From: Myxococcota bacterium
GTDB lineage: Bacteria > Myxococcota_A > UBA9160 > UBA4427
Direction of reading: 5' to 3'
Assembly (NCBI GenBank): GCA_029243605.1
Contig: JAQWRT010000033.1
Coordinates: forward strand, 1 to 64,000
DNA: 64,000 nt
The notes beneath the pieces were generated by a model that ran no database searches, was not told the origin of the DNA, and worked only from the letters and a program-made list of their open reading frames with translations. A program made the position numbers and the translations under genes. Of this stretch, positions 1-64,000 are shown piece after piece; positions within the stretch are counted from its first letter, which is position 1, and each line of letters begins with the position of its first letter.

Positions 1-2
1 CC

Positions 3-815
3 CCGAGACTGATCATCGGCTCTGTCCCTTACGCGATGCATGCCGACAACGCTGCTTCTGCCCAGACGGCAGCGGATGGTGCGCAGGCTACGGCCGATGC
101 GAATACTGCAGGGATCGCAGCCAACGCCACCGCGATCGCGACGAACGCCACAGCGATTGCCGACGAGGCCGCAGCCAGGACCGCTGCTGATGCGATTCAC
201 GACGCCGATATTGTAGGCAACGCCACCGCGCTCGCGGCACTCGAGGCCCGGATTGCTGCGCTAGAGTCCCCCCCCTGCGTCACCCGCTTCTGCGCCTGCT
301 CGGATGGGGTGACGGTCGAGGACACCGCGACTGGGCTGCTGTGGGAGCGGAAGACGACCACGGGTGACGTGCACGACGTAACCAATACCTACACCTGGTC
401 GAGCACGGGGTCGGCCCCAGACGGCACGGCGTACACCGTCTTCCTGCCGGGCCTGAATGGGGCCAGCTTTGCCGGTCATGCGGACTGGCGTCTGCCTTTC
501 ATTTCGGAACTGCAGAGCATTCTGGTGGGTCTGGGTGTGGAAACAGTTGCGGACGCGGACCCCCCCGATCCCAACTCGGGGCTGAATGAGACGGGTCAGT
601 CGACGACTTGCCAGGTGTTTCCTTGCATCGACTACCAGTTTGCCGCGCTCGGCGGTCCCACGGCGGCGTCGAGTTATTGGTCGGCGTCGAATTCCGCCAC
701 CAGTCCCTTCTTCGCGTGGGGCGCGGGCTTCAGCGATGGCTTCGTGGGCCACTTCGGCCTCAAGGAGGGCGACAGCTTCGTTCGTGCCGTTCGCGCCGGC
801 TCGTGCAGTTCTTGA
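3..815 (+). CDS. DUF1566/Lcl_C-like secreted protein with Ala-rich coiled-coil-like stalk (5' end truncated by window)
   Basis: Frame is open upstream of the listed ATG (PRLIIGSVPYAMHADNA...). Heptad-like AT/AA-rich region, then TGLLWERK...WRLPFISELQSI...YWSAS...FVRAVRAG, typical of DUF1566. Confidence 0.8.
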   Translation, partial: PRLIIGSVPYAMHADNAASAQTAADGAQATADANTAGIAANATAIATNATAIADEAAARTAADAIHDADIVGNATALAALEARIAALESPPCVTRFCACSDGVTVEDTATGLLWERKTTTGDVHDVTNTYTWSSTGSAPDGTAYTVFLPGLNGASFAGHADWRLPFISELQSILVGLGVETVADADPPDPNSGLNETGQSTTCQVFPCIDYQFAALGGPTAASSYWSASNSATSPFFAWGAGFSDGFVGHFGLKEGDSFVRAVRAGSCSS

Positions 816-899
816 CCCGCCACGGGGCTCCCCATAGGAGTTCGAAGTAACGCCCATACTCGGACGTTGTGCCAAAAGCGAGCCTGAATGTCCTATCCC
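816..899 (+). repeat. Interspersed repeat copy 1 (core 849-899)
   Basis: Core aacgcccatactcggacgttgtgcca...atgtcctatccc matches 5328-5378 at 46/51 by eye. Weaker similarity extends upstream to 816. Confidence 0.85.
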
Positions 900-1343
900 C
901 TGTAGCCGGGCTCCTTGTATGCTTGATCGGCCCCAGCACATGGGAGCCTGGGGCGACCCGAGCACCATCGCCTGCTTCGGCCGAAACAACGGGTGCAACT
1001 TCACGGGGCGTTGCGCGCCAGGTGTGGGAGGCCACCACTCTTCCTCAAGCGGTGGCGAGACAGTGCCTTTGCGACGAGTGGGTCATTCGCTGGCTGGCTC
1101 AGCCTCGAAGAGACAAAGATTCTGCCCGAATGCATACGGCTCCCCCAAGAAAGGGGACCCTGCAAAAGGGTTTTCCCCTTCGCTCTTGGTCCCCCGCCCG
1201 AGAAAATCTCGATTTTCTCGTTTGGTTCCCCTGTTCTTACGGACACACTCCGCTCACTTTTCTTATGGTAGCCATGACAAAAGGGGTTTCTCCTCGCGAC
1301 CCGAGACTGGGAGCGATCGAAAGCCACCGGAAGGAGACATGAA

Positions 1344-2747
1344 ATGGCTTTGCTCTATGAGCGTTCCAGCCCTCTTCTTCGTGCCGCCCTCGCTACGAAC
1401 CGGCTCTGCGTGACCGCCCTGTTGGCGCTTAGTCTCATGCCCGCCCGGGCGCCGGCCCAGCTCTTCATGCTCGACGACACTTCGGCCGACCCGCTCGTCA
1501 CCCCCCTGATCTGCCCTGTCGGTTTTCCGTTGCCCTGTCCTCCTCTCGTGGCCTTCGGGCTGGGTGCGGAGGACCCGCTGGGATTTCTTGGCCCCCAACC
1601 TGCGCGGGGTCCGTCGCCCACCCTGGGCCGAATCAAAGGCCTTCTGGCTGGAGACGGTGACGTCTTGGCTCCCCCCGCGCCGCCCGCCACGGGTCCGATC
1701 GTTCAGAACGCACCTCCGCGACTGGCGGCCTTCACCCCGGCTCTTTCGTTCATCGCGTCGCTTTCCACGAATACCTATGATTTTGGCCTGGACTTGCGCA
1801 TCGCCTTCAGCGTGGATCGCGAGACCAGGGCACGAGACTGGCCGGCAAGCGCCGTTTCCGTGGAGGCGGCGGCCCACCAAGCTGCAGGGGATATCTTTAC
1901 TTCCAACCTTGTCTTCACAGCGCCGCAGACGTACATCGGCACTTTGTCTGGCTCTGGGTATGTGGGTGACCTCGGGGCAGGCCGGCCGGGTCCTCGCGGG
2001 ATCAACCGGCTCTTCAGGGATGAATCGCTCCTCGGGCTTCGAGCCGGGTCGGATGCCCTGATAGGCCCGGGCACTCCCGCCCCGCCCCATTCACCGGGAA
2101 GCCACGACAACGTCGACGCCCTGGAGGCGAACGAGTTCGCCTCCCCCCTCACGCCAGGCGTCTCGCCTTGGGTTCGCTCAGGCTATTTCACCCTTTACCC
2201 CTATATGGCCATGCGCTTCGGGCTTCCCTGGAGCAACATCTACGCGATTCGGGCGGGCGGCGTTTTCGCATGCCTTCCTGCCTTCGCGGTGCATACCCAG
2301 ATGGGGCTTTCGGACTTGGACATCATCGACGGCTTGGTGGTCTACGACGAGACTCCCCCCGGACTCCCCGAAAGCGTTGGCTGTAGCGCTGTGAGCGCCG
2401 AGCCCGGGGTCGACGCGGTGCTCTTCAGCCTTGCACCCGGCTCGGCTAGCCTGAATCATCCGCAAATGAAGCCGGGCGACGTGTTCTTCAGTGACTTCAG
2501 CGGGGCCTTCGCCACCTACGCGAGCGTTGACGAACTGGGGCTGGACGAAGGTTCGATCGCCGGGGGGGACAACATGGACGCACTGGAAGTCCTCTGCGCG
2601 GCGGATATCGACGGGGACGGCTTCGTGGGCTTTGACGACTACTTTAGAGTGTATACGACCTTGGCCGATATCACCGGGGACGGGCTCCACAATTTCCAGG
2701 ATCTCACTTTAGCGCTCGATTCCTGGGCGTTAGGTTGCGCAGACTAG
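1344..2747 (+). CDS. Secreted protein with C-terminal dockerin-like (GC-type) double EF-hand motif
   Basis: 467 aa. N-terminal hydrophobic segment ending PARAPAQ. C-terminus CAADIDGDGFVGFDDYFRVYTTLADITGDGLHNFQDLTLALDSWALGCAD contains two DxDGDG-type loops. Confidence 0.75.
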   Translation: MALLYERSSPLLRAALATNRLCVTALLALSLMPARAPAQLFMLDDTSADPLVTPLICPVGFPLPCPPLVAFGLGAEDPLGFLGPQPARGPSPTLGRIKGLLAGDGDVLAPPAPPATGPIVQNAPPRLAAFTPALSFIASLSTNTYDFGLDLRIAFSVDRETRARDWPASAVSVEAAAHQAAGDIFTSNLVFTAPQTYIGTLSGSGYVGDLGAGRPGPRGINRLFRDESLLGLRAGSDALIGPGTPAPPHSPGSHDNVDALEANEFASPLTPGVSPWVRSGYFTLYPYMAMRFGLPWSNIYAIRAGGVFACLPAFAVHTQMGLSDLDIIDGLVVYDETPPGLPESVGCSAVSAEPGVDAVLFSLAPGSASLNHPQMKPGDVFFSDFSGAFATYASVDELGLDEGSIAGGDNMDALEVLCAADIDGDGFVGFDDYFRVYTTLADITGDGLHNFQDLTLALDSWALGCAD

Positions 2748-2822
2748 CCGCGTAGAGGACAAGGTCGGTGTGTGTCCTGGTCAGTAGAAGCTGGGTTCGG
2801 GGCAGGGACCGTATACGGCCGT

Positions 2823-3277
2823 CTACTGACGTCGAAGTTCGTAGAGCCCGTTGGCGTTCTCGATCAACGGGGAGCATCGTCGAAGTCCGAGTCGACCTGC
2901 GGATACACAGCGAAGAAATCGCCTCGTGCGGCGAGCGCGTCGACGAAACGCCGCGCCCCAGGATGTCCAGGGCGCGCTAGCCACGCCGCGACTTCGAGCT
3001 GCGAGGCCGCATAACTGAGCGCCACTTCTCCCCTGTGAAAATCTCGCACCGTGATGAGCTCCGAGACCGGTGGCAGGGGCACGCCCTCACGTATCACCCG
3101 TGTGTACACCGTCAACAGATGGCGGAGGTCCGTCGGCGGACTTGCTTTATTTTTCCTATACGCGTCTGGGCTATCATTCGTTCTTCCATGGCCTGAGTGA
3201 GTCGCCGCCCGGCCATCCTCGCGAACCTCTACACGGGGCGCCCCCAGCCTCGAAAGGTGCCTCATGCTGTTCGACAA
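2823..3277 (-). pseudogene. Remnant of unidentified protein gene, possibly frameshifted near its 3' end
   Basis: Protein-like minus ORF (DLRHLLTVYTRVIREGVPLPPVSELITVRDFHRGEVALSYAASQLEVAAWLARPGH...DSDFDDAPR*). A plausible continuation IENANGLYELRRQ* follows in another frame. Confidence 0.35.
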
Positions 3278-4014
3278 AGCCTTCGTCGAAGCCGTCGGGG
3301 AGATTTACGACCCGCGGATGGGCACCGAGCACGTCGCGTGCGCTGCTGTACTCACTGATTCGCGGCGCGCGCCCCCGCCGAGTGCTGGAAGTCGGTATGG
3401 GCTACACGTCCTGCTTCATTCTCAAGACGCTCGCTGACAACGTGGCCGACTTCGACCGCGAGCGGGCCGCCGTGGTCGAGGCCGTCAAAGGCAACCCAGT
3501 TGGGAATCGGCCTGAAGTCGAGGGGCTGCCGTTTGTGGAGTTCGACCACTACCGCACGCCCTACCGGCCCGCCCTGCACGCCATCGACGCTCTGGTCCAT
3601 CCCCACAGCGGCGCCGCCAAGGTCATGGAGGCGGCCCGAGGACTCGGGATCGACGAGTATCTGCGTTTCCACCAGGCGGACTTTCGCGGTTGCTCTCAGC
3701 GCTTGGAAGACGAGGACCTGCCGCTGGACTTCATCTGGCTCGATGCGGGCGGCTATGCGTCCTACACGGCCTTTGCGGCCGAGTATTGAGACCTACTGAA
3801 TCCCGACGGCGGCTTGTGGCTCATCCACTCGACGCTGACCAACCTCGAGGCCATCGCGTTAGTGCGCGAGCTCAAGCTTCGGCAGGCGACGAACGAGTTC
3901 CACGACTTTGAGCTGGTGAGCGTCTTGGAGCCGCACAAGGTGGCTCAGAACAGCTTCACGCTCATTCGAAAGACGAGCGGCTACGCCGAGCGCCTGTACA
4001 CAATGAAACCCTGA
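3264..4014 (+). pseudogene. SAM-dependent O-methyltransferase-like gene, disrupted by a frameshift and an in-frame TGA
   Basis: MLFDKAFVEAVGEIYDPRMGTEHVACA in one frame continues as LLYSLIRGARPRRVLEVGMGYTSCFIL in another. AEY-TGA(3787)-DLLNPDGGLWLIHSTLTN continues in the same frame after the stop. Confidence 0.8.
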
Positions 4015-4051
4015 CTCGATACTGGCGGTGCTTATCGTCAGCGCAACCCAG

Positions 4052-4093
4052 GGGATAGGACATTCAAGCTGGGTTCAGGCAAAACGTCCGAGT
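4052..4093 (-). repeat. Interspersed repeat copy 2 (inverted, partial)
   Basis: Reverse complement actcggacgttttgcctgaacccagcttgaatgtcctatccc matches copy 3 at 39/42. Confidence 0.85.
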
Positions 4094-4186
4094 CCGCCTG
4101 CGGCACCCGCCGGGACCTGCCATAGCATCGCTACCCGGACATCACCCCAAAACCCCGCTTAAACTTCATATCCGCTGCAAAGATAA

Positions 4187-4567
4187 AAGATTTGGGGCAC
4201 GGGTGCCGCCAATCTGGAGCGCGTACCGTGGTTCGTGATCCCGTGCATCGAGAGTCCGATGGGGCGAGCAGGTGGCAAGACCGGGGTCTACGTTCATGCC
4301 AACACGTGGGCTTCGATTTACCCAGCGGTGTGGAGCTTCATGCTCGCTCTTCGAGAGCGAGGGCTCGCCACGTGTCTGACCACGAATTATCTCGCGTACG
4401 AGCGCGAGGTCGCCGACCTGCTCGGAATCCCCTTCGACACGATCAATCAAGCCTGCTTGCTGCCCGTGGCCCATGCGCAGGGAACCGACTTCCGGCGCGC
4501 AGCGCGCAAGCCAGTGGAATCGGTCGTTCACCTGAAGAGGTGGGGAACCCGCCTGGGGTCGGGGTGA
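4187..4567 (+). pseudogene. C-terminal fragment of nitroreductase-family protein
   Basis: GVYVHANTWASIYPAVWSFMLALRERGLATCLTTNYLAYEREVADLLGIPFDTINQACLLPVAHAQGTDFRRAARKPVESVVHLKRW resembles the C-terminal half of the nitroreductase family. The N-terminal half is absent, with a stop at 4184-4186. Confidence 0.65.
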
Positions 4568-4669
4568 ATCCGATGCGTTTTCGAGAACCCTGAGTACGAG
4601 GAGGGGGGGGTGAGCCTCCAAAGAGCGATCTCCCCAGCGCGGGCACCCGCGGTGAGTTATCTCAGCCGC

Positions 4670-5209
4670 TCACTCACCGGACCGCTGGGGCCGGAGGAAG
4701 ATGATCGTCAATAGAATGATCGCGGCCTGGATGACCGTGAACAGCAGACCCGCGAGACACACCCACTCCCTCCCGGGCAACCCGATCGCCAGGAAGTTGA
4801 ATATCTGTGCGACGAAACTCGTCGCTAGGATGCCGTGCACCACGATCGACTGCACCCGAAACAGTCGAGTGCGTCCAAGGTAGGCGGCCTTCTCGGGAGA
4901 ATCCATTTGAGAGTAAAGGAGCGCCCAGATGATGATGATCTGAGTTCCCATGAAAACGTAGGCGAAGCTCCAAGTTCTCCACAGTGAGGCGCCGGTCTGC
5001 CCGAGTGATACGAGCACGTGCGGGAGAATTCCTCCCATGATCGAAGCAACTGCCAGTGACAAGAGCAGAAACAAGCGAATACGGTCTTCCGGCACCAGAT
5101 CCTCGGGCCCCCGCGCCAGAGCGAAAGCGATCGCGCCGAAGCCCAGAAGAGCTCCTGCGATCTCTGCAAGGGTCTCGAACGCTGACGAGATCGGTTCCAA
5201 TCGATCCAC
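4670..5209 (-). CDS. Multi-pass membrane protein, unknown function
   Basis: 179 aa with several hydrophobic helices (FLLLSLAVASIMGGILPHVLV, VFMGTQIIIIWALLYS, LLFTVIQAAIILLTIIFL). Confidence 0.7.
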   Translation of the reverse strand: MDRLEPISSAFETLAEIAGALLGFGAIAFALARGPEDLVPEDRIRLFLLLSLAVASIMGGILPHVLVSLGQTGASLWRTWSFAYVFMGTQIIIIWALLYSQMDSPEKAAYLGRTRLFRVQSIVVHGILATSFVAQIFNFLAIGLPGREWVCLAGLLFTVIQAAIILLTIIFLRPQRSGE

Positions 5210-5295
5210 TCCGGTGACGGCGGCTCAGCCGCACGGACAGCACGGAGTGACCGCGCAAAGACTGTGAGCTGTTCGCCGCGACAGTGTTAGCACGG

Positions 5296-5378
5296 CCCGC
5301 GACAGGGCTCCTCTAGGGATTTAACAGAACGCCCATACTCGGACGTTGTGCCAGAACCCAGCTTGTATGTCCTATCCC
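5296..5378 (+). repeat. Interspersed repeat copy 3 (core 5328-5378)
   Basis: See copies 1 and 2. Lies 47 bp beyond the 3' end of the 5426-6229 gene. Confidence 0.85.
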
Positions 5379-5425
5379 TTATGGCTTGCTAGGAGGCGCT
5401 CGCTCCGCTGAGTGTTCGGGTCGCC

Positions 5426-6229
5426 CTACTGCAGCATCCCAAGCGACGGCGCTTCCTCCCTCACCGGGCTCCCGCATGCCCGAGACTGCCCATGACGCCG
5501 ACGGCCTAGCGCCCGCCGCCGCAGGCTCGCCAGCCCGCACAGCGCCGCCCCGAGCAACACCCCCGTCCCCGGCTCGGGCACGGCGAGAAAATCCGCGCTT
5601 CCCGGTGTCGGCTCCCCGAGGACATGAAAGTCCATCGCGTTATCACCCGTGTCCACGTCGGCAAACCAGCGCGCCACGCTCGAGCCCCCGGGCGGATCCG
5701 AAGCCGGGTTGCCCTCCCCTGCAAAAAAATGCGCCGACGTAAAGCTCCCGTAGCCCACGGCATCGACAACGCCGAACTCATCGCGGAGGACGATGGAATC
5801 CGGGCCGTTCTGAAAATCGAAATTGGCGACCAGGTCGGCCCCGGGCACGAACACGCTGCCGCCCCCGGTGCGATCGGCGAGAACGAAGAGCCCCGATGCG
5901 GGGATCGAACCCGACAGCATGATCACGGGCCCCACCCCCCCATCAAAACCGTTGACCCCTTCGACCTGCCAGCCGTCGAGAAGCGTGCCCGGAGGCCCCG
6001 CGAGTTCGACGAAGACGTGGCCGTCATCGCTGCCCTCGGCATCGTAGAAGATTTCGGAAATCATCACCGTGGCCAAGGCGCCGGGGGCCCACCCCAGTGC
6101 CGCGGCCAGCATCACCAGGGCCGCCCACGGGCCGCGACCTCTTCGGCTCTTTCTTCGTGCGTCTATTCGTCCATCAGTCCTTGACTCCATTCGCATACTT
6201 CTCCGCACACCGCGCTCTTGGATCTTCAT
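5426..6229 (-). CDS. PEP-CTERM sorting-domain protein with lamin-tail-like domain
   Basis: MISEIFYDAEGSDDGHVFVELAGPPGTLLDGW (LTD-like) and C-terminal VPEPGTGVLLGAALCGLASLRRRALGRRR (PEP, hydrophobic helix, basic cluster). Confidence 0.85.
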   Translation of the reverse strand: MKIQERGVRRSMRMESRTDGRIDARRKSRRGRGPWAALVMLAAALGWAPGALATVMISEIFYDAEGSDDGHVFVELAGPPGTLLDGWQVEGVNGFDGGVGPVIMLSGSIPASGLFVLADRTGGGSVFVPGADLVANFDFQNGPDSIVLRDEFGVVDAVGYGSFTSAHFFAGEGNPASDPPGGSSVARWFADVDTGDNAMDFHVLGEPTPGSADFLAVPEPGTGVLLGAALCGLASLRRRALGRRRHGQSRACGSPVREEAPSLGMLQ

Positions 6230-8091
6230 GATCTGTCCTCATTTCCAGGGGTCGGGACCGTGTTCAGTAAGGGCGAGCAGCCCGCCGATGAATCGGCCTC
6301 GGCGCCCGATTCGGCACGGAGGGCGGCGCTAAACCAGCCCCCGGTCCAGGCGTCGAGGCCCGCGGCGAGTTCCTCGGCGCGCAGGCGCAAGAGCTCCGCT
6401 TCCGGGGTCTGCTTGTCGGGCTGAGAATCCAGGGCCAGCAAGGCCCGCCGCCGGTCGAAATAGAGTTGAGTGAGTTCATCGAGGACGTTGTCCCGCAAGC
6501 TGATGACTTGGCGCGCCTCCCGGGAGAGTTCCGGGGCGTCGGCGGGATAGGCGAGATCGCCTAGGTCCCAGGCCAGGGTAATCGAGGCATCGAAGCCGCC
6601 GGAACGATCGTCGGATCGGTCGAGAAGGTCGTGGAGTTCGCCGTAGGTGAACGACTGGTCCCAGCCGCGCTCGCGGTCATGATCCGCGCCGCCCCCGGCG
6701 CGCAGGGCCAAGGCGGGCCACCAAGCCCGGCGGCCGAGGCCAGCGCGCAGGCTGCGAAAATAATCGGGGCCAAGCCCGGATCGGCGCAGGGCCTCGGCAC
6801 GAACCCGGGCCAGACTCGGTGCGGCGGGGAGGCAGCCCCGGCTAACCAGGCTCTCTTTGCCCAGCGGCGGAGCCATCGCTGTCCCCGGAACCGAGGGATG
6901 GCCGCGATAGAGCCCCCCCGGACCGGCGGCGAGGACAAAAGCCTGGCCGCCGACCCTGCCCGGGGCGATTCCCACGATGGGCATGCCGGCCAAGGGCGAG
7001 CCCGCTCTCCGCCACGGCCCGAGAAGCGAGCGCGCCGAAAGAAGCCCGCGGTCGGTGGCAAGCCAGGCCCGGCCGCCGACGCTCGCGGTATTGCCCGAAG
7101 CATCGCCCCCAGCGATCCGCAAGGCGCTCGCCCCGGCGGGCCAAACCGGGTAATCAATCTCCCAGCGCAGGGGGCCAACCCGGCCGGGCAGGGTGCGTGC
7201 CAATGCCCGGGGATAAACGACCACCAACTCGCTGCCGAACAAATCGAGGAAGAGGTCGCTGGGAATGCCTTCGAGGGGGCGGCCCGGAATTCTCACCCGC
7301 CGCCCCGGCGCGGCTTCAAGGCTCTCCCCCGCCCGCGAGAGATCGACCCGCCAGAGCTCCCGGTCGGCGAGCAACCACAGCACCCAGCCCGGGGCGTCGC
7401 CCGCAACGGACCCACCGGCGACGGGCCCCCGGGCCAGGCCCACGGCGTGAAATGAACCCAGGGGAAGGCCGTCGAGGAGGCGGCGCCAACCCCCGCCCCC
7501 GGTCGAGAGAAACGCCCCCCCCGCTCCCACCGCGACGCGAAGCTCGCCGGAAGAGATCACCCGAACGATTCGGCGGGCCGCCTCGCCCGGACCCGGCGAG
7601 CGCTCCTCGAGCCGACCCGCCGGATTCCAATGCCAGAGCCCCTGAAGCGAAGCGATCCAGAGAGCGCCGTCGCCGTCGAAATGCAGATCTCGGATGCCCC
7701 CTACCCGGGCCACCCGGCGCCAGCCCCCCGGACCCACCGAGGGATCGGTCCAAGTTCCAACCAGGGCGCCCTGGGCGTCGGCTACGGCCACCCGCGAACC
7801 CGAGGGATCCACGGTCACAGCGAGCAGGGGGCCCTCGGCGCCGGCCACGCTGACCTTCTGCCAAAGCCAGGCCTCTTCGGTCTCACCCGAACTCTCCCCC
7901 GGGCCGCCACGGCCCAGAGCGAGTGCCCCGGACGGGCCCGGCAAGGCGAGCCCCAGCACAGCCACCAACCCCGCCAACAGCGACAGGACGGCCCGGGCTC
8001 GGCGAGCATCGAAACGGCGTGGATCCCCAGAAAAAAAAGGCGGCATGCGCCCCTGAAAAGCAAGCACCGTGCCCGGCGCCGGGCGCCGCAT
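6226..8091 (-). CDS. Secreted beta-propeller-like protein with Arg/Glu-rich helical C-terminal domain, unknown function
   Basis: 621 aa. Repeated propeller-like blades (LLAVTVDPSGSRVAVADAQGALVGTW; IRDLHFDGDGALWIASLQGLWHW). C-terminus REARQVISLRDNVLDELTQLYFDRRRALLAL...RLRAEELAAGLDAWTGGWFS. Confidence 0.65.
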   Translation of the reverse strand: MRRPAPGTVLAFQGRMPPFFSGDPRRFDARRARAVLSLLAGLVAVLGLALPGPSGALALGRGGPGESSGETEEAWLWQKVSVAGAEGPLLAVTVDPSGSRVAVADAQGALVGTWTDPSVGPGGWRRVARVGGIRDLHFDGDGALWIASLQGLWHWNPAGRLEERSPGPGEAARRIVRVISSGELRVAVGAGGAFLSTGGGGWRRLLDGLPLGSFHAVGLARGPVAGGSVAGDAPGWVLWLLADRELWRVDLSRAGESLEAAPGRRVRIPGRPLEGIPSDLFLDLFGSELVVVYPRALARTLPGRVGPLRWEIDYPVWPAGASALRIAGGDASGNTASVGGRAWLATDRGLLSARSLLGPWRRAGSPLAGMPIVGIAPGRVGGQAFVLAAGPGGLYRGHPSVPGTAMAPPLGKESLVSRGCLPAAPSLARVRAEALRRSGLGPDYFRSLRAGLGRRAWWPALALRAGGGADHDRERGWDQSFTYGELHDLLDRSDDRSGGFDASITLAWDLGDLAYPADAPELSREARQVISLRDNVLDELTQLYFDRRRALLALDSQPDKQTPEAELLRLRAEELAAGLDAWTGGWFSAALRAESGAEADSSAGCSPLLNTVPTPGNEDRS

Positions 8092-8292
8092 TCTGGGCCA
8101 GGGCCGCTCGGGAGAAGATTTCGGGCTCCGAGTTCACAGATCGGGCGGGCCCACGGGTCCACAACCCCAACCACGGGACGCTTGACTCCTTGCTCCCACT
8201 CCAGAAAACTCGCCCCCCATGCACCCGCCGCGCCATACCCAGCCCCAGCCCGGATTCCGACCCCGCTCCCGGCCCATTTCGCCGAGGTGGGC

Positions 8293-9240
8293 ATGACGGA
8301 CCGGCCCATCGTCGCCCTGTCCGGGGGAGTCGGCGCCGCGCGTTTCCTGCGCGGGCTCGTCCGGGTCGCGCCGCCCGAGGATCTGGTCGCCGTGGTCAAC
8401 ACCGGCGACGATCGCGAGTTCTACGGGGTCCACGTCGCGCCGGATCTCGACATCGTCACCTATACCCTGGCGGGTCTCGTCAACGATGCCCTGGGCTACG
8501 GGCTCGAGGGCGATCGGTTCGACCTCGTCGAAACCCTCGACCGGCTCGGCCACGAGGTCTGGTTTCGCCTGGGCGATCGGGACTTCGCCCATTGCCTGCA
8601 TCGCACCCTGCGCCTGGGCGAGGGGGCCGGGTTGGCCAAGACCTGCGACGAACTCCGCCAAGCTCTGAGCGTGGCTTCGCGTATCCTCCCCATGTCCGAA
8701 GACTCCTGCCCTACCCTGGTCGATCTTCAGGACGGAAGGACCATGCATTTCGAGGACTACATGATTCGCGAGGGTGCCCCAGACCAAGTGAAGGCCGTGG
8801 ATCTCTCCGCCGCCGGCGCGGCGACCCCCGCACCCGGGGTGCTCGACGCCCTCGCCCGGGCCCGGGTGATCGTCGTCTGCCCGAGCAACCCGGTGGTCTC
8901 CGTCGGCCCGATCCTCGCGGTGCCCGGCGTCGTCGAAGCCATCGCCGAAAGCTCGGCTCCAGTGGTCGCGGTCTCCCCCATCGTGGGGGGCGCGCCCGTC
9001 AAGGGGCCCGCCAGCCAATTGCTTCGAGGCATCGGGGTCGAGGTCTCGGCCCTCGGTGTCGCCCAGCATTACCAGGGCTGGATCGACGGCTACGTACTCG
9101 ACGACCAGGACGCCGCACTCGACGCCGACATCAAGGCGCTGGGGCTCGCGACCCGGGTCACCGACTCCATCATGGTCGACCCCGAAGCGGCAGGCCGGCT
9201 CGCCGCCGTCACCCTCGAACTCGCGGATTCTCTGGCATGA
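8293..9240 (+). CDS. cofD: 2-phospho-L-lactate transferase (F420 biosynthesis)
   Basis: MTDRPIVALSGGVGAARFLRGL...VVNTGDDREFYGVHVAPDLDIVTYTLAG...CPSNPVVSVGPILAVPG, strong CofD motifs. The upstream part of the listed ORF is rejected. Confidence 0.95.
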   Translation: MTDRPIVALSGGVGAARFLRGLVRVAPPEDLVAVVNTGDDREFYGVHVAPDLDIVTYTLAGLVNDALGYGLEGDRFDLVETLDRLGHEVWFRLGDRDFAHCLHRTLRLGEGAGLAKTCDELRQALSVASRILPMSEDSCPTLVDLQDGRTMHFEDYMIREGAPDQVKAVDLSAAGAATPAPGVLDALARARVIVVCPSNPVVSVGPILAVPGVVEAIAESSAPVVAVSPIVGGAPVKGPASQLLRGIGVEVSALGVAQHYQGWIDGYVLDDQDAALDADIKALGLATRVTDSIMVDPEAAGRLAAVTLELADSLA

Positions 9241-9911
9241 CCGTCGCCGTCGTTCCCGTGAAATCCCTGGCTTCGAGCAAGTCTCGCCTGCTCCCCGAGC
9301 TGCCCCGGGACGCGCTCCAAGCGCTTTCCCTGGCGATGCTCGAGGATCTGATCCGCGCGCTCCAGGCCACCCCCGCCATCGAGACCGTCGCCGTGGCTAC
9401 CCCGGATGACCGGGTGGCCGAGCACACGCGCAGCCTCGGCGCCGAGGCCCTCCATGGACCCGACCCAGGGCTCAACGCCGCCATCGACGCTGCGCCGGGT
9501 AAGCTCGGGCTCGTCGATGACGCTCCACTCCTGATCGTCCTCGGCGACGTGCCCGGAGCCCGGCCCAACGAATTGCAACAACTCTTCGAGGCGCTCGATG
9601 CTCTGGCGCCCGGACCCGCGGCGGTGCTGGCCCCCTCCCGAGACGGGGGCACCTCGGCGCTGCTGCGCCGGCCCCACCGCGCCCTGCCCTCGTGCTTCGG
9701 ACCCCAGAGCGCCACCAAGCACCGGGAGGCGGCCCAGGAACTGGGCGTCCCCCTGCGCGAATTGCCCCTGGACTCCCTGGCCATCGACCTCGACCGCGCC
9801 GAGGATCTCGAGAGTTTCCTCGCCCTGGGCGAAGGCGGGGACTCCACCCGCCAACTGCTCAAGAGATTGGACTGGCCCGGCCGGGCGCCGAACTCCCCGA
9901 AGGTCCCTTGA
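9237..9911 (+). CDS. cofC: 2-phospho-L-lactate guanylyltransferase
   Basis: MTVAVVPVKSLASSKSRLLPELPRDALQALSLAMLEDLIRAL; ATGA overlap with the cofD stop; lies between cofD and cofE. Confidence 0.9.
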   Translation: MTVAVVPVKSLASSKSRLLPELPRDALQALSLAMLEDLIRALQATPAIETVAVATPDDRVAEHTRSLGAEALHGPDPGLNAAIDAAPGKLGLVDDAPLLIVLGDVPGARPNELQQLFEALDALAPGPAAVLAPSRDGGTSALLRRPHRALPSCFGPQSATKHREAAQELGVPLRELPLDSLAIDLDRAEDLESFLALGEGGDSTRQLLKRLDWPGRAPNSPKVP

Positions 9912-9930
9912 AAAGAATCCAGATAAAGGA

Positions 9931-10713
9931 ATGGGTATGAGCGTTTCCGAAAAGACCGGGACCACCCCCGGGCCGATCCAATTGACGCCCCTGGCCGACG
10001 TCCCCGCGGTGCAACCCGGGGATGATCTCGCCGACCTGCTCCACCGGGCCGCCGAGAGCGCGGGGGTCGCGCTGGGCGAGGGCGTGCTCGTCGTCTGCCA
10101 GAAGATCGTTTCCAAAGCCGAAGGGAAAATCGTTGCCCTCGCCGATGTCGAACCCAGGGACGAAGCGATCCGCATCGCCAAAGAGGACGACAAGGACCCG
10201 CGCCACGTGGAGATCGTGCTGCGCGAAAGCGCGCGTATCGTGCGCCGGGGACGGGGGGTCATGATCTGCGAAACCCGTCACGGCATGGTGTGCGCGAATG
10301 CCGGGGTCGACCTTTCCAACACGCCGGGCAGCGACGTCGCCGTACTCCTGCCCGACGACAGCGATGCCTCGGCTCGACGTCTGGCCGAAGGGCTCGCCGC
10401 CCTCGGCCACTCGGATCTCGCCGTGGTGATCAGCGACACCTTTGGGCGCCCGTGGCGCGAGGGTCTGGTGGACGTGGCCATCGGCTCATCGGGCATCGCC
10501 CCCATCGCCGATATCCGGGGCAGCCAGGATTGGATGGGCCGGGAGCTCCAGGTCACGACCATGGCCACAGTGGATCAACTCGCGGCGGCCGCCGGCCTGC
10601 TGATGATTAAGGACGCGGGCATCCCCGCGGTCTTCGTCGAGGGCGTCCCGCGCCAGGGCGACGGCGGGCTTTCCGACCTGCTTCGCAATCCGTCGGAAGA
10701 CCTCTTCCGCTAG
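9931..10713 (+). CDS. cofE: Coenzyme F420-0:L-glutamate ligase
   Basis: IQLTPLADVPAVQPGDDLADLL...VVCQKIVSKAEGKIV...VMICETRHGMVCANAGVDLSNTPG...VVISDTFGRPWREGLVDVAIG, CofE signature blocks. Confidence 0.95.
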   Translation: MGMSVSEKTGTTPGPIQLTPLADVPAVQPGDDLADLLHRAAESAGVALGEGVLVVCQKIVSKAEGKIVALADVEPRDEAIRIAKEDDKDPRHVEIVLRESARIVRRGRGVMICETRHGMVCANAGVDLSNTPGSDVAVLLPDDSDASARRLAEGLAALGHSDLAVVISDTFGRPWREGLVDVAIGSSGIAPIADIRGSQDWMGRELQVTTMATVDQLAAAAGLLMIKDAGIPAVFVEGVPRQGDGGLSDLLRNPSEDLFR

Positions 10714-10958
10714 CCCCGCCCGCTCCGGGTCCCCAAGCGGCCCAAGACCCCCGGGCGCCCAGAGCGCCTCCCCTCGGGCCACCTCGGGCCATTTCACCCC
10801 TCTCCCCGTGGGCGAACCGCCTGGCGGAGGCTCGTAAAAAAGGGCTTTGGAAGCGCTCCCACTGGCCGAAAAGACTTTTGTCCTTACTTATAAGGGCCCG
10901 GCGCAGCCCCAGGCTCCGCCTCAAAAAACGAGTCCAACGAACTCGACGAGACCCCCCA

Positions 10959-11309
10959 ATGCAACCCACCTCTTCCAAACTTTTGCTCGCCCTCCTCTGC
11001 GCCGCCGCCCTGGTCGCCAGTGCGGCGGCGCCCTCTTGGGCGCTCGACGATCCGCGCGGCAGCGACCGCTTCCCCAGCCAGGTCTTGCCCGCTCACCTGT
11101 TGCCCCAGCCCTCGGCCTTCTCGGCTCCAAGCGACGCGGTGCAGAGATCCGCTCTCGGTTTGCCCATCGCGGCCACCGGCTTCGCCGGCCTCGGTGAGCG
11201 CCTGCTCAGCCTACCCCTGCGGCCCGTGGTGCTCGGAGAAACTCCGCGCACGCCCTCGGATGCCGAGCAGGGTCTCGGCGTCGTCCTCCGAATCCCCCTC
11301 TCGCTCTAG
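10959..11309 (+). CDS. Small secreted protein, unknown function
   Basis: MQPTSSKLLLALLCAAALVASAAAPSWA signal-peptide-like start in a 116-aa product. Confidence 0.45.
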   Translation: MQPTSSKLLLALLCAAALVASAAAPSWALDDPRGSDRFPSQVLPAHLLPQPSAFSAPSDAVQRSALGLPIAATGFAGLGERLLSLPLRPVVLGETPRTPSDAEQGLGVVLRIPLSL

Positions 11310-11325
11310 TCGCTCGGGGAGTGCA

Positions 11326-11370
11326 AGGAGTTCGGGGAACTCGAGGAGTTCGGGGAACTCGAGGAGTTCG
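11326..11370. repeat. 18-bp tandem repeat (2.5 copies) of AGGAGTTCGGGGAACTCG, each unit a hairpin
   Basis: Read directly. Each unit contains GAGTTC-GGG-GAACTC. Lies between convergent genes. Confidence 0.85.
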
Positions 11371-11424
11371 GACTCCACGCCCTTCGCCCAGGCAACGCCT
11401 TCACTCCCAGCGGGCGGCGTGTTT

Positions 11425-12012
11425 TTAGAGCCGATCGCGAAGGATCTTCCAGAGCTCGTGGATCCCCTGCTTGGCCTGGGAAGAAGTCAAGAGAATCGGG
11501 ATCGAACGCTCACCCAACTGGGCCTTCAATTCCTTGACTCGCTTGGCCCGACGCATGGGCTTGAGCTTGTCGCCCTTGGTGAGCACCACCAGGGCTTCCA
11601 CCCCGCGCTCGAGGAGCCAATCGAGCAAGAGGGTCTCGTCCTCGGAAATATCTCGGCGCAAATCCTGGAGAAGGATCGCAGTGCACAGGGCATCCCTGTC
11701 CTCGAGATAGCTCTCCACCAACCTTTGCCAGCTCTGGCGCTCCGTACGGGAGACCCGGGCCCAGCCATAGCCGGGCAGATCGACCAGCATCAACTCCCGG
11801 GCATCCACGTCGACTTCAAAGAAGTGGATCATCCGTGTCTTGCCCGGCGTGGAACTCGTGCGGGCCAGTTGCTTGCGCTGGACCAGCGCGTTGAGCAGGC
11901 TCGATTTGCCCACGTTGGATCGTCCCAGGAAGGCAAACTCCGGGCGGCGAGTCTCGGGGAACTGGTCCGGCTTCGCGCAGGAGCGGTTGAGTTCGGCGCG
12001 TCGGATCTTCAC
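11425..12012 (-). CDS. engB: Ribosome biogenesis GTP-binding protein YsxC/EngB (GTG start)
   Basis: PEFAFLGRSNVGKSSLLNALVQRKQLARTSSTPGKTRMIHFFEV...LVDLPGYGWA...VLTKGDK. GTG overlaps the TGA of the upstream gene. Confidence 0.95.
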   Translation of the reverse strand: MKIRRAELNRSCAKPDQFPETRRPEFAFLGRSNVGKSSLLNALVQRKQLARTSSTPGKTRMIHFFEVDVDARELMLVDLPGYGWARVSRTERQSWQRLVESYLEDRDALCTAILLQDLRRDISEDETLLLDWLLERGVEALVVLTKGDKLKPMRRAKRVKELKAQLGERSIPILLTSSQAKQGIHELWKILRDRL

Positions 12013-13196
12013 GGGTCCCCCTGCTGGGCGGCCCGGCGCTCGAGGCCGGGCAAGATTATTTCGAGGCGGGAAAGCGCCTCTTCCAAGGCAGACTCGCTCA
12101 CCGCGTAGCAGAAGCGCAACATCCCCTCTCCCGCCACTCCAAAATCCACACCGGGGGTCGTCCCCACATGCGCCCCCTCGAGCAGCGCCGAGGCCAGGGC
12201 AACGGAGTCCCGGCCGAAGCGCCGGGCGTCGGCGAGGAGGTAGAAGGCGCCTTGAGGCGCGTGGGGGATGCCGAAGCCCAGGTCGCGCAGCCCTGCCACT
12301 AGGCGATCCCGGCGCTTCTCGCAGGCCGCCCGCATCTGCTCGGCTTCGGCGGCGCCGGCTTTCAGGGCGGCGACCCCCGCGTGTTGGACGAAGCGATTGG
12401 CCGAAATGAAAAAATTCTGGTGCAGGGTTTGGAGGGCGCGCAGGGACCACTCCGGGGCCAACACCCAGCCGAGCCGGAAACCCGTCATGGCATAGCGCTT
12501 TGAGAACCCGTCGAGAACGAAGGCGTCGTCGGCGATCTGCGAAGTCGAGGTCGTGCCGAGGCCGTCGTACACGAGTCCGTCGTAGATCTCGTCGGAGACC
12601 AGAGTCGGACCGAGGCTGGCCAGGGCCTCGAGGGTCTCCCGGCTCTGGATCGCCCCGGTGGGGTTGGCGGGTGAGGCCACCACGATGGCCCGGGTGCGCG
12701 GCGTCAGGACCGCCGCCACCGCTTCGGGGTCCAGGGCAAAACCGTCCTCGGGACGCGTGGGAACAAAGACCGGTTCTCCCCCGCAATAACGAATGAAATT
12801 CGGGTAGCAGGGGTAGTGGGGGGTCGCGAGGACCACCTCGTCACCGGGACGAATGAGCAAGGAGAAGACCATCAACATGGCGGGCGAGGTTCCCTCGCTC
12901 ACGAGAACCCGCGCGGGATCGACCTCCACCGCGAAGCGCCGGGAGTAATCCCCCGCGATGGCCTCGCGCAGGGCCAAGAGCCCGCGGCTGTCGGTGTAGT
13001 GGGTCTCGCCGTCCCGGAGGGCCTGCTCGCAGGCGGCGACCGCGGCGCTCGGGGGCGGAAAATCGGGCTCGCCGATCTCGAGGTGGATCACCGAGCTTCC
13101 CGAGGCCTCGAGCTCGAAAGCGCGCTCCATGATCTCCATCGCGAGGAAGGGCTCAAGGCGTTCGACGTGGGGCGCGGGACGGGGCGAGTCAGCCAT
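12009..13196 (-). CDS. Pyridoxal-phosphate-dependent aminotransferase (class I/II)
   Basis: VIHLEIGEPDFPPP...HYTDSRGLLALREAIAGDY...ASPANPTG...VSDEIYDGLVY...SKRYAMTGFRLGW. Confidence 0.92.
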   Translation of the reverse strand: MADSPRPAPHVERLEPFLAMEIMERAFELEASGSSVIHLEIGEPDFPPPSAAVAACEQALRDGETHYTDSRGLLALREAIAGDYSRRFAVEVDPARVLVSEGTSPAMLMVFSLLIRPGDEVVLATPHYPCYPNFIRYCGGEPVFVPTRPEDGFALDPEAVAAVLTPRTRAIVVASPANPTGAIQSRETLEALASLGPTLVSDEIYDGLVYDGLGTTSTSQIADDAFVLDGFSKRYAMTGFRLGWVLAPEWSLRALQTLHQNFFISANRFVQHAGVAALKAGAAEAEQMRAACEKRRDRLVAGLRDLGFGIPHAPQGAFYLLADARRFGRDSVALASALLEGAHVGTTPGVDFGVAGEGMLRFCYAVSESALEEALSRLEIILPGLERRAAQQGDP

Positions 13197-13394
13197 GGCC
13201 GGGGGAGTAGCCAGCCCTCGCTTCAGTGTCGAGGGCACCATTCCAACTATTTGAATAATAAGACTTTTCTTGGAAGCGGGAGTTTGACGGACCGGAGCCG
13301 TGCGGCTACCCTGAGCGGGCTGTCCAAGAGCCGCTCCGCACGGGCTCGCGCACCGTCAATCCCATTCGGGCGAAGGGTAACCGAAGGATCATTC

Positions 13395-13859
13395 ATGTCG
13401 AAGGGCGCACAAATCACCATCGGGGTCGTGATCGTGGCCCTGCTGCTGGGCTGGTACGGCTACACCAACCTTCAGGGCGAGGCCTCGTTCCAGTATTACC
13501 AGAACCTGGGCGAATTCCTTGCCAAGAGCAGCACTCTCGAGGGCGAGTCCCTGCGAGTCCATGGCTACGTCGCCAACGACTCCATCCACCGAGACCTCAA
13601 GGGCAAGAAAGTGCGCTTCGTGGTGCAGAACGATCCGCCCCACGCAGGCCTTGCCACCGAGAGCACCCTGGACGTGCTCTTCCTCGGGCTCGAAACCCCG
13701 GACATGTTCAAGGACGGCGCCGAGGTAGTGATCGAGGGTCGAGTCCAGAACCACCAGACGGGAACGGTGTTCCTCGCCGACAACCTGATGGCGAAATGTC
13801 CATCAAAATTTGAAGCCCAGGCCAATCAAGGGGAACCGGGCGGGAATATGCCACTCTAA
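13395..13859 (+). CDS. ccmE: Cytochrome c maturation protein CcmE, with CPSKF at the heme-binding position
   Basis: Single TM then OB-fold-like LRVHGYVANDSI...VRFVVQND...VLFLGLETPDMFKDGAEVVIEGRV...FLADNLMAKCPSKFEAQ. Confidence 0.9.
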   Translation: MSKGAQITIGVVIVALLLGWYGYTNLQGEASFQYYQNLGEFLAKSSTLEGESLRVHGYVANDSIHRDLKGKKVRFVVQNDPPHAGLATESTLDVLFLGLETPDMFKDGAEVVIEGRVQNHQTGTVFLADNLMAKCPSKFEAQANQGEPGGNMPL

Positions 13860-13995
13860 ATCGCTCAGTGAAAATCCGTCGCTGAACGCGGTCGACCGGG
13901 CTTCAGGCGCCGCCCCAAGTGGGGGGGGGCCATGACAGGGGCAACTCTCCCCGGGCTCCGCGCTCCGAAATTCCGCAAGCCAAGGGAGCTACCCG

Positions 13996-15966
13996 ATGTC
14001 CGAACTTGGGCTCTACTCAATCCGACTGGGGCTACTCGCCGCCGTCGTCGGCATCCTCGCCGGCTTCTACGGAGGACTCACCCGCCGGGACGACTGGGGC
14101 CGAGTCGCCGAACGATCCGTCTATCTGGTCTTCGGCTTTCTGGGTGTCGCCATGTTCGCCCTCTTCTGGGCCCTGGCGAACAACGATTTCTCCCTGGCCT
14201 ATGTGGCCAGGCACTCGGCCCGCAGCATGGAGCTTCATTACCGGCTGGGAGCCCTTTGGGGCGGACAAGCGGGCTCGCTGATGCTCTGGGCCTTCCTGCT
14301 GATGGCCTTCGGCTCGGCCGGGGTCTACGCCAACCGCAACCTGCACCGCCGCTTGATCCCCTGGGTCGCGGTGATGCTGCTCCTCAACGCCGGCTTCTTC
14401 CTCGGCCTTCTCGAGTTTCTCTCCAACCCCTTCGAGCGGTTGCCCCACGACCAAGTGCTCTCGGATGGCCAGGGTCTCAACCCCCTGCTCCAACATCCGG
14501 TGATGATGATCCACCCGATCATGCTCTACCTCGGCTTCACCGGCTTCGCGACGCCCTTCGCCTTCGCATTTGCCGCCCTGGTCACCGGCGAGCTCGGCAC
14601 ATCATGGTTTCGCACGACCCGACGCTGGAGCCTGATCGCCTGGCTGGCTCTGGGCTGCGGCATCGTGCTCGGAGGCCGCTGGGCCTACGAAGTCCTCGGC
14701 TGGGGAGGCTACTGGGCGTGGGACCCGGTGGAAAACGCTTCACTCATGCCCTGGCTGGCCGCCACCGCCTATCTCCACTCGGTCATGATCCAGGAAAAGC
14801 GGAATATGCTGAAGACCTGGAACGTCGTCCTAATTGGCCTGACCTATTGCATGTGCCTCTTCGGAACCTTTCTCACGCGAAGCGGGATCGTGCAATCCGT
14901 CCACGCCTTTACCGACGCGGGCTGGTACAAGCCCATCTTCCTCGCCTACGTCGGGGTTTCCGCGCTCCTCTTCTACTCCGCGGTTTTCTACCGCCGGCGG
15001 GAACTGGCAAGCCCCAACCGACTCGAATCCGTCGTCTCTCGCGAGTCGAGCTTTATCCTGAACAACTGGGTCTTCATGGTTCTGCTCGCGGTGGTTTTCG
15101 GCTTTACGATGCTCCCGGTTTTCTCCGAATCCCTGAGCGGTGAGCGACTCACCCTCGGCCCGCACTTCTTCAACGTGGTCACCGCACCCCTGGCCCTGAT
15201 CCTGCTCTTCCTCACCGGGGTCGGGCCGCTGATCGCGTGGCGAAAGGCCAGCCCCGCCAGCCTGAGGCGCCAATTCAAGTGGCCAACCCTCAGCGGCGTT
15301 TTCTCCACCATCATTCTCGCCGGTATTTTCTGGGGCGAGGTCGGCTATTGGGCGCTCTGCTGCTGGGGCCTATGCGCCTTCGTGTCGGCGACGATCATCC
15401 AGGAATACGTCCTGGCCATCGCGGCCCGCAGGCGGATTCACGGCGAGTCTGTGTTCACTGCCTTCGCGACCCTGCTGCGCAAGAACCAGAGGCGCTACGG
15501 CGGCTATATCATCCATCTCGGTGTCGTCGTGATGTTATTGGGCATCTCGGGGAGCGTCTTCAACTACGAGCGTCTCGAGAATATGGTGCCTGGCGACTCC
15601 GTCGACGTTCAGGAATACCGGCTCGAGTACCTCACCGCCGAGCCCATCACCCAACAGCATTACGGAGGCGCCACCGCCCGGATCGCCCTCTACCGCCAGG
15701 AAAATCCGCTGGCGGTGATGGAACCCCAAAAGCGGGTCTACTGGCTCGAACAGCAGCCGTCGACCATCCCCTCGATCTACTCCACCTGGTCCGAGGATAT
15801 TTACGTGATCCTCAACAACATCGAGACCGACGGTTCGGCGACCCTCAAGATCTACCGAAATCCCCTGGTCAACTGGATCTGGGCCGGGGCCATTTTGTTT
15901 GCCATGGGGGGCATCGCAATTTTGTGGCCCCACCCGGGCCGACCGGGAAGCGAAGATCCCGCATGA
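13996..15966 (+). CDS. ccmF: Cytochrome c heme lyase subunit CcmF
   Basis: Polytopic membrane protein with WWD motif WGGYWAWDPVENASLMPWLAATAYLHS and HPxxMYLGFTGF-type block. Confidence 0.95.
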   Translation: MSELGLYSIRLGLLAAVVGILAGFYGGLTRRDDWGRVAERSVYLVFGFLGVAMFALFWALANNDFSLAYVARHSARSMELHYRLGALWGGQAGSLMLWAFLLMAFGSAGVYANRNLHRRLIPWVAVMLLLNAGFFLGLLEFLSNPFERLPHDQVLSDGQGLNPLLQHPVMMIHPIMLYLGFTGFATPFAFAFAALVTGELGTSWFRTTRRWSLIAWLALGCGIVLGGRWAYEVLGWGGYWAWDPVENASLMPWLAATAYLHSVMIQEKRNMLKTWNVVLIGLTYCMCLFGTFLTRSGIVQSVHAFTDAGWYKPIFLAYVGVSALLFYSAVFYRRRELASPNRLESVVSRESSFILNNWVFMVLLAVVFGFTMLPVFSESLSGERLTLGPHFFNVVTAPLALILLFLTGVGPLIAWRKASPASLRRQFKWPTLSGVFSTIILAGIFWGEVGYWALCCWGLCAFVSATIIQEYVLAIAARRRIHGESVFTAFATLLRKNQRRYGGYIIHLGVVVMLLGISGSVFNYERLENMVPGDSVDVQEYRLEYLTAEPITQQHYGGATARIALYRQENPLAVMEPQKRVYWLEQQPSTIPSIYSTWSEDIYVILNNIETDGSATLKIYRNPLVNWIWAGAILFAMGGIAILWPHPGRPGSEDPA

Positions 15967-17900
15967 ATCGCCTCGAGCGCGGTAGCCGCCGGACACAAAA
16001 TGGAATCACGCCCCTCCTCCTTGCCCTGCTGACCCTGGTCGCCGGGTTGGGGGTCGCGAGCCCGGCGGCATGGGCCCAGGCTCCCAGTCAGGTCACGTCA
16101 CCGAATGCCGATGTCCCCAAACCGCCGGCGGGCACCGGGGTTATCCTGGGTCAGGCCCGGGTCGGTGAGGAGACCGCGCCTATCGCCGACCTCGCCGTGG
16201 CGCTCTACGCCCTGCGCGCCGATGGTGCTCCCGGGCTAACCAGCACACAAACCAACGAGAGCGGGCTCTTCAGCTTCGAGGGCATCTCAACGGACCCGAG
16301 CGTCGTCTACCTGATCGGCGCGGAATACCTCGGGATCCCCTTCGCCCAGCGGGCGGTTTTCGAGCCGGGCTCGAACGAGTTGATCGTCAACCTGGCCCTG
16401 CGCAGGAGTATCGAGGACGGCACCGGCCTGACGATCCCCGAGGTCACCTACAAATTCGATTGGCTCGGCGGGCAACTCTTTGTTCAGGTTTCCCATCGCA
16501 TCGAAAACCCCCTGGATGAGGTCATCTACGTCACGCCGGAGCGCCGGGACCAAAGCCCGGCCCTCCACGCGGCGAGCCTGCCCGAAGGCATTTCGGAATA
16601 CGTCGACGGTGACAAGGGGCAACGCCAAAACCTCTTGCGCGAGGGCAACCAATTATCCTTCTGGGGCCCCATCTACCCGGGCCCCCAGGAAGTGCGTTAC
16701 GGCTTTCTGCTCCCAGGACCTGGGGCCTCCGACGGGCCAGGCAGCGACGAAATCGACATCGTCGACGTGCTGCCCAGGGGGACGGATGCCCTGCGCGTGC
16801 TGCTCCCCGCCGGCGCTCCTCCTCCCCAAGGTGACGGCCTCGGCGAAGCGCTCGAAAATGTCTCCATCGACGGCGAGGAATACGCGAGCTACTCCGGCGC
16901 GGGCCTGAACCCGGGCGACTCGGTTCGGCTCCGCCTCTCGGTCCCGGAAAGCTCCGATGACCTCGGCGCCCTCTCCCTGCCTCGGGCCGATTTCTGGGTC
17001 GATCACGACGATACGGAGATCCGCGTCACCGCCGAAATCCATGTCGATGTTTCCGCGCCGACCCGCCTATTGGCGGCTCCTGGCGAAAATTTGCTCGAAC
17101 TCGAGTTGCCCACCGGTGCCGATTTTCTGGGCCTCAGCGGCTCTACCCGCCTATTGGGGGTGACGCCGAACGGGCGCGGCGGCCTCGCGGTCAAGGGTCC
17201 TTTGGCCCCGGGGCTCTCGGTCATCGCCTACCGCTACCGGGTCCCGGTCACGAACAAAGCTCGGCTCGATCTCCAATTCGAAAAACCCGTAGACCTGCTG
17301 AATGTGTTGATCGCCGACAACGGAGTCGTCATTGAAAACGATCGGCTTCATCGCAAGCGTCCTTTCAAACAGGGGACTCGCTTCTATCTGCACCGAGAGG
17401 CCTACCAAGTCGAAGCCGGTGATGTAATCGACGTGGGTCTGACACCCTTGAAACGCGGGGCCGTCTCCACTGGAGGCGCCCGGGCAGTTGCCCTGGCCCT
17501 GGCCGGGCTCGCCGCCCTCTTCCTCGCTCTGCCCCTGCGTACGCGCCGCACCCCACCGGCTGCTGAGCTGGTTTCCGAACTCACGCTCAAGCGCGAGATT
17601 CTCTACGAATCGATCCGTGATCTCGATCATGATTTCGAAACCGGGAAGGTCGACGAGGCGGACTTCAAGCTCCTGCGCGAAGAACTCCGCGGCGATGCCA
17701 TCGCGCTCATGCGTCAGGAAAAACTGGAAGAGACGGCCCCCGCCCAGCCAAGCGCGCCCGAGGCGCCCATCGCGTCGGTTCAGGCGGAGCCGGACGACTC
17801 CTTCCAGCGTTGCCCGGGATGCGGCGTTGCCGTGGTCACCGGTTGGAGTTTCTGCGCCGCTTGCGGCCACGGGCTGGGGACGGAGCACCCCCCGGAGTGA
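15963..17900 (+). CDS. Exported membrane protein in the ccm operon: carboxypeptidase-regulatory-like domain, TM, CcmI-like helix, C-terminal zinc ribbon
   Basis: ATGA overlap with ccmF. Signal peptide-like start. TM ARAVALALAGLAALFLALPL, then LKREILYESIRDLDHDFETGKVDEADFKLLREELR, then CPGCGVAVVTGWSFCAACG. Confidence 0.75.
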   Translation: MNRLERGSRRTQNGITPLLLALLTLVAGLGVASPAAWAQAPSQVTSPNADVPKPPAGTGVILGQARVGEETAPIADLAVALYALRADGAPGLTSTQTNESGLFSFEGISTDPSVVYLIGAEYLGIPFAQRAVFEPGSNELIVNLALRRSIEDGTGLTIPEVTYKFDWLGGQLFVQVSHRIENPLDEVIYVTPERRDQSPALHAASLPEGISEYVDGDKGQRQNLLREGNQLSFWGPIYPGPQEVRYGFLLPGPGASDGPGSDEIDIVDVLPRGTDALRVLLPAGAPPPQGDGLGEALENVSIDGEEYASYSGAGLNPGDSVRLRLSVPESSDDLGALSLPRADFWVDHDDTEIRVTAEIHVDVSAPTRLLAAPGENLLELELPTGADFLGLSGSTRLLGVTPNGRGGLAVKGPLAPGLSVIAYRYRVPVTNKARLDLQFEKPVDLLNVLIADNGVVIENDRLHRKRPFKQGTRFYLHREAYQVEAGDVIDVGLTPLKRGAVSTGGARAVALALAGLAALFLALPLRTRRTPPAAELVSELTLKREILYESIRDLDHDFETGKVDEADFKLLREELRGDAIALMRQEKLEETAPAQPSAPEAPIASVQAEPDDSFQRCPGCGVAVVTGWSFCAACGHGLGTEHPPE

Positions 17901-18595
17901 AGTCCCCGCTGCTGACCCTGCGTGGAATCGAGAAGCGCTATGCGTCAGTGAAAGCCCTGGGCGGCATCGATCTGGAACTCAGAGCGGGGGAAAGTCTCGC
18001 GATCCTCGGACCCAACGGGGCGGGCAAGAGCACCCTGCTGCGGATCATGGCCGGGCTCGCCCACCCCACCTCCGGAACCCTTGAGTTCGCCGGAGGCAAA
18101 CACGACCGCGGCCAGATCGGATACCTGGGCCACTCCACCCTGCTCTACCCCGAACTCAGCGCCCGGGAAAACCTCATCTTTACCGGGCGCCTCTACCGAC
18201 TCGACGACCCCGCCGCGCGCGCCGACCAACTCCTCGCCGAGGAGGGACTCGCCGAGGTCGCCGACCGACGCGCCGGAGGGTTCTCCCGGGGAATGGCCCA
18301 GCGCCTGTCCATCGCCCGGGCCCGAGTCCACGCCCCGAGTCTGCTGCTTCTCGACGAGCCGTACACCGGGCTCGATGAGCCCGCGGCCCGGCGCCTGACA
18401 TCGCGCCTTCAAAGCCTTTCCACCGAGGGCCACGCCCTGGCTCTCGTCACCCACGAAATCAGCCGGGCCGCCCTGCTCGCGGAGCGTGCCGTGATCCTCA
18501 AGGCGGGCTCGGTAGCCGACCGCGTGGAGAACGAAGCCCTCGACGAAGCCGGGCTGGCGCGCGCCTACGCCCGAGCCCTCGAGGGCGAGGCATGA
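17897..18595 (+). CDS. ccmA: Heme exporter ABC ATP-binding protein CcmA (GTG start)
   Basis: Walker A LGPNGAGKSTLLR, FSRGMAQRLSIAR signature, LLLLDEPYTGLD; overlaps the upstream stop. Confidence 0.92.
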   Translation: MKSPLLTLRGIEKRYASVKALGGIDLELRAGESLAILGPNGAGKSTLLRIMAGLAHPTSGTLEFAGGKHDRGQIGYLGHSTLLYPELSARENLIFTGRLYRLDDPAARADQLLAEEGLAEVADRRAGGFSRGMAQRLSIARARVHAPSLLLLDEPYTGLDEPAARRLTSRLQSLSTEGHALALVTHEISRAALLAERAVILKAGSVADRVENEALDEAGLARAYARALEGEA

Positions 18596-19257
18596 ACGTC
18601 GCCCTGGCGATCTTGTGGAAGGATCTGGTCAGCGAATGGCGCGCGCGCGATCGCGTGGTGGCCATGCTGATCTTCTCGATCCTAATGGCCGTGGTCTTTC
18701 ACTTCGCACTTCCCGGAAGCCGCCCGGAAGAATTGCAGGCGCTCACCCCCGGGCTGCTCTGGACCGCCTATATCTTTGCGGCGCTGCTCGGGCTGAACCG
18801 ATCTCTCGCCCTAGAACTCGACAACGATGCCCTGGCCGGGCTCGCCCTCGCTCCGGGCAACCGGGGCTGGATTTTCCTCGGCAAGGCCACGGCCAACTGG
18901 ATTCTCATCAGCCTCGTCCAGGCAATCACCGCGCTCATCTTCGCCATCTTCTACGGAGTCGACCTGGTGCCCGCCCTGCCGGGACTCGCCTTGGTGGTGG
19001 GGCTTGGAACCGTCGGGATCTGCGCCGCGGGCACCCTCCTGGCCACCATGGCCGTGCGGACCGGTTTTCGCGAGGTTCTGCTTCCCGTATTGCTCCTGCC
19101 CGCCCTCTTCCCGGTTCTCGCGGGAGCCGTCGAGGGCAGCCTGGCCGCCGTCCAGGGCGGCTCAATCCCCTTCGAGTCCCTGCAATTGCTGATTGTCGTG
19201 GATGGCGTCTATCTGGTGGTCGCCTTTCTCGGCTTCGATTACGTGTTGGACGAATAG
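18592..19257 (+). CDS. ccmB: Heme exporter membrane protein CcmB
   Basis: LWKDLVSEWRARDRVVAMLIFSILMAVVFHFAL...GLLWTAYIFAALLGLNRSLALE; ATGA overlap with ccmA. Confidence 0.93.
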   Translation: MNVALAILWKDLVSEWRARDRVVAMLIFSILMAVVFHFALPGSRPEELQALTPGLLWTAYIFAALLGLNRSLALELDNDALAGLALAPGNRGWIFLGKATANWILISLVQAITALIFAIFYGVDLVPALPGLALVVGLGTVGICAAGTLLATMAVRTGFREVLLPVLLLPALFPVLAGAVEGSLAAVQGGSIPFESLQLLIVVDGVYLVVAFLGFDYVLDE

Positions 19258-19345
19258 TGCGCTCCAAACCAGGGCGGCATGGGGCGCAGCGAAGCTTGAG
19301 AATCCAGAGATACGAGAGAGATCAGAAAGAGGAAAGGGAGGAACG

Positions 19346-20065
19346 ATGAGCAAAAATTCGTCGCATTCCGAACTCGGCCCGCCCTCGGCCCTTGAGCGCC
19401 GGGTGAGCACGTGGAGGCGTACTTTGGGTATCGTGCTCGCGCTTTGCTCGATCGCCTACGGGTGGGCGGTGATCACGGCGCCCATCGATAGCATGCAGGG
19501 CATCATCCAGAAGATCCTCTACGTCCACCCGCCCCTGGCGTACGGCGCCTACCTCGGTTTCGTCATCACCGGCATCGCGGGCATGATCTTTCTCGGGCGT
19601 GGAAGGGAGGACATGGATCGCCTCGCCATCGCGAGCGCCGAGGTCGGAGTCATCTTCTGCACCCTAATGCTCATCACCGGGCCGATCTGGGCTCGCGGAA
19701 CCTGGGGGGTTTGGTGGTCATGGGACGCCCGACTCACGGTGACTCTCCTGCTCTGGTTCGTTTATCTCGCCTATCTACTGCTCCGCAGTTTCAGCGGACC
19801 GAGCCCGCGGACCGCGCGCTTCGCGGCGATCTACGGAGTCCTGGGCCTCGTCCTGATTCCCCTCAACTACTACGTGATCGAAATCTTTGGCAGCCGGAGC
19901 ATGCACCCGGAAAACCTCCAGGGAGGTAGCCTGGGCGACGGTATGGGGCTGCCCTTCCTGCTCGGCAATATCACCTTGGGCCTGGCCTTCCTCTACTTGG
20001 TCTTCCTGCGCTGGGAGGTCGAAAGCCAGCGCACCGCAGCGGGCGAAGGAAGTTCGGCTCGCTGA
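19346..20065 (+). CDS. ccmC: Heme exporter protein CcmC
   Basis: ILYVHPPLAYGAYLGF...GPIWARGTWGVWWSWDARLTVTLLLWFVYLAYLLLR (WWD domain). Confidence 0.95.
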   Translation: MSKNSSHSELGPPSALERRVSTWRRTLGIVLALCSIAYGWAVITAPIDSMQGIIQKILYVHPPLAYGAYLGFVITGIAGMIFLGRGREDMDRLAIASAEVGVIFCTLMLITGPIWARGTWGVWWSWDARLTVTLLLWFVYLAYLLLRSFSGPSPRTARFAAIYGVLGLVLIPLNYYVIEIFGSRSMHPENLQGGSLGDGMGLPFLLGNITLGLAFLYLVFLRWEVESQRTAAGEGSSAR

Positions 20066-20166
20066 GCCCCCCGCGGGCCGCGCCGATTGGACCCGCCTGG
20101 CCCGGGTCTTGGCACCCCGGCCCGACACCGAAAGAACACAACCAGCACACGAAGGAGAGCCCGAGC

Positions 20167-20265
20167 ATGAGCTACCTGATCGCCGCCTACGCCGTGACCG
20201 TGGGGACCCTCGTCGCGTACGGAATTTCCCTCAGCCGGGAGCGAAGCCGGCGAGGTCGGCCCTGA
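20167..20265 (+). CDS. ccmD: Heme exporter protein CcmD (32 aa, not in ORF track)
   Basis: Read directly: MSYLIAAYAVTVGTLVAYGISLSRERSRRGRP*. One TM plus basic tail, directly after ccmC. Confidence 0.8.
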   Translation: MSYLIAAYAVTVGTLVAYGISLSRERSRRGRP

Positions 20266-20307
20266 AGCGCCCCCACCCGCCGGAAGGCGAGGGGGAATCG
20301 ATTCTAG

Positions 20308-20337
20308 TTGACAGTCGCCCCTCGCAGGCGGTATGAC
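20308..20337 (+). promoter_or_regulatory. Candidate sigma70 promoter TTGACA-N18-TATGAC
   Basis: Read directly; no strong CDS begins immediately downstream. Confidence 0.4.
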
Positions 20338-20919
20338 TTCTTTGAGCACCTTCATGGTTCAAGGCTGGAAATAGTCCGCCCGAGCCGAAGCTGCTTCATC
20401 ATCCAACGCTTTCGATTCCAAAATAGGCTGAATTCGCGAACGACGGCTGCGACTTCGTCGCTGAGTTGCATCCAGCGCGCGTAAGGTGCCTGGGACGTCC
20501 CCGACAAATCCTGCGGGGTCGGCCGGCTGGGAGTGGAAGGCAATTCGTTCAATCAGGCAATACGGCCCCCGAGGGCCAACCCCAGAAACCTTCAAACTTT
20601 TTCCGACTCATGCAGGGAGGCGGCACCCGGGCGAGCCAAGCGCCTGAACGGACTCGACATTTTTCCTTTCCCGAAGTTCTGGCCCACAACGCCAGAGGGA
20701 TCAGAGAGGTCGGTACGCTTCTTGCTCTAGTTCTCCTGAAAGCCTCCTAGAAACCGGATGGACTCCCCAAAAGATCGGGGAAGCCGAAGTGCGAAGCCAA
20801 ATCCATGTGCGGCCTCGTCAAAGCTCGGAGAGCTCGAGTATGTGTGTACTCGGGCACTTGGGCATCAGGAAGTGCCGGGAGAACGATTCCCCCGGTCAGG
20901 GAGGCGATCCGAAACCAGG

Positions 20920-21417
20920 ATGGCCAGTATGAAGCGCGGTGTAGGGTATTGCGAGAACACGGACTGCGAGGACTACGCCAAGGGCGTGTTCTTGCTCAAC
21001 CACGGGGACACGTTTTACTGCCCCCGCTGCCGGCAACTCGGCAAGGTGGAGAAGGAGCGCGGGTTCTATACCGGGAACTCCGACATCTTCAAAGAAGTCC
21101 GCGTCGAATATAATTTTGATCCGATCAACGGGGTCTACCGTGAGATCGGCATCGTTCGGGACGAGAGCCTGTGGGGACGCAACAATGTCTACACCCTCCA
21201 GTCGCCCCTGATCAAAACCGAAAAGCGTGCGCTCAAGGTCGCCGAGGCGATTCTCGCGAACCTGAACCGCTACCGAGGCCTGCTCAACGGCGATGAGATC
21301 CCGCGCACGACGGAGATCACCCTCTCCTTCGACGACCCCTTCGACGAGTTTTCGCGTAAGCTCGACCAACTCTCCAAGGAATGGGAAGCGAGCGGGCTGC
21401 GCGAACAGCGCGGCTAG
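20920..21417 (+). CDS. Conserved-looking zinc-ribbon protein, unknown function
   Basis: GYCENTDCEDYAKGVFLLNHGDTFYCPRCRQLGKVEKERG carries paired Cys motifs; 165 aa. Confidence 0.7.
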   Translation: MASMKRGVGYCENTDCEDYAKGVFLLNHGDTFYCPRCRQLGKVEKERGFYTGNSDIFKEVRVEYNFDPINGVYREIGIVRDESLWGRNNVYTLQSPLIKTEKRALKVAEAILANLNRYRGLLNGDEIPRTTEITLSFDDPFDEFSRKLDQLSKEWEASGLREQRG

Positions 21418-21519
21418 TAGCGCTCGCCGCTTTCGTCCCACCCGTCTTTTCGCGACTTTTCGCGAAGTAGCGAGAGGTGGCGAGATCCCACACACACGGC
21501 CCCATCGAGGGCGTACAGA

Positions 21520-21555
21520 AAAGCCCCCGCCCCTCTCTCGAGGCGCGGGGGCTTT
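21520..21555. terminator. Bidirectional rho-independent-type terminator between convergent genes
   Basis: AAAGCCCCCGC / GCGGGGGCTTT perfect 11-bp arms with 14-nt loop and A/T flanks on both sides. Confidence 0.85.
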
Positions 21556-21568
21556 CTTCGTGGGCCCC

Positions 21569-23056
21569 TCAACTCGACATCTCGGAGCCCAGACGCGCGG
21601 CGTCGGCGTTCTCGATGAGTCGACGATAGAAACGAACCCCATCCGCGATACCCGCAACGGGGATTCGCTCGTTGCTGCCATGCGCCCGGCGCAGGCCATC
21701 GGATTCGAGTTCGATGGGAAGAAAACGGTAGACGCAATCGCATAGGTCGCGGAAATAACGCGAATCCGTCCCGCCCAGAAGCAGGTAGGGCGCGATCACA
21801 CTCCCCGGAAAAACCTCGTGGACCGTCCGAGACAAGGTCCGCCAAGCCTCGGAATCCATGCTCGAACTCGGCGAAGCCTCCCTCGGCGGCTTGAGCACCG
21901 AGATGTCAATGCGGTCGTCAGAAACGATCCGACGCACCTCAGCGAGCACCGAGTCGCCACTATCTCCCGGCAGAAGACGAAAATTGACCGTCGCCTGAGC
22001 GCGAGCGGGCAGCACGTTTTCCTTAAGCCCCGCATGGAAGATCGTCGGCGCCGTCGTGGTTCGCGTCATGGCCGCCATCATGGGTGAGGTGTCCAAAAAA
22101 GCCAGAAGCAGGGGTTCAAAGAGCCAGAGATTGCCGTAGAGGATCCGCATGCTGAACGGGCTCGCCGGTCCCACGCCCTGCTCGAAGAAAGCCCGACTGG
22201 CCCCTTCGAAACGCATGGGGAAACGCTGCTCCTCGAGCTTCACGATGGCGGCCGAAAGAATCCCGATGGCGCTCTGGTCAGGCGGGGCCGAAGAATGCCC
22301 GCCCATCCCGTCGACTTCGAGGACAAAGCTCACGAATCCTTTCTCGGCGACGCCGACGATAGCCACGGGCGCGTCCACCCCCGGCACCAGACCTCGAACC
22401 ATGGCCCCGCCCTCGTCTACCACGAGGCCAACCGGCCACTCCCGCTCGTCGAAGAGCTTCGCGATCTGAACCGCTCCTTGGCCCCCACCCACCTCCTCGT
22501 CATGGCCCAGGGAGAGGTAGAGCGTGCGGCGAGGTTCGAAGCCTTCGGCCAGAAGCATCTCGGTCGCTTCGAGGATGGCGAAGAGGCCGAACTTATCGTC
22601 GAGACTGCCCCGCCCCCAGACGAAGCCGTCGGCCACATCCGCTGCGTAGGGCGGGTGGAGCCAATCGGCTTCGCTGCCCTTGTCCACGGGGACCACGTCC
22701 TGGTGGGCCAATAAAACCGTTCCCGCAAGGCTCGGGTCGCTGCCCAACCAGCGAAAAAGAAGGCTATGGCCGGAAATCATTTCAAGATCCAGATGCTCGT
22801 GAACCCCGGGGTACTGAGCGGCCAGATAGGCCCGGAAAGTCGCAAAGGCCGCCTCGTCCATCCCCAAACCGGGTTGCCGCGAGACCGTGGGAATCCGCAA
22901 TCCCCCCCTCAAACGCTCGAGGACCGCGTCCGAATCCACAGCCACGCGCTCGACGGCCGGGATCACCGCCGAGGCGGACCCCAGGTTCCAGGCCCGCAGA
23001 CCCAAAACCATGCAGAGCACCAAAAGGATCGCCCCGACCCACTTCCACATACTCAC
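21569..23056 (-). CDS. M20-family peptidase (PM20D1/CPS1-like), membrane-anchored
   Basis: LLAHQDVVPVDKGSEADWLHPPYAADVADGFVWGRGSLDDKFGLFAILEATE...GHDEEVGG; N-terminal TM. Confidence 0.9.
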   Translation of the reverse strand: MSMWKWVGAILLVLCMVLGLRAWNLGSASAVIPAVERVAVDSDAVLERLRGGLRIPTVSRQPGLGMDEAAFATFRAYLAAQYPGVHEHLDLEMISGHSLLFRWLGSDPSLAGTVLLAHQDVVPVDKGSEADWLHPPYAADVADGFVWGRGSLDDKFGLFAILEATEMLLAEGFEPRRTLYLSLGHDEEVGGGQGAVQIAKLFDEREWPVGLVVDEGGAMVRGLVPGVDAPVAIVGVAEKGFVSFVLEVDGMGGHSSAPPDQSAIGILSAAIVKLEEQRFPMRFEGASRAFFEQGVGPASPFSMRILYGNLWLFEPLLLAFLDTSPMMAAMTRTTTAPTIFHAGLKENVLPARAQATVNFRLLPGDSGDSVLAEVRRIVSDDRIDISVLKPPREASPSSSMDSEAWRTLSRTVHEVFPGSVIAPYLLLGGTDSRYFRDLCDCVYRFLPIELESDGLRRAHGSNERIPVAGIADGVRFYRRLIENADAARLGSEMSS

Positions 23057-23149
23057 CTCCCGATCGCCCGATGGGGGCGCATATCGCTGCTTGACTCTAC
23101 ACCACGGCCCAGGAAAAACGGCGAGTCCACCGACTCGAGGGCACGGGCT

Positions 23150-23716
23150 TTAGCGGCCTCGCTTCGGGTCCCAACGCATCTGGAGATCGATGGCGATGGC
23201 CCCCAGGATCGCCGACGCCCCCTGGCGCTCGGTCCGAGCAAAGGGACGCTTTCGGTTCTGAGCGGCATCCTCCAGAGGTTGGCGATACCAGGGCAGAAGA
23301 GTCTCCGGAAGCCCTGCCAGGGGCCACCACTCCACCCAAGGCGTCTCGCGACTCGTGCGCAAATCCCCCGCGACCACTCGACACCGGTAGATCCGCGCCG
23401 TGTGGGGTCGAAAGCCGGTTCGCGTGTAGTCGCCCACATGGCCTTCGACCTCGACCTGAAAGCCGGTCTCCTCCTCGACCTCTCTGGCCAGGGCCTGCTC
23501 GGGGCTTTCGTCGAGTTCGAGGCCACCCCCCGGCAACTCCCAACCCCGGATATCCGAACGCACCGAGAGCAGGACCTCTTCCTCCCCGGGCCGGGTTACG
23601 ACCCCTTGAACCACGGTCAGGGGTTCCGTCTCGGCAAGGCGCGGCGAAACGAGCCCCCACCAAGCCGTCCGAAAATAGGTTCGGGGGATTCTCGACAGGG
23701 AATCGAGGCGCTTCAC
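23150..23716 (-). CDS. NUDIX hydrolase
   Basis: GWELPGGGLELDESPEQALAREVEEETGF Nudix box. Confidence 0.9.
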   Translation of the reverse strand: MKRLDSLSRIPRTYFRTAWWGLVSPRLAETEPLTVVQGVVTRPGEEEVLLSVRSDIRGWELPGGGLELDESPEQALAREVEEETGFQVEVEGHVGDYTRTGFRPHTARIYRCRVVAGDLRTSRETPWVEWWPLAGLPETLLPWYRQPLEDAAQNRKRPFARTERQGASAILGAIAIDLQMRWDPKRGR

Positions 23717-23718
23717 GT

Positions 23719-24597
23719 TCAGTCGATGATCTTGTTAACCGGGGTTTCGACGATCACCCGGGCGCCGGCCTCGGAAAGTTTCGGGATCAACTCCCTGACC
23801 TTCTCTTCCTCGATGATCACGAACACATCGACCCAGTTCTCATCGGAAAGCGGAGAGAGAGTGGGGGCGGTGTCGGGAAGCAGGCCAAGGATCTTCTCCA
23901 GGGCTTCCCGGGGCACGTTCATCGAGAGTCCAACCCGAGTCGCCGCTGCGATGGCGGCGGTCAGGAGCATCAACATTCGATCCATTTTTCCGCGTTTCCA
24001 CCCGTCGGCCGCAGCCTCCCGGTTGGCGACGAAGCGCGGAGTACTCTCGAGCAGGGTGTCGAGCACCTTCAGATTATTGGCCTTGAGGCTCGAACCGGTT
24101 TCGGTGACGTCGACGATCGCGTCCGCCAGCACGGGGGGCTTCACCTCGGTCGCTCCCCATGAAAATTCCAATTGGGCCTCGACGCCCTGATCCGCGAAAT
24201 AGCGCTGGGTCAACCCCATCACCTCGGTCGCTATCCGTTTGCCGGCCAAGTCGCCCGGGGACACAAAAGGAGAGCCGTTCTTCACCGCCAGAATCCAGCG
24301 CACCGCCCCATAATTGGGCCAAGGCGCGCGAAGGTCGGCCAATTCCTCGACCTGGGCGCCGCTTTCGATGACCCAATCGAGACCTGTAATTCCACAATCC
24401 ATGACGCCCTGCTCGATATAACGCGCCATCTCCTGGGGCCGGATCAGGATGCATTCGATCTCGGGATCATTGATCGAGGGGTAATAAGAGCGAGAAGCCA
24501 CCCTAATATCGAAGCCCGCCTTGGCGAAGAGTTCGAGGGTCGTCTTCTGGAGGCTGCCCTTGGGCAGGGCAAGGCGTAATTTTCTGTCTTCGCTCAT
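23719..24597 (-). CDS. hisG: ATP phosphoribosyltransferase (long form)
   Basis: [23 protein letters not shown]...[10 protein letters not shown]...[18 protein letters not shown]; 292 aa with C-terminal regulatory-like region. Confidence 0.95.
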
Positions 24598-24980
24598 TTT
24601 GCGTAGACCTTCTCTGGGTCGAAAACCTGGACGCCGACATCCGTCACCGTGCCGCCTTCGATCTTTCGAAAGAAGCAGCTTCGCTTCCCCGTGTGGCAGG
24701 CTGCATCGCCCACCTGCTGCACCTTCATCAACACGACGTCTCCATCACAGTCGATATAGAGAGACTCGACGCGCTGGACATTTCCGCTTTCTTCGCCCTT
24801 GTGCCACAGCTTCTTCCGGCTTCGGCTCCAGTAGACGGCCTCACCGCCGGTCACGGTGCGCCGAAAAGATTCCTCGTTCATGTTCGCGACCATGAGGATC
24901 TCGCCCGTCACCGTATCTTGGGCGATGGCCGTCACGAGTCCGCCCGATTTGGAGAAATCCAGTAGGTCTGTGGGGTCCAT
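24594..24980 (-). CDS. hisI: Phosphoribosyl-AMP cyclohydrolase
   Basis: [30 protein letters not shown]...[26 protein letters not shown]...[22 protein letters not shown]. Start chosen at MDPTDLL. Confidence 0.95.
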
Positions 24981-25067
24981 GGAGCTCAGTTCCTCTTCGA
25001 GGCTCCCCGGAAGCGGCCATACGCGCAAATATTCGGGCGGCCGGCCCGGGAGCGTGAGGCGCAGACC

Positions 25068-27782
25068 CTACCGACCCGCCGCCAAGCGCGCCAGAAGTTC
25101 ATGGAGATCCCCGAGCGAGTTCCACGCCTCCCCGGGGGCGTATTCGACCTTGGAAGCCCCCGGCTTCTCGTCCTTGCGAACCAGTCCACCCCGAGCAATC
25201 AGGAGCTCTATGGCATTCGCGAACCCCGCCTCGTTGGCCGCCTCGGGATGTCCGGAGAGGCCCAGACGGTAGGCGTTCTCGAGCAACGAGGAGCCCCGCT
25301 CGACGACTTCGTCTCGGCTGATCTCGCCCCCGGCATCGATGACCACCCGACAGGTCGCTTCGTAGCACTCGACGACACCCCGGGTCTGCAGGTCGAGGCA
25401 CGTCAGAATACCCTCGCCTCCAGGTGTCACCCGGACTGTCTGGCCTCCCTGCTCGATCCAGCCCGAGGCTTCAAAAAAGTGCATCCAGCGGACCACCGCC
25501 GCTTCCCCGGCTTCCTCACTCGGCGTGAAATACTCGCGATAGAGGAGTTCGCGCCAGAGAAGAACGTCTTCGAATAGATCCTTGGACGTTGCTCCCGCCC
25601 GGAGGGAACGAGCGATAATGCTCGGAACCCCCAGGTAGTGGACGATCGAATTTCGGTAGATATCCAGCGCGCGGCGTTTGCTCGGCTCGAAATAGATAAT
25701 CTCGCCCTTCGAATCCGGGGCGGACTTGACCAGATCGCTTCGAATCATGAAAGCAATCGACTCTTCAAAACTACCCTGATCCGCCCTCAGCGCCGTAGTG
25801 ATTCCCGCGTGCCCAAGCTGCAGTAGATCTACGAGTTGTTGCATGCGAACGACCAACTCCGACCGCAAAAGCCCGGTGTGCGCGGTCCCCATCAGGGCCG
25901 CCGAAGCAACGGATGTCGCATTGACGGTTACCGACCAGTTGATTCGCTCGACCAAACGGTGGCCAAGGTCTTCGATGAACCCACGCTTTTCTTCCTCGAT
26001 CCGCTCGACGGTCTCCTCGAGAAGCGCCGCCTCGCCGCGAGCCGACATCTCTGCTGGCAGCTCGCCGCGAACCAGGCTTTCGAACTCCTGGCGTTGATCG
26101 CCAAGCGCGTCGGCGAGAGAAATTGGCTCGCCGAAATTCACGTGGACCGATCCGAATCTCTTCTTCAAGTATTTCCGGGCACGGAAGAGCGCGAGGGTGC
26201 TCTCCTTAGATTTCTTGCCCCCCTCCAATTCGTCGACCATGCCGCCCTCTTCCACCAGGCGCTCGTAGGTCAAGGCTATGGGAACGAAAAAGAGATCTCT
26301 CCGTGAACACTCGAGAAAGGCATCCAGATCCCAACTGAGCATTCCGAGCCGGGGCTTCATGGTCTTGCCTGTACGCGAGCGCCCGCCCTCGATAAAGAAC
26401 TCCTGGGTAAATCCCTCGCGTACGAGGTAGGCCACATAGGCCCGGAAGACCTGCTTGTAGAGCGGGTCTTCGAAGGAACGGCGCAGGTAAAAGGCGCCTG
26501 CCATCCTGAAGATCAGCCCGAAGGGGCCAAAGGCCATATTGTCCCGAGCCGCGATATGGGGCGGCACGAGATAACTGTTGTAGAAGAGCAACGAAACGAT
26601 CAGGAAATCGAAATACGACCGATGATTGGGAACCAGCACCAGGGGGTGACGTTTTGCATAGTCGGCCACCTTGTCGAGGCCCCGGGTTTCGACACTCGAG
26701 AAGAGTCGCCGGATCAGGGCGCCGACCACGAGGGACAGGGCCGCCAAAAGAGTGGAATTCATCCGGGCGGCGATTTCTCGATACGCCTTGGCCACATCCT
26801 TTTCGGCTTTCTCTACCGAACCGCGTTTTTCCGAGGCGCGCTCGCGAATCGCAGCCTGGACACCCTTGTCGGCCATGATGTCGCCAAGCACCCGCTGGGC
26901 CGAGCGAAGGGTCGGCCCTTCTACGACTTTTTCTGCGCGATAGAGATAGATCAGGATCGAGCGACGAACCGTTCGTGCCACGCGATCCTGACCATCGTCG
27001 CGATGCTCCGCAACATAATGAGCCAGGTCGATCGGTTCACCGATCTTCACCGAAAGGCTTCGGTAGGTCAGGAGAAAGGAAGCCACCTTGGCCAGATCAG
27101 ATGGCCTGGAAAGCGACCCGTAATCGAGATTCAGAAAACGGTTGCCCGTTCTCGGCCCCTTCCGCCAAAAGAGCGAGAGGGGAACGACATAGACCTCTTT
27201 CCCGCCGTTCCGGACTTCGCGAACGACCTCTTGAATCAGATCGAACTCGTCCTGACGATGGCGAAGGTTCCAGAGACCACGCCAGAAGGTTTGAAGCCTC
27301 TGGGTTCGGAGAAAGAGAAAGAGGGAAGCGTCTCCCTGGGAGAGTTGGCGAACCTTATGCTGATCCTCTTCGTGCTCCACGGCTCGAGATCGTCCGCGTT
27401 TGCGGCTCAAGAGCGAACGAATAATTTCGAGGACTGGGCGATAAATCGTAAAATAGATGCCGTTGGCAAAACTCGAGAGCCTCAGACCCTCGCGCAAGAA
27501 AAGAGTGTTAAAGAGGAGGTAGTCGAGGCGGCTCGAGTAACGCATGACGTAGACGATCGAACCGCGCTTCTCGAGCTCACGTAGACGTCCCGAGGCTTCG
27601 TCGCCCAGGTCAAAATGACGCAAGTAGCGCTTGGCAAACCAGCGGAAGAAGAAGTTAAAGCGAGGCGTCATGGCCGAATAGGGATCGGCCAGCGGAGAGA
27701 GCCCTGGGGTCTGTGCCTCGGCCGAGAAAGCCCCCGACGGAGAGGCAGTCTCGGCTACCCGGTCGTGGTTTTCTTCAGTCAT
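25068..27782 (-). CDS. plsB: Glycerol-3-phosphate 1-O-acyltransferase, PlsB family
   Basis: VLVPNHRSYFDFLIVSLLFYN...NMAFGPFGLIFRMAGAFYLRRSF...QEFFIEGGRSRTGKTMKPRLGML; 904 aa. Confidence 0.88.
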   Translation of the reverse strand: MTEENHDRVAETASPSGAFSAEAQTPGLSPLADPYSAMTPRFNFFFRWFAKRYLRHFDLGDEASGRLRELEKRGSIVYVMRYSSRLDYLLFNTLFLREGLRLSSFANGIYFTIYRPVLEIIRSLLSRKRGRSRAVEHEEDQHKVRQLSQGDASLFLFLRTQRLQTFWRGLWNLRHRQDEFDLIQEVVREVRNGGKEVYVVPLSLFWRKGPRTGNRFLNLDYGSLSRPSDLAKVASFLLTYRSLSVKIGEPIDLAHYVAEHRDDGQDRVARTVRRSILIYLYRAEKVVEGPTLRSAQRVLGDIMADKGVQAAIRERASEKRGSVEKAEKDVAKAYREIAARMNSTLLAALSLVVGALIRRLFSSVETRGLDKVADYAKRHPLVLVPNHRSYFDFLIVSLLFYNSYLVPPHIAARDNMAFGPFGLIFRMAGAFYLRRSFEDPLYKQVFRAYVAYLVREGFTQEFFIEGGRSRTGKTMKPRLGMLSWDLDAFLECSRRDLFFVPIALTYERLVEEGGMVDELEGGKKSKESTLALFRARKYLKKRFGSVHVNFGEPISLADALGDQRQEFESLVRGELPAEMSARGEAALLEETVERIEEEKRGFIEDLGHRLVERINWSVTVNATSVASAALMGTAHTGLLRSELVVRMQQLVDLLQLGHAGITTALRADQGSFEESIAFMIRSDLVKSAPDSKGEIIYFEPSKRRALDIYRNSIVHYLGVPSIIARSLRAGATSKDLFEDVLLWRELLYREYFTPSEEAGEAAVVRWMHFFEASGWIEQGGQTVRVTPGGEGILTCLDLQTRGVVECYEATCRVVIDAGGEISRDEVVERGSSLLENAYRLGLSGHPEAANEAGFANAIELLIARGGLVRKDEKPGASKVEYAPGEAWNSLGDLHELLARLAAGR

Positions 27783-27919
27783 GAGTACCGATGTGTACCA
27801 TGCGCCCTCCCGGGCAGCAACGCGGGTGGCGAAACGCCCCGATCGGCAAAAGCCGCTTTTCGCAGCAACAATCAGGCGCGGCGGTCCCGCCGGCCCTCAC
27901 GCAGAACTTGCACGTACGA

Positions 27920-28786
27920 TCAGGTTTCGGACATCAGAATTTCACCCGGCTTCATGGCCTCAGCGACTTCCTCGGGTGTCCACATTCCGCCCTCTTCCTT
28001 TTTGGTAATCCCCCGGGTGGTGACCACCTTCATTTCGGCGATCCGACCGCCTCCGCAGAAGAACGTATTGCCAGTCATGTCCTTGGACAGGTCGCTCGCG
28101 AGGAAAGTCAGCAGGGGCGAGATCAACTCCGGTGCCATTTTCTCTTTCATGGCGTCGGCATTGAACCCAGGCAAGTCCTCAGTCAGTCGCGTCAACGCGG
28201 CGGGAGCCAGGATAAAACAGCGGATTCCATACTTTTTACCCTCGATCGCCAAGCAACGGGTAAATCCTGCGATGCCCGCCTTGGCCGCGCCGTAATTGCA
28301 CTGACCGAAATTTCCGTTCAAGCCCGAGGTCGAAGAGGTATTGATCACCACGCCACCACTGCCGCTCTCTTTCATGTGATTGAAGATCGGGCGAGTCACG
28401 CAATAGGTGCCCTTCAGGTGAACCGCGATAACGGGATCCCAAAGTTCCTCGGTGGTGTTGGAGAACGACTTGTCACGCAAAATGCCCGCGTTATTGATCA
28501 CGCAATCCACCCTGCCAAATGCATCAAGAGCCGTCTTCAGGATACCTTCGCCCCCCTCTACGCTCGCAACGTTGTCGTAGTTGGCCACGCCCTCGGCGCC
28601 GAGTGCCTTCACCTCGTCCACCACCAGGTCCGCCATGGCGCTCCCGCCACCCGTTCCATCCCGAGCACCGCCGAGATCGTTGACAACAATTGCCGCGCCT
28701 TCCTTGGCCATGGCAAGCGCATATTCCCGGCCAATCCCACCACCGGCTCCCGTAATCACCACGACTTTCCCGTCGAGCAGACCCAT
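27920..28786 (-). CDS. SDR-family oxidoreductase (17-beta-HSD4-like)
   Basis: VVVITGAGGGIGREYALAMAKEGAAIVVNDLGG...INNAGILRDKSF...NYGAAKAGIAGFTR. Confidence 0.92.
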   Translation of the reverse strand: MGLLDGKVVVITGAGGGIGREYALAMAKEGAAIVVNDLGGARDGTGGGSAMADLVVDEVKALGAEGVANYDNVASVEGGEGILKTALDAFGRVDCVINNAGILRDKSFSNTTEELWDPVIAVHLKGTYCVTRPIFNHMKESGSGGVVINTSSTSGLNGNFGQCNYGAAKAGIAGFTRCLAIEGKKYGIRCFILAPAALTRLTEDLPGFNADAMKEKMAPELISPLLTFLASDLSKDMTGNTFFCGGGRIAEMKVVTTRGITKKEEGGMWTPEEVAEAMKPGEILMSET

Positions 28787-28927
28787 TGCAAATACTCCTT
28801 TGAGGCTCGATCAACCGGAAGCAGGGCTCTCTACTGCGTCGGTTCCAAGCCGAGGGAGAAGCTTAGCCAAGGCCCCACTCGGGCTTCAAGCCGGCTTCGG
28901 GCCCAGTCCGGACAGCCGGCGAAACGG

Positions 28928-29794
28928 CTAACGGAAGAGAATCGTGCGCAAGCGAGAGAGGGGCTTGAAGCCCAGGCCGCCGTAGAGGCCCAGGGCCGGT
29001 TGGTTCCCCTCGACCACAGCCAGTTGGACGTGCTCGGCTCCCGCCGCGACGGCCTCGCGCACCATTCCCTGCATCCCCGTGCGGCCGTGCCCCCGGCGGC
29101 GCTGCTCCGGCCAGGTGTAGACGCCCTGGATCAACCACCCCTCCGGGCGGCGCACATCGGCATAGCCGACAAAAACGGGCTGCCCTTCGACTTCGAGCAG
29201 CCTGGCTTGGTTCATTCGACTCTCCACCCAGCGGCGAAACCCGTGGGGGTCGCCTCGAAAGGGATCGGGACGATTCTCCTCGCGCAGACTCGAGCGCGCG
29301 GCGTAGACCAAATCCTCCAGATCCTCGGGCTTCGCTCGCCGAAGGCGGCCTCGGTCCTCGGTAGGGGGGCACGTTCGGGAAGAGTCCGAGGCCGCGAGCA
29401 CGTAGGCCTCTTCGTAGCGATCGAGTACAGGGCACCGTCCCCGGGCTTGTAGCTCGTCCCAGACCGGGTCGACCACAGTCGCTTGGCTCTTGATCAACCC
29501 GCTATCCATGCTCGATAAAAATGGCATGACCGCCTTGAGCCCGGCTTCGCTGATCTCGGCCTCGAGCACCATGCAGGGGCGCAAGGAAGCGATCCCCAGA
29601 ACCCCGGATTCCGAGCGAGCCACGACTGCCTCGGGAGAATCGAAAGCGCCCCCGGGCCAGGGCACACCCTCTCCGATCAGATCGAGCAGCAGGAGGTTGT
29701 GCCTAGGCTCTCGCCGAAGGCGGCGGACGACTTCCACCACCTCCCCCGGAGCCATTCGGCCCGCGCGAACCTCGGAGGAGCCCCCGAGCGTCAC
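28928..29794 (-). CDS. GNAT-family N-acetyltransferase
   Basis: LIQGVYTWPEQRRRGHGRTGMQGMVREAVAAGAEHVQLAVVEGNQPALGLYGGLGFKP. Confidence 0.85.
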   Translation of the reverse strand: MTLGGSSEVRAGRMAPGEVVEVVRRLRREPRHNLLLLDLIGEGVPWPGGAFDSPEAVVARSESGVLGIASLRPCMVLEAEISEAGLKAVMPFLSSMDSGLIKSQATVVDPVWDELQARGRCPVLDRYEEAYVLAASDSSRTCPPTEDRGRLRRAKPEDLEDLVYAARSSLREENRPDPFRGDPHGFRRWVESRMNQARLLEVEGQPVFVGYADVRRPEGWLIQGVYTWPEQRRRGHGRTGMQGMVREAVAAGAEHVQLAVVEGNQPALGLYGGLGFKPLSRLRTILFR

Positions 29795-30093
29795 TCGCTC
29801 TCGATCAGCACCAGCACGGTGCCCTCTTCAACCGTCGCCCCCTCCTCCACTTTGATGGCGCGCACGACACCGGCGCAGGGGGCCTCCACGGGGATTTCCA
29901 TTTTCATGGATTCGAGAATCAGGAGCACCTGCTCCTCTTCGACTCGATCACCCACCGCTGCCTCGACCTTCCAGACACTGCCAGCGATCTCTGCCTCGAT
30001 CTCAAGCAAATCCTGCCCTCCCTCTCCAATTGGCGCGAAACCCAGAAAAGGAGGATGCATCCCCGAACCCTTCCGGGCAAGAGCCCCGGGCAT
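29791..30093 (-). CDS. Small biotinyl/lipoyl-attachment-domain protein
   Basis: IAGSVWKVEAAVGDRVEEEQVLLILESMKMEIPVEAPCAGVVRAIKVEEGATVEEGTVLVLIE with ESMKM motif. Confidence 0.88.
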   Translation of the reverse strand: MPGALARKGSGMHPPFLGFAPIGEGGQDLLEIEAEIAGSVWKVEAAVGDRVEEEQVLLILESMKMEIPVEAPCAGVVRAIKVEEGATVEEGTVLVLIESE

Positions 30094-30141
30094 CCCGGAA
30101 ACCCGATAGGCTGCTAAGATCCGGCGCCACCGGGAGGAATC

Positions 30142-31683
30142 GTGCTCGAAACCGTAAGCCAGGGCTTCCAGTCAGCCACCGAACGACTTCGTGGTGTTCG
30201 AGAACTGCACGAGTCGAATATCGACGAGGCCCTCGCCAACGTCCGGGCGTCGCTTCTCGAGGCGGACGTCGATTTCACCGTGGTCAAGGGCTTCCTCGCC
30301 CGGGTCAAGGAGAGGGCGCTCGGCGAGAAGGTCGAAACCCGGGTCCGAGACGCCTCGGGCCAAATGGTCAAGATCACCCCGGGCCAGCATTTCGTGAAGG
30401 CCTGCGAGAACGAACTCATCGAACTGATGGGCCCTGTGGACACCTCTCTCGCCCGGGATGCCGGTGCCACCTCCATCATGCTCGCCGGCCTACAGGGTGT
30501 GGGCAAGACCACCGTCGCTGCCAAACTCGCGCGGCACCTGCAAAAACAGGGACGCCGGCCCCTGCTCGTCGCCGCGGATGTCTATCGGCCGGCGGCGGTC
30601 CAACAGCTGATCACCCTGGGCGAATCCATCGACGTCCCCGTACACAGCGGTGCCGAGGGCGAACTGCCCCCCAGCATCTGCCAGGAAGCGCACAAGCGAG
30701 CCCGAGGCGAAGGCTTCGACGCCATTATCTACGACACCGCCGGACGCTTGGCCCTCGACGAAAACCTGATGACCGAGCTCGAGGAGATCAAGGCCTCGGT
30801 CGCCCCGGCCAATACCCTCCTCGTCTGCGACTCGCTGATGGGACGGGATTCCGTCAATGTCGCCCAGGCCTTTTCCGAACGCATCGACGTCGATGGCGTC
30901 GTCCTGACGAAACTCGATGGCGATGCCCGGGGAGGCGCGGCCCTCGCCATCAAGGCGGTCACGGGCGTGCCTATCAAGTTTCTGGGCACCGGTGAGACCG
31001 TCGATCGACTCGAGGAATTCCGACCCGAGGGGCTGGCCTCGCGAATCCTCGGAATGGGAGACGTGGTCGGACTCGTCAAGGATTTCGAGGAAATCGTCGA
31101 CGAGAAGCAGGCCGAGGCCGACGCCGAGCGCATCCTGAAGGGGCAATTCACCCTGGATGATCTCCTCACCCAACTGCGAACCATCCAGAAGATGGGCCCC
31201 CTGCGCGAAGTTTTCGCCAAGATGCCCATGTTCGGCTCGATGGCGGACAAGGTCGAGGAGGGGGATCTCTCCAAGGTCGAATCGATGATCCACTCCATGA
31301 CCCGGCAGGAACGCGGCACCCCGGACATCATCAATAAGAGCCGTGCCCGGCGAATCGCTGGGGGCTGTGGTCGCAAGGCCAAGGACGTCCTCGACCTGGT
31401 CGAGCGTTTCAAGCAGATGCGCGAAATGATGGGCTCCCTCGGCAAACCCGGCGGCCTGCTCTCGAAAATTCCCGGCATGGGCCAGATGATGGGGGGCGGC
31501 GGAGCCGGGGGAATGGACCCGAGCGCGCTTCTCGCTGGCGGTGGAATGCCCGGCATGAACCCGATGCTCGGCGGCGCGGTGCAACCCCGCAGCCAAAAGG
31601 CAAACCAGCAGCGCAAGAACAAGCGCCAACAGGCTCGCAAGTCGCGCCAAAAAAGTCGGAGCAAGAAAAAGAAGAAGAAATAG
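30142..31683 (+). CDS. ffh: Signal recognition particle protein Ffh (GTG start)
   Basis: LAGLQGVGKTTVAAKLA...DTAGRLALDENLM...DGVVLTKLDGDARGGAALAIK; M-rich C-terminus with basic tail. Confidence 0.95.
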   Translation: MLETVSQGFQSATERLRGVRELHESNIDEALANVRASLLEADVDFTVVKGFLARVKERALGEKVETRVRDASGQMVKITPGQHFVKACENELIELMGPVDTSLARDAGATSIMLAGLQGVGKTTVAAKLARHLQKQGRRPLLVAADVYRPAAVQQLITLGESIDVPVHSGAEGELPPSICQEAHKRARGEGFDAIIYDTAGRLALDENLMTELEEIKASVAPANTLLVCDSLMGRDSVNVAQAFSERIDVDGVVLTKLDGDARGGAALAIKAVTGVPIKFLGTGETVDRLEEFRPEGLASRILGMGDVVGLVKDFEEIVDEKQAEADAERILKGQFTLDDLLTQLRTIQKMGPLREVFAKMPMFGSMADKVEEGDLSKVESMIHSMTRQERGTPDIINKSRARRIAGGCGRKAKDVLDLVERFKQMREMMGSLGKPGGLLSKIPGMGQMMGGGGAGGMDPSALLAGGGMPGMNPMLGGAVQPRSQKANQQRKNKRQQARKSRQKSRSKKKKKK

Positions 31684-31850
31684 ACAACCCCTCCTTCGGC
31701 ACGGAACCGTAAGTCATCGGGCGGGGACCGAGGACAGGATCGGGGTGGTACTTGGCGGAATCAAGAACGAGTGATCGATTCCCCCGCCTTCCCAAAAATC
31801 CAGGTTGGCCATCAGAGATTCTTCCCCGCCGACCTCTGCATACGAGGCTC

Positions 31851-33938
31851 ATGAAAACTCTTCCCCGGCTTGCTGCGCTGATGCTCCCCCTCCTGCTCGC
31901 GGCATCCCTCGGCCATGGCGTCGAGCGTGAGACGGCGCTTTTCGTCGAACCCCCGGGCCTCGAGCCCGACATCCAGTTCTGGATGCAGATCTACACCGAG
32001 GTGGACAGCGAAAGCGGCCTGCTTCACGACTACCGGAACATTGACGTGGTCTACGGAGAGATCGACCTCCCCAGGGGTTTGAGCACGAAGGCCGAGGACC
32101 GCTACCTCGAAAAAGAAAAGGACCATTACCGCAAAATCCTAAAAACCCTGGCAACGGGTAAACGGACAAAGCTCAGCCCCGAAGAGAAGCGAGTGCTGGC
32201 TCTCTTCCCCCCAGGCGTGTCCAACAAGGAACTCAAAGCCCACGTCAAAAGGATTCGCTTCCAGCAGGGACAGGCCGACCGTTTTCGCGCGGGTCTGGTC
32301 CGCTCGGGCGCCTATGCCGATCATATTCAGGAAATTCTCGGGGAAATGGGCCTTCCTCCCCAACTCGCTGCTCTTCCCCATGTGGAATCGTCCTATAGCC
32401 CCGAAGCCTATTCGAGGATTGGCGCGTCAGGACTCTGGCAGTTCACCCGGGCGACCGGGCGCCGCTTCATGCGCGTCGACCAGATCGTGGATGAGCGTCG
32501 GGACCCCTACAAATCCACCGCTGCGGCTGCCCGTCTGCTGGCCCAGAACCTCCGGGCGACAGGATCCTGGCCCCTAGCGATCACCGCCTACAACCACGGG
32601 GCGTCGGGCATGCGGCGGGCCAGTCGCAAGCTGGGGCACAAGAATATCGAGAAAATCATTCGGGAATATAAAAGCCGGCGCTTCGGCTTCGCCTCGCGAA
32701 ACTTCTACGTCGAGTTCATCGCGGCTTCCCGAATCGCCGAAGACCCCGAAGCCTTTTTCGGCCCAATTTCAATGGCCTCGCCCACGCAATACGAAACCAT
32801 CGCCCTGCCCTTCTACATCTCGGCAGAAGCCATGTCCCAGGCCCTCGACTTGGATCTTCAGAGCATGAAGGCGGCGAACCCATCGCTCTTGAGCCCGATC
32901 TGGAACGGCCAAAAGCGGATCCCCCGAGGCTTCGAATTCAAGGTTCCCGTGGCCCTGTTGAAGCGACCGCTATCCGCGTCCATCGCGACCCTTCCCCGGC
33001 GCGAACTCTTCACCGCCCAGACCCGCGACAGCTTCCATATCGTCCGGAGAGGCGAGACCCTCTCTGCCATCGCCCAGAAGTACAGGGTGCCCGTTCGGGA
33101 ATTGGCGAGCTTGAATGATTTGCGAGACCGCAACCGTATTCGGGTGGGTCAGAAGCTGCGACTGCCCATCGAGCAAGCCTCGACGGGCTCCACCCCAGGC
33201 GAACTCGTGATCTCGGTTCCCGAAGACGGGCTCTACACGGTACGCCGGGGCGACAACCTCACCCTGATCGCCCTGCGCTTTGGTGTCGATGACGAGGAAC
33301 TCTTGCGGGTCAATGACATACGGGATCGTCACCGCATCAACGCCGGCCAGGTGCTGCGACTTCCGGGCTTTGCCCCCACCCAACCGAGTCCCACCGATCC
33401 CGGAACTCGGGCCTCGACGAAGCAATCCCTCCCACCGGGCACAACGCCACCAAAAACCACGGCCCCGAGTTCTCCCCCACCGAACCTTCGAGCCGATCCG
33501 AGCGACTACCTCGTCGCAGGGAACGAGACCATCGAGGTTCAATTCGGCGAGACTCTCGGGCATTACGCGGAATGGCTCGACATTCGCGCCCAGGAATTAC
33601 GAACCCTCAACGGCCTCAGCTTTGGGGAGGCCCTGCCGATCCACAGCCGCCTGAGACTCAACTTCAAGCGGGTCTCGCCCTCTATCTTCGAAAGGCAGAG
33701 AATCGACTACCACCTCGATATCCAGGAGCAGTTTTTCTCCGCACGAGAAATCGTTGGAACCCGAACACATAAGCTCCAACGCGGCGACTCGATCTGGGTG
33801 CTGGCCCATCAGAAATTCAAGGTCCCCCTCTGGCTGCTCCAGCAGTACAACCCCGACGTCGATTTCGAGACGGCGCCAGCAGGGACTGCCATCGTCACCC
33901 CAGTGCTCGAGAAACACGCCCCTCCGGATAATCCCTGA
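31851..33938 (+). CDS. MltD-like lytic transglycosylase with LysM domains
   Basis: LPHVESSYSPEAYSRIGASGLWQFTRATGRRFM...LAITAYNHGASGM; LysM FHIVRRGETLSAIAQKYRV and YTVRRGDNLTLIALRFGV. Confidence 0.92.
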   Translation: MKTLPRLAALMLPLLLAASLGHGVERETALFVEPPGLEPDIQFWMQIYTEVDSESGLLHDYRNIDVVYGEIDLPRGLSTKAEDRYLEKEKDHYRKILKTLATGKRTKLSPEEKRVLALFPPGVSNKELKAHVKRIRFQQGQADRFRAGLVRSGAYADHIQEILGEMGLPPQLAALPHVESSYSPEAYSRIGASGLWQFTRATGRRFMRVDQIVDERRDPYKSTAAAARLLAQNLRATGSWPLAITAYNHGASGMRRASRKLGHKNIEKIIREYKSRRFGFASRNFYVEFIAASRIAEDPEAFFGPISMASPTQYETIALPFYISAEAMSQALDLDLQSMKAANPSLLSPIWNGQKRIPRGFEFKVPVALLKRPLSASIATLPRRELFTAQTRDSFHIVRRGETLSAIAQKYRVPVRELASLNDLRDRNRIRVGQKLRLPIEQASTGSTPGELVISVPEDGLYTVRRGDNLTLIALRFGVDDEELLRVNDIRDRHRINAGQVLRLPGFAPTQPSPTDPGTRASTKQSLPPGTTPPKTTAPSSPPPNLRADPSDYLVAGNETIEVQFGETLGHYAEWLDIRAQELRTLNGLSFGEALPIHSRLRLNFKRVSPSIFERQRIDYHLDIQEQFFSAREIVGTRTHKLQRGDSIWVLAHQKFKVPLWLLQQYNPDVDFETAPAGTAIVTPVLEKHAPPDNP

Positions 33939-33947
33939 GGCCCTGCT

Positions 33948-35042
33948 TCAATCCCGTGATTGGGCCGCCGGCGCCGAGCCCCGGGTCTGCCCCCGAGCCG
34001 CCAGCTGACCGCAGGCCGCATCGATATCACGACCCCGGTTGCGCCGCAGGGTAACCCGCAAGCCCGACGCATGAACCTCCGCCGCGAAAGCGTCGCAGAC
34101 CTCTTGAGAAGGAGGCTGGTAGGAGGCATCCGGGTGGGGATTCATGGGAATCAGGTTGACCTTGCCCGGTATGCCTTCGAGCAGCCGGGGCAGGCGGCGG
34201 GCGTCCTCAAGACTGTCATTGGTGCCCGCCATCAGGGTGTACTCGAAGAACACGGGCCGCTTGCGGGAAATCAGTTCTTCATCTCGCAGCGCTCCCAATA
34301 AGGTATCCAGGGGGAAACGCTTATTCAGTGGCACCAACTCGTCACGAACCTCGTCGGTAGTTGCATGCAGAGAAACGGCCAAGTTGATGGGCCCGATCTC
34401 GAGCAGAGGACGTATCTGGGGAACGACTCCCGATGTTGAAACCGTAATTCGGCGAGGTGCCATAGCCAAGCAGCGCGGGTCGGTGAAGATGCGGATGGAC
34501 TCCTTGACCGCAGCCAGGTTGAGCAACGGCTCCCCCATCCCCATAAAGACGATATTGCTGATCAAATCGCCCTCGGGAAGAACCTCCCGGGCACGCATCA
34601 ACTGGTCGACGATTTCGGCGACGGTCAAGTTGCGGATCATTCCCATTTTTCCCGTAGCGCAAAAGGAACAGGCCAGGGGGCAGCCCACCTGAGTCGAGAC
34701 GCAGAGCGTATTGCGGCGCTCCTCAGGAATCAGAACCGACTCGAGGACCTCGCCATCTCGCGTTCGCAGGACAATTTTCCGCGTCCCATCCTGGGAGACC
34801 TGGACATCGCCGATCTCGAGCGCACGGGAATCCCAGGTGCTCGCCAGGCTATCCCTGAGCTGCGCGGGCAGGTCGGTCATGGCCTCGATGTCGTCGACGC
34901 CACGACCGTAGAGCCAGGAAAGGACCTGGTCCGCCCGATAAGCCGGAAGCCCATCCCGGGAGAAATGCTCGCGCAACGCCTCCCGACCATGATCCTTGAG
35001 GTTCGGGCGCGGAGCCGACGCGTTTTCCGGGTCTCTGGCCAC
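33948..35042 (-). CDS. rlmN: 23S rRNA (adenine2503-C2)-methyltransferase
   Basis: LCVSTQVGCPLACSFCATGKMGMIRNLTVAEIVDQL...NIVFMGMGEPLLN. Confidence 0.95.
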   Translation of the reverse strand: MARDPENASAPRPNLKDHGREALREHFSRDGLPAYRADQVLSWLYGRGVDDIEAMTDLPAQLRDSLASTWDSRALEIGDVQVSQDGTRKIVLRTRDGEVLESVLIPEERRNTLCVSTQVGCPLACSFCATGKMGMIRNLTVAEIVDQLMRAREVLPEGDLISNIVFMGMGEPLLNLAAVKESIRIFTDPRCLAMAPRRITVSTSGVVPQIRPLLEIGPINLAVSLHATTDEVRDELVPLNKRFPLDTLLGALRDEELISRKRPVFFEYTLMAGTNDSLEDARRLPRLLEGIPGKVNLIPMNPHPDASYQPPSQEVCDAFAAEVHASGLRVTLRRNRGRDIDAACGQLAARGQTRGSAPAAQSRD

Positions 35043-35045
35043 CCT

Positions 35046-35705
35046 TCAGCCCCCCTCGGCCTGGGCCGCGACCCGGCAACCCGCGAAAAAGTGCAGGGGT
35101 CGCCCTGCCGCCCGCCACTCGATCTCATAGCCGGTCTGAATGCGCCCAGGGACGTTCCCGAGCCAACGCTCAGGGGCGAAGGCGTTTTCAAGCAGAATCT
35201 CCCCCTCCATGACCTCAGCGATCTGGTGTGCGTAGGGAACGTCGTCCGTGGCCACGTGGAGGGTGCCCCCCGGAACGAGACAGCGGGCGGCGTCGCGAAC
35301 GAAAGCCGGCTGGATAACTCTTCTCCGTGCATGTCGATCCTTGGGCCAGGGATCCGAAAAATTCACCCAGATCTCGTCGAGCAAACCGTTCGGGAGCAGA
35401 TCGTGCAGGACAACCTCCCCCTTGGCCTCCATCAGACGAACGTTGCACAATTCTGCGCGCCCGACCTTCCTGGCCATCTTGAGAACGCGTTTAAAAGAGA
35501 TCTCGACTCCCAAAAAGGCGGTCTCGGGTTGCTTCGCCGCCAGCTCCAGCAAGAATTCACCGCGCCCGAAGCCGATCTCAAGGACCCGCCGGGAAGCGTC
35601 CTCCAGAGCGGCCGCAAAGAGGCCGTCGAAGCCGCGCTCGGCGAGTTCGAGAGAATCGCAGCGCCTGTCGACTCCGGGAATCTCGTACTTGAGGGATCGA
35701 CCCAT
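35046..35705 (-). CDS. trmB: tRNA (guanine-N7-)-methyltransferase
   Basis: VLEIGFGRGEFLLELAAKQPETAFLGVEI...IWVNFSDPWPKDRHARRRVI. Start chosen at MGRSLKY. Confidence 0.93.
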   Translation of the reverse strand: MGRSLKYEIPGVDRRCDSLELAERGFDGLFAAALEDASRRVLEIGFGRGEFLLELAAKQPETAFLGVEISFKRVLKMARKVGRAELCNVRLMEAKGEVVLHDLLPNGLLDEIWVNFSDPWPKDRHARRRVIQPAFVRDAARCLVPGGTLHVATDDVPYAHQIAEVMEGEILLENAFAPERWLGNVPGRIQTGYEIEWRAAGRPLHFFAGCRVAAQAEGG

Positions 35706-35805
35706 TCGAGGAACCAGCTCTCTTTCAATCGTCGGGCGAAACCCCGGCGAGGTACATCCCTGGTGGGCGACCGGGGCCAACCCCGTGCGCTCGCGCGCCT
35801 CCAGG

Positions 35806-37026
35806 CTAGAGAAAATCGGTGAAATCGACTCCGCCGTTGACCCGGAGAGACTCCACCACGTGGCGAACCACCAGCAAAGCCGATCCATCAACCGTCATGT
35901 TGTCGACGATCGGGACGTTATTCCGATCGGCCTGCTCGAGGAGATAGCGCTGGATCTTCAGGATCTCCTCAAGCCTCTCAACATAGCGAGCCGCGTCCCG
36001 GGCTCGTTGCCGGCGTGCCCGAGCTTCGAACTGACTCTCGAAGGCCTGCTCATCCAGACGGCCCACCATCAGGAAGAAAACGTGGGCGCGGTCCGCGTAT
36101 TCCTCTAAATCGATCAAGCCGGGCACCAGCGCGACCCCATCGAGCACGATGCTCGTATTTTCTTCGATAGCCCGGTCCAGCATCGCGCGAACTCCCACCG
36201 ACACCGTCGATGCCTGGGAGAGGAATCCGTCGATAACCGGGTCTTCTTCGCGTCCCAGAGCCGGTAGCTCCCGGTAGGCATCGAAGGAGGAGACGTGGAT
36301 CGCAGGCATCAGGTCCGGCGAAAGCATGATGCGCATGATATGTCGAATAGAATCGGTCGAGAGCATGCGGCTGACACCGAGTCGCTGGGCAACCGCCAAG
36401 GCAAGAGAAGTCTTCCCCACCCCCGCAGTCCCGCCCAGGAGAATGATGACCGGCTTCTCGGGTTCCTCGAATTTCCGCCAGACGAGATAGCGCTGGGCGA
36501 CGCGGTTGCCGAAGCGTTCGAGAAGAGCGTCGTAGGCAAACCGACGAAGCTCGACCTGAGTCACCTCCTCGGTCCCTCGCTGAATCAAGTTGGCCTCGAT
36601 CACGCGGGCCACCTCAAAAGCATCATCGGGGGCCAGGGATGCGGCCAACAAGCTCTGGGATAGAGTTCCCTTCGAAAAATGAGTACTGCCGCGGTTCCCC
36701 ACCACCTGGAGGGTCGCCGGCAACTGAATCGGCTGCTCGCTCTCGGCCCCCTCGCCGACGATCTCGTGCACAATTTTGGCCAACTCGGCACGTTCCACCC
36801 GGCCGCGTCCCTGGATCATGCCCGACACCTGGCCAGCGGTGGAATAGGCTTCGTCGAAACCGATGCCCCGAGCCATCAGGGAATGAACCATGATGCCGCG
36901 CATATAGGGGCGCTCGGCACCGGATTCCTCGACCACCAGAACACGCGTTCCCGCCCGAGCGGAGTCTTGGCTTCCCGGATCGTTTTTGTTCTTTTTAGCC
37001 GACAAAAGACAACACCTCTGAGACAC
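35806..37026 (-). CDS. 2-phosphoglycerate kinase-like protein (ATP-cone-like region + P-loop kinase)
   Basis: N-terminal YMRGIMVHSLMARGIGFDEAYSTAGQVSGMI; IILLGGTAGVGKTSLALAVAQRLGVSRMLSTDSIRHIMRIMLSPDLMPAIHVSSFDAYREL. Confidence 0.75.
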   Translation of the reverse strand: MSQRCCLLSAKKNKNDPGSQDSARAGTRVLVVEESGAERPYMRGIMVHSLMARGIGFDEAYSTAGQVSGMIQGRGRVERAELAKIVHEIVGEGAESEQPIQLPATLQVVGNRGSTHFSKGTLSQSLLAASLAPDDAFEVARVIEANLIQRGTEEVTQVELRRFAYDALLERFGNRVAQRYLVWRKFEEPEKPVIILLGGTAGVGKTSLALAVAQRLGVSRMLSTDSIRHIMRIMLSPDLMPAIHVSSFDAYRELPALGREEDPVIDGFLSQASTVSVGVRAMLDRAIEENTSIVLDGVALVPGLIDLEEYADRAHVFFLMVGRLDEQAFESQFEARARRQRARDAARYVERLEEILKIQRYLLEQADRNNVPIVDNMTVDGSALLVVRHVVESLRVNGGVDFTDFL

Positions 37027-37385
37027 AATGTACGACCCGCGCGGCGTCAGCGCCGGAGGCCGGGGCGGGCGATCTAAAACGGACGCGACGGCGTGCGGGA
37101 AGATCCCGCAGAGTCAATTCAACACGCCAGCTGTCCGGGCGGGCCAAAAATGGCCGCAAATCCTTCAGAAAGCCTGACAAAGCACTAATTGGCACAAATT
37201 AGCTCTTTTTTGGGTTGACTTCTAGGGCAGTAAACCGTTACTTCGTTGCCAGAGATCGAAGATCTCCTTGCCGCCAGACCCCCAGCGAGCGAGCCGGAGA
37301 ACGGAGTGTCGCGATTTTTCTCCCGCACCAGTCCTGGGCATGGGCGGTTTCCCTTGCCCGGATCTCGGGTTCAGGGGCCAGGCGA

Positions 37386-37946
37386 ATGAGTTCGCCCAGC
37401 GCCCATCCACCCCTGGCCGCGCCTTCCGAGGTGCGTCCCCCGACTCGGCGACCCACTCCGCGGAGCGAGGCCAGCCGATCCGATAGCTCGGAACTCTTCC
37501 CTACCCGGGACGTTCTCGAGATCGTCGGAGTCTCCCGCAGGCAACTCCAGTACTGGTCCCAAACCAATCTGGTGCGTCCATCGCTCCGAACCGTGGGCGG
37601 ACATCATCGATACAGTTTCGAGGATCTCGTCACCCTCAAGGCGGTTCGTCGTCTCATCGACGCCGGCATCTCGGTCCAACGCATTCGCAATGGAATCCGG
37701 ATGCTGCGTGAAGCCTTGAGAAGCGGGTCCCGGCCCCTAGGCGAACTCACCCTGATCGCGACCGGCGATCTTGTTCTCGTCCTGCCCGAACAGAGCGACT
37801 TCGAAGTCCTCCATGGGCATGAATGGATTTTTCCGATCAGCGAATTTCGTCGAGAAATCGATGCCCGAGCTGAAGACCATCGCCGCAAATCGAAGGACAA
37901 ACACACAAGAGGAGGGGCCCCGAATTTTGAACCGAACCCCGTCTAG
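37386..37946 (+). CDS. MerR-family HTH protein
   Basis: LEIVGVSRRQLQYWSQTNLVRPSLRTVGGHHRYSFEDLVTLKAVRRLIDAGISVQRIRNGIRML. Confidence 0.85.
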   Translation: MSSPSAHPPLAAPSEVRPPTRRPTPRSEASRSDSSELFPTRDVLEIVGVSRRQLQYWSQTNLVRPSLRTVGGHHRYSFEDLVTLKAVRRLIDAGISVQRIRNGIRMLREALRSGSRPLGELTLIATGDLVLVLPEQSDFEVLHGHEWIFPISEFRREIDARAEDHRRKSKDKHTRGGAPNFEPNPV

Positions 37947-38050
37947 GCACGGAGCCCCACCCATGTCCACAAAGGGAAGCGCGACCAGAAGAAGCTCGCT
38001 GGAAAACGTCTCGAATTGCTCGGAAATATTTGGCAACCGGGGGATGAGCT

Positions 38051-39127
38051 ATGCGGACCATTAGCATCGTCAATCAGAAGGGTGGCTGCGGGAAGACCAC
38101 GACTACGGTCAGCCTGGCGGGAGCCCTCGCCGGGGACGGTTTTGCCGTTCTCGTCATCGATATGGATCCCCAGGCCCATGCCAGCATGGCCCTGGGAGTC
38201 GATCCAGAAGAGATCGAGGAGAATCTCTACGAGGTCCTGGTCGAACCCGATGCCAGCGGTCGCCTGGATGGAGTGGTCGTGAACGCATCCCGGGGAATCG
38301 ACCTCGCACCCGGGGGCATCGTTCTCTCCGCCCTGGAACAACGACTCGCCGCCGAAAACCAGGAAGCGCGAACCGAGCGTCTGGCCGCCGCCTTGGGCTC
38401 CCTGAGGAGCCAGTACGATTTTGCCCTGATCGATTGCCCCCCGGCGGTGGGATTGCTCACCTTCAACGCCCTGAGGGCTTCGCAAGAGGTGATCGTCCCG
38501 CTGGAAACCAGTTCCTTCGCGATCGACGGGGTTCAGAAACTCCTGGAAACCCTCGCCCTTCTGATGGAGCGAGTGGGTCACACTCTCTCCGTTCGGGTGT
38601 TGCCAAGCCTCTATGACGGGCGGACGCGCTATGCGCGCGAGACCCTCGGCGAGATACGCGAACTCTTCAAGGAACTCTGCTTCGACTCGGTCGTGCGGCT
38701 CAATGTGAAGCTGCGGGAAGCCGCTCGGGAGGGCATGCCGATTTCGCTCTGGGCCCCCGATTCCAACGGGGCCGCCGACTACGCTTCGGTGGCCATGGAA
38801 GTCGCCATGGGACCACCCGCCGAGATCGAGGCCGGGAGCGATACCGAGACTGAAGCGGCCCGGGAGGTGGTAATCGAATACCGCGATTCCCAAGCCAACG
38901 ACGTCCGCATTGCGGGTGATTTCAACGGCTGGGTCCCCGACCGGAACGTTCTCTCGCGGGTGGAGGCCAGCGGGCGCACCCGAGTCTGGGTCAAGGTCCT
39001 CAAACTGCCCCCGGGCGTCTACCAATACCGCTATTTCGTCGATGGCCAATGGAGAGTGGACCCAGAAAACGAGGAAAGTTCTCCCGGACCCATGGGCCAG
39101 ACCAACTCCGTTCTCTACGTCCGCTGA
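38051..39127 (+). CDS. ParA-family ATPase fused to C-terminal CBM48/AMPK-type glycogen-binding domain
   Basis: Deviant Walker A NQKGGCGKTTTTVSLAGAL, Walker B YDFALIDCPPAVGLLTFNAL. C-terminus VVIEYRDSQANDVRIAGDFNGWVPDRNVLSRVEASGRTRVWVKVLKLPPGVYQYRYFVDGQWRVDPENEESSPGPMGQTNSVLYV. Confidence 0.9.
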   Translation: MRTISIVNQKGGCGKTTTTVSLAGALAGDGFAVLVIDMDPQAHASMALGVDPEEIEENLYEVLVEPDASGRLDGVVVNASRGIDLAPGGIVLSALEQRLAAENQEARTERLAAALGSLRSQYDFALIDCPPAVGLLTFNALRASQEVIVPLETSSFAIDGVQKLLETLALLMERVGHTLSVRVLPSLYDGRTRYARETLGEIRELFKELCFDSVVRLNVKLREAAREGMPISLWAPDSNGAADYASVAMEVAMGPPAEIEAGSDTETEAAREVVIEYRDSQANDVRIAGDFNGWVPDRNVLSRVEASGRTRVWVKVLKLPPGVYQYRYFVDGQWRVDPENEESSPGPMGQTNSVLYVR

Positions 39128-39136
39128 CTCGAAAAT

Positions 39137-39925
39137 ATGGCGCGAAACCTCTCAGACGTGCTCCACTATTTTGGTCCCGAGTTGGCCGAAGCCGAGGCCC
39201 AGGTGCGGCCGGCCGAGGACGCGCCCCGGGCCGAGGCTCCGGCCTGCCGGATCATCGGTGTCCCCATTGGCAGCCGGGACGTCGTCCGGGCGGCGTTCGC
39301 CTGGAATATCGCGGTGGAGGTGGTCCGGCTCGGAGGTCGAGCAACGATCCTCTGCCCGGACGAGACGAGCCCTTCACCGCTCTGGCCCCAGGCCAGCACC
39401 GGCCCACTGGGGGTGGCACTGCGCCCGAGCCTGGCCCAAAACCTCGACGAACTCCTCGCCAGTGCCCAGGATTGGGCCGCCAACACCGCCCACAAAAGCG
39501 AGAGCGACCTTCTCCTCGTCCGAATTCCCCCCGAGTGGATCAGCGCAGCCGTTGCCCCCTCCCCACTCCTCGATTGGGTCCTCCTCTTCACATCCTCCGA
39601 AGAAGCCAACCTCCAGGAAGCCCTCGCGCTCACCCGCAATGTCGTCGACCGTCACCCCGGGGCAAGGGTCGGCATCACGATTCACGGAGCCCAAAGCCGA
39701 GAGGAAGCCGAGACCGCCTTCGGCAACCTGGCCCGGGCCTCGCGCGAGAAAACAGGGCGTGATGTCCGCAGCTACGGCCTGCTGGTCGACGATCTCGATG
39801 TCTACCGAGCGATCGTCGCCCAACGCCCCATCGGCCTAGCCCATCCACAGTCTCCAGCCGCGCGTGCCCTCCGCGATGTCGCCGAACTTCTACTCGGGGA
39901 CATCGAGGAAGACGCCCGTGGTTGA
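39137..39925 (+). CDS. MinD/ParA-like protein with no recognisable P-loop
   Basis: IIGVPIGSRDVVRAAFAWNIAVEVVRLGGRATILCPDE aligns by eye with the MinD N-terminus minus GKGGVGKS/T. C-terminal DLDVYRAIVAQRPIGLAHPQSPAARALRDVAELLLG is MinD/FlhG-like. Confidence 0.6.
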   Translation: MARNLSDVLHYFGPELAEAEAQVRPAEDAPRAEAPACRIIGVPIGSRDVVRAAFAWNIAVEVVRLGGRATILCPDETSPSPLWPQASTGPLGVALRPSLAQNLDELLASAQDWAANTAHKSESDLLLVRIPPEWISAAVAPSPLLDWVLLFTSSEEANLQEALALTRNVVDRHPGARVGITIHGAQSREEAETAFGNLARASREKTGRDVRSYGLLVDDLDVYRAIVAQRPIGLAHPQSPAARALRDVAELLLGDIEEDARG

Positions 39926-40529
39926 ATTCGCAAGAATCCCGCCGGGTTCGGCCAAGGCCATCCGGGCCGAGGCTCGCGAGCAATTGGGACAGCTGGGCCA
40001 AGGGCTCCGGGTCATCGCCGAGGACGTGATGGGCCTCACCTCCTCCATCGATCTGCTCGCCGTAGACCCAGACGGGGGCCTGGTGGCCATACTCATCGCC
40101 AGTGAGCCCGACCAGGAGCCCGCCCTGCTCGGCCGGGGGATCGCGCACAGGGCATGGGCCGACCAGCGGGCCAAGGATTGGTGCACCCTCGCCCCGGAAC
40201 TCGCCATCGCATGGGATCGGCCCGCGCGCTGCATCCTCCTGGCCCCAGATTTTGGAGAGGAGACCCGGCTGGCGGCCCGCACCCTGGGCTCGGACACCGT
40301 CCTCCTGGTCCGCTATCTCGCCCTGCGCGCCGGAAAGGAGACCGGGCTGCTCCTCGAACCCCTGGCACACTTGCCCGAGCCCGGGAGGGCGGCCCCATCG
40401 GAGCCGACGATCAAGCCCCTCCCCCGGTCCCCGACCCAGGAAATGGACCCACTGCCCGAGTTTCGCAGCAAGCTCGCCGATCGCGACCTACGCACCCAGA
40501 GGGCCCCTACGCCTCTCCCTGCGGGGTAA
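39918..40529 (+). CDS. Hypothetical protein with restriction-endonuclease-like (NucS-like) region lacking an obvious ExK
   Basis: GLTSSIDLLAVDPDGGLVAILIASEPDQEPALLGRGIAHRAWADQRAKDW. GTG start overlaps the upstream stop. Confidence 0.5.
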   Translation: MVEFARIPPGSAKAIRAEAREQLGQLGQGLRVIAEDVMGLTSSIDLLAVDPDGGLVAILIASEPDQEPALLGRGIAHRAWADQRAKDWCTLAPELAIAWDRPARCILLAPDFGEETRLAARTLGSDTVLLVRYLALRAGKETGLLLEPLAHLPEPGRAAPSEPTIKPLPRSPTQEMDPLPEFRSKLADRDLRTQRAPTPLPAG

Positions 40530-40699
40530 TTAACCCAGCTCACGCGACCCGGGGATCTTGAGAGATTTTTCGGGGTTTTCCACATATTTTTGACACCTCC
40601 GAGACTATCCCGGCCACATCACTAGGAGAGGAACTGCGCCGCTCAGGCAATGCAGGGAATCCACTGGGAACTGAATCTGGGAATTCAGGGGGATATGGC

Positions 40700-41356
40700 A
40701 TGCGAAATCCGGAAAATGAAGGAATAGGAACCGGGAGAGCGACTGGGACGGCAAAAACTCTCGCCGGTCACCCGCACCGCGGCGCTCCCGCAACGCATTC
40801 GAGGGCCGACTCGCCCGACGAAATCAGTGATCGCGAGATCATCGACCGCGTGAGCAAGGGCGATCGCGAAGCGTTTGAGCTTCTCTACGAGCGCTATTTC
40901 ACCCGTATCTACCGCTTTATCGCGCGTCGCATGGGCGTCCGCGCAGACGTCGAGGAGACCACCCAAGAGGTCTTCATCGCGGTCTTTTCGAGTCTCGATT
41001 CTTTTCGCGGCGAGGCTCCGTTTTCCGCCTGGATCTACGGCGTAACCCGACGAGTCATCGCGAGTCGCTTCAAGCGCAAGCGCCACCCCATGGTGCCGCT
41101 GCTCGAAGAAGACTCCGAAAGCAACACCGCACACGCCAGCACGCGACCAACCCCCCTCGAAGAGTACGAATGCCAGGAGCGCATCGAAGAACTGACGGCG
41201 GCGGCTGAAAAATTGAGCGATGAACAAAAGGAACTCTTCCGCCTGCATCACATCGACGACCACTCCATCAGCGAGATCGCGATCCGCATGAGCAAGAGCG
41301 AGGACGCGGTCAAGTCGAACCTCTACCGCGCACGAAAGGTTCTGCTCCCGCGCTGA
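40700..41356 (+). CDS. Sigma-70-family (ECF-like) RNA polymerase sigma factor
   Basis: DREAFELLYERYFTRIYRFIARRMGVRADVEETTQEVFIAVFSSLDSFRGEAPFSAWIYGVTRRV...IRMSKSEDAVKSNLYRARK. Confidence 0.92.
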   Translation: MRNPENEGIGTGRATGTAKTLAGHPHRGAPATHSRADSPDEISDREIIDRVSKGDREAFELLYERYFTRIYRFIARRMGVRADVEETTQEVFIAVFSSLDSFRGEAPFSAWIYGVTRRVIASRFKRKRHPMVPLLEEDSESNTAHASTRPTPLEEYECQERIEELTAAAEKLSDEQKELFRLHHIDDHSISEIAIRMSKSEDAVKSNLYRARKVLLPR

Positions 41357-41461
41357 ATCGGCGTTCTCGGCGGATTTCCACCGGGTTCTGCGGCGAAACC
41401 CAGACTCTCACCGACCCTGGGTCCCTGAGACTCCGGGGAGTCGCTGCTATCCTGCGCGCCC

Positions 41462-42067
41462 ATGTCTTCTCCCAAGCCTCCCACGCCCCCAAGTCGAGCG
41501 CCGCTCTCCACCGCCTTGATCGCCCTGGTAGGCTCCGAAGCCCAGGGCAGTAGCCAGCGCCTGGAATTCACGGCCCGGGGTGAGCGGGTGCCCGCGCGCT
41601 GGCTCCGCCCTATCGCTCAGGCCGGTAGCCCCCTGCCCCTGGCGATCGTCGTTCACGACGAGAGCGAGACGACTCACCAACCCACCCTGGCGGGCTACCA
41701 CGCCGAGGCCGTGGCCACCCTGGACATGAACTGGCCGCTGACCGGATCGCGACGCAGTCCAAAGATGAGCCTCCGCCTACTGGAGGCCCTCGCGTCGCCG
41801 GGGGAGAGTCCGGTGCACAAACTCCTGCTCGAACAATTCCGCGCCCAGGCTCTGGAGGAGTTCGCCTGCCTTCTCGAATCCGCTCAGAGCCTGGCGGTTT
41901 CAGAGATCAGACACGTTGATTTCATCCTGGCCCCCGCGCGAGAGCGAAACCCGGACGCGGCCCAGCCCCTCTTCGCCCGCCTCTCGGAGCCCAGGCATTC
42001 CCAGGGGATTTCTGCCGCAGCAGCGCCCGAGAGGCTCCGGGATTTCCTCGACGATTTGCTCCCCTGA
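41462..42067 (+). CDS. Hypothetical protein
   Basis: 201-aa ORF in a gap between confident genes; no recognised motif. Confidence 0.5.
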   Translation: MSSPKPPTPPSRAPLSTALIALVGSEAQGSSQRLEFTARGERVPARWLRPIAQAGSPLPLAIVVHDESETTHQPTLAGYHAEAVATLDMNWPLTGSRRSPKMSLRLLEALASPGESPVHKLLLEQFRAQALEEFACLLESAQSLAVSEIRHVDFILAPARERNPDAAQPLFARLSEPRHSQGISAAAAPERLRDFLDDLLP

Positions 42068-42132
42068 ACGAGCTATCCGTTCCCTGAGAGCGCGGCTACC
42101 ATTCGCCCAAACCGGTTAGGAAGGAAACCATC

Positions 42133-43191
42133 ATGCAGGCGCCTCTGAAACACAACATCGAGTCCAGAAAATTCACCCTGGGGTTCGCCCTGCTACTCGG
42201 CTTGATCGCCGCCCTGGCCTGCGCGAACCCGGGAGAAGGAGGCAGCGACAACACGCCTTCCGTGGCGCAGCTCGACGGTGAACCCATCACCCTCGGCGCC
42301 GTGGACGACCGGATCAAGGGTGAACTCTTCGCCGAAAAATTTCCTGCCGGCCGGGGAGATTCCGCGCTCTATTCCGCCAGGCGTGATGCGATTATTGCCA
42401 TCGTCGACGAAAGGCTACTGACCCAAAACGCCGAGGCCGCCAACCTCAGCCCCGAGGACTGGATGAGTGCACAACTCGCGGAACTCCCGCCGGTCACCGA
42501 CGCCGACGTCCAAGCTTTCTTCGCCGAGAACCAGGAACGCTTCCCACCCGAAGCCACCCTCGGAGCTCTCTCCGGCCCGATCCGCGAATATCTCGCGCAA
42601 AAAAACCAGGAGGGGGTTCGCACCAAGCTGCGCGAGGAAGCCTCGCTCGAAATTTCGCTTCCCCGGGACAGGGCACCCGTAGCGGCGGTTGGGCCCGCTC
42701 TGGGTCCGGAGACCGCGGCCGTCACCATCATCGAGTTCAGCGATTTCCAATGCCCCTACTGCGCCCGAGTCGCCCCCACCGTCCGTGAAATCGCCGACCG
42801 CTACCCCGAGGATGTACGGGTCGTCTTCCGTCACCTCCCCCTGAGCTTCCATGACCAGGCTCGGGGCGCGGCCTACGCGTCGATCTGTGCTGGAGAACAA
42901 AATAAGTTCTGGGAATACCACGACCTGCTTTTTGCCAATCAGCGAGCGCTCCAGGAGGAGCAACTGATGGGTTATGCCGAGACCCTGGAGCTGGACATGA
43001 CAAGCTTCAAGACCTGCATGGTGGCCCCCGAAACCGAAGCTCTCGTGGCCGCCGACGTCGAAGCCGCCGGCAAGGTGGGCGCGACCGGGACCCCTGCGTT
43101 CTTCGTCAACGGCGTCTTCATCAGCGGAGCCCAGCCCATCGAAGTTTTCGAGGGCATGATCCAGGAAGAACTCACGGGCGCCGGGGGCTGA
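42133..43191 (+). CDS. Lipoprotein-like DsbA/thioredoxin-4 protein with SurA-N-like N-terminal region
   Basis: Lipobox-like ALAC; SVAQLDGEPITLGAVDDRI...AQFFAENQERFP-type region; IEFSDFQCPYCARVAPTVREI...GTPAFFVNGVFISGAQP. Confidence 0.85.
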   Translation: MQAPLKHNIESRKFTLGFALLLGLIAALACANPGEGGSDNTPSVAQLDGEPITLGAVDDRIKGELFAEKFPAGRGDSALYSARRDAIIAIVDERLLTQNAEAANLSPEDWMSAQLAELPPVTDADVQAFFAENQERFPPEATLGALSGPIREYLAQKNQEGVRTKLREEASLEISLPRDRAPVAAVGPALGPETAAVTIIEFSDFQCPYCARVAPTVREIADRYPEDVRVVFRHLPLSFHDQARGAAYASICAGEQNKFWEYHDLLFANQRALQEEQLMGYAETLELDMTSFKTCMVAPETEALVAADVEAAGKVGATGTPAFFVNGVFISGAQPIEVFEGMIQEELTGAGG

Positions 43192-43199
43192 CCCGGCGC

Positions 43200-44606
43200 T
43201 CAGGCGCCGATTTTCTCGACCTGGTCGAGGATGCGATCCCGCTCCTCGACCATCTTGGCCTCGCTCTCTGCTTCCAGGTTCAACCGGAGCACCGGCTCGG
43301 TATTCGAGGGGCGAAGGTTGAACCACCAATCGGAATAGCCGACGAGAAGGCCATCGAGCTTGGATACCGTCGGTGCGCCGGCATGCTCCGCTTCCATGGC
43401 TCCCAGAACCGCCGCGGTATCCCTCACTCGGCGGTTGATTTCCCCGCTGGCATGGTAGCGCCGCAGGGGGGCGACAATCTCGGAGAGCGGGCGTCCCTCC
43501 ACCGCCAGAACATCGAGCAGCGCCACGAAGGTCGCAATGGCATCGTCGGCGATCAGGTCGTTGTCGAACCGAAAATACGTGTGTCCCGAGAGTTCGCCGG
43601 CGAAAATTGCCCCGGACTCCCGCATATGCGCTTTGACGAACGAATGGCCGACCCGGCACATCTCGGCCCGACCGCCGGCTTGCTCGATTTCCTCGGCGAC
43701 CGCCCGGCTCGAACGAAGATCGTATAGGACCAAGCCACCGGGGTTGCGAGCGAGTTGATAGCGAGCGAGGAGCCCGGTCATCAGGTCCGACGCCACCGGA
43801 CGCCCCTGTTCATCGACAAAGACCGCGCGGTCCGCATCCCCGTCGAAAGCAACCCCAAAGTCCGCGCCCACCCGACGAACCGCCTCGGAGACGTCCGAAA
43901 GATTCTCGACCTTCAGGGGGTCCGCTTCATGGTTGGGAAAGGTTCCGTCCGGTTCAAAATAGAGACGCTCAACCTCGATCTTCAAGGCCTCGAGCACGGG
44001 CTCGAGGCCCACGCTCGCCATACCGTTACCGCAGTCGATGGCGGCCCGAACCGCCGGGCGACCGGTGCCCACCGAAAGAGCCTGCTCGGCATAGCCCCCG
44101 CGGACGTCCCGCTCCACAACGCTTCCTCGAGGCGAGACCGGGGGGGCGTCAGCGCACGCCTGGACCAGTGCTTCGATCTCTTTGAGGCCACTCGCCTCAC
44201 CGATGGGGATCGCCTTCTCACGGCAAATCTTGAAGCCGTTGTACTCACCCGGGTTGTGGGAGGCGGTCACCATCACCCCGCCACCGGCGCCGGTTTCGGC
44301 CACGGCGAAATACATCATGGGGGTGGCAGCGAGCCCCAGATCGATCACCGAAACGCCCTCGTCCGTGATGCCTCGTACTAGCGCCTGGCACAATTCGGGT
44401 GAGTGCGAGCGGGCATCTCGGCCCACCACGAGGCTCTCCGCTCCCACAAAACGAGCCGTCGCCCGCCCGATTCCATAGGCGATTTCGGCGTTCAACTCGT
44501 CGGGGACAACCCCCCGGATATCATAGGCTTTGAAGATTGCCACTCCGGACTCCTCCCTGGGCTCCTCCCTCGGAGCAGCCGGCTTCAAAAATGGGAACCG
44601 AACCAT
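43200..44606 (-). CDS. Phosphomannomutase/phosphoglucomutase (start may be GTG at 44543)
   Basis: FKAYDIRGVVPDELN...VVGRDARSHSPEL...GVMVTASHNPGEYNGFK...VAFDGDADRAVFVDEQG...GELSGHTYF. Confidence 0.93.
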   Translation of the reverse strand: MVRFPFLKPAAPREEPREESGVAIFKAYDIRGVVPDELNAEIAYGIGRATARFVGAESLVVGRDARSHSPELCQALVRGITDEGVSVIDLGLAATPMMYFAVAETGAGGGVMVTASHNPGEYNGFKICREKAIPIGEASGLKEIEALVQACADAPPVSPRGSVVERDVRGGYAEQALSVGTGRPAVRAAIDCGNGMASVGLEPVLEALKIEVERLYFEPDGTFPNHEADPLKVENLSDVSEAVRRVGADFGVAFDGDADRAVFVDEQGRPVASDLMTGLLARYQLARNPGGLVLYDLRSSRAVAEEIEQAGGRAEMCRVGHSFVKAHMRESGAIFAGELSGHTYFRFDNDLIADDAIATFVALLDVLAVEGRPLSEIVAPLRRYHASGEINRRVRDTAAVLGAMEAEHAGAPTVSKLDGLLVGYSDWWFNLRPSNTEPVLRLNLEAESEAKMVEERDRILDQVEKIGA

Positions 44607-44690
44607 CCTACGGCTTGACCCGGCGCCAAGCTAGGGGCACTTTCCCGCCTGAAGCGGTCGGAGCCTGGAGGCCGTCACGGAGTAATCAGG

Positions 44691-44894
44691 ATGTTTGGAC
44701 TCGGCGCCACAGAACTCGGGATCATTCTCGTCATCGTCGTCATTCTCTTCGGCGCGCGAAGGCTCCCCGAAATCGGCTCGGGGGTGGGCAAAGCCATCAA
44801 GAATTTCAAGGCAGGCGTTTCCGGGGACGACCAAATCGACGTCACCCCAGGAAAAGACGACAGCGCCGACGAGACCAACGACAAGCGCAGCTAG
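44691..44894 (+). CDS. tatA: Sec-independent translocase TatA
   Basis: [42 protein letters not shown]. Confidence 0.95.
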
Positions 44895-44915
44895 ACCGGG
44901 ACACCGCCCCGAAGA

Positions 44916-45848
44916 TCACTCGGTTTCGAGGACTTCGGCGGAGGAGTCCAGGCTCAACGCGAAGCGAGCCGCCTCGGCGGAGGGTCGCGAGAAAATCGCC
45001 TGAATCGCGATCGCTTCGCCCGCGCCAATTTCGAGAACACCGAGCGCCTGGGAGGCACGCTCTTGGGCCGCTTCGAGGGCCTTCGGCGGCAACTCCCGGA
45101 CTTCGCTCTCTCGAATACGCAGGCCCATGAGCGCCGCTGGAGAGGCCAAGCGACGGCCTTCGGAATCCTCGAGGGAGACTCGAATCCGGGCGCCCAAGCT
45201 CTCGGACTGGGCCGAGGGGTTGCGAAGTTCACCGGTGACCGCGAGCAGGGTTCTTCCCGACATCGTGTCCACCCATTCGGCGTGGAGTCCTTCCGCTCGC
45301 AACCCACCGAGCGCGAATGTTGGCTGCGCCGCTCCCACAGAATCCGCGGTTTCTCGCACGAAGCTGAAAGCGATGAGGGCGATCATTCCGAGGGTGGCTG
45401 CCCAACCCAGGGTCCGCCCCAGGGTGCCCAGCCAGGCGCGAACCCGAACCGATTCCGAAGTGGGTGCCGAGCGGGCACGATGGGCGCCCGCCGGCACAGA
45501 TTCCAGGGCAATGGCGCCGATGGCCACCTTGGCATCCGAATCCGTGGCCGAACCGGCGACCGGCCGCCTCTGGGAACTCGAGGGGCCGTGGCCCTGGGCT
45601 GGGGGGGGGTCGGCCTCCACCTCATCCGCGCCCCCCAGAAATTCGGCTCCTAGATCCGAGAAATCATCCTCGCCGGCGGAGGGGATCTCGACCCGCTCCT
45701 GCTCGGGGGCTGAGGGCGCCGACGCCGAAGGCGCATCGACCTGAAAAACGTGCTCGCATGCGGAGCAACGCACGCGAACCCCGTCTTCGGGCACACGAGA
45801 ATCGTCGAGTTGAAAGCGCGTCTCGCAATTCTGGCAGGTGACGATCAA
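44916..45848 (-). CDS. MJ0042-type zinc-ribbon protein with DUF3426-like C-terminus
   Basis: MIVTCQNCETRFQLDDSRVPEDGVRVRCSACEHVFQV; TM IALIAFSFV; C-terminal extracytoplasmic domain. Confidence 0.8.
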   Translation of the reverse strand: MIVTCQNCETRFQLDDSRVPEDGVRVRCSACEHVFQVDAPSASAPSAPEQERVEIPSAGEDDFSDLGAEFLGGADEVEADPPPAQGHGPSSSQRRPVAGSATDSDAKVAIGAIALESVPAGAHRARSAPTSESVRVRAWLGTLGRTLGWAATLGMIALIAFSFVRETADSVGAAQPTFALGGLRAEGLHAEWVDTMSGRTLLAVTGELRNPSAQSESLGARIRVSLEDSEGRRLASPAALMGLRIRESEVRELPPKALEAAQERASQALGVLEIGAGEAIAIQAIFSRPSAEAARFALSLDSSAEVLETE

Positions 45849-45973
45849 AGAGCCATCCCCAACACCTCGCGGCAGGCGAGCGTCATCATGCTAGCCCGGC
45901 CCGGCCACCCACCGCGAATCGGGAGGAGGAGATTGAGCCGGCCAGCCTGCGCCGAGGCCTGCGAGGGAGTACC

Positions 45974-46474
45974 TTGCAGGTCATGGATCGGAACCGAAAA
46001 GTCCCCCAGCGCACGCCCCCGGATACCCTGGAAGAGGCTCTAGGGCAGAGCCTCGAGCACGCACGCGCTTCCGCCTCGGAAGCCCTCATGGCCGCCCGAC
46101 TCTTGCTCGACGCGCTCTCGATCCTCCTCGCCAATGAGCCCGTGGTCCGGCACGCCGAGCACAACTCGCCCATCGGCTACCTCGCCAGTTCCATCGAGCG
46201 CTGGGCGAGTTCGCTCCGGCCTCCAGAAAACCGACCCAACTCTCCTGACTTTCCCGCGGTTCTCGGCGCCGTCGAGCAGGAGATCGAGCGCTGGGCCGGC
46301 CGAGCCCAAGATGATGCCGATGCGCGTACCGTGCTTCACGCCTTCCTGGGGATGCGAGAGATCTTGTGGGAATTGGACGCGGCCCCGGCAAAGCGGACCG
46401 TCCGTAACCCTGCCCGAAGCGCCCGCGCATCCAGGGTCTCCCGGAAGACCGCCGCGGGTGGCTTCAATCCGTGA
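45974..46474 (+). CDS. Hypothetical protein
   Basis: 166-aa helical ORF between confident genes. Confidence 0.5.
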   Translation: MQVMDRNRKVPQRTPPDTLEEALGQSLEHARASASEALMAARLLLDALSILLANEPVVRHAEHNSPIGYLASSIERWASSLRPPENRPNSPDFPAVLGAVEQEIERWAGRAQDDADARTVLHAFLGMREILWELDAAPAKRTVRNPARSARASRVSRKTAAGGFNP

Positions 46475-46629
46475 GACCGGCGAAGACCCCGGTCTCAGGC
46501 CCGCAGCCGAATCGCCCTGAAACTCGCGTGTCGAACCCGTAGAGGCGCCTGGCGCCGCGCTCCCTGAGCCTCCCGTGTGCTAGGGTGCCGCTCGCCCCGC
46601 AGACTCCTCCCGGGCCATTCCCCTCAACC

Positions 46630-47283
46630 ATGAGCGAGCCGACGATGGCGATCCTGATCAAGCGCTATGCGAACCGGAAGCTCTACAACACCCAGAGCAG
46701 CCGCTACATCACGCTGAAGGGAATCGCCGAACTTCTCGATGCCGGCGAGGAAGTCCGGGTCATCGACAAGCAGACCGGGGAAGACATCACCTCGGTGGCG
46801 CTCTCCCAGATCCTAGTCGATAGCAAGCGCTCGAATACCCAACCCCCGGACACCCTCCTGACCCAGATCCTGGGGCGCGGGGGCGACGCCCTCTACGACG
46901 CCCTGCGCAAGGGCGTCGACGATGCCAGCGAGGGCATCGGCGATCTGCAAGAACGCATGCGGCGCATGGTAGGCACCAGCGATGAGGCCCAGGCTTCGCC
47001 GGACGAGGACGATGAGTTCGAAGCGGACGAGGCCGCAGAACCCCAGGCCTCGACGAAAAAACAGGGCTTCTTCCAGGCGCCCCCGGAATTGGATGATCTC
47101 GTCCAGAACGCGGTGGAGCGCGTCTTCCGGCTCCTCGACCTTCCTCGCCGATCGGATGTCGAATCCCTCAACCAGAACCTCGAACGGGTGGCCGGCGCCG
47201 TCGAAGCCCTCGAAGAGGCCTTCGCCGAACGGACCGGCGGCGAAAGCGATGACGAGACCGAGGACTCCGAAGAATCTCCCTAA
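46630..47283 (+). CDS. phaR: Polyhydroxyalkanoate synthesis regulator-like protein
   Basis: ILIKRYANRKLYNTQSSRYITLKGIAELLDAGEEVRVIDKQTGEDITSVALSQILVDSKRS. Confidence 0.9.
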   Translation: MSEPTMAILIKRYANRKLYNTQSSRYITLKGIAELLDAGEEVRVIDKQTGEDITSVALSQILVDSKRSNTQPPDTLLTQILGRGGDALYDALRKGVDDASEGIGDLQERMRRMVGTSDEAQASPDEDDEFEADEAAEPQASTKKQGFFQAPPELDDLVQNAVERVFRLLDLPRRSDVESLNQNLERVAGAVEALEEAFAERTGGESDDETEDSEESP

Positions 47284-47385
47284 CGGCCCGACGGCTCAAT
47301 TCCCGTTGAGTTCTCGCGCCCACCCAGGGGCATCCCTTGCTCGCGGCGTCCGCTTAAGCGCGCGCTGCCCAACAGAGGAAAAAAC

Positions 47386-48183
47386 ATGTCTGCCGTACTC
47401 ATCGAAAGAGACGCTCACACCCTGATCGTCACCCTCAACCGCCCGGAGAAGAAGAACGCGGTCAACTGCGAGGTGATGTGTCGCCTCTATGACGCCTGGC
47501 GCGAACTCGACCGGGACGACGACCTGCGGGTGGGGATCCTCACGGGCAATGGCGACACTTTCTGCGCCGGCATGGACCTCTCGGAAATCCCCAAGCTTCG
47601 AACCGGGAAGCCCGAGAATGAATTCATGGAACGCGTCATGAGCGAGCCGGCGGTGATCTACGGCTGCTGGCTGAAGACCGACCGCCCCTCCAAGCCCGTG
47701 ATCCTCGCCGCCGAGGGATTCGCCCGAGCCGGCGGCACCGAAATCCTCCAGGGAACCGATATCCGAGTGGCCGGCAAGAGCGCGCTCTTCGGGGTGACCG
47801 AGGTTCAGCGCGGTCTCTTCCCCATGGCGGGTTCGGCGGTCAGGCTGCGACGCCAGATCGGCTATGCGGTGGCCGCGGAGATGCTTCTTGCCGGGGAGGA
47901 CCTACCCGCCACCCGGGCTTTCGAACTCGGATTGATCAACCACGTGGTCGAGGACGGACAGGCCCTCACCAAGGCTCGTGAGATCGCGCAGCGCATCTCG
48001 GCCAACGGCCCCCTCGCCGTGCGCGGCATCCTGGCCACCCTTCGAGAGACCGAGACCCTGAGCGAAGAGGACGCTTTCCCCATCGAGCAGCAACACGGAC
48101 TCAAGGTAATGGCGTCCAAGGATGCCATTGAGGGCCCGCGCGCCTTCCTCGAAAAGCGACCGCCCAATTTTACGGGGGAATAA
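47386..48183 (+). CDS. Enoyl-CoA hydratase/isomerase (crotonase) family
   Basis: LIVTLNRPEKKNAVNCEVMCRLYDAW...GNGDTFCAGMDLSEI...EGFARAGGTEILQGTDIRVAGKSALFGVTEV. Confidence 0.92.
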   Translation: MSAVLIERDAHTLIVTLNRPEKKNAVNCEVMCRLYDAWRELDRDDDLRVGILTGNGDTFCAGMDLSEIPKLRTGKPENEFMERVMSEPAVIYGCWLKTDRPSKPVILAAEGFARAGGTEILQGTDIRVAGKSALFGVTEVQRGLFPMAGSAVRLRRQIGYAVAAEMLLAGEDLPATRAFELGLINHVVEDGQALTKAREIAQRISANGPLAVRGILATLRETETLSEEDAFPIEQQHGLKVMASKDAIEGPRAFLEKRPPNFTGE

Positions 48184-48224
48184 CCCGGCTCTGGGCCTGA
48201 GGCGGTCTCGCCTCGAAAACCCGG

Positions 48225-48839
48225 CTAGCCCGAGCGTTCGTCCATCACGCGTTCCACCGTGTTCACGATGGCCACTGTGCGTGAATCCAACTCGACGTTG
48301 ACCCGATCCCCCGGCCTCTTGGCCCCCAGGCGTGTCAGGCGCAGAGTCTCGGGGATCAGGTGCACGGCAAAGGAGCCGTCGCGATCCGCGTCACAAACCG
48401 TCAAGCTCGAACCGTTCACCGCAATGAAGCCCTTATCGAGCACATATTTCATCCAGTTCTCGGAAATGCCAATGCGGAGCACGAAGACGTTCTCCTGGTC
48501 CTGAACTTCCAGAACCTCGCCCATCCCGATCACATGGCCCGCAACATCGTGCCCACCGATCTCGTCCCCCACCCTCGCACTCCGTTCGACGGCGACCTGA
48601 TCGCCCAACTCGAGAGTTCCCAGGGTCGTGCGATCGAGGGTCTCTCGAATCGCATCGAATGCAACCCGGTTGTCCTCCACGGAAACCACGGTTTGGCAGA
48701 CCCCATCGATGGAAACGCTCGCTCCGATCTCGAGCCCTGCCACCCGCTCGGGATCCAGCAAGACTTCGTAGCTCAGCAGGTTCGCCTGACGGCGAACTCC
48801 AATGACCTCGTAGGTCCCCTGCATGATCCCGGTATACAT
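48225..48839 (-). CDS. ribE: Riboflavin synthase alpha chain
   Basis: MYTGIMQGTYEVIG...IGASVSIDGVCQTVVSV...FDAIRETLDRTTLGTL...GHDVAGHVIGMGEV...FIAVNGSSLTVCD; duplicated lumazine-binding motifs. Confidence 0.9.
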   Translation of the reverse strand: MYTGIMQGTYEVIGVRRQANLLSYEVLLDPERVAGLEIGASVSIDGVCQTVVSVEDNRVAFDAIRETLDRTTLGTLELGDQVAVERSARVGDEIGGHDVAGHVIGMGEVLEVQDQENVFVLRIGISENWMKYVLDKGFIAVNGSSLTVCDADRDGSFAVHLIPETLRLTRLGAKRPGDRVNVELDSRTVAIVNTVERVMDERSG

Positions 48840-48964
48840 CTTTTCTCCGGAGAGCTCCGTGAGTGGCTTGCCGGCGGCGCCCGCGCGGCTCGACACCAGC
48901 CTTCGGAATGTCGCCTTCCGCCTTGGTTTGCGCAAGCGCTGCCGCATTCCGCTAGCTTGCCCGG

Positions 48965-50005
48965 GTGCCCTCGCCCCGCGAAGACTCTACTGGCGCGCTG
49001 CTGGAGCCGTTTCCTCGGGAAACGATCGGCCACCTCCCGACGCCACTGCACCCCCTGCCCCGGCTGAGTGCGGCACTGGGAGGGCCGCCCCTCTGGGTCA
49101 AACGCGACGACTGCACCGGACTCGCCACCGGCGGAAACAAGACGCGCAAACTCGAGTATCTCATGGGCGCCGCCCGGGCCGAAGGTGCCGACGGCATCGT
49201 GAGCTTTGGCGCGCTCCAGTCGAACCATGCGCGCCAGACCGCCGCCGCCGCCGCCGCACTCGGTTTCCCGTGTGACCTGATCCTCGTCACCAACGTGAAC
49301 TACCACGAGCCCGCCTGGGAGGTCTCGGGGAACCGGCTTCTCGACGAGTTGCTGGGCGCCAAGCTGCATATCGTCCCCGACGAGGTCGCTGCGGCTCAAT
49401 GCCTCCAGGCCCTCCTCGGCCGGGCCAACGAAGCGGGGAAACAGCTCTACGTGATCCCCACCGGCGGCTCCAACGCTGTGGGAGCCTTGGGCTACGTGAA
49501 TTGCGCAAGCGAGCTCCTCGCCCAATGCCAGGCGCTCGAACTCCGCCCCGGCACACTGGTCAGCGCCACATCGAGCCTGGGGACCCAGAGCGGCCTGCTC
49601 GTGGGGCTTCACGCCGCCCGGAGTCCGATTCGGGTACGGGGGGTCAACACGTATTCCCCCGACCCCGAGAGCCAGGCCCAAGCCCTCAGGCGGCTATGCG
49701 ACGAAACCGCCGCGCTCATCGGTAGCGAGCCCCCACCGAGCGATTCTCTTTGCATCGAAAACGGCTTCCTCGGTGGAGGATACGGAGTTCCCAGCGAGGC
49801 GATGCAACGAGCCGTGGAAGAGGTGGCTCGCCTCGAGGGCATCCTGCTCGACCCCGTCTACAGCGGCAAGGCCATGGCCTGGCTTCTGGCCGCCGTTCGC
49901 GCGGGTCGACTCAACCCCGAGGAGCCCGTCGTCTTCCTCCACACCGGCGGCAGCCCCGGGCTCTTCGCCTACCAGGAATGCCTCTCGGGCGATTCAACCG
50001 CCTGA
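48965..50005 (+). CDS. PLP-dependent D-cysteine desulfhydrase/ACC deaminase-like enzyme
   Basis: LWVKRDDCTGLATGGNKTRKLEYLMGAA...GALQSNHARQTAAAAAALG...IPTGGSNAVGALGY. Confidence 0.9.
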   Translation: MPSPREDSTGALLEPFPRETIGHLPTPLHPLPRLSAALGGPPLWVKRDDCTGLATGGNKTRKLEYLMGAARAEGADGIVSFGALQSNHARQTAAAAAALGFPCDLILVTNVNYHEPAWEVSGNRLLDELLGAKLHIVPDEVAAAQCLQALLGRANEAGKQLYVIPTGGSNAVGALGYVNCASELLAQCQALELRPGTLVSATSSLGTQSGLLVGLHAARSPIRVRGVNTYSPDPESQAQALRRLCDETAALIGSEPPPSDSLCIENGFLGGGYGVPSEAMQRAVEEVARLEGILLDPVYSGKAMAWLLAAVRAGRLNPEEPVVFLHTGGSPGLFAYQECLSGDSTA

Positions 50006-50096
50006 CTCAAGTCCACGCCCAGGGCCGGTGCGCTCCACCCGACTCGTCGGCGAAGCGGCCTCGCCGGCACGAGAGCGTTCCGATAACTTTGCTCCC

Positions 50097-51149
50097 ATGC
50101 CGTCCCCTGATCGCCCGATCCACGTCGTGGAAGATATTCGGTTCCGTGCCCACCGGTCTCCCCCTCGCCATCCGGAAAACCCCGAACGGCTGGCCGCGGT
50201 CTCCCGGGCCCTGGCTCGCCACGCAGAACACCTGACCCCCCTGGAGCCTCGGGCCGCCCAGCGCGATGAGATCATCCGAATCCATAGCCCCGGCCACTAC
50301 ACCGAGATTCTCAACGCCGTGCAAAGAGCGCCCGCCCAACTCGACGCGGACACCTTCGTCTCCGAGCAGAGTCTCGAAATCGCGAAATTGGCGGCGGGGG
50401 GCACCATCGACCTGGCTCTCAGCGTGGCGCGGGGCGAGGCGGCTTGCGGTATCGCCGCGGTTCGGCCCCCGGGCCATCACGCGGAAGCGGACCGCCCCAT
50501 GGGCTTCTGCCTCTTCAACAACGTCGCCATCGCGGCCCGGGCGCTGCAGCACGAACTGGGGCTCGAGAAGATCGCGATTCTCGACTGGGATGTGCACCAC
50601 GGAAACGGCACCCAGCATTCCTTCGAAAACGACCCCAGCATCCTCTACGTCTCGCTCCACCAATTCCCCCACTACCCGGGAACCGGCAACTTTCACGAGG
50701 CTGGAGAGGGGGCGGGCCTGGGCTCGACCCTGAATCTCGCGCTTCCACCCGGCTGCGGCGACCTCGAGTACTGCGGACTGGTCCACCGGGCGGTGGCCCC
50801 GATGATCCGACGCTTTGCCCCCCAGATGATCCTGGTCTCCTGCGGCTTCGATGCTCACCGGGACGATCCGCTCTCGGCCATGAACGTGAGCGCCGAGGGC
50901 TACCGCGAAATGACCCACGCGGTGGTCGAACTCGCCCGAGATCTCTGCGGCGGGCGCCTCGCCTTCGTCCTCGAGGGGGGATATGCCGCTTCGGGGCTCG
51001 AGGAGGGCACCGATGCGGTGCTCGGGGCGCTGCTCGACCCCGACGAGGCCCGCCCGGCCCCCGGAACCACCAGCCATGGCCTGGCCAGCCTGCTCGAAGC
51101 CGCGAGAAGCGTCCACGCCGGCCGATGCCCCGACCTTGGGGCGCTCTAG
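50097..51149 (+). CDS. Histone deacetylase-family protein
   Basis: RSPPRHPENPERL...RPPGHHAEADRPMGFCLFNNVAIAARA...ILDWDVHHGNGTQHSFENDPSILYVSLHQFPHYPGTG...VSCGFDAHRDDPL. Confidence 0.93.
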   Translation: MPSPDRPIHVVEDIRFRAHRSPPRHPENPERLAAVSRALARHAEHLTPLEPRAAQRDEIIRIHSPGHYTEILNAVQRAPAQLDADTFVSEQSLEIAKLAAGGTIDLALSVARGEAACGIAAVRPPGHHAEADRPMGFCLFNNVAIAARALQHELGLEKIAILDWDVHHGNGTQHSFENDPSILYVSLHQFPHYPGTGNFHEAGEGAGLGSTLNLALPPGCGDLEYCGLVHRAVAPMIRRFAPQMILVSCGFDAHRDDPLSAMNVSAEGYREMTHAVVELARDLCGGRLAFVLEGGYAASGLEEGTDAVLGALLDPDEARPAPGTTSHGLASLLEAARSVHAGRCPDLGAL

Positions 51150-51490
51150 GCTCCGGGAATGGATCCTAGATACTTGATTTAAAAAGGCTTTTTTCTTAGC
51201 GAGAGCGCTGAAATCCCGACGAACCGCCCTCGCCGGCACCGCGAATCCCCGTGGCCCGGGTTCACCCCACCCGGGCACCACTTCCCCCACTCGGCCCCAC
51301 TCGGGCTCTCCGGAGACTCACAGCGGGCCCTAGGCTGCGAACCCACTCGCTTTTCCCGATTCTGGCGTCCTGGGCGAGCCAAAGGAGAAAGTAAGGGGAA
51401 AGTGCGTCCGGAAATGGCGCCGTTTTGCGTAAAACCCCGGTAATTCGAGGGTAGAGCGCAAATAAATACACGCCCTATCCGTGAATTTGC

Positions 51491-51519
51491 TTCACAAGCC
51501 AGGAGCGGTGGGGTATAAC
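51491..51519 (+). promoter_or_regulatory. Candidate sigma70 promoter of dcw cluster: TTCACA-N17-TATAAC
   Basis: Read directly; one mismatch per hexamer from TTGACA/TATAAT; immediately upstream of the MraZ boxes. Confidence 0.65.
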
Positions 51520-51528
51520 AAAGGCGTT

Positions 51529-51558
51529 GTGGGATGAAGTGGGACCAAGTGGGTCAAG
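51529..51558 (+). promoter_or_regulatory. MraZ operator: three GTGGG(N5) direct repeats at 10-bp spacing
   Basis: gtgggatgaa gtgggaccaa gtgggtcaag at 51529, 51539 and 51549, upstream of mraZ. Confidence 0.85.
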
Positions 51559-51703
51559 CAACCAGCCAAAAAGACCGCGCCGCGGTAGCAAAGGCAAAAT
51601 GGGTGGCAGACGCATTCTCCGGCTCAGAAAGATCCCGAAAGGCAACGAACAAGTCAACTGAAGTGCTTTCCAAACCGGCCAGTCAACACGGAGCTCCCAG
51701 GCA

Positions 51704-52156
51704 ATGTTTCGAGGCCGGTTCACACACACAATGGATACTAAGGGACGCGTGAGCATCCCGTCAGGTTTTAGAGTGGAAATCCAGCGCCGTAGCCAAAACG
51801 ACCCGATTCTCGCGAGCCAAGGTTCACACCTGGCGCTCTTCCCCGCCGACGAGTGGGAGAAGAAAGAAGAGGTCCTCCTGGGACTGTCAGAATTCGACAG
51901 CGACGCCCTGGACCTCCAGCGAATCATGGTCGGAGAGGCCAGCGACAGCGCCCTGGATGCCCAGGGAAGAATTCTCGTTCCGACCTTGATGCGCAATGAG
52001 GCAGAGCTCGGCAACAAAGTTTTACTCGTCGGCGTTCTCAACCGCATCGAACTCTGGAATCCGGAGCGATACGAAGAGAAGAAGCGGATGACCGCCCTAC
52101 GCTTCGAAGAGATCCAGAAGAACGTGGATCCCAATCGTCAGCAGCCGGGCGACTGA
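51704..52156 (+). CDS. mraZ: Transcriptional regulator MraZ
   Basis: MFRGRFTHTMDTKGRVSIPSGFR...ALDAQGRILVPTLMR. Confidence 0.95.
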   Translation: MFRGRFTHTMDTKGRVSIPSGFRVEIQRRSQNDPILASQGSHLALFPADEWEKKEEVLLGLSEFDSDALDLQRIMVGEASDSALDAQGRILVPTLMRNEAELGNKVLLVGVLNRIELWNPERYEEKKRMTALRFEEIQKNVDPNRQQPGD

Positions 52157-52201
52157 TTTTTTTTGGGGGGGAGTTGGGGCGTGGGCCCCAGCAGAGAGGT
52201 T

Positions 52202-52284
52202 GGGGTGTCCTCGGAACACTAATTACGACGGCAGCGTGCTTACTGGGGGGTACACGTTGCAGTCAAGGCGTTCCGAGGCACCCC
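52202..52284 (+). other. Stem-loop between mraZ and rsmH
   Basis: GGGGTG(T)CCTCGGAAC (52202-52217) pairs with GTTCCGAGGCACCCC (52270-52284): 15 bp with one bulge. Confidence 0.7.
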
Positions 52285-52347
52285 ATTCTCTTCTCCGCTT
52301 CCCCGAGAAGCCCCGTAACCGGGCGATTTCGGGGGACACCCCACCCA

Positions 52348-53307
52348 GTGACCGCTGAATTTCACCACGTACCCGTCCTGCTCAACGAATGTGTAGAACA
52401 CCTTCACCTTGAGCCGGGTGCGATCATCCTTGACGGAACCCTGGGCGGGGGCGGACACGCGGAAACGATCCTCGAGCGAACCGCACCCGACGGCGTCTTG
52501 ATCGGCCTCGATCTCGACCAGGATGCTCTGGATGCCAGCGCTGCTCGGCTCTCCCGCTTCGGCGATCGAGTACGCCTCGTCCGATCTTCATTTCGCCACC
52601 TCGACGAGGCCCTCGATGAACTCGGCATCGAACGCGTCGACGGCGTCTTGCTCGATCTCGGCGTCTCCTCGTACCAACTCGATGCCGCCAAGCGCGGCTT
52701 TCGCTTCGCCGACGCAGAGACCGAAGAAACCCCGCTGGACATGCGAATGGACGCCTCTCAAGGCTCCAGCGCCGCCGAGCTCCTCGCACGAGCTTCGGCC
52801 GAGGAGCTCCAGGGATGGTTTCAACGCTACGGCGAGTTGCCGGGCTCCAAGCGACTCGCCGCAGCGATCACGAGCAGCCGCAGAGAGCGGCCGCTGGAGA
52901 CTACTGCCGACCTCCTACGCGTCATCCACGAAGCCGGGGTGGGACGCGGGCGCCGCCACAACCCGGCCACCCTGGTCTTCCAGGCTCTGCGGATCGCGGT
53001 GAACGACGAGCTCGGCGCCCTTGAAGACGGCCTCGATGCCGCCGCCGCCCGCCTACGACCCGACGGACGGCTCGTGGTCATCAGCTACCACTCCCTCGAA
53101 GATCGAATCGTCAAGCAGCGCTTCCGAGCCGCGGCCCGGGGGTGCATCTGCCCTCCGCGACAGCCGATCTGCAATTGCGGCGTGGAGCCGTCCCTGGAGA
53201 TTCTCACCCGTCGCCCGCTGAGGCCCGAGGAAGACGAAACCGGCCACAACCCCCGCGCCCGCTCGGCGCGCCTGCGCGTGGCCCGCCGGCTTCAGGAGGT
53301 CGCGTGA
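52348..53307 (+). CDS. rsmH: 16S rRNA (cytosine1402-N4)-methyltransferase (GTG start)
   Basis: HHVPVLLNECVEHLHLEPGAIILDGTLGGGGHAETIL...DGVLLDLGVSSYQLD...RLVVISYHSLEDRIVKQRFR. Confidence 0.95.
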   Translation: MTAEFHHVPVLLNECVEHLHLEPGAIILDGTLGGGGHAETILERTAPDGVLIGLDLDQDALDASAARLSRFGDRVRLVRSSFRHLDEALDELGIERVDGVLLDLGVSSYQLDAAKRGFRFADAETEETPLDMRMDASQGSSAAELLARASAEELQGWFQRYGELPGSKRLAAAITSSRRERPLETTADLLRVIHEAGVGRGRRHNPATLVFQALRIAVNDELGALEDGLDAAAARLRPDGRLVVISYHSLEDRIVKQRFRAAARGCICPPRQPICNCGVEPSLEILTRRPLRPEEDETGHNPRARSARLRVARRLQEVA

Positions 53308-53816
53308 TGGCAAAGCGACCCTCCGCGAAGCCCCGCAACCGATCCGGCGCGCGCTCGGGTCGCTCGGCCACCCTGGGGCGCCTGGGTTTTCGGACACGGA
53401 ACGTCAAGCGCTCGGCGAGTCGGAAAAAAAGAAGTCGGCGCGGCGGCCAAGCCACCGCACGTCTCGGCGCCCTGGCACCGTGGAACTGGCGCATCAGTTT
53501 TCCTTCCCAGCGCATGATTCCCGCCCTGCTCGCGGCGGTGCTCGTCGCCCTGGGCATGGCCGCTCTCCGAATCGACCTGATCCGTGCGCGCTACGAAACC
53601 GGCCAGGGATACAGCGAGGAGCGGAGACTGAACCAAGAGATCGCCGGTCTCACCGCCCGCATGCGTGAACTCCGCGATCCCGTCGACCTCGGCCAGGTCG
53701 CCCGGGAAAGGGGTTTCGTTCCGCCCGAGCTGCTCATCGATCTGACGACGCCCGAGGAGAGGGATCCCCAGGTGGAATTTGTCAGCTACGCCCAGGGCGA
53801 GGGCGTCGTTCAATGA
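53307..53816 (+). CDS. ftsL: Cell division protein FtsL
   Basis: Basic N-terminus, single TM (MIPALLAAVLVALGMAAL), short coiled-coil and VARERGFVPPE motif; between rsmH and ftsI. Confidence 0.8.
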   Translation: MAKRPSAKPRNRSGARSGRSATLGRLGFRTRNVKRSASRKKRSRRGGQATARLGALAPWNWRISFPSQRMIPALLAAVLVALGMAALRIDLIRARYETGQGYSEERRLNQEIAGLTARMRELRDPVDLGQVARERGFVPPELLIDLTTPEERDPQVEFVSYAQGEGVVQ

Positions 53817-55915
53817 GATCCCAAGCCCTGCGATCGAGCGTGATCCGGGTGCGGACCCTCCAGATCCTTCTCGTTCTCGGTTTCCTGGCCCTGGCCATTC
53901 GGGCGGGGCAGTTGACCGTGGGCGAGACCCGGGGCGGCGCTCAGGGAGAGCGCCAGGTCCAGCGCCAACTCGAGCTGCCCGGCGCTCGCGGGCTGATTCT
54001 CGATCGCGACCACCGGGAACTCGCCATCAGCGTGGAGGCGCCGTCGATTTACGTCTCGCCCCAGAATTTCGTCGACTCCAAAGCCACCATCGCGGCCCTC
54101 GCCCGGATTCTCGAGCGACCCGAGTCCTCCCTGGTCGAACGCATCGGCGAACGAAAGAAATTCGTCTACCTCGCTCGCTGGGTCAGCCCAGACCAAGCGG
54201 AGGCCATCGCCAAGCTCGACCTGCCCGGCGTGGGAATCGAAAAAGAACCCAGGCGCACCTACCCCGCCGGCCCCATGGCGGCCTCCCTGCTCGGGTTCGT
54301 CGACATCGATGGCACCGGCAGGCGGGGCGTCGAACAGATGATGGACTCGTGGCTCAAGGGCAAATCCCGCCGGATCGACGTGAAGCGAGACGCCCGGGGA
54401 CGAGTTCTGGCCAACCCGAGCTTCGACTCGCGGGAAATCGCCGGCGGCGACATCGTGCTCGCTCTGGACGCAGCACTTCAAGCCCAGGCGGAAGCTGCCC
54501 TGGCCGAGAGCATGGAGTCGAGCGGCGCCCGCCGCGGTCTGGTGATCGTCGTGGAACCCTCGACCGGAGATATTCTCACCTTAGCCGAAGCCCCCGGCTT
54601 CGACCCCAACGCCTTCAGAAAACTCAACTATGCGGACACGCGTAGCCGTGCCTTCACCGACGCCGTCGAACCGGGCTCGACCTTCAAATCCTTCTTGGTC
54701 GCCGCGGCCCTGGATGAGGGCATTCTGGACGGGGACACCATCGTCGATACCGGGGACGGAAAACTCCAATTGCCCGGCAAGATCATCGAGGATAAGCGCA
54801 AGCTCGGAGCGACGGATGCGGCGGGGGTCCTGAGACAGTCGAGCAATGTGGGCGCGGCGCTGATCGCCCAGGAACTCGGCAGCGAACTCTACCGGGAAGC
54901 GCTCGAGCGTTTCGGGTTTGGGACAACGACCAAAAGTGGCTTCCCCTCGGAGTCAGCGGGGCTGATGCGAAATTGGCGTAAGTGGCAACCCATCGATCAG
55001 GCCAACATCGCCTTCGGCCAGGGTGTCAACGTCACCGCCATTCAACTCGTGATGGCTGCAGCCGCCCTGGCCAACCAGGGCGAGCGGATGCGGCCGCGCA
55101 TTATTCTGGCCCGAAGAGCTGGACTCGGCAATTGGGAAAGCATCGCGCCCATGAGCGCCGGGCGGACCGTCGAGCCCTCCACCGCCACCGACGTGCTCAA
55201 AATGATGGAAAGCGTCGTGAGCGCGACCGGGACGGGACGACTCGCGGCTCTGGCCGGAGTTCAGGTCGCCGGCAAGACCGGAACCGCCCAATTGCTCGTC
55301 GACGGCGCCTACTCTCGCCGCCGCCATACGGCCTGGTTTCTCGGCCTCGCCCCGGCTGAGAAGCCCAAGGTCGCCATCGTGGTCGCCCTGGAGGAGCCCG
55401 GACGCATGGGCGGAGGCACCGTCGCAGCCCCCCTCTTCGCCAAGGTCGCCACGGCCCAGCTCGCGCATTATGGAATTTTGACCGAGCCGGAACCGATCGC
55501 CGCCGCGCCGCGACCAAAACAACCCATGGAGACCGTCCCCGTGCACCTCGCCTCACCCATCCCCTCCGAAACGAAGCGGCAGATCCGATCCATCGCTGCC
55601 CTTGATGCGGCATCACCGGCCCGCTCCGTGCCGGTGGTGGCCAGGGGGCCGAAGCCCCGGGCGATCCCCGCCCAGGCCGAACTCCTGCGTGCCGAGGCCC
55701 AACCCGACACCGGACGCGCGGTGTTGATTCCCAATTTTCAGGGGGAGGGCCTGGCTCAGGCCCTTGATCTGGCCTCGGAGGAGTCCCTGCGGCTCCAGTA
55801 CAGCGGCCCGGCCGGCGGGCGAATCGTCAGCCAGAACCCTCCCCCGGGAACCATCGTCGCCGGCAAACGCAGAACCGTAGTCGTGCGCTTCTCCGCGCTC
55901 CAAGGGGAGGGCTAG
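53813..55915 (+). CDS. ftsI: Penicillin-binding protein, FtsI-type, with C-terminal PASTA-like domain
   Basis: ARGLILDRDHRELAIS...DAVEPGSTFKSFLVAAAL...RQSSNVGAALIAQ...GVQVAGKTGTAQ; C-terminal LIPNFQGEGLAQALDLASEESL...SQNPPPGTIVAGKR. Confidence 0.93.
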   Translation: MRSQALRSSVIRVRTLQILLVLGFLALAIRAGQLTVGETRGGAQGERQVQRQLELPGARGLILDRDHRELAISVEAPSIYVSPQNFVDSKATIAALARILERPESSLVERIGERKKFVYLARWVSPDQAEAIAKLDLPGVGIEKEPRRTYPAGPMAASLLGFVDIDGTGRRGVEQMMDSWLKGKSRRIDVKRDARGRVLANPSFDSREIAGGDIVLALDAALQAQAEAALAESMESSGARRGLVIVVEPSTGDILTLAEAPGFDPNAFRKLNYADTRSRAFTDAVEPGSTFKSFLVAAALDEGILDGDTIVDTGDGKLQLPGKIIEDKRKLGATDAAGVLRQSSNVGAALIAQELGSELYREALERFGFGTTTKSGFPSESAGLMRNWRKWQPIDQANIAFGQGVNVTAIQLVMAAAALANQGERMRPRIILARRAGLGNWESIAPMSAGRTVEPSTATDVLKMMESVVSATGTGRLAALAGVQVAGKTGTAQLLVDGAYSRRRHTAWFLGLAPAEKPKVAIVVALEEPGRMGGGTVAAPLFAKVATAQLAHYGILTEPEPIAAAPRPKQPMETVPVHLASPIPSETKRQIRSIAALDAASPARSVPVVARGPKPRAIPAQAELLRAEAQPDTGRAVLIPNFQGEGLAQALDLASEESLRLQYSGPAGGRIVSQNPPPGTIVAGKRRTVVVRFSALQGEG

Positions 55916-57463
55916 ATGCGCCTTTCCGCCCTCATAGCCGCCCTCCCCGACGAGCTCGCGGCCACGGCCTGGCTGGGGGAAGAGAGTTCTCGAGACCCCC
56001 TGATTCGCGGCATCGCCTACGACTCGCGCCAGGTCTCGCCGGGAGATCTCTTCGTTGCCCTGGCGGGGTCGGTGAGCGATGGACACGCCTATATCCGCCG
56101 GGCCATGGAGCTCGGGGCGGCGGCGATTCTAATCGAGAGCATCCCCGAGCCTGGACTCGATGCGAACTGGCCCACCGTTGTGGTGCCCGATAGCCGAAGG
56201 GCACTCGCCCCCATCGCCGTCCGCTTCTTTGGTCAGCCCGCGGAAGAATTGCGACTGATCGGAATCACGGGAACCAACGGCAAGACGAGCACCGGCTACC
56301 TGGTTGAAGCCATCCTGCAACGAGCCGGGATCTTGCCCGGGCTCATCGGCACCGTGGAGATTCGCTACGCGAACGAACGGATTCCCGCGGTCAACACCAC
56401 CCCCGAAAGCCTCGACCTCCAACGCATCTTGCGGTCCATGTGCACCCGGAACATCGAGGCCGCGGTCATGGAGGTCTCCTCCCACGGGCTCGAATTGGGT
56501 CGGGTCCGGGGTTGCCAATTCGAAGTCGCCGCATTCACGAACCTCACCCAGGATCACCTGGACTTTCACCCCAACATGGCCGCGTACCTCGACTCCAAAG
56601 CCCGACTCTTCCGAGAGCATCTGGCCGAGGGCGGCCACGCCGTGATCAATGCCGACGACCCGGCTTCGGCCACGCTTCTCGAGGCGGCCCAGCGCGTGGG
56701 GGCCCGGGCCCTCCGCTGCAGTCGAGACCCCTCTTCGAAGGCCGAAATCAAACTCCTCGACTCGGAAATTCGTCTCTCGGGCACCCGCGCCCGTCTTGAG
56801 ATCGAAGGGGAGCCCCTGGATATCGACCTCCCCCTACTCGGAGATTTCAATCTCGAGAACCTGCTCGTGGCGTGCGGCATTGGCCATGCCCTGGCCATCG
56901 AACCCGCGCATATCGCCGCCGGCGTCGCCGCGTGTCCCCAGGTTCCCGGACGTATGGAGGTCGTCTCCAGCACAGATCCCGCCAGCCCCGTCGCCATCGT
57001 CGACTACGCCCACACACCCGACGCCATCGAAAAACTGCTCCAGGCCGTGCGCCCTCTCTGCGACGGGCGCCTGATCACGGTTTTCGGATGCGGCGGGGAC
57101 CGGGATCGAAGCAAGCGACCGCGTATGGCCGAAGCCGTGGCCCGGGGCAGCGATCTCGCGATCGCCACCAGCGACAACCCGCGCACCGAGGACCCCGGGC
57201 AGATCCTGCACGATGTCGAGCAGGGGCTGGGCTCCCTGGAAACCAGGCGCCCAGAGGATCTCGGCGACACTGGGCGAGGCTACGCAATTCTCGAGGACCG
57301 GCGTTCGGCGATCCAGCGAGCAATCGGAATCGCCGAGCCCCAGGACACAGTGGTCATCGCGGGTAAGGGCCACGAGGACTATCAGATTCTCGGACGCGAG
57401 AAATTCCCCTTCGACGACCGCGATGAGGCCCGCAAGGCGCTCGAGCAACGGGGCCCATCATGA
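55916..57463 (+). CDS. murE: UDP-MurNAc-L-alanyl-D-glutamate ligase MurE
   Basis: IGITGTNGKTSTGYLVEAIL...TTPESLDLQRIL...EVSSHGLELGRV...VDYAHTPDAIEKLL...GCGGDRDRSKRP. Confidence 0.95.
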   Translation: MRLSALIAALPDELAATAWLGEESSRDPLIRGIAYDSRQVSPGDLFVALAGSVSDGHAYIRRAMELGAAAILIESIPEPGLDANWPTVVVPDSRRALAPIAVRFFGQPAEELRLIGITGTNGKTSTGYLVEAILQRAGILPGLIGTVEIRYANERIPAVNTTPESLDLQRILRSMCTRNIEAAVMEVSSHGLELGRVRGCQFEVAAFTNLTQDHLDFHPNMAAYLDSKARLFREHLAEGGHAVINADDPASATLLEAAQRVGARALRCSRDPSSKAEIKLLDSEIRLSGTRARLEIEGEPLDIDLPLLGDFNLENLLVACGIGHALAIEPAHIAAGVAACPQVPGRMEVVSSTDPASPVAIVDYAHTPDAIEKLLQAVRPLCDGRLITVFGCGGDRDRSKRPRMAEAVARGSDLAIATSDNPRTEDPGQILHDVEQGLGSLETRRPEDLGDTGRGYAILEDRRSAIQRAIGIAEPQDTVVIAGKGHEDYQILGREKFPFDDRDEARKALEQRGPS

Positions 57464-58863
57464 GCGTCCCCTTTCATACCTCGGACGCCGTCACCTGGAG
57501 CCGGGGCCGACTGGCCGGTGGAACGGGCCTGACCGAGTTCCGGGGAGCCGGGATCGACACCCGAACCATCGCCCCAGACGAACTCTTCGTCGCCATCCGA
57601 GGGGAGAACCACGACGCCCATGGCTTCCTCGATCAAGCCATCGAACGCGGTGCGAGCGGGGTCGTGGTGGAAGATGCCTGGCTCGCCGAGAATTCTCCTC
57701 CCCAGGGCGTCTGCACCGTCGCCGTAGCCGACACCACCCCGGCTCTGGCCGGTCTGGCCCACGGCCATCGCTCCCTTTTCGCCGGTCCCGTCGTCGCGGT
57801 GACGGGAAGCAACGGAAAGACCACCACTAAGGAACTCATCCACTCCATTCTTTCGGTCAAGGGCCCCTGCCTCAAAAACCAGGGCAACCTGAACAACGAA
57901 TTCGGCCTTCCCCTGACCCTGCTCGGCCGAGAGTCCCAACACGAGAGAGTCGTAGTGGAGTTGGGCATGAACCACCGGGGCGAGATTGCTCGGCTCACGG
58001 CCATTGCCAACCCAGATATCGGCCTGGTCACCAATATTGGCTCGGCGCATATCGAGTTCCTGGGAAGCCGGGAGCAGATCGCCGAGGAAAAGGGAGATCT
58101 CATCGCAGGACTCGGACCGGGCACCACGGCGATCCTGAATCACGACGATGCCCTCGCCATGACCCAGGCAAAGAGAGCCCCCGGAACCCTGCAGACTTTC
58201 GGCCTTGGGGCAGGCGCGGATTTCAGCGCCGAAGATGTCTGCTCGAGTGTCACAGGGCATTACAGCTTTCAGCTGATCACGCCCGAGGGCCGAATCAAAA
58301 TTCGAATCCAGGGCCTGGCGGAAACCACAGTGATCAACGCGTTGGCCGCGTCGGCGGCCTGCCTGGCAGCGGGTGCCAAACTCGAAGAGATCGCCCAGGG
58401 CCTCGACGAGTTCCAAGGTGTGCCGGGACGGATGGCCACCCGTCCCATGGCCGGGGGAGGACACGTGATCGACGACACCTACAACGCCAACCCCCAGTCC
58501 ATGCAAAGCGCCCTGGAGACCCTGACCGGGCTCGACGGCAGCGGGCGCAAGATCGCGGTGGTCGGGGACATGGGCGAGCTCGGGGACGCCAGCGAAGAGG
58601 CGCATCGGCGGGTCGGACAACTCGCCGGGAAGCTGGGCGTCGACGAGCTCTTCGCCGTCGGTCAGAACGCCCACCTTGTCGCCGAGGAGGCCCTCGCCGC
58701 GGGAATCGAATCCGACCGCGTACATATCGCGGAAACCAGCGAGGAGATCGGCGAATCGGTCCGCGAACGCGTCCGATCCGGCGACTGGGTACTCGTCAAA
58801 GGCTCCAGATCAATGCGAATGGAGCGACTCGTAGCGCGGCTTGCCGCCGAGGAGACGAACTAA
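57460..58863 (+). CDS. murF: UDP-MurNAc-tripeptide D-Ala-D-Ala ligase MurF
   Basis: VAVTGSNGKTTTKELIHSIL...NLNNEFGLPLTLL...ELGMNHRGEIARL...DDTYNANPQSMQSALETL. Confidence 0.95.
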   Translation: MSVPFHTSDAVTWSRGRLAGGTGLTEFRGAGIDTRTIAPDELFVAIRGENHDAHGFLDQAIERGASGVVVEDAWLAENSPPQGVCTVAVADTTPALAGLAHGHRSLFAGPVVAVTGSNGKTTTKELIHSILSVKGPCLKNQGNLNNEFGLPLTLLGRESQHERVVVELGMNHRGEIARLTAIANPDIGLVTNIGSAHIEFLGSREQIAEEKGDLIAGLGPGTTAILNHDDALAMTQAKRAPGTLQTFGLGAGADFSAEDVCSSVTGHYSFQLITPEGRIKIRIQGLAETTVINALAASAACLAAGAKLEEIAQGLDEFQGVPGRMATRPMAGGGHVIDDTYNANPQSMQSALETLTGLDGSGRKIAVVGDMGELGDASEEAHRRVGQLAGKLGVDELFAVGQNAHLVAEEALAAGIESDRVHIAETSEEIGESVRERVRSGDWVLVKGSRSMRMERLVARLAAEETN

Positions 58864-59936
58864 TGCTTTACCACCTGCTCTACCCCCTCGAAAGCGCCTT
58901 CGGCGGCTTTAACGTCGTCCGCTACATCACCTTTCGCACGGCGGCGGCCACCCTGACCGCGCTCTTCATCGCCTTCGTGGTCGGTCCCTGGTTGATTCGC
59001 AAGTTGGCGGCCCTGCGCGTGGGCCAGCCCATCCGAGAAATTGGTCCGGACCATCAAGCCAAGGCGGGTACGCCCACCATGGGCGGGCTCTTGATCCTCC
59101 TTTCCCTCTCGGTCTCCACCCTGCTCTGGGCGGACCTGAGCAACCATTTCGTTTGGATCGTGCTCGGCTTGACCACGGGCTACGGCATTCTGGGATTCAT
59201 CGACGATTATCGAAAAGTCAGGCAGGGAAATAGCGACGGCGTCTCCGCTCGCACCAAACTCTTCTGGCAGACCCTTCTGGCACTCGGAGTCGCTTTCGCG
59301 ATCTACACCAGTCCGGCCTTCGATCAGGAATTGGCCGTTCCCTTCTTCAAAAACTTCACGCCCAATCTCGGCTGGTTCTACATTCCTCTGGCGACCTTCG
59401 TCATCGTCGCCTTCAGCAACGGAGTGAACCTCACCGACGGTCTAGACGGCCTGGCCATCGGACCGGTCATGATCGCGGCCGGCACCTTCGCCGGGCTCGC
59501 CTATGCGGCCGGCCATGCCAACATCGCGGATTACCTCGCCATCAAGCACGTCCCCGGTGCGGGCCAACTCGCCATCTTCTGCGGCGCATTGGTGGGCGGA
59601 AGCCTGGGCTTCCTCTGGTTCAATGCCTCCCCCGCCGATCTCTTCATGGGCGACGTAGGCGCCTTGGCGATCGGCGGCGCTCTGGGGACGGTTTCCGTGT
59701 TGATCCGGCAAGAGGTTCTCCTCGCCGTAGTCGGCGGAATCTTCGTGGTCGAGGCGGCCTCGGTGGTCATTCAGGTCGGCTGGTACAAGATGACCGGCCG
59801 TCGAGTCTTTTTGATGGCCCCGATCCACCACCATTTTGAAAAACTCGGCTGGGCCGAGCAGAAGATCGTCGTCCGCTTTTGGATCGTCTCGATCATTCTC
59901 GGCTTGATCGCGTTCTCATCGCTGAAATTGCGCTAA
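58863..59936 (+). CDS. mraY: Phospho-N-acetylmuramoyl-pentapeptide transferase
   Basis: GPDHQAKAGTPTMGGLLIL...FIDDYRKVRQGNSDG...NLTDGLDGLAIGP...VFLMAPIHHHFEKLGWAEQKIVVRFW. Confidence 0.95.
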   Translation: MLYHLLYPLESAFGGFNVVRYITFRTAAATLTALFIAFVVGPWLIRKLAALRVGQPIREIGPDHQAKAGTPTMGGLLILLSLSVSTLLWADLSNHFVWIVLGLTTGYGILGFIDDYRKVRQGNSDGVSARTKLFWQTLLALGVAFAIYTSPAFDQELAVPFFKNFTPNLGWFYIPLATFVIVAFSNGVNLTDGLDGLAIGPVMIAAGTFAGLAYAAGHANIADYLAIKHVPGAGQLAIFCGALVGGSLGFLWFNASPADLFMGDVGALAIGGALGTVSVLIRQEVLLAVVGGIFVVEAASVVIQVGWYKMTGRRVFLMAPIHHHFEKLGWAEQKIVVRFWIVSIILGLIAFSSLKLR

Positions 59937-59954
59937 TGCGTTGAAGGAAAAAGG

Positions 59955-61337
59955 TTGACTGAAACAGGTTCCCTGAACCTCGAGGGCATGGAGATTCTCG
60001 TGCTCGGCCTCGGCATGTCCGGCCGTAGCGCGGCGCAGTTTTGCGCCGAGCGAGGCGCCCGGGTCCTGGCGGCCGACGAGCGGAGCGCCGACGCCCTCTT
60101 CGAGGCTCCCGAATCCGAGATCGCCCGGAAACTCGGCCCCCAGGTCGAACTTGTCTGCGGCCAACCCTTTCCCGATCCCTCGCGCTTCGACCTCGTGGTT
60201 CCCAGCCCCGGCATCCCGCCCTCCCGCTACGCGGAAGCCGCCTCTCGGGTTTGGGGCGATATCGAACTGGCCGGGCGAGCTCTCGCGATTCCCGTGATCG
60301 CCGTGACGGGCACCAACGGGAAATCCACCACGGTTCGCCTGATCGAAGCCATGCTCAACACCGCTGGACGCCGGGCGGAAGCCGCGGGCAACGTGGGCAC
60401 CCCAGCGCTCTCGCTTCCCGGCAAACCCCTGGACGTCGCCGTCCTCGAGGTCTCCTCCTTCCAGTTGGAAGCGATCGAGAGTTTCGCGCCCCAGGTTGCG
60501 GTGATCCTCAACATCACTCCCGACCATCTGGATCGCCATGGCGATCTCGCCGGCTATAGCGCGGCCAAACGCCGAATCCTCGAGAACCAGGGTCCGGGCG
60601 ACGTCGCCGTGCTCGACTTCGACAACCCGCTGGTCCGCGGCTTCGCGGAGCATGCCCGGGGCGAGGTCATTCCCTTCAGCCGGCAAACACCGCCCTCGTT
60701 GCCCAACCACCCTCGAGCGGCCTGGATCGATGCGGGGGTTGCCACCTTCGCCGATGGCCACACCCTCGAACGAGTCCCCCTGACCTCGGGAAGCGGTCTC
60801 TCCCCCCATGACCGCGACAATGTGCTCGCCGCGCTGACCGCTGCCTGGGCGGCGGGGGTCGCCCCCACAAGCGCGAGCCAAGCCCTCTCGGATTTTCAGG
60901 CCCTTCCCCATCGCTGCGAAGTCGTTCCCGCCCCGGGCCCGGTGCGCTGGATCAATGATTCCAAGGCGACGAACCCCGGTGCCGCCCAGCGCGCCATCGA
61001 GGGAAGCGAAGCGCCGGTGATCTGGATCGCCGGGGGCAGGGGCAAGGGGCTTTCGTTCGAGAGCCTCGCCGAAGTCGCCCAGGGGCGCGTCAAAATCGCC
61101 CTCTTGATCGGCGAGTCGTCCGACGCCCTCTCTGAAGTCCTCGAGGGCCGAGTCCCTTGGGAGCCCTGCGGCGACCTCGACACCGCCGTGGACCGAGCGG
61201 CCTCCCTCGCCGATGCCGGAGACATCGTCCTTCTCGCCCCGGCTTGCGCGAGCTTCGATCAATTCAAAAGTTTCGAGCACCGGGGCGAGTGTTTTCGAGC
61301 CGCCGTCGGACGCCTCGACGAAGAAAGCCCGGTATGA
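59955..61337 (+). CDS. murD: UDP-N-acetylmuramoylalanine-D-glutamate ligase
   Basis: VLGLGMSGRSAAQFCAERGARV...VTGTNGKSTTVRLIEAML...LEVSSFQLE...ILNITPDHLDRHG...NDSKATNPGAAQRAI. Confidence 0.95.
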   Translation: MTETGSLNLEGMEILVLGLGMSGRSAAQFCAERGARVLAADERSADALFEAPESEIARKLGPQVELVCGQPFPDPSRFDLVVPSPGIPPSRYAEAASRVWGDIELAGRALAIPVIAVTGTNGKSTTVRLIEAMLNTAGRRAEAAGNVGTPALSLPGKPLDVAVLEVSSFQLEAIESFAPQVAVILNITPDHLDRHGDLAGYSAAKRRILENQGPGDVAVLDFDNPLVRGFAEHARGEVIPFSRQTPPSLPNHPRAAWIDAGVATFADGHTLERVPLTSGSGLSPHDRDNVLAALTAAWAAGVAPTSASQALSDFQALPHRCEVVPAPGPVRWINDSKATNPGAAQRAIEGSEAPVIWIAGGRGKGLSFESLAEVAQGRVKIALLIGESSDALSEVLEGRVPWEPCGDLDTAVDRAASLADAGDIVLLAPACASFDQFKSFEHRGECFRAAVGRLDEESPV

Positions 61338-62512
61338 CGAAGAAAACCACCCGCAGCCCGCGCCCCTCCACGCGCAAGACAAGCGCCCAGCAGCAAACTC
61401 TCGGCCAGGGAGCGGATACCGGCGTGCTCGTCTCGATTCTGCTCCTCGCTTCCATGGGGATGGTGATGAGCTACAGCACGACGGCCACCCTCGCCCTGGA
61501 CCAAACCCTGCCCCCGCTCTTTCTTCGCCACGTCGGCGCCCTGGGTGTCGGCTTGGCGACGGCAGCGGCCATCATGTGGACGCCGATCGACAAGTGGCGA
61601 CGACTCGCCCTCCCCCTCTGGATCCTCTCCCTGGGCCTTCTCCTCGCCGTCGAGTTTTTTGGCGTCAAGGTCAACGGCGCCCAGCGCTGGCTCGAAGTTC
61701 CGGGACTCGGCTTCCGCTTCCAACCCGTGGAATTGTGCAAGCTCACCACGCTCCTGCTCGTGGCCGCCCTGGTCGCTCGTCGGGACGGGCGCGACGAACT
61801 CTCGGGCACACGCACCCTGATCGCGGCCAGCCTGGCCTTGCCCCCCATGGCGCTGCTCCTGCTCCAGCCCGATCTTGGCAACGCGGTCCTGCTCGCCTGC
61901 CTCGTGGGGCTTCTGTTGATTGTCGCGGGAACGCGCCTTTCCCGACTGATCGCCCCGGGCCTGATCGGCATCGCGGGGATCGTCGTCTACATCAGCTACA
62001 ACCCCTACGCCTGGCGGCGCATCACCGGTTTCATGCACCCCTGGGCGACATCTCAGGGCGAGGGTTACCAACTCACCCAATCCTTCGTGGCCTTCGGACG
62101 CGGCGGTCTCTTCGGCGTCGGTCTGGGCAATGGCGAGCAAAAACTCGCCTACCTCCCCGAGGCCCACACCGACTTCATCCTCTCCCTGGTCGCCGAGGAG
62201 CTCGGATTGGTCGGCGTTCTGGTCGTGCTCGGCGGATTTGTCTGCTTGCTCCTCGCGGGCTCGCGCATCGCGGCCCGCGCCCGGGATCGCTTCGCCCTGC
62301 TCGTGGCCTTCGGAATGACAAGCCTGCTCACCGTGCCCGCGATCATCAACTCTGCCGTGGTGATGGGCATGATGCCCACCAAGGGACTCACCCTGCCCTT
62401 CCTTTCCTACGGACGCACCTCCCTGGTCATGTGCTGCGTGGCCCTGGGCCTCCTCCTCAGCGCGGCGCGCGAGCCCGCAGGCTCGCGATCCCGAGCTCGG
62501 AGGAAGCGATGA
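61334..62512 (+). CDS. ftsW: Peptidoglycan polymerase FtsW (SEDS family)
   Basis: MVMSYSTT...[25 protein letters not shown]...[11 protein letters not shown]...[47 protein letters not shown]. Confidence 0.95.
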
Positions 62513-63603
62513 CAATCAACTGGGTCATTGCCGGCGGCGGAACCGGGGGACACGTCACCCCCGCCCTGGCCCTTGCCGAAATCATCGTCCAGCGCGGCGA
62601 CCGCGTGCTCTTCATCGGATCCGAGCGCGGGCTCGAGGCGCGGCTGGTCCCCGAGGCGGGTTTCGAACTCCTCGCCCTGCCGAGCGAACAAGTCATGGGC
62701 CGGGGTCTCGCCGGCCGCATCTCCGGCCTCTGGCGGACCCTTGCCCAGGTTGGCCGCGCTCGGGTTGCCCTGGGTGCCCACCGGGCCGACGTGGTGGTCT
62801 CGGTCGGGGGCTTCGCCGCGATTCCGGCAGCCCTGGCTGCCCTGCTCACCCGCCGCCCCCTGGCCCTGCTCGAACCCAACGCAATCCCCGGCCGGGCCAA
62901 CCGCCTGACCGCCCATTTTGCCCGCCTCGTCTTTGTGGGATTCGCCTCCACCGCCCAGGCCCTGAAGACCCGGAGCCCCATCCACCATTTCGGCATTCCC
63001 CTCCGCGAGGGTCTCGTCCAGGCCTTTGCCCGGGCCGGCGCCCGGCGGCCCCCCCGAAACCCCGTGCGTCTACTCGTCTTCGGCGGGAGCCAGGGCGCGC
63101 GGCAGATCAACGAAACCATGATGAGCTTGGCCCCCCGACTCGCCGGCACGGCGTTGAAGATTTTTCACCAATCCGGCGCCGCCGATCGAGAACGCGTCCA
63201 GGCGGCCTACGAAGAGGCCGGCATCGACGCCGAAGTCGTCGATTTCGAACCGGGCATGCCCGACCGCTATCGCTGGGCGGACCTGGCTGTCTGCCGAGCG
63301 GGCGCCATGACCGTCGCCGAACTCGCCCTGGCCGGCTTGCCCGCCCTGCTCGTCCCCTACCCCTTCGCCGCAGACGACCATCAGGCCGCAAACGCCAAGG
63401 CCTTCGCCGAGGCGGGGGCCGGCGTCCGCCTGGCCTCCCGCCCCCTGGACCCCGAAGCCCTTTGGGCCCTGCTCGAGGGCTTCCTCGAAAGCCCGGGAAG
63501 CCTGGTTCCCATGAGCCGAGCCGCCGCCTCCCTGGCGGAACCCAACGCCGCCGAACGGATCATCGAGGCCTGCATCCCGCTTGCCCAGGGAGACTCGCGA
63601 TGA
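62509..63603 (+). CDS. murG: UDP-GlcNAc:lipid I transferase MurG
   Basis: [20 protein letters not shown]...[15 protein letters not shown]...[12 protein letters not shown]...[13 protein letters not shown]...[35 protein letters not shown]. Confidence 0.95.
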
Positions 63604-64000
63604 ATCCCTCGGCTGACCGCATTCACTTCGTGGGCATCGGGGGCGTGGGCATGTCCGGGCTCGCCGAGTATCTCCACGCCCAAGGCGAAAACGTGTCGGG
63701 CTCGGACCTCAATGAAAGTGCGACCACCCGGCGACTTGCGGGACTCGGCATGGAAATCCATCGGGGCCACGGGGCGGCAAATCTAGGCGGCGCCCAACGC
63801 GTGGTCGCGTCCACGGCCATCGCCGCAGACAACCCCGAACTCGCCGAGGCCCATCGCCGAGCGATTCCCGTGATTCGTCGAGGCCAATTGCTCGCCGAAA
63901 TCATGGAACCCAAACGCGGCATCGCCGTGGGGGGAAGCCATGGCAAGACGACCACCACCTCCCTGACCGGGCACCTGCTGGTCGAGGCGGGGCTCGATCC
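63600..64000 (+). CDS. murC: UDP-N-acetylmuramate-L-alanine ligase MurC (3' truncated, not in ORF track)
   Basis: Read directly: [40 protein letters not shown]...[28 protein letters not shown] overlap with murG. Confidence 0.95.

Follow-up and report, generated by a model that had tools for sequence, protein, structure and literature searches.

The cargo of known ParA/MinD systems is DNA, protein machines or microcompartments; to our knowledge, none is tied to carbohydrate, and we know of no positioning ATPase of the McdA, PpfA, ParC or PomZ type that carries a carbohydrate-binding domain. McdA/McdB, PpfA/TlpT, ParC and PomZ/PomX share one layout, in which a ParA/MinD ATPase is served by a dedicated partner with a charged N-terminal peptide (PMC10241942; PMC7993993). 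The activators have a modular build, in which diverse interaction domains carry a short, charged stretch at the N-terminus (PMC7993993; PMC10241942). Here we describe a locus with the same layout, in which the ATPase carries a domain of a sugar-binding type and the partner body differs; a search of open-licence papers for ParA with glycogen or CBM48 returned no paper on this fusion.

The locus lies in a 64,000-nucleotide stretch of DNA from a Myxococcota bacterium (the window). One unbroken ORF, with exactly the bounds listed in Table 1, encodes a complete ParA ATPase joined to an AMPK-beta-type glycogen-binding domain. Both halves had been recognized in the first-pass annotation, the first as a complete ParA with deviant Walker A and Walker B motifs and the second as a glycogen-recognition domain, and Pfam bears out both: AAA_31 covers residues 1-180 (E = 4.6e-47), CbiA matches residues 4-231, and AMPK1_CBM (PF16561) matches the C-terminal domain with E = 4.7e-13 and 49.6 bits, above the curated cut-off of 26.8 (E = 1.9e-14 when the C-terminal piece is searched alone). 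Compared with the PDB by sequence, the tail finds the CBMs of AMPK beta subunits first (4y0g, E = 1.9e-8) and the plant SEX4 glucan phosphatase next; in animals and plants, this kind of domain holds on to glycogen or starch. The AlphaFold2 model (mean pLDDT 89.5) runs from a ParA fold through a disordered linker (257-267) into an all-beta domain (271-357). Its best Foldseek matches in the PDB are Soj and ParA-ATP; because these top hits cover the ParA part only, the CBM assignment is sequence-based. The deviant Walker A with its signature Lys, Walker B and ParA fold place the protein among the ParA/MinD ATPases, in the ParA (nucleoid) branch. With the AMPK beta glycogen-binding domain and the CBM48 of SEX4 it has in common the domain family and four sugar-contact positions, but here the domain is attached to a ParA ATPase rather than to a kinase scaffold or a phosphatase.

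Table 1. Features of the ParA-CBM locus and its surroundings, in window coordinates
Feature	Position	Strand	Basis
ATP-cone + P-loop kinase-like protein, divergent	35806..37026	-	similar place in 56 related loci
MerR-family regulator, directly upstream of ParA-CBM	37215..37946	+	Pfam MerR_1 E = 7e-14; in 48 loci
ParA-CBM fusion protein, 358 aa	38051..39127	+	ORF and translation; Pfam AAA_31 and AMPK1_CBM; AlphaFold2 model
ParA/Soj-type ATPase domain, residues 1-250	38051..38800	+	Pfam; residue alignment; Foldseek
AMPK-beta/CBM48-type glycogen-recognition domain, residues 273-357	38867..39121	+	Pfam; pocket W294, R327, W334, N352; PDB sequence matches; dN/dS
Partner protein, 262 aa: N-terminal peptide MARNLSDVLHYFGPE, then MinD/FlhG-like fold without Walker A	39137..39925	+	synteny; AlphaFold2; Foldseek
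Partner N-terminal peptide, proposed ParA-activating	39137..39181	+	R3, L5, V8, F12 at least 90% conserved; LGRGL variants elsewhere
Third gene, at most 221 aa, true start probably ~39918	39864..40529	+	synteny; HMM
ECF sigma factor	40700..41356	+	Pfam Sigma70_r2/r4; 50 loci
Phosphoglucomutase/phosphomannomutase (PMM/PGM)	43200..44606	-	near ParA-CBM in 45 loci
PhaR-like PHB/PHA accumulation regulator	46585..47283	+	Pfam PHB_acc_N E = 1.2e-24

Residues that matter to either half are kept with little variation. All 79 homologs compared have the deviant Walker A KGGCGKTT (K10, K15), D39 and the Walker B D128; Cys13 of KGGCGKT is likewise invariant and marks the family. At the equivalents of the DNA-binding R189 and R218 of Soj, R191 is found in 78/79 and K or R at 220 in 79/79 (K220 in the window protein), and ParA-CBM is predicted to bind the nucleoid through these conserved basic residues. 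The Trp/Lys/Asn pocket, singled out for checking when the domain was first noticed, is intact: W294 is present in 79/79, R327 is R or K in 78/79, W334 is present in 79/79, and N352 is N in 73/79 and D in 3. These four supply the W, K/R, W, N set of sugar contacts of AMPK1_CBM/CBM48 domains and are equivalent to W100, K126, W133 and N150 of AMPK. Judged by these residues, the CBM would bind a ligand in the window's organism.

One scan of GTDB species genomes yielded 80 kept ParA-CBM loci, nearly all spanning the whole query at 93% to 38% identity and a few cut by a contig end or holding an in-frame stop; by record titles, they fall in Myxococcota, Omnitrophota, Desulfobacterota, Planctomycetota and Gammaproteobacteria. 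Since independent genomes from five phyla encode the fusion at full length, the caveat raised when it was first noted, an assembly or frameshift artefact, is ruled out. A profile (A1) built from 36 homologs gives fusions more than 415 bits, against no more than 291 for the two plain ParAs scored with it. It matches 53/60 sampled Myxococcota genomes of the window's class (in G154 over the ParA part only) and 0/224 of those sampled outside it; matches are rarer in Gammaproteobacteria (9/229 genomes) and in Desulfobacterota (16/247, a CBM-less sister group included) than in the window's class. The sister ParAs (L110, L112, L113, L116; L136-L143) have the same KGGCGKT domain and a tail without CBM; L112 keeps a peptide-bearing partner, and L113/L142 adjoins a gene for a Wzz-like polysaccharide co-polymerase. 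A plasmid-borne system was rejected: among 1,442 plasmid records with a ParA match, only 3 cover at least 80% of the query (0 of the ten listed). A role in anti-phage defence was set aside as well, PADLOC giving no convincing match, and searches for structured RNA at the ParA-CBM locus and for tRNA in the window found none.

ParA/Soj and ParB/Spo0J resemble the pair described here in several respects: the ATPase domain shares 36% identity with the ParA of the same genome, catalytic and DNA-binding residues are in common, and the partner of ParA-CBM has a basic N-terminal peptide, with LGRGL in some phyla. ParA-CBM differs in its C-terminal CBM and its invariant Walker A Cys, and it lies off the chromosomal par locus with a partner that is not ParB. 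The chromosomal ParA (L002) is a separate gene on contig C71, followed by a ParB gene whose product begins with MSDKRRALGRGLGALI; ParA-CBM is thus not the ParA of the chromosomal ParABS system.

The N-terminus of the partner is the most telling feature of the module. The partner gene adjoins ParA-CBM in 56 loci and is also found in other phyla; an HMM made solely from myxococcal partners detects neighbour genes in Desulfobacterota, Gammaproteobacteria and Omnitrophota, down to E = 4e-18. In Myxococcota the peptide reads RDLxDVLHYFLPE, and in other phyla it takes forms such as RGLEEISHLFLSS and ERLAEISHHFLSE; the literal LGRGL of ParB appears in the partners of L072, L076 and the Desulfobacterota loci L103/L130 and L104/L131. 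The peptide is kept in every phylum that bears the fusion, and a basic residue stands just before its core in 26/27 scored sequences. The partner thereby shows the hallmark of the activator class, a conserved basic N-terminal peptide encoded beside the ATPase (PMC7993993). Behind the peptide, the AlphaFold2 model of the body (pLDDT 87) is MinD/FlhG-like, with FlhG as the best PDB match in Foldseek (4rz2, E = 3e-13) and FlhG, MinD and FleN as the best fold matches overall; its Walker A is lost, and it is therefore a pseudo-ATPase. Pfam and NCBIfam gave nothing decisive on either the partner or the third gene. The partner differs from FlhG/FleN and MinD, whose fold it shares, in lacking Walker A, in its N-terminal peptide and in the lack of an obvious flagellar context.

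Partner bodies vary. Most are pseudo-MinD, but that of L079 is PAS-like, that of L127 gives a weak HTH match, and those of L053 and L074 contain a domain like the third gene. At L066, L067 and L075, the peptide-bearing gene lies upstream of ParA-CBM and is of another type; in L066 and L067 its product, read by eye, has an outer domain and what is probably a membrane segment. At L080 and L124, no partner gene was seen. Directly downstream of ParA-CBM in L075, a 137-aa ORF encodes an N-terminal half very rich in Lys and Arg and, after it, ENIIGLITHYFPR, a sequence similar to the partner peptide. By analogy, varied bodies with a shared peptide match the published modular-activator rule (PMC7993993; PMC10241942). 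The layout of ATPase plus dedicated partner is that of McdA/McdB, PpfA/TlpT, ParC and PomZ/PomX; the partner bodies are unlike theirs.

In the window's class, the MerR gene is followed by ParA-CBM, the gene for the 262-aa partner, a third gene encoding ~200 aa and the gene for an ECF sigma factor, in that order. The third gene is kept in ~50 Myxococcota loci, and an HMM made solely from its myxococcal sequences finds matches in Omnitrophota, Desulfobacterota and Gammaproteobacteria down to E = 5e-8; by HMM, homologs of both the partner and the third gene occur in four phyla. It has no convincing Pfam match; by eye only, its product resembles PD-(D/E)XK folds. In L082, from Gammaproteobacteria, a homolog of the MerR regulator (E = 1e-35) holds the corresponding position, and MerR-like ORFs lie upstream of ParA-CBM in L118, L120, L122 and L135. 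Since FleN is a FleQ regulator, and FlhG, MinD and FleN are the partner's nearest folds, the module might be a regulator rather than a positioner, in which ParA-CBM with a pseudo-FleN/FlhG-like partner, MerR and the ECF factor senses a sugar and controls transcription. MerR upstream of the fusion in three phyla, the adjacent ECF factor within the window's class and the weak HTH match in one partner fit this reading. The ECF factor, however, is absent from the distant ParA-CBM loci, its linkage being confined to the window's own class, and the DNA-binding residues and activator peptide better suit a ParA positioning cycle; we regard control of transcription as improbable. Beyond MerR, the divergent kinase-like protein looks by eye to be of the 2-phosphoglycerate-kinase type.

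A glycogen operon elsewhere in the genome, which the first-pass annotation proposed to look for, was not found: searches of the window genome (G000; 92.9% complete) gave no GT5 synthase, no GH13 and no GT35 phosphorylase, the single GH57 hit (19.4 bits) fell below the cut-off, and its sole AMPK1_CBM is the fusion itself. The same four families are missing from seven fusion-bearing Myxococcota relatives (G001-G005, G011, G013), save for a marginal GH57 hit in G001. Branching enzymes are members of GH13 or GH57, and with GT5, GH13, GT35 and GH57 absent, glycogen made by known routes is therefore not expected in the window's lineage; incompleteness of the genomes is unlikely to cause so many independent absences. 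Among the 52 CBM-bearing genomes of the window's class, 43 are without GT5 and 25 without both GT5 and GH13; in the window's own family, 16 of the 20 fusion genomes lack both. Across the class, the fusion and GT5 do not co-occur preferentially (GT5 in 9/53 genomes with the fusion vs 1/7 without; Fisher p = 1). The ligand in the window's lineage would then not be glycogen from any known route. The carbon store of the window organism, which encodes a PhaR-like regulator, may be polyhydroxyalkanoate rather than glycogen.

The domain has nonetheless been preserved. The window protein and L003 both come from glycogen-less genomes; between them, dN of the CBM is 0.029 and dS 0.45 (dN/dS ~0.06), which shows clear purifying selection in those genomes. 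Selection in genomes without alpha-glucan enzymes would also be expected had the CBM lost sugar binding and turned into a module for protein-protein contact or intramolecular regulation, docking the pseudo-MinD partner for example, and close sister KGGCGKT ParAs do carry another, CBM-less tail, at least one of them (L112) with the same partner type. Docking would not need the two Trp and the Lys/Arg position, which are invariant or nearly so across phyla; it is the main alternative, possible but with a probability well under even.

Outside Myxococcota, the picture differs from that in the window's class. Five ParA-CBM loci have alpha-glucan genes within ~7 kb: L076 adjoins GlgP (51% to that of E. 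coli), L127 adjoins GlgB (50%) and a GH13-like protein, L128 adjoins GH57 and a glycogen synthase/phosphorylase-like protein, and L075 and L078 adjoin GH57, the GH57 names at the last three loci being sequence motifs read by eye. Five such neighbourhoods were observed vs ~1.2 expected in 34 loci, a crude post hoc Poisson estimate (p 0.004-0.008) that ignores kinship; they weakly exceed chance. In Desulfobacterota, GT5 is present in 11/11 fusion bearers, but also in 197/247 genomes overall, and because GT5 is so common the link falls short of significance (p = 0.13). Small AMPK1_CBM proteins (120-157 aa) that stand alone and start with a Lys/Ala-rich, histone-like tail are encoded by three of the Desulfobacterota bearers (L144:7881, L145:4103, L147:2363), a further case of a CBM joined to what may be a DNA-binding part. 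These small proteins, the five neighbourhoods and the conserved pocket all suit a system for positioning or segregating glycogen granules, whose CBM binds glycogen and whose ParA spreads the granules along the nucleoid. Such a system presupposes a bearer that makes glycogen, and neither the window genome and its seven relatives nor almost half of the fusion genomes of the class have the enzymes; we hold it to be quite improbable. Since alpha-glucan genes do lie beside the five Desulfobacterota/Omnitrophota loci, some members of the family may be tied to glycogen, the window protein not among them.

BcsQ, a ParA-like ATPase in polysaccharide biology, suggests another connection to sugar, namely a role in the export of extracellular polysaccharide. 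Genes for exopolysaccharide chain-length control and kinase-like proteins were recognized by eye near L075, the same kind of genes lie beside the CBM-less sister ParA L113/L142, and the PMM/PGM gene is syntenic in 45 loci. The HMM match to BcsQ is weak, 56.6 bits against the NCBIfam equivalog cut-off of 157.85, which leaves ParA-CBM outside that family. No polysaccharide synthase was recognized near most loci, the window included, nor any cellulose gene at the ParA-CBM locus, and the partner is unlike BcsR or BcsE. A BcsQ-like role is very unlikely.

We favour, with a confidence a little better than even, a reading in which ParA-CBM serves as the ATPase in a ParA-type system for spatial organisation apart from chromosome segregation, activated by the partner and recognizing a glucan-type ligand through its CBM. 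ATP-bound dimers would bind the nucleoid via the conserved basic residues; the basic peptide of the partner, judging by its sequence, would activate the ATPase by triggering ATP hydrolysis, as ParB, MinE and PomX do; and the pseudo-MinD body, together with the product of the third gene, may connect the ATPase to cargo. The CBM would serve to recognize a carbohydrate or other ligand, and through it a glucan-type ligand may tether or gate the ATPase. Of the first-pass proposal that the protein positions cargo in the manner of ParA, the positioning role gains in likelihood from the conserved partner with its ParB-like peptide; glycogen as the cargo is unsupported in the window organism. The module was probably linked to alpha-glucan in some lineages; the tie to glycogen is perhaps ancestral, the module having been kept in the window's lineage for another ligand. 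A stronger form, in which a carbohydrate polymer is itself the cargo or gating signal, held by the ATPase, released by the ParB-like partner and exchanged for another sugar in the glycogen-free Myxococcota lineage, is doubtful; it would let bacteria actively position or partition a polysaccharide store.

With a conserved ParA that has both a carbohydrate-binding domain and a ParB-like activator to itself, the ParA/MinD systems would gain a class of cargo, and the inheritance of bacterial glycogen would become testable. In the window's lineage, an intact glucan pocket that persists without glycogen metabolism poses the question of what its ligand is there.
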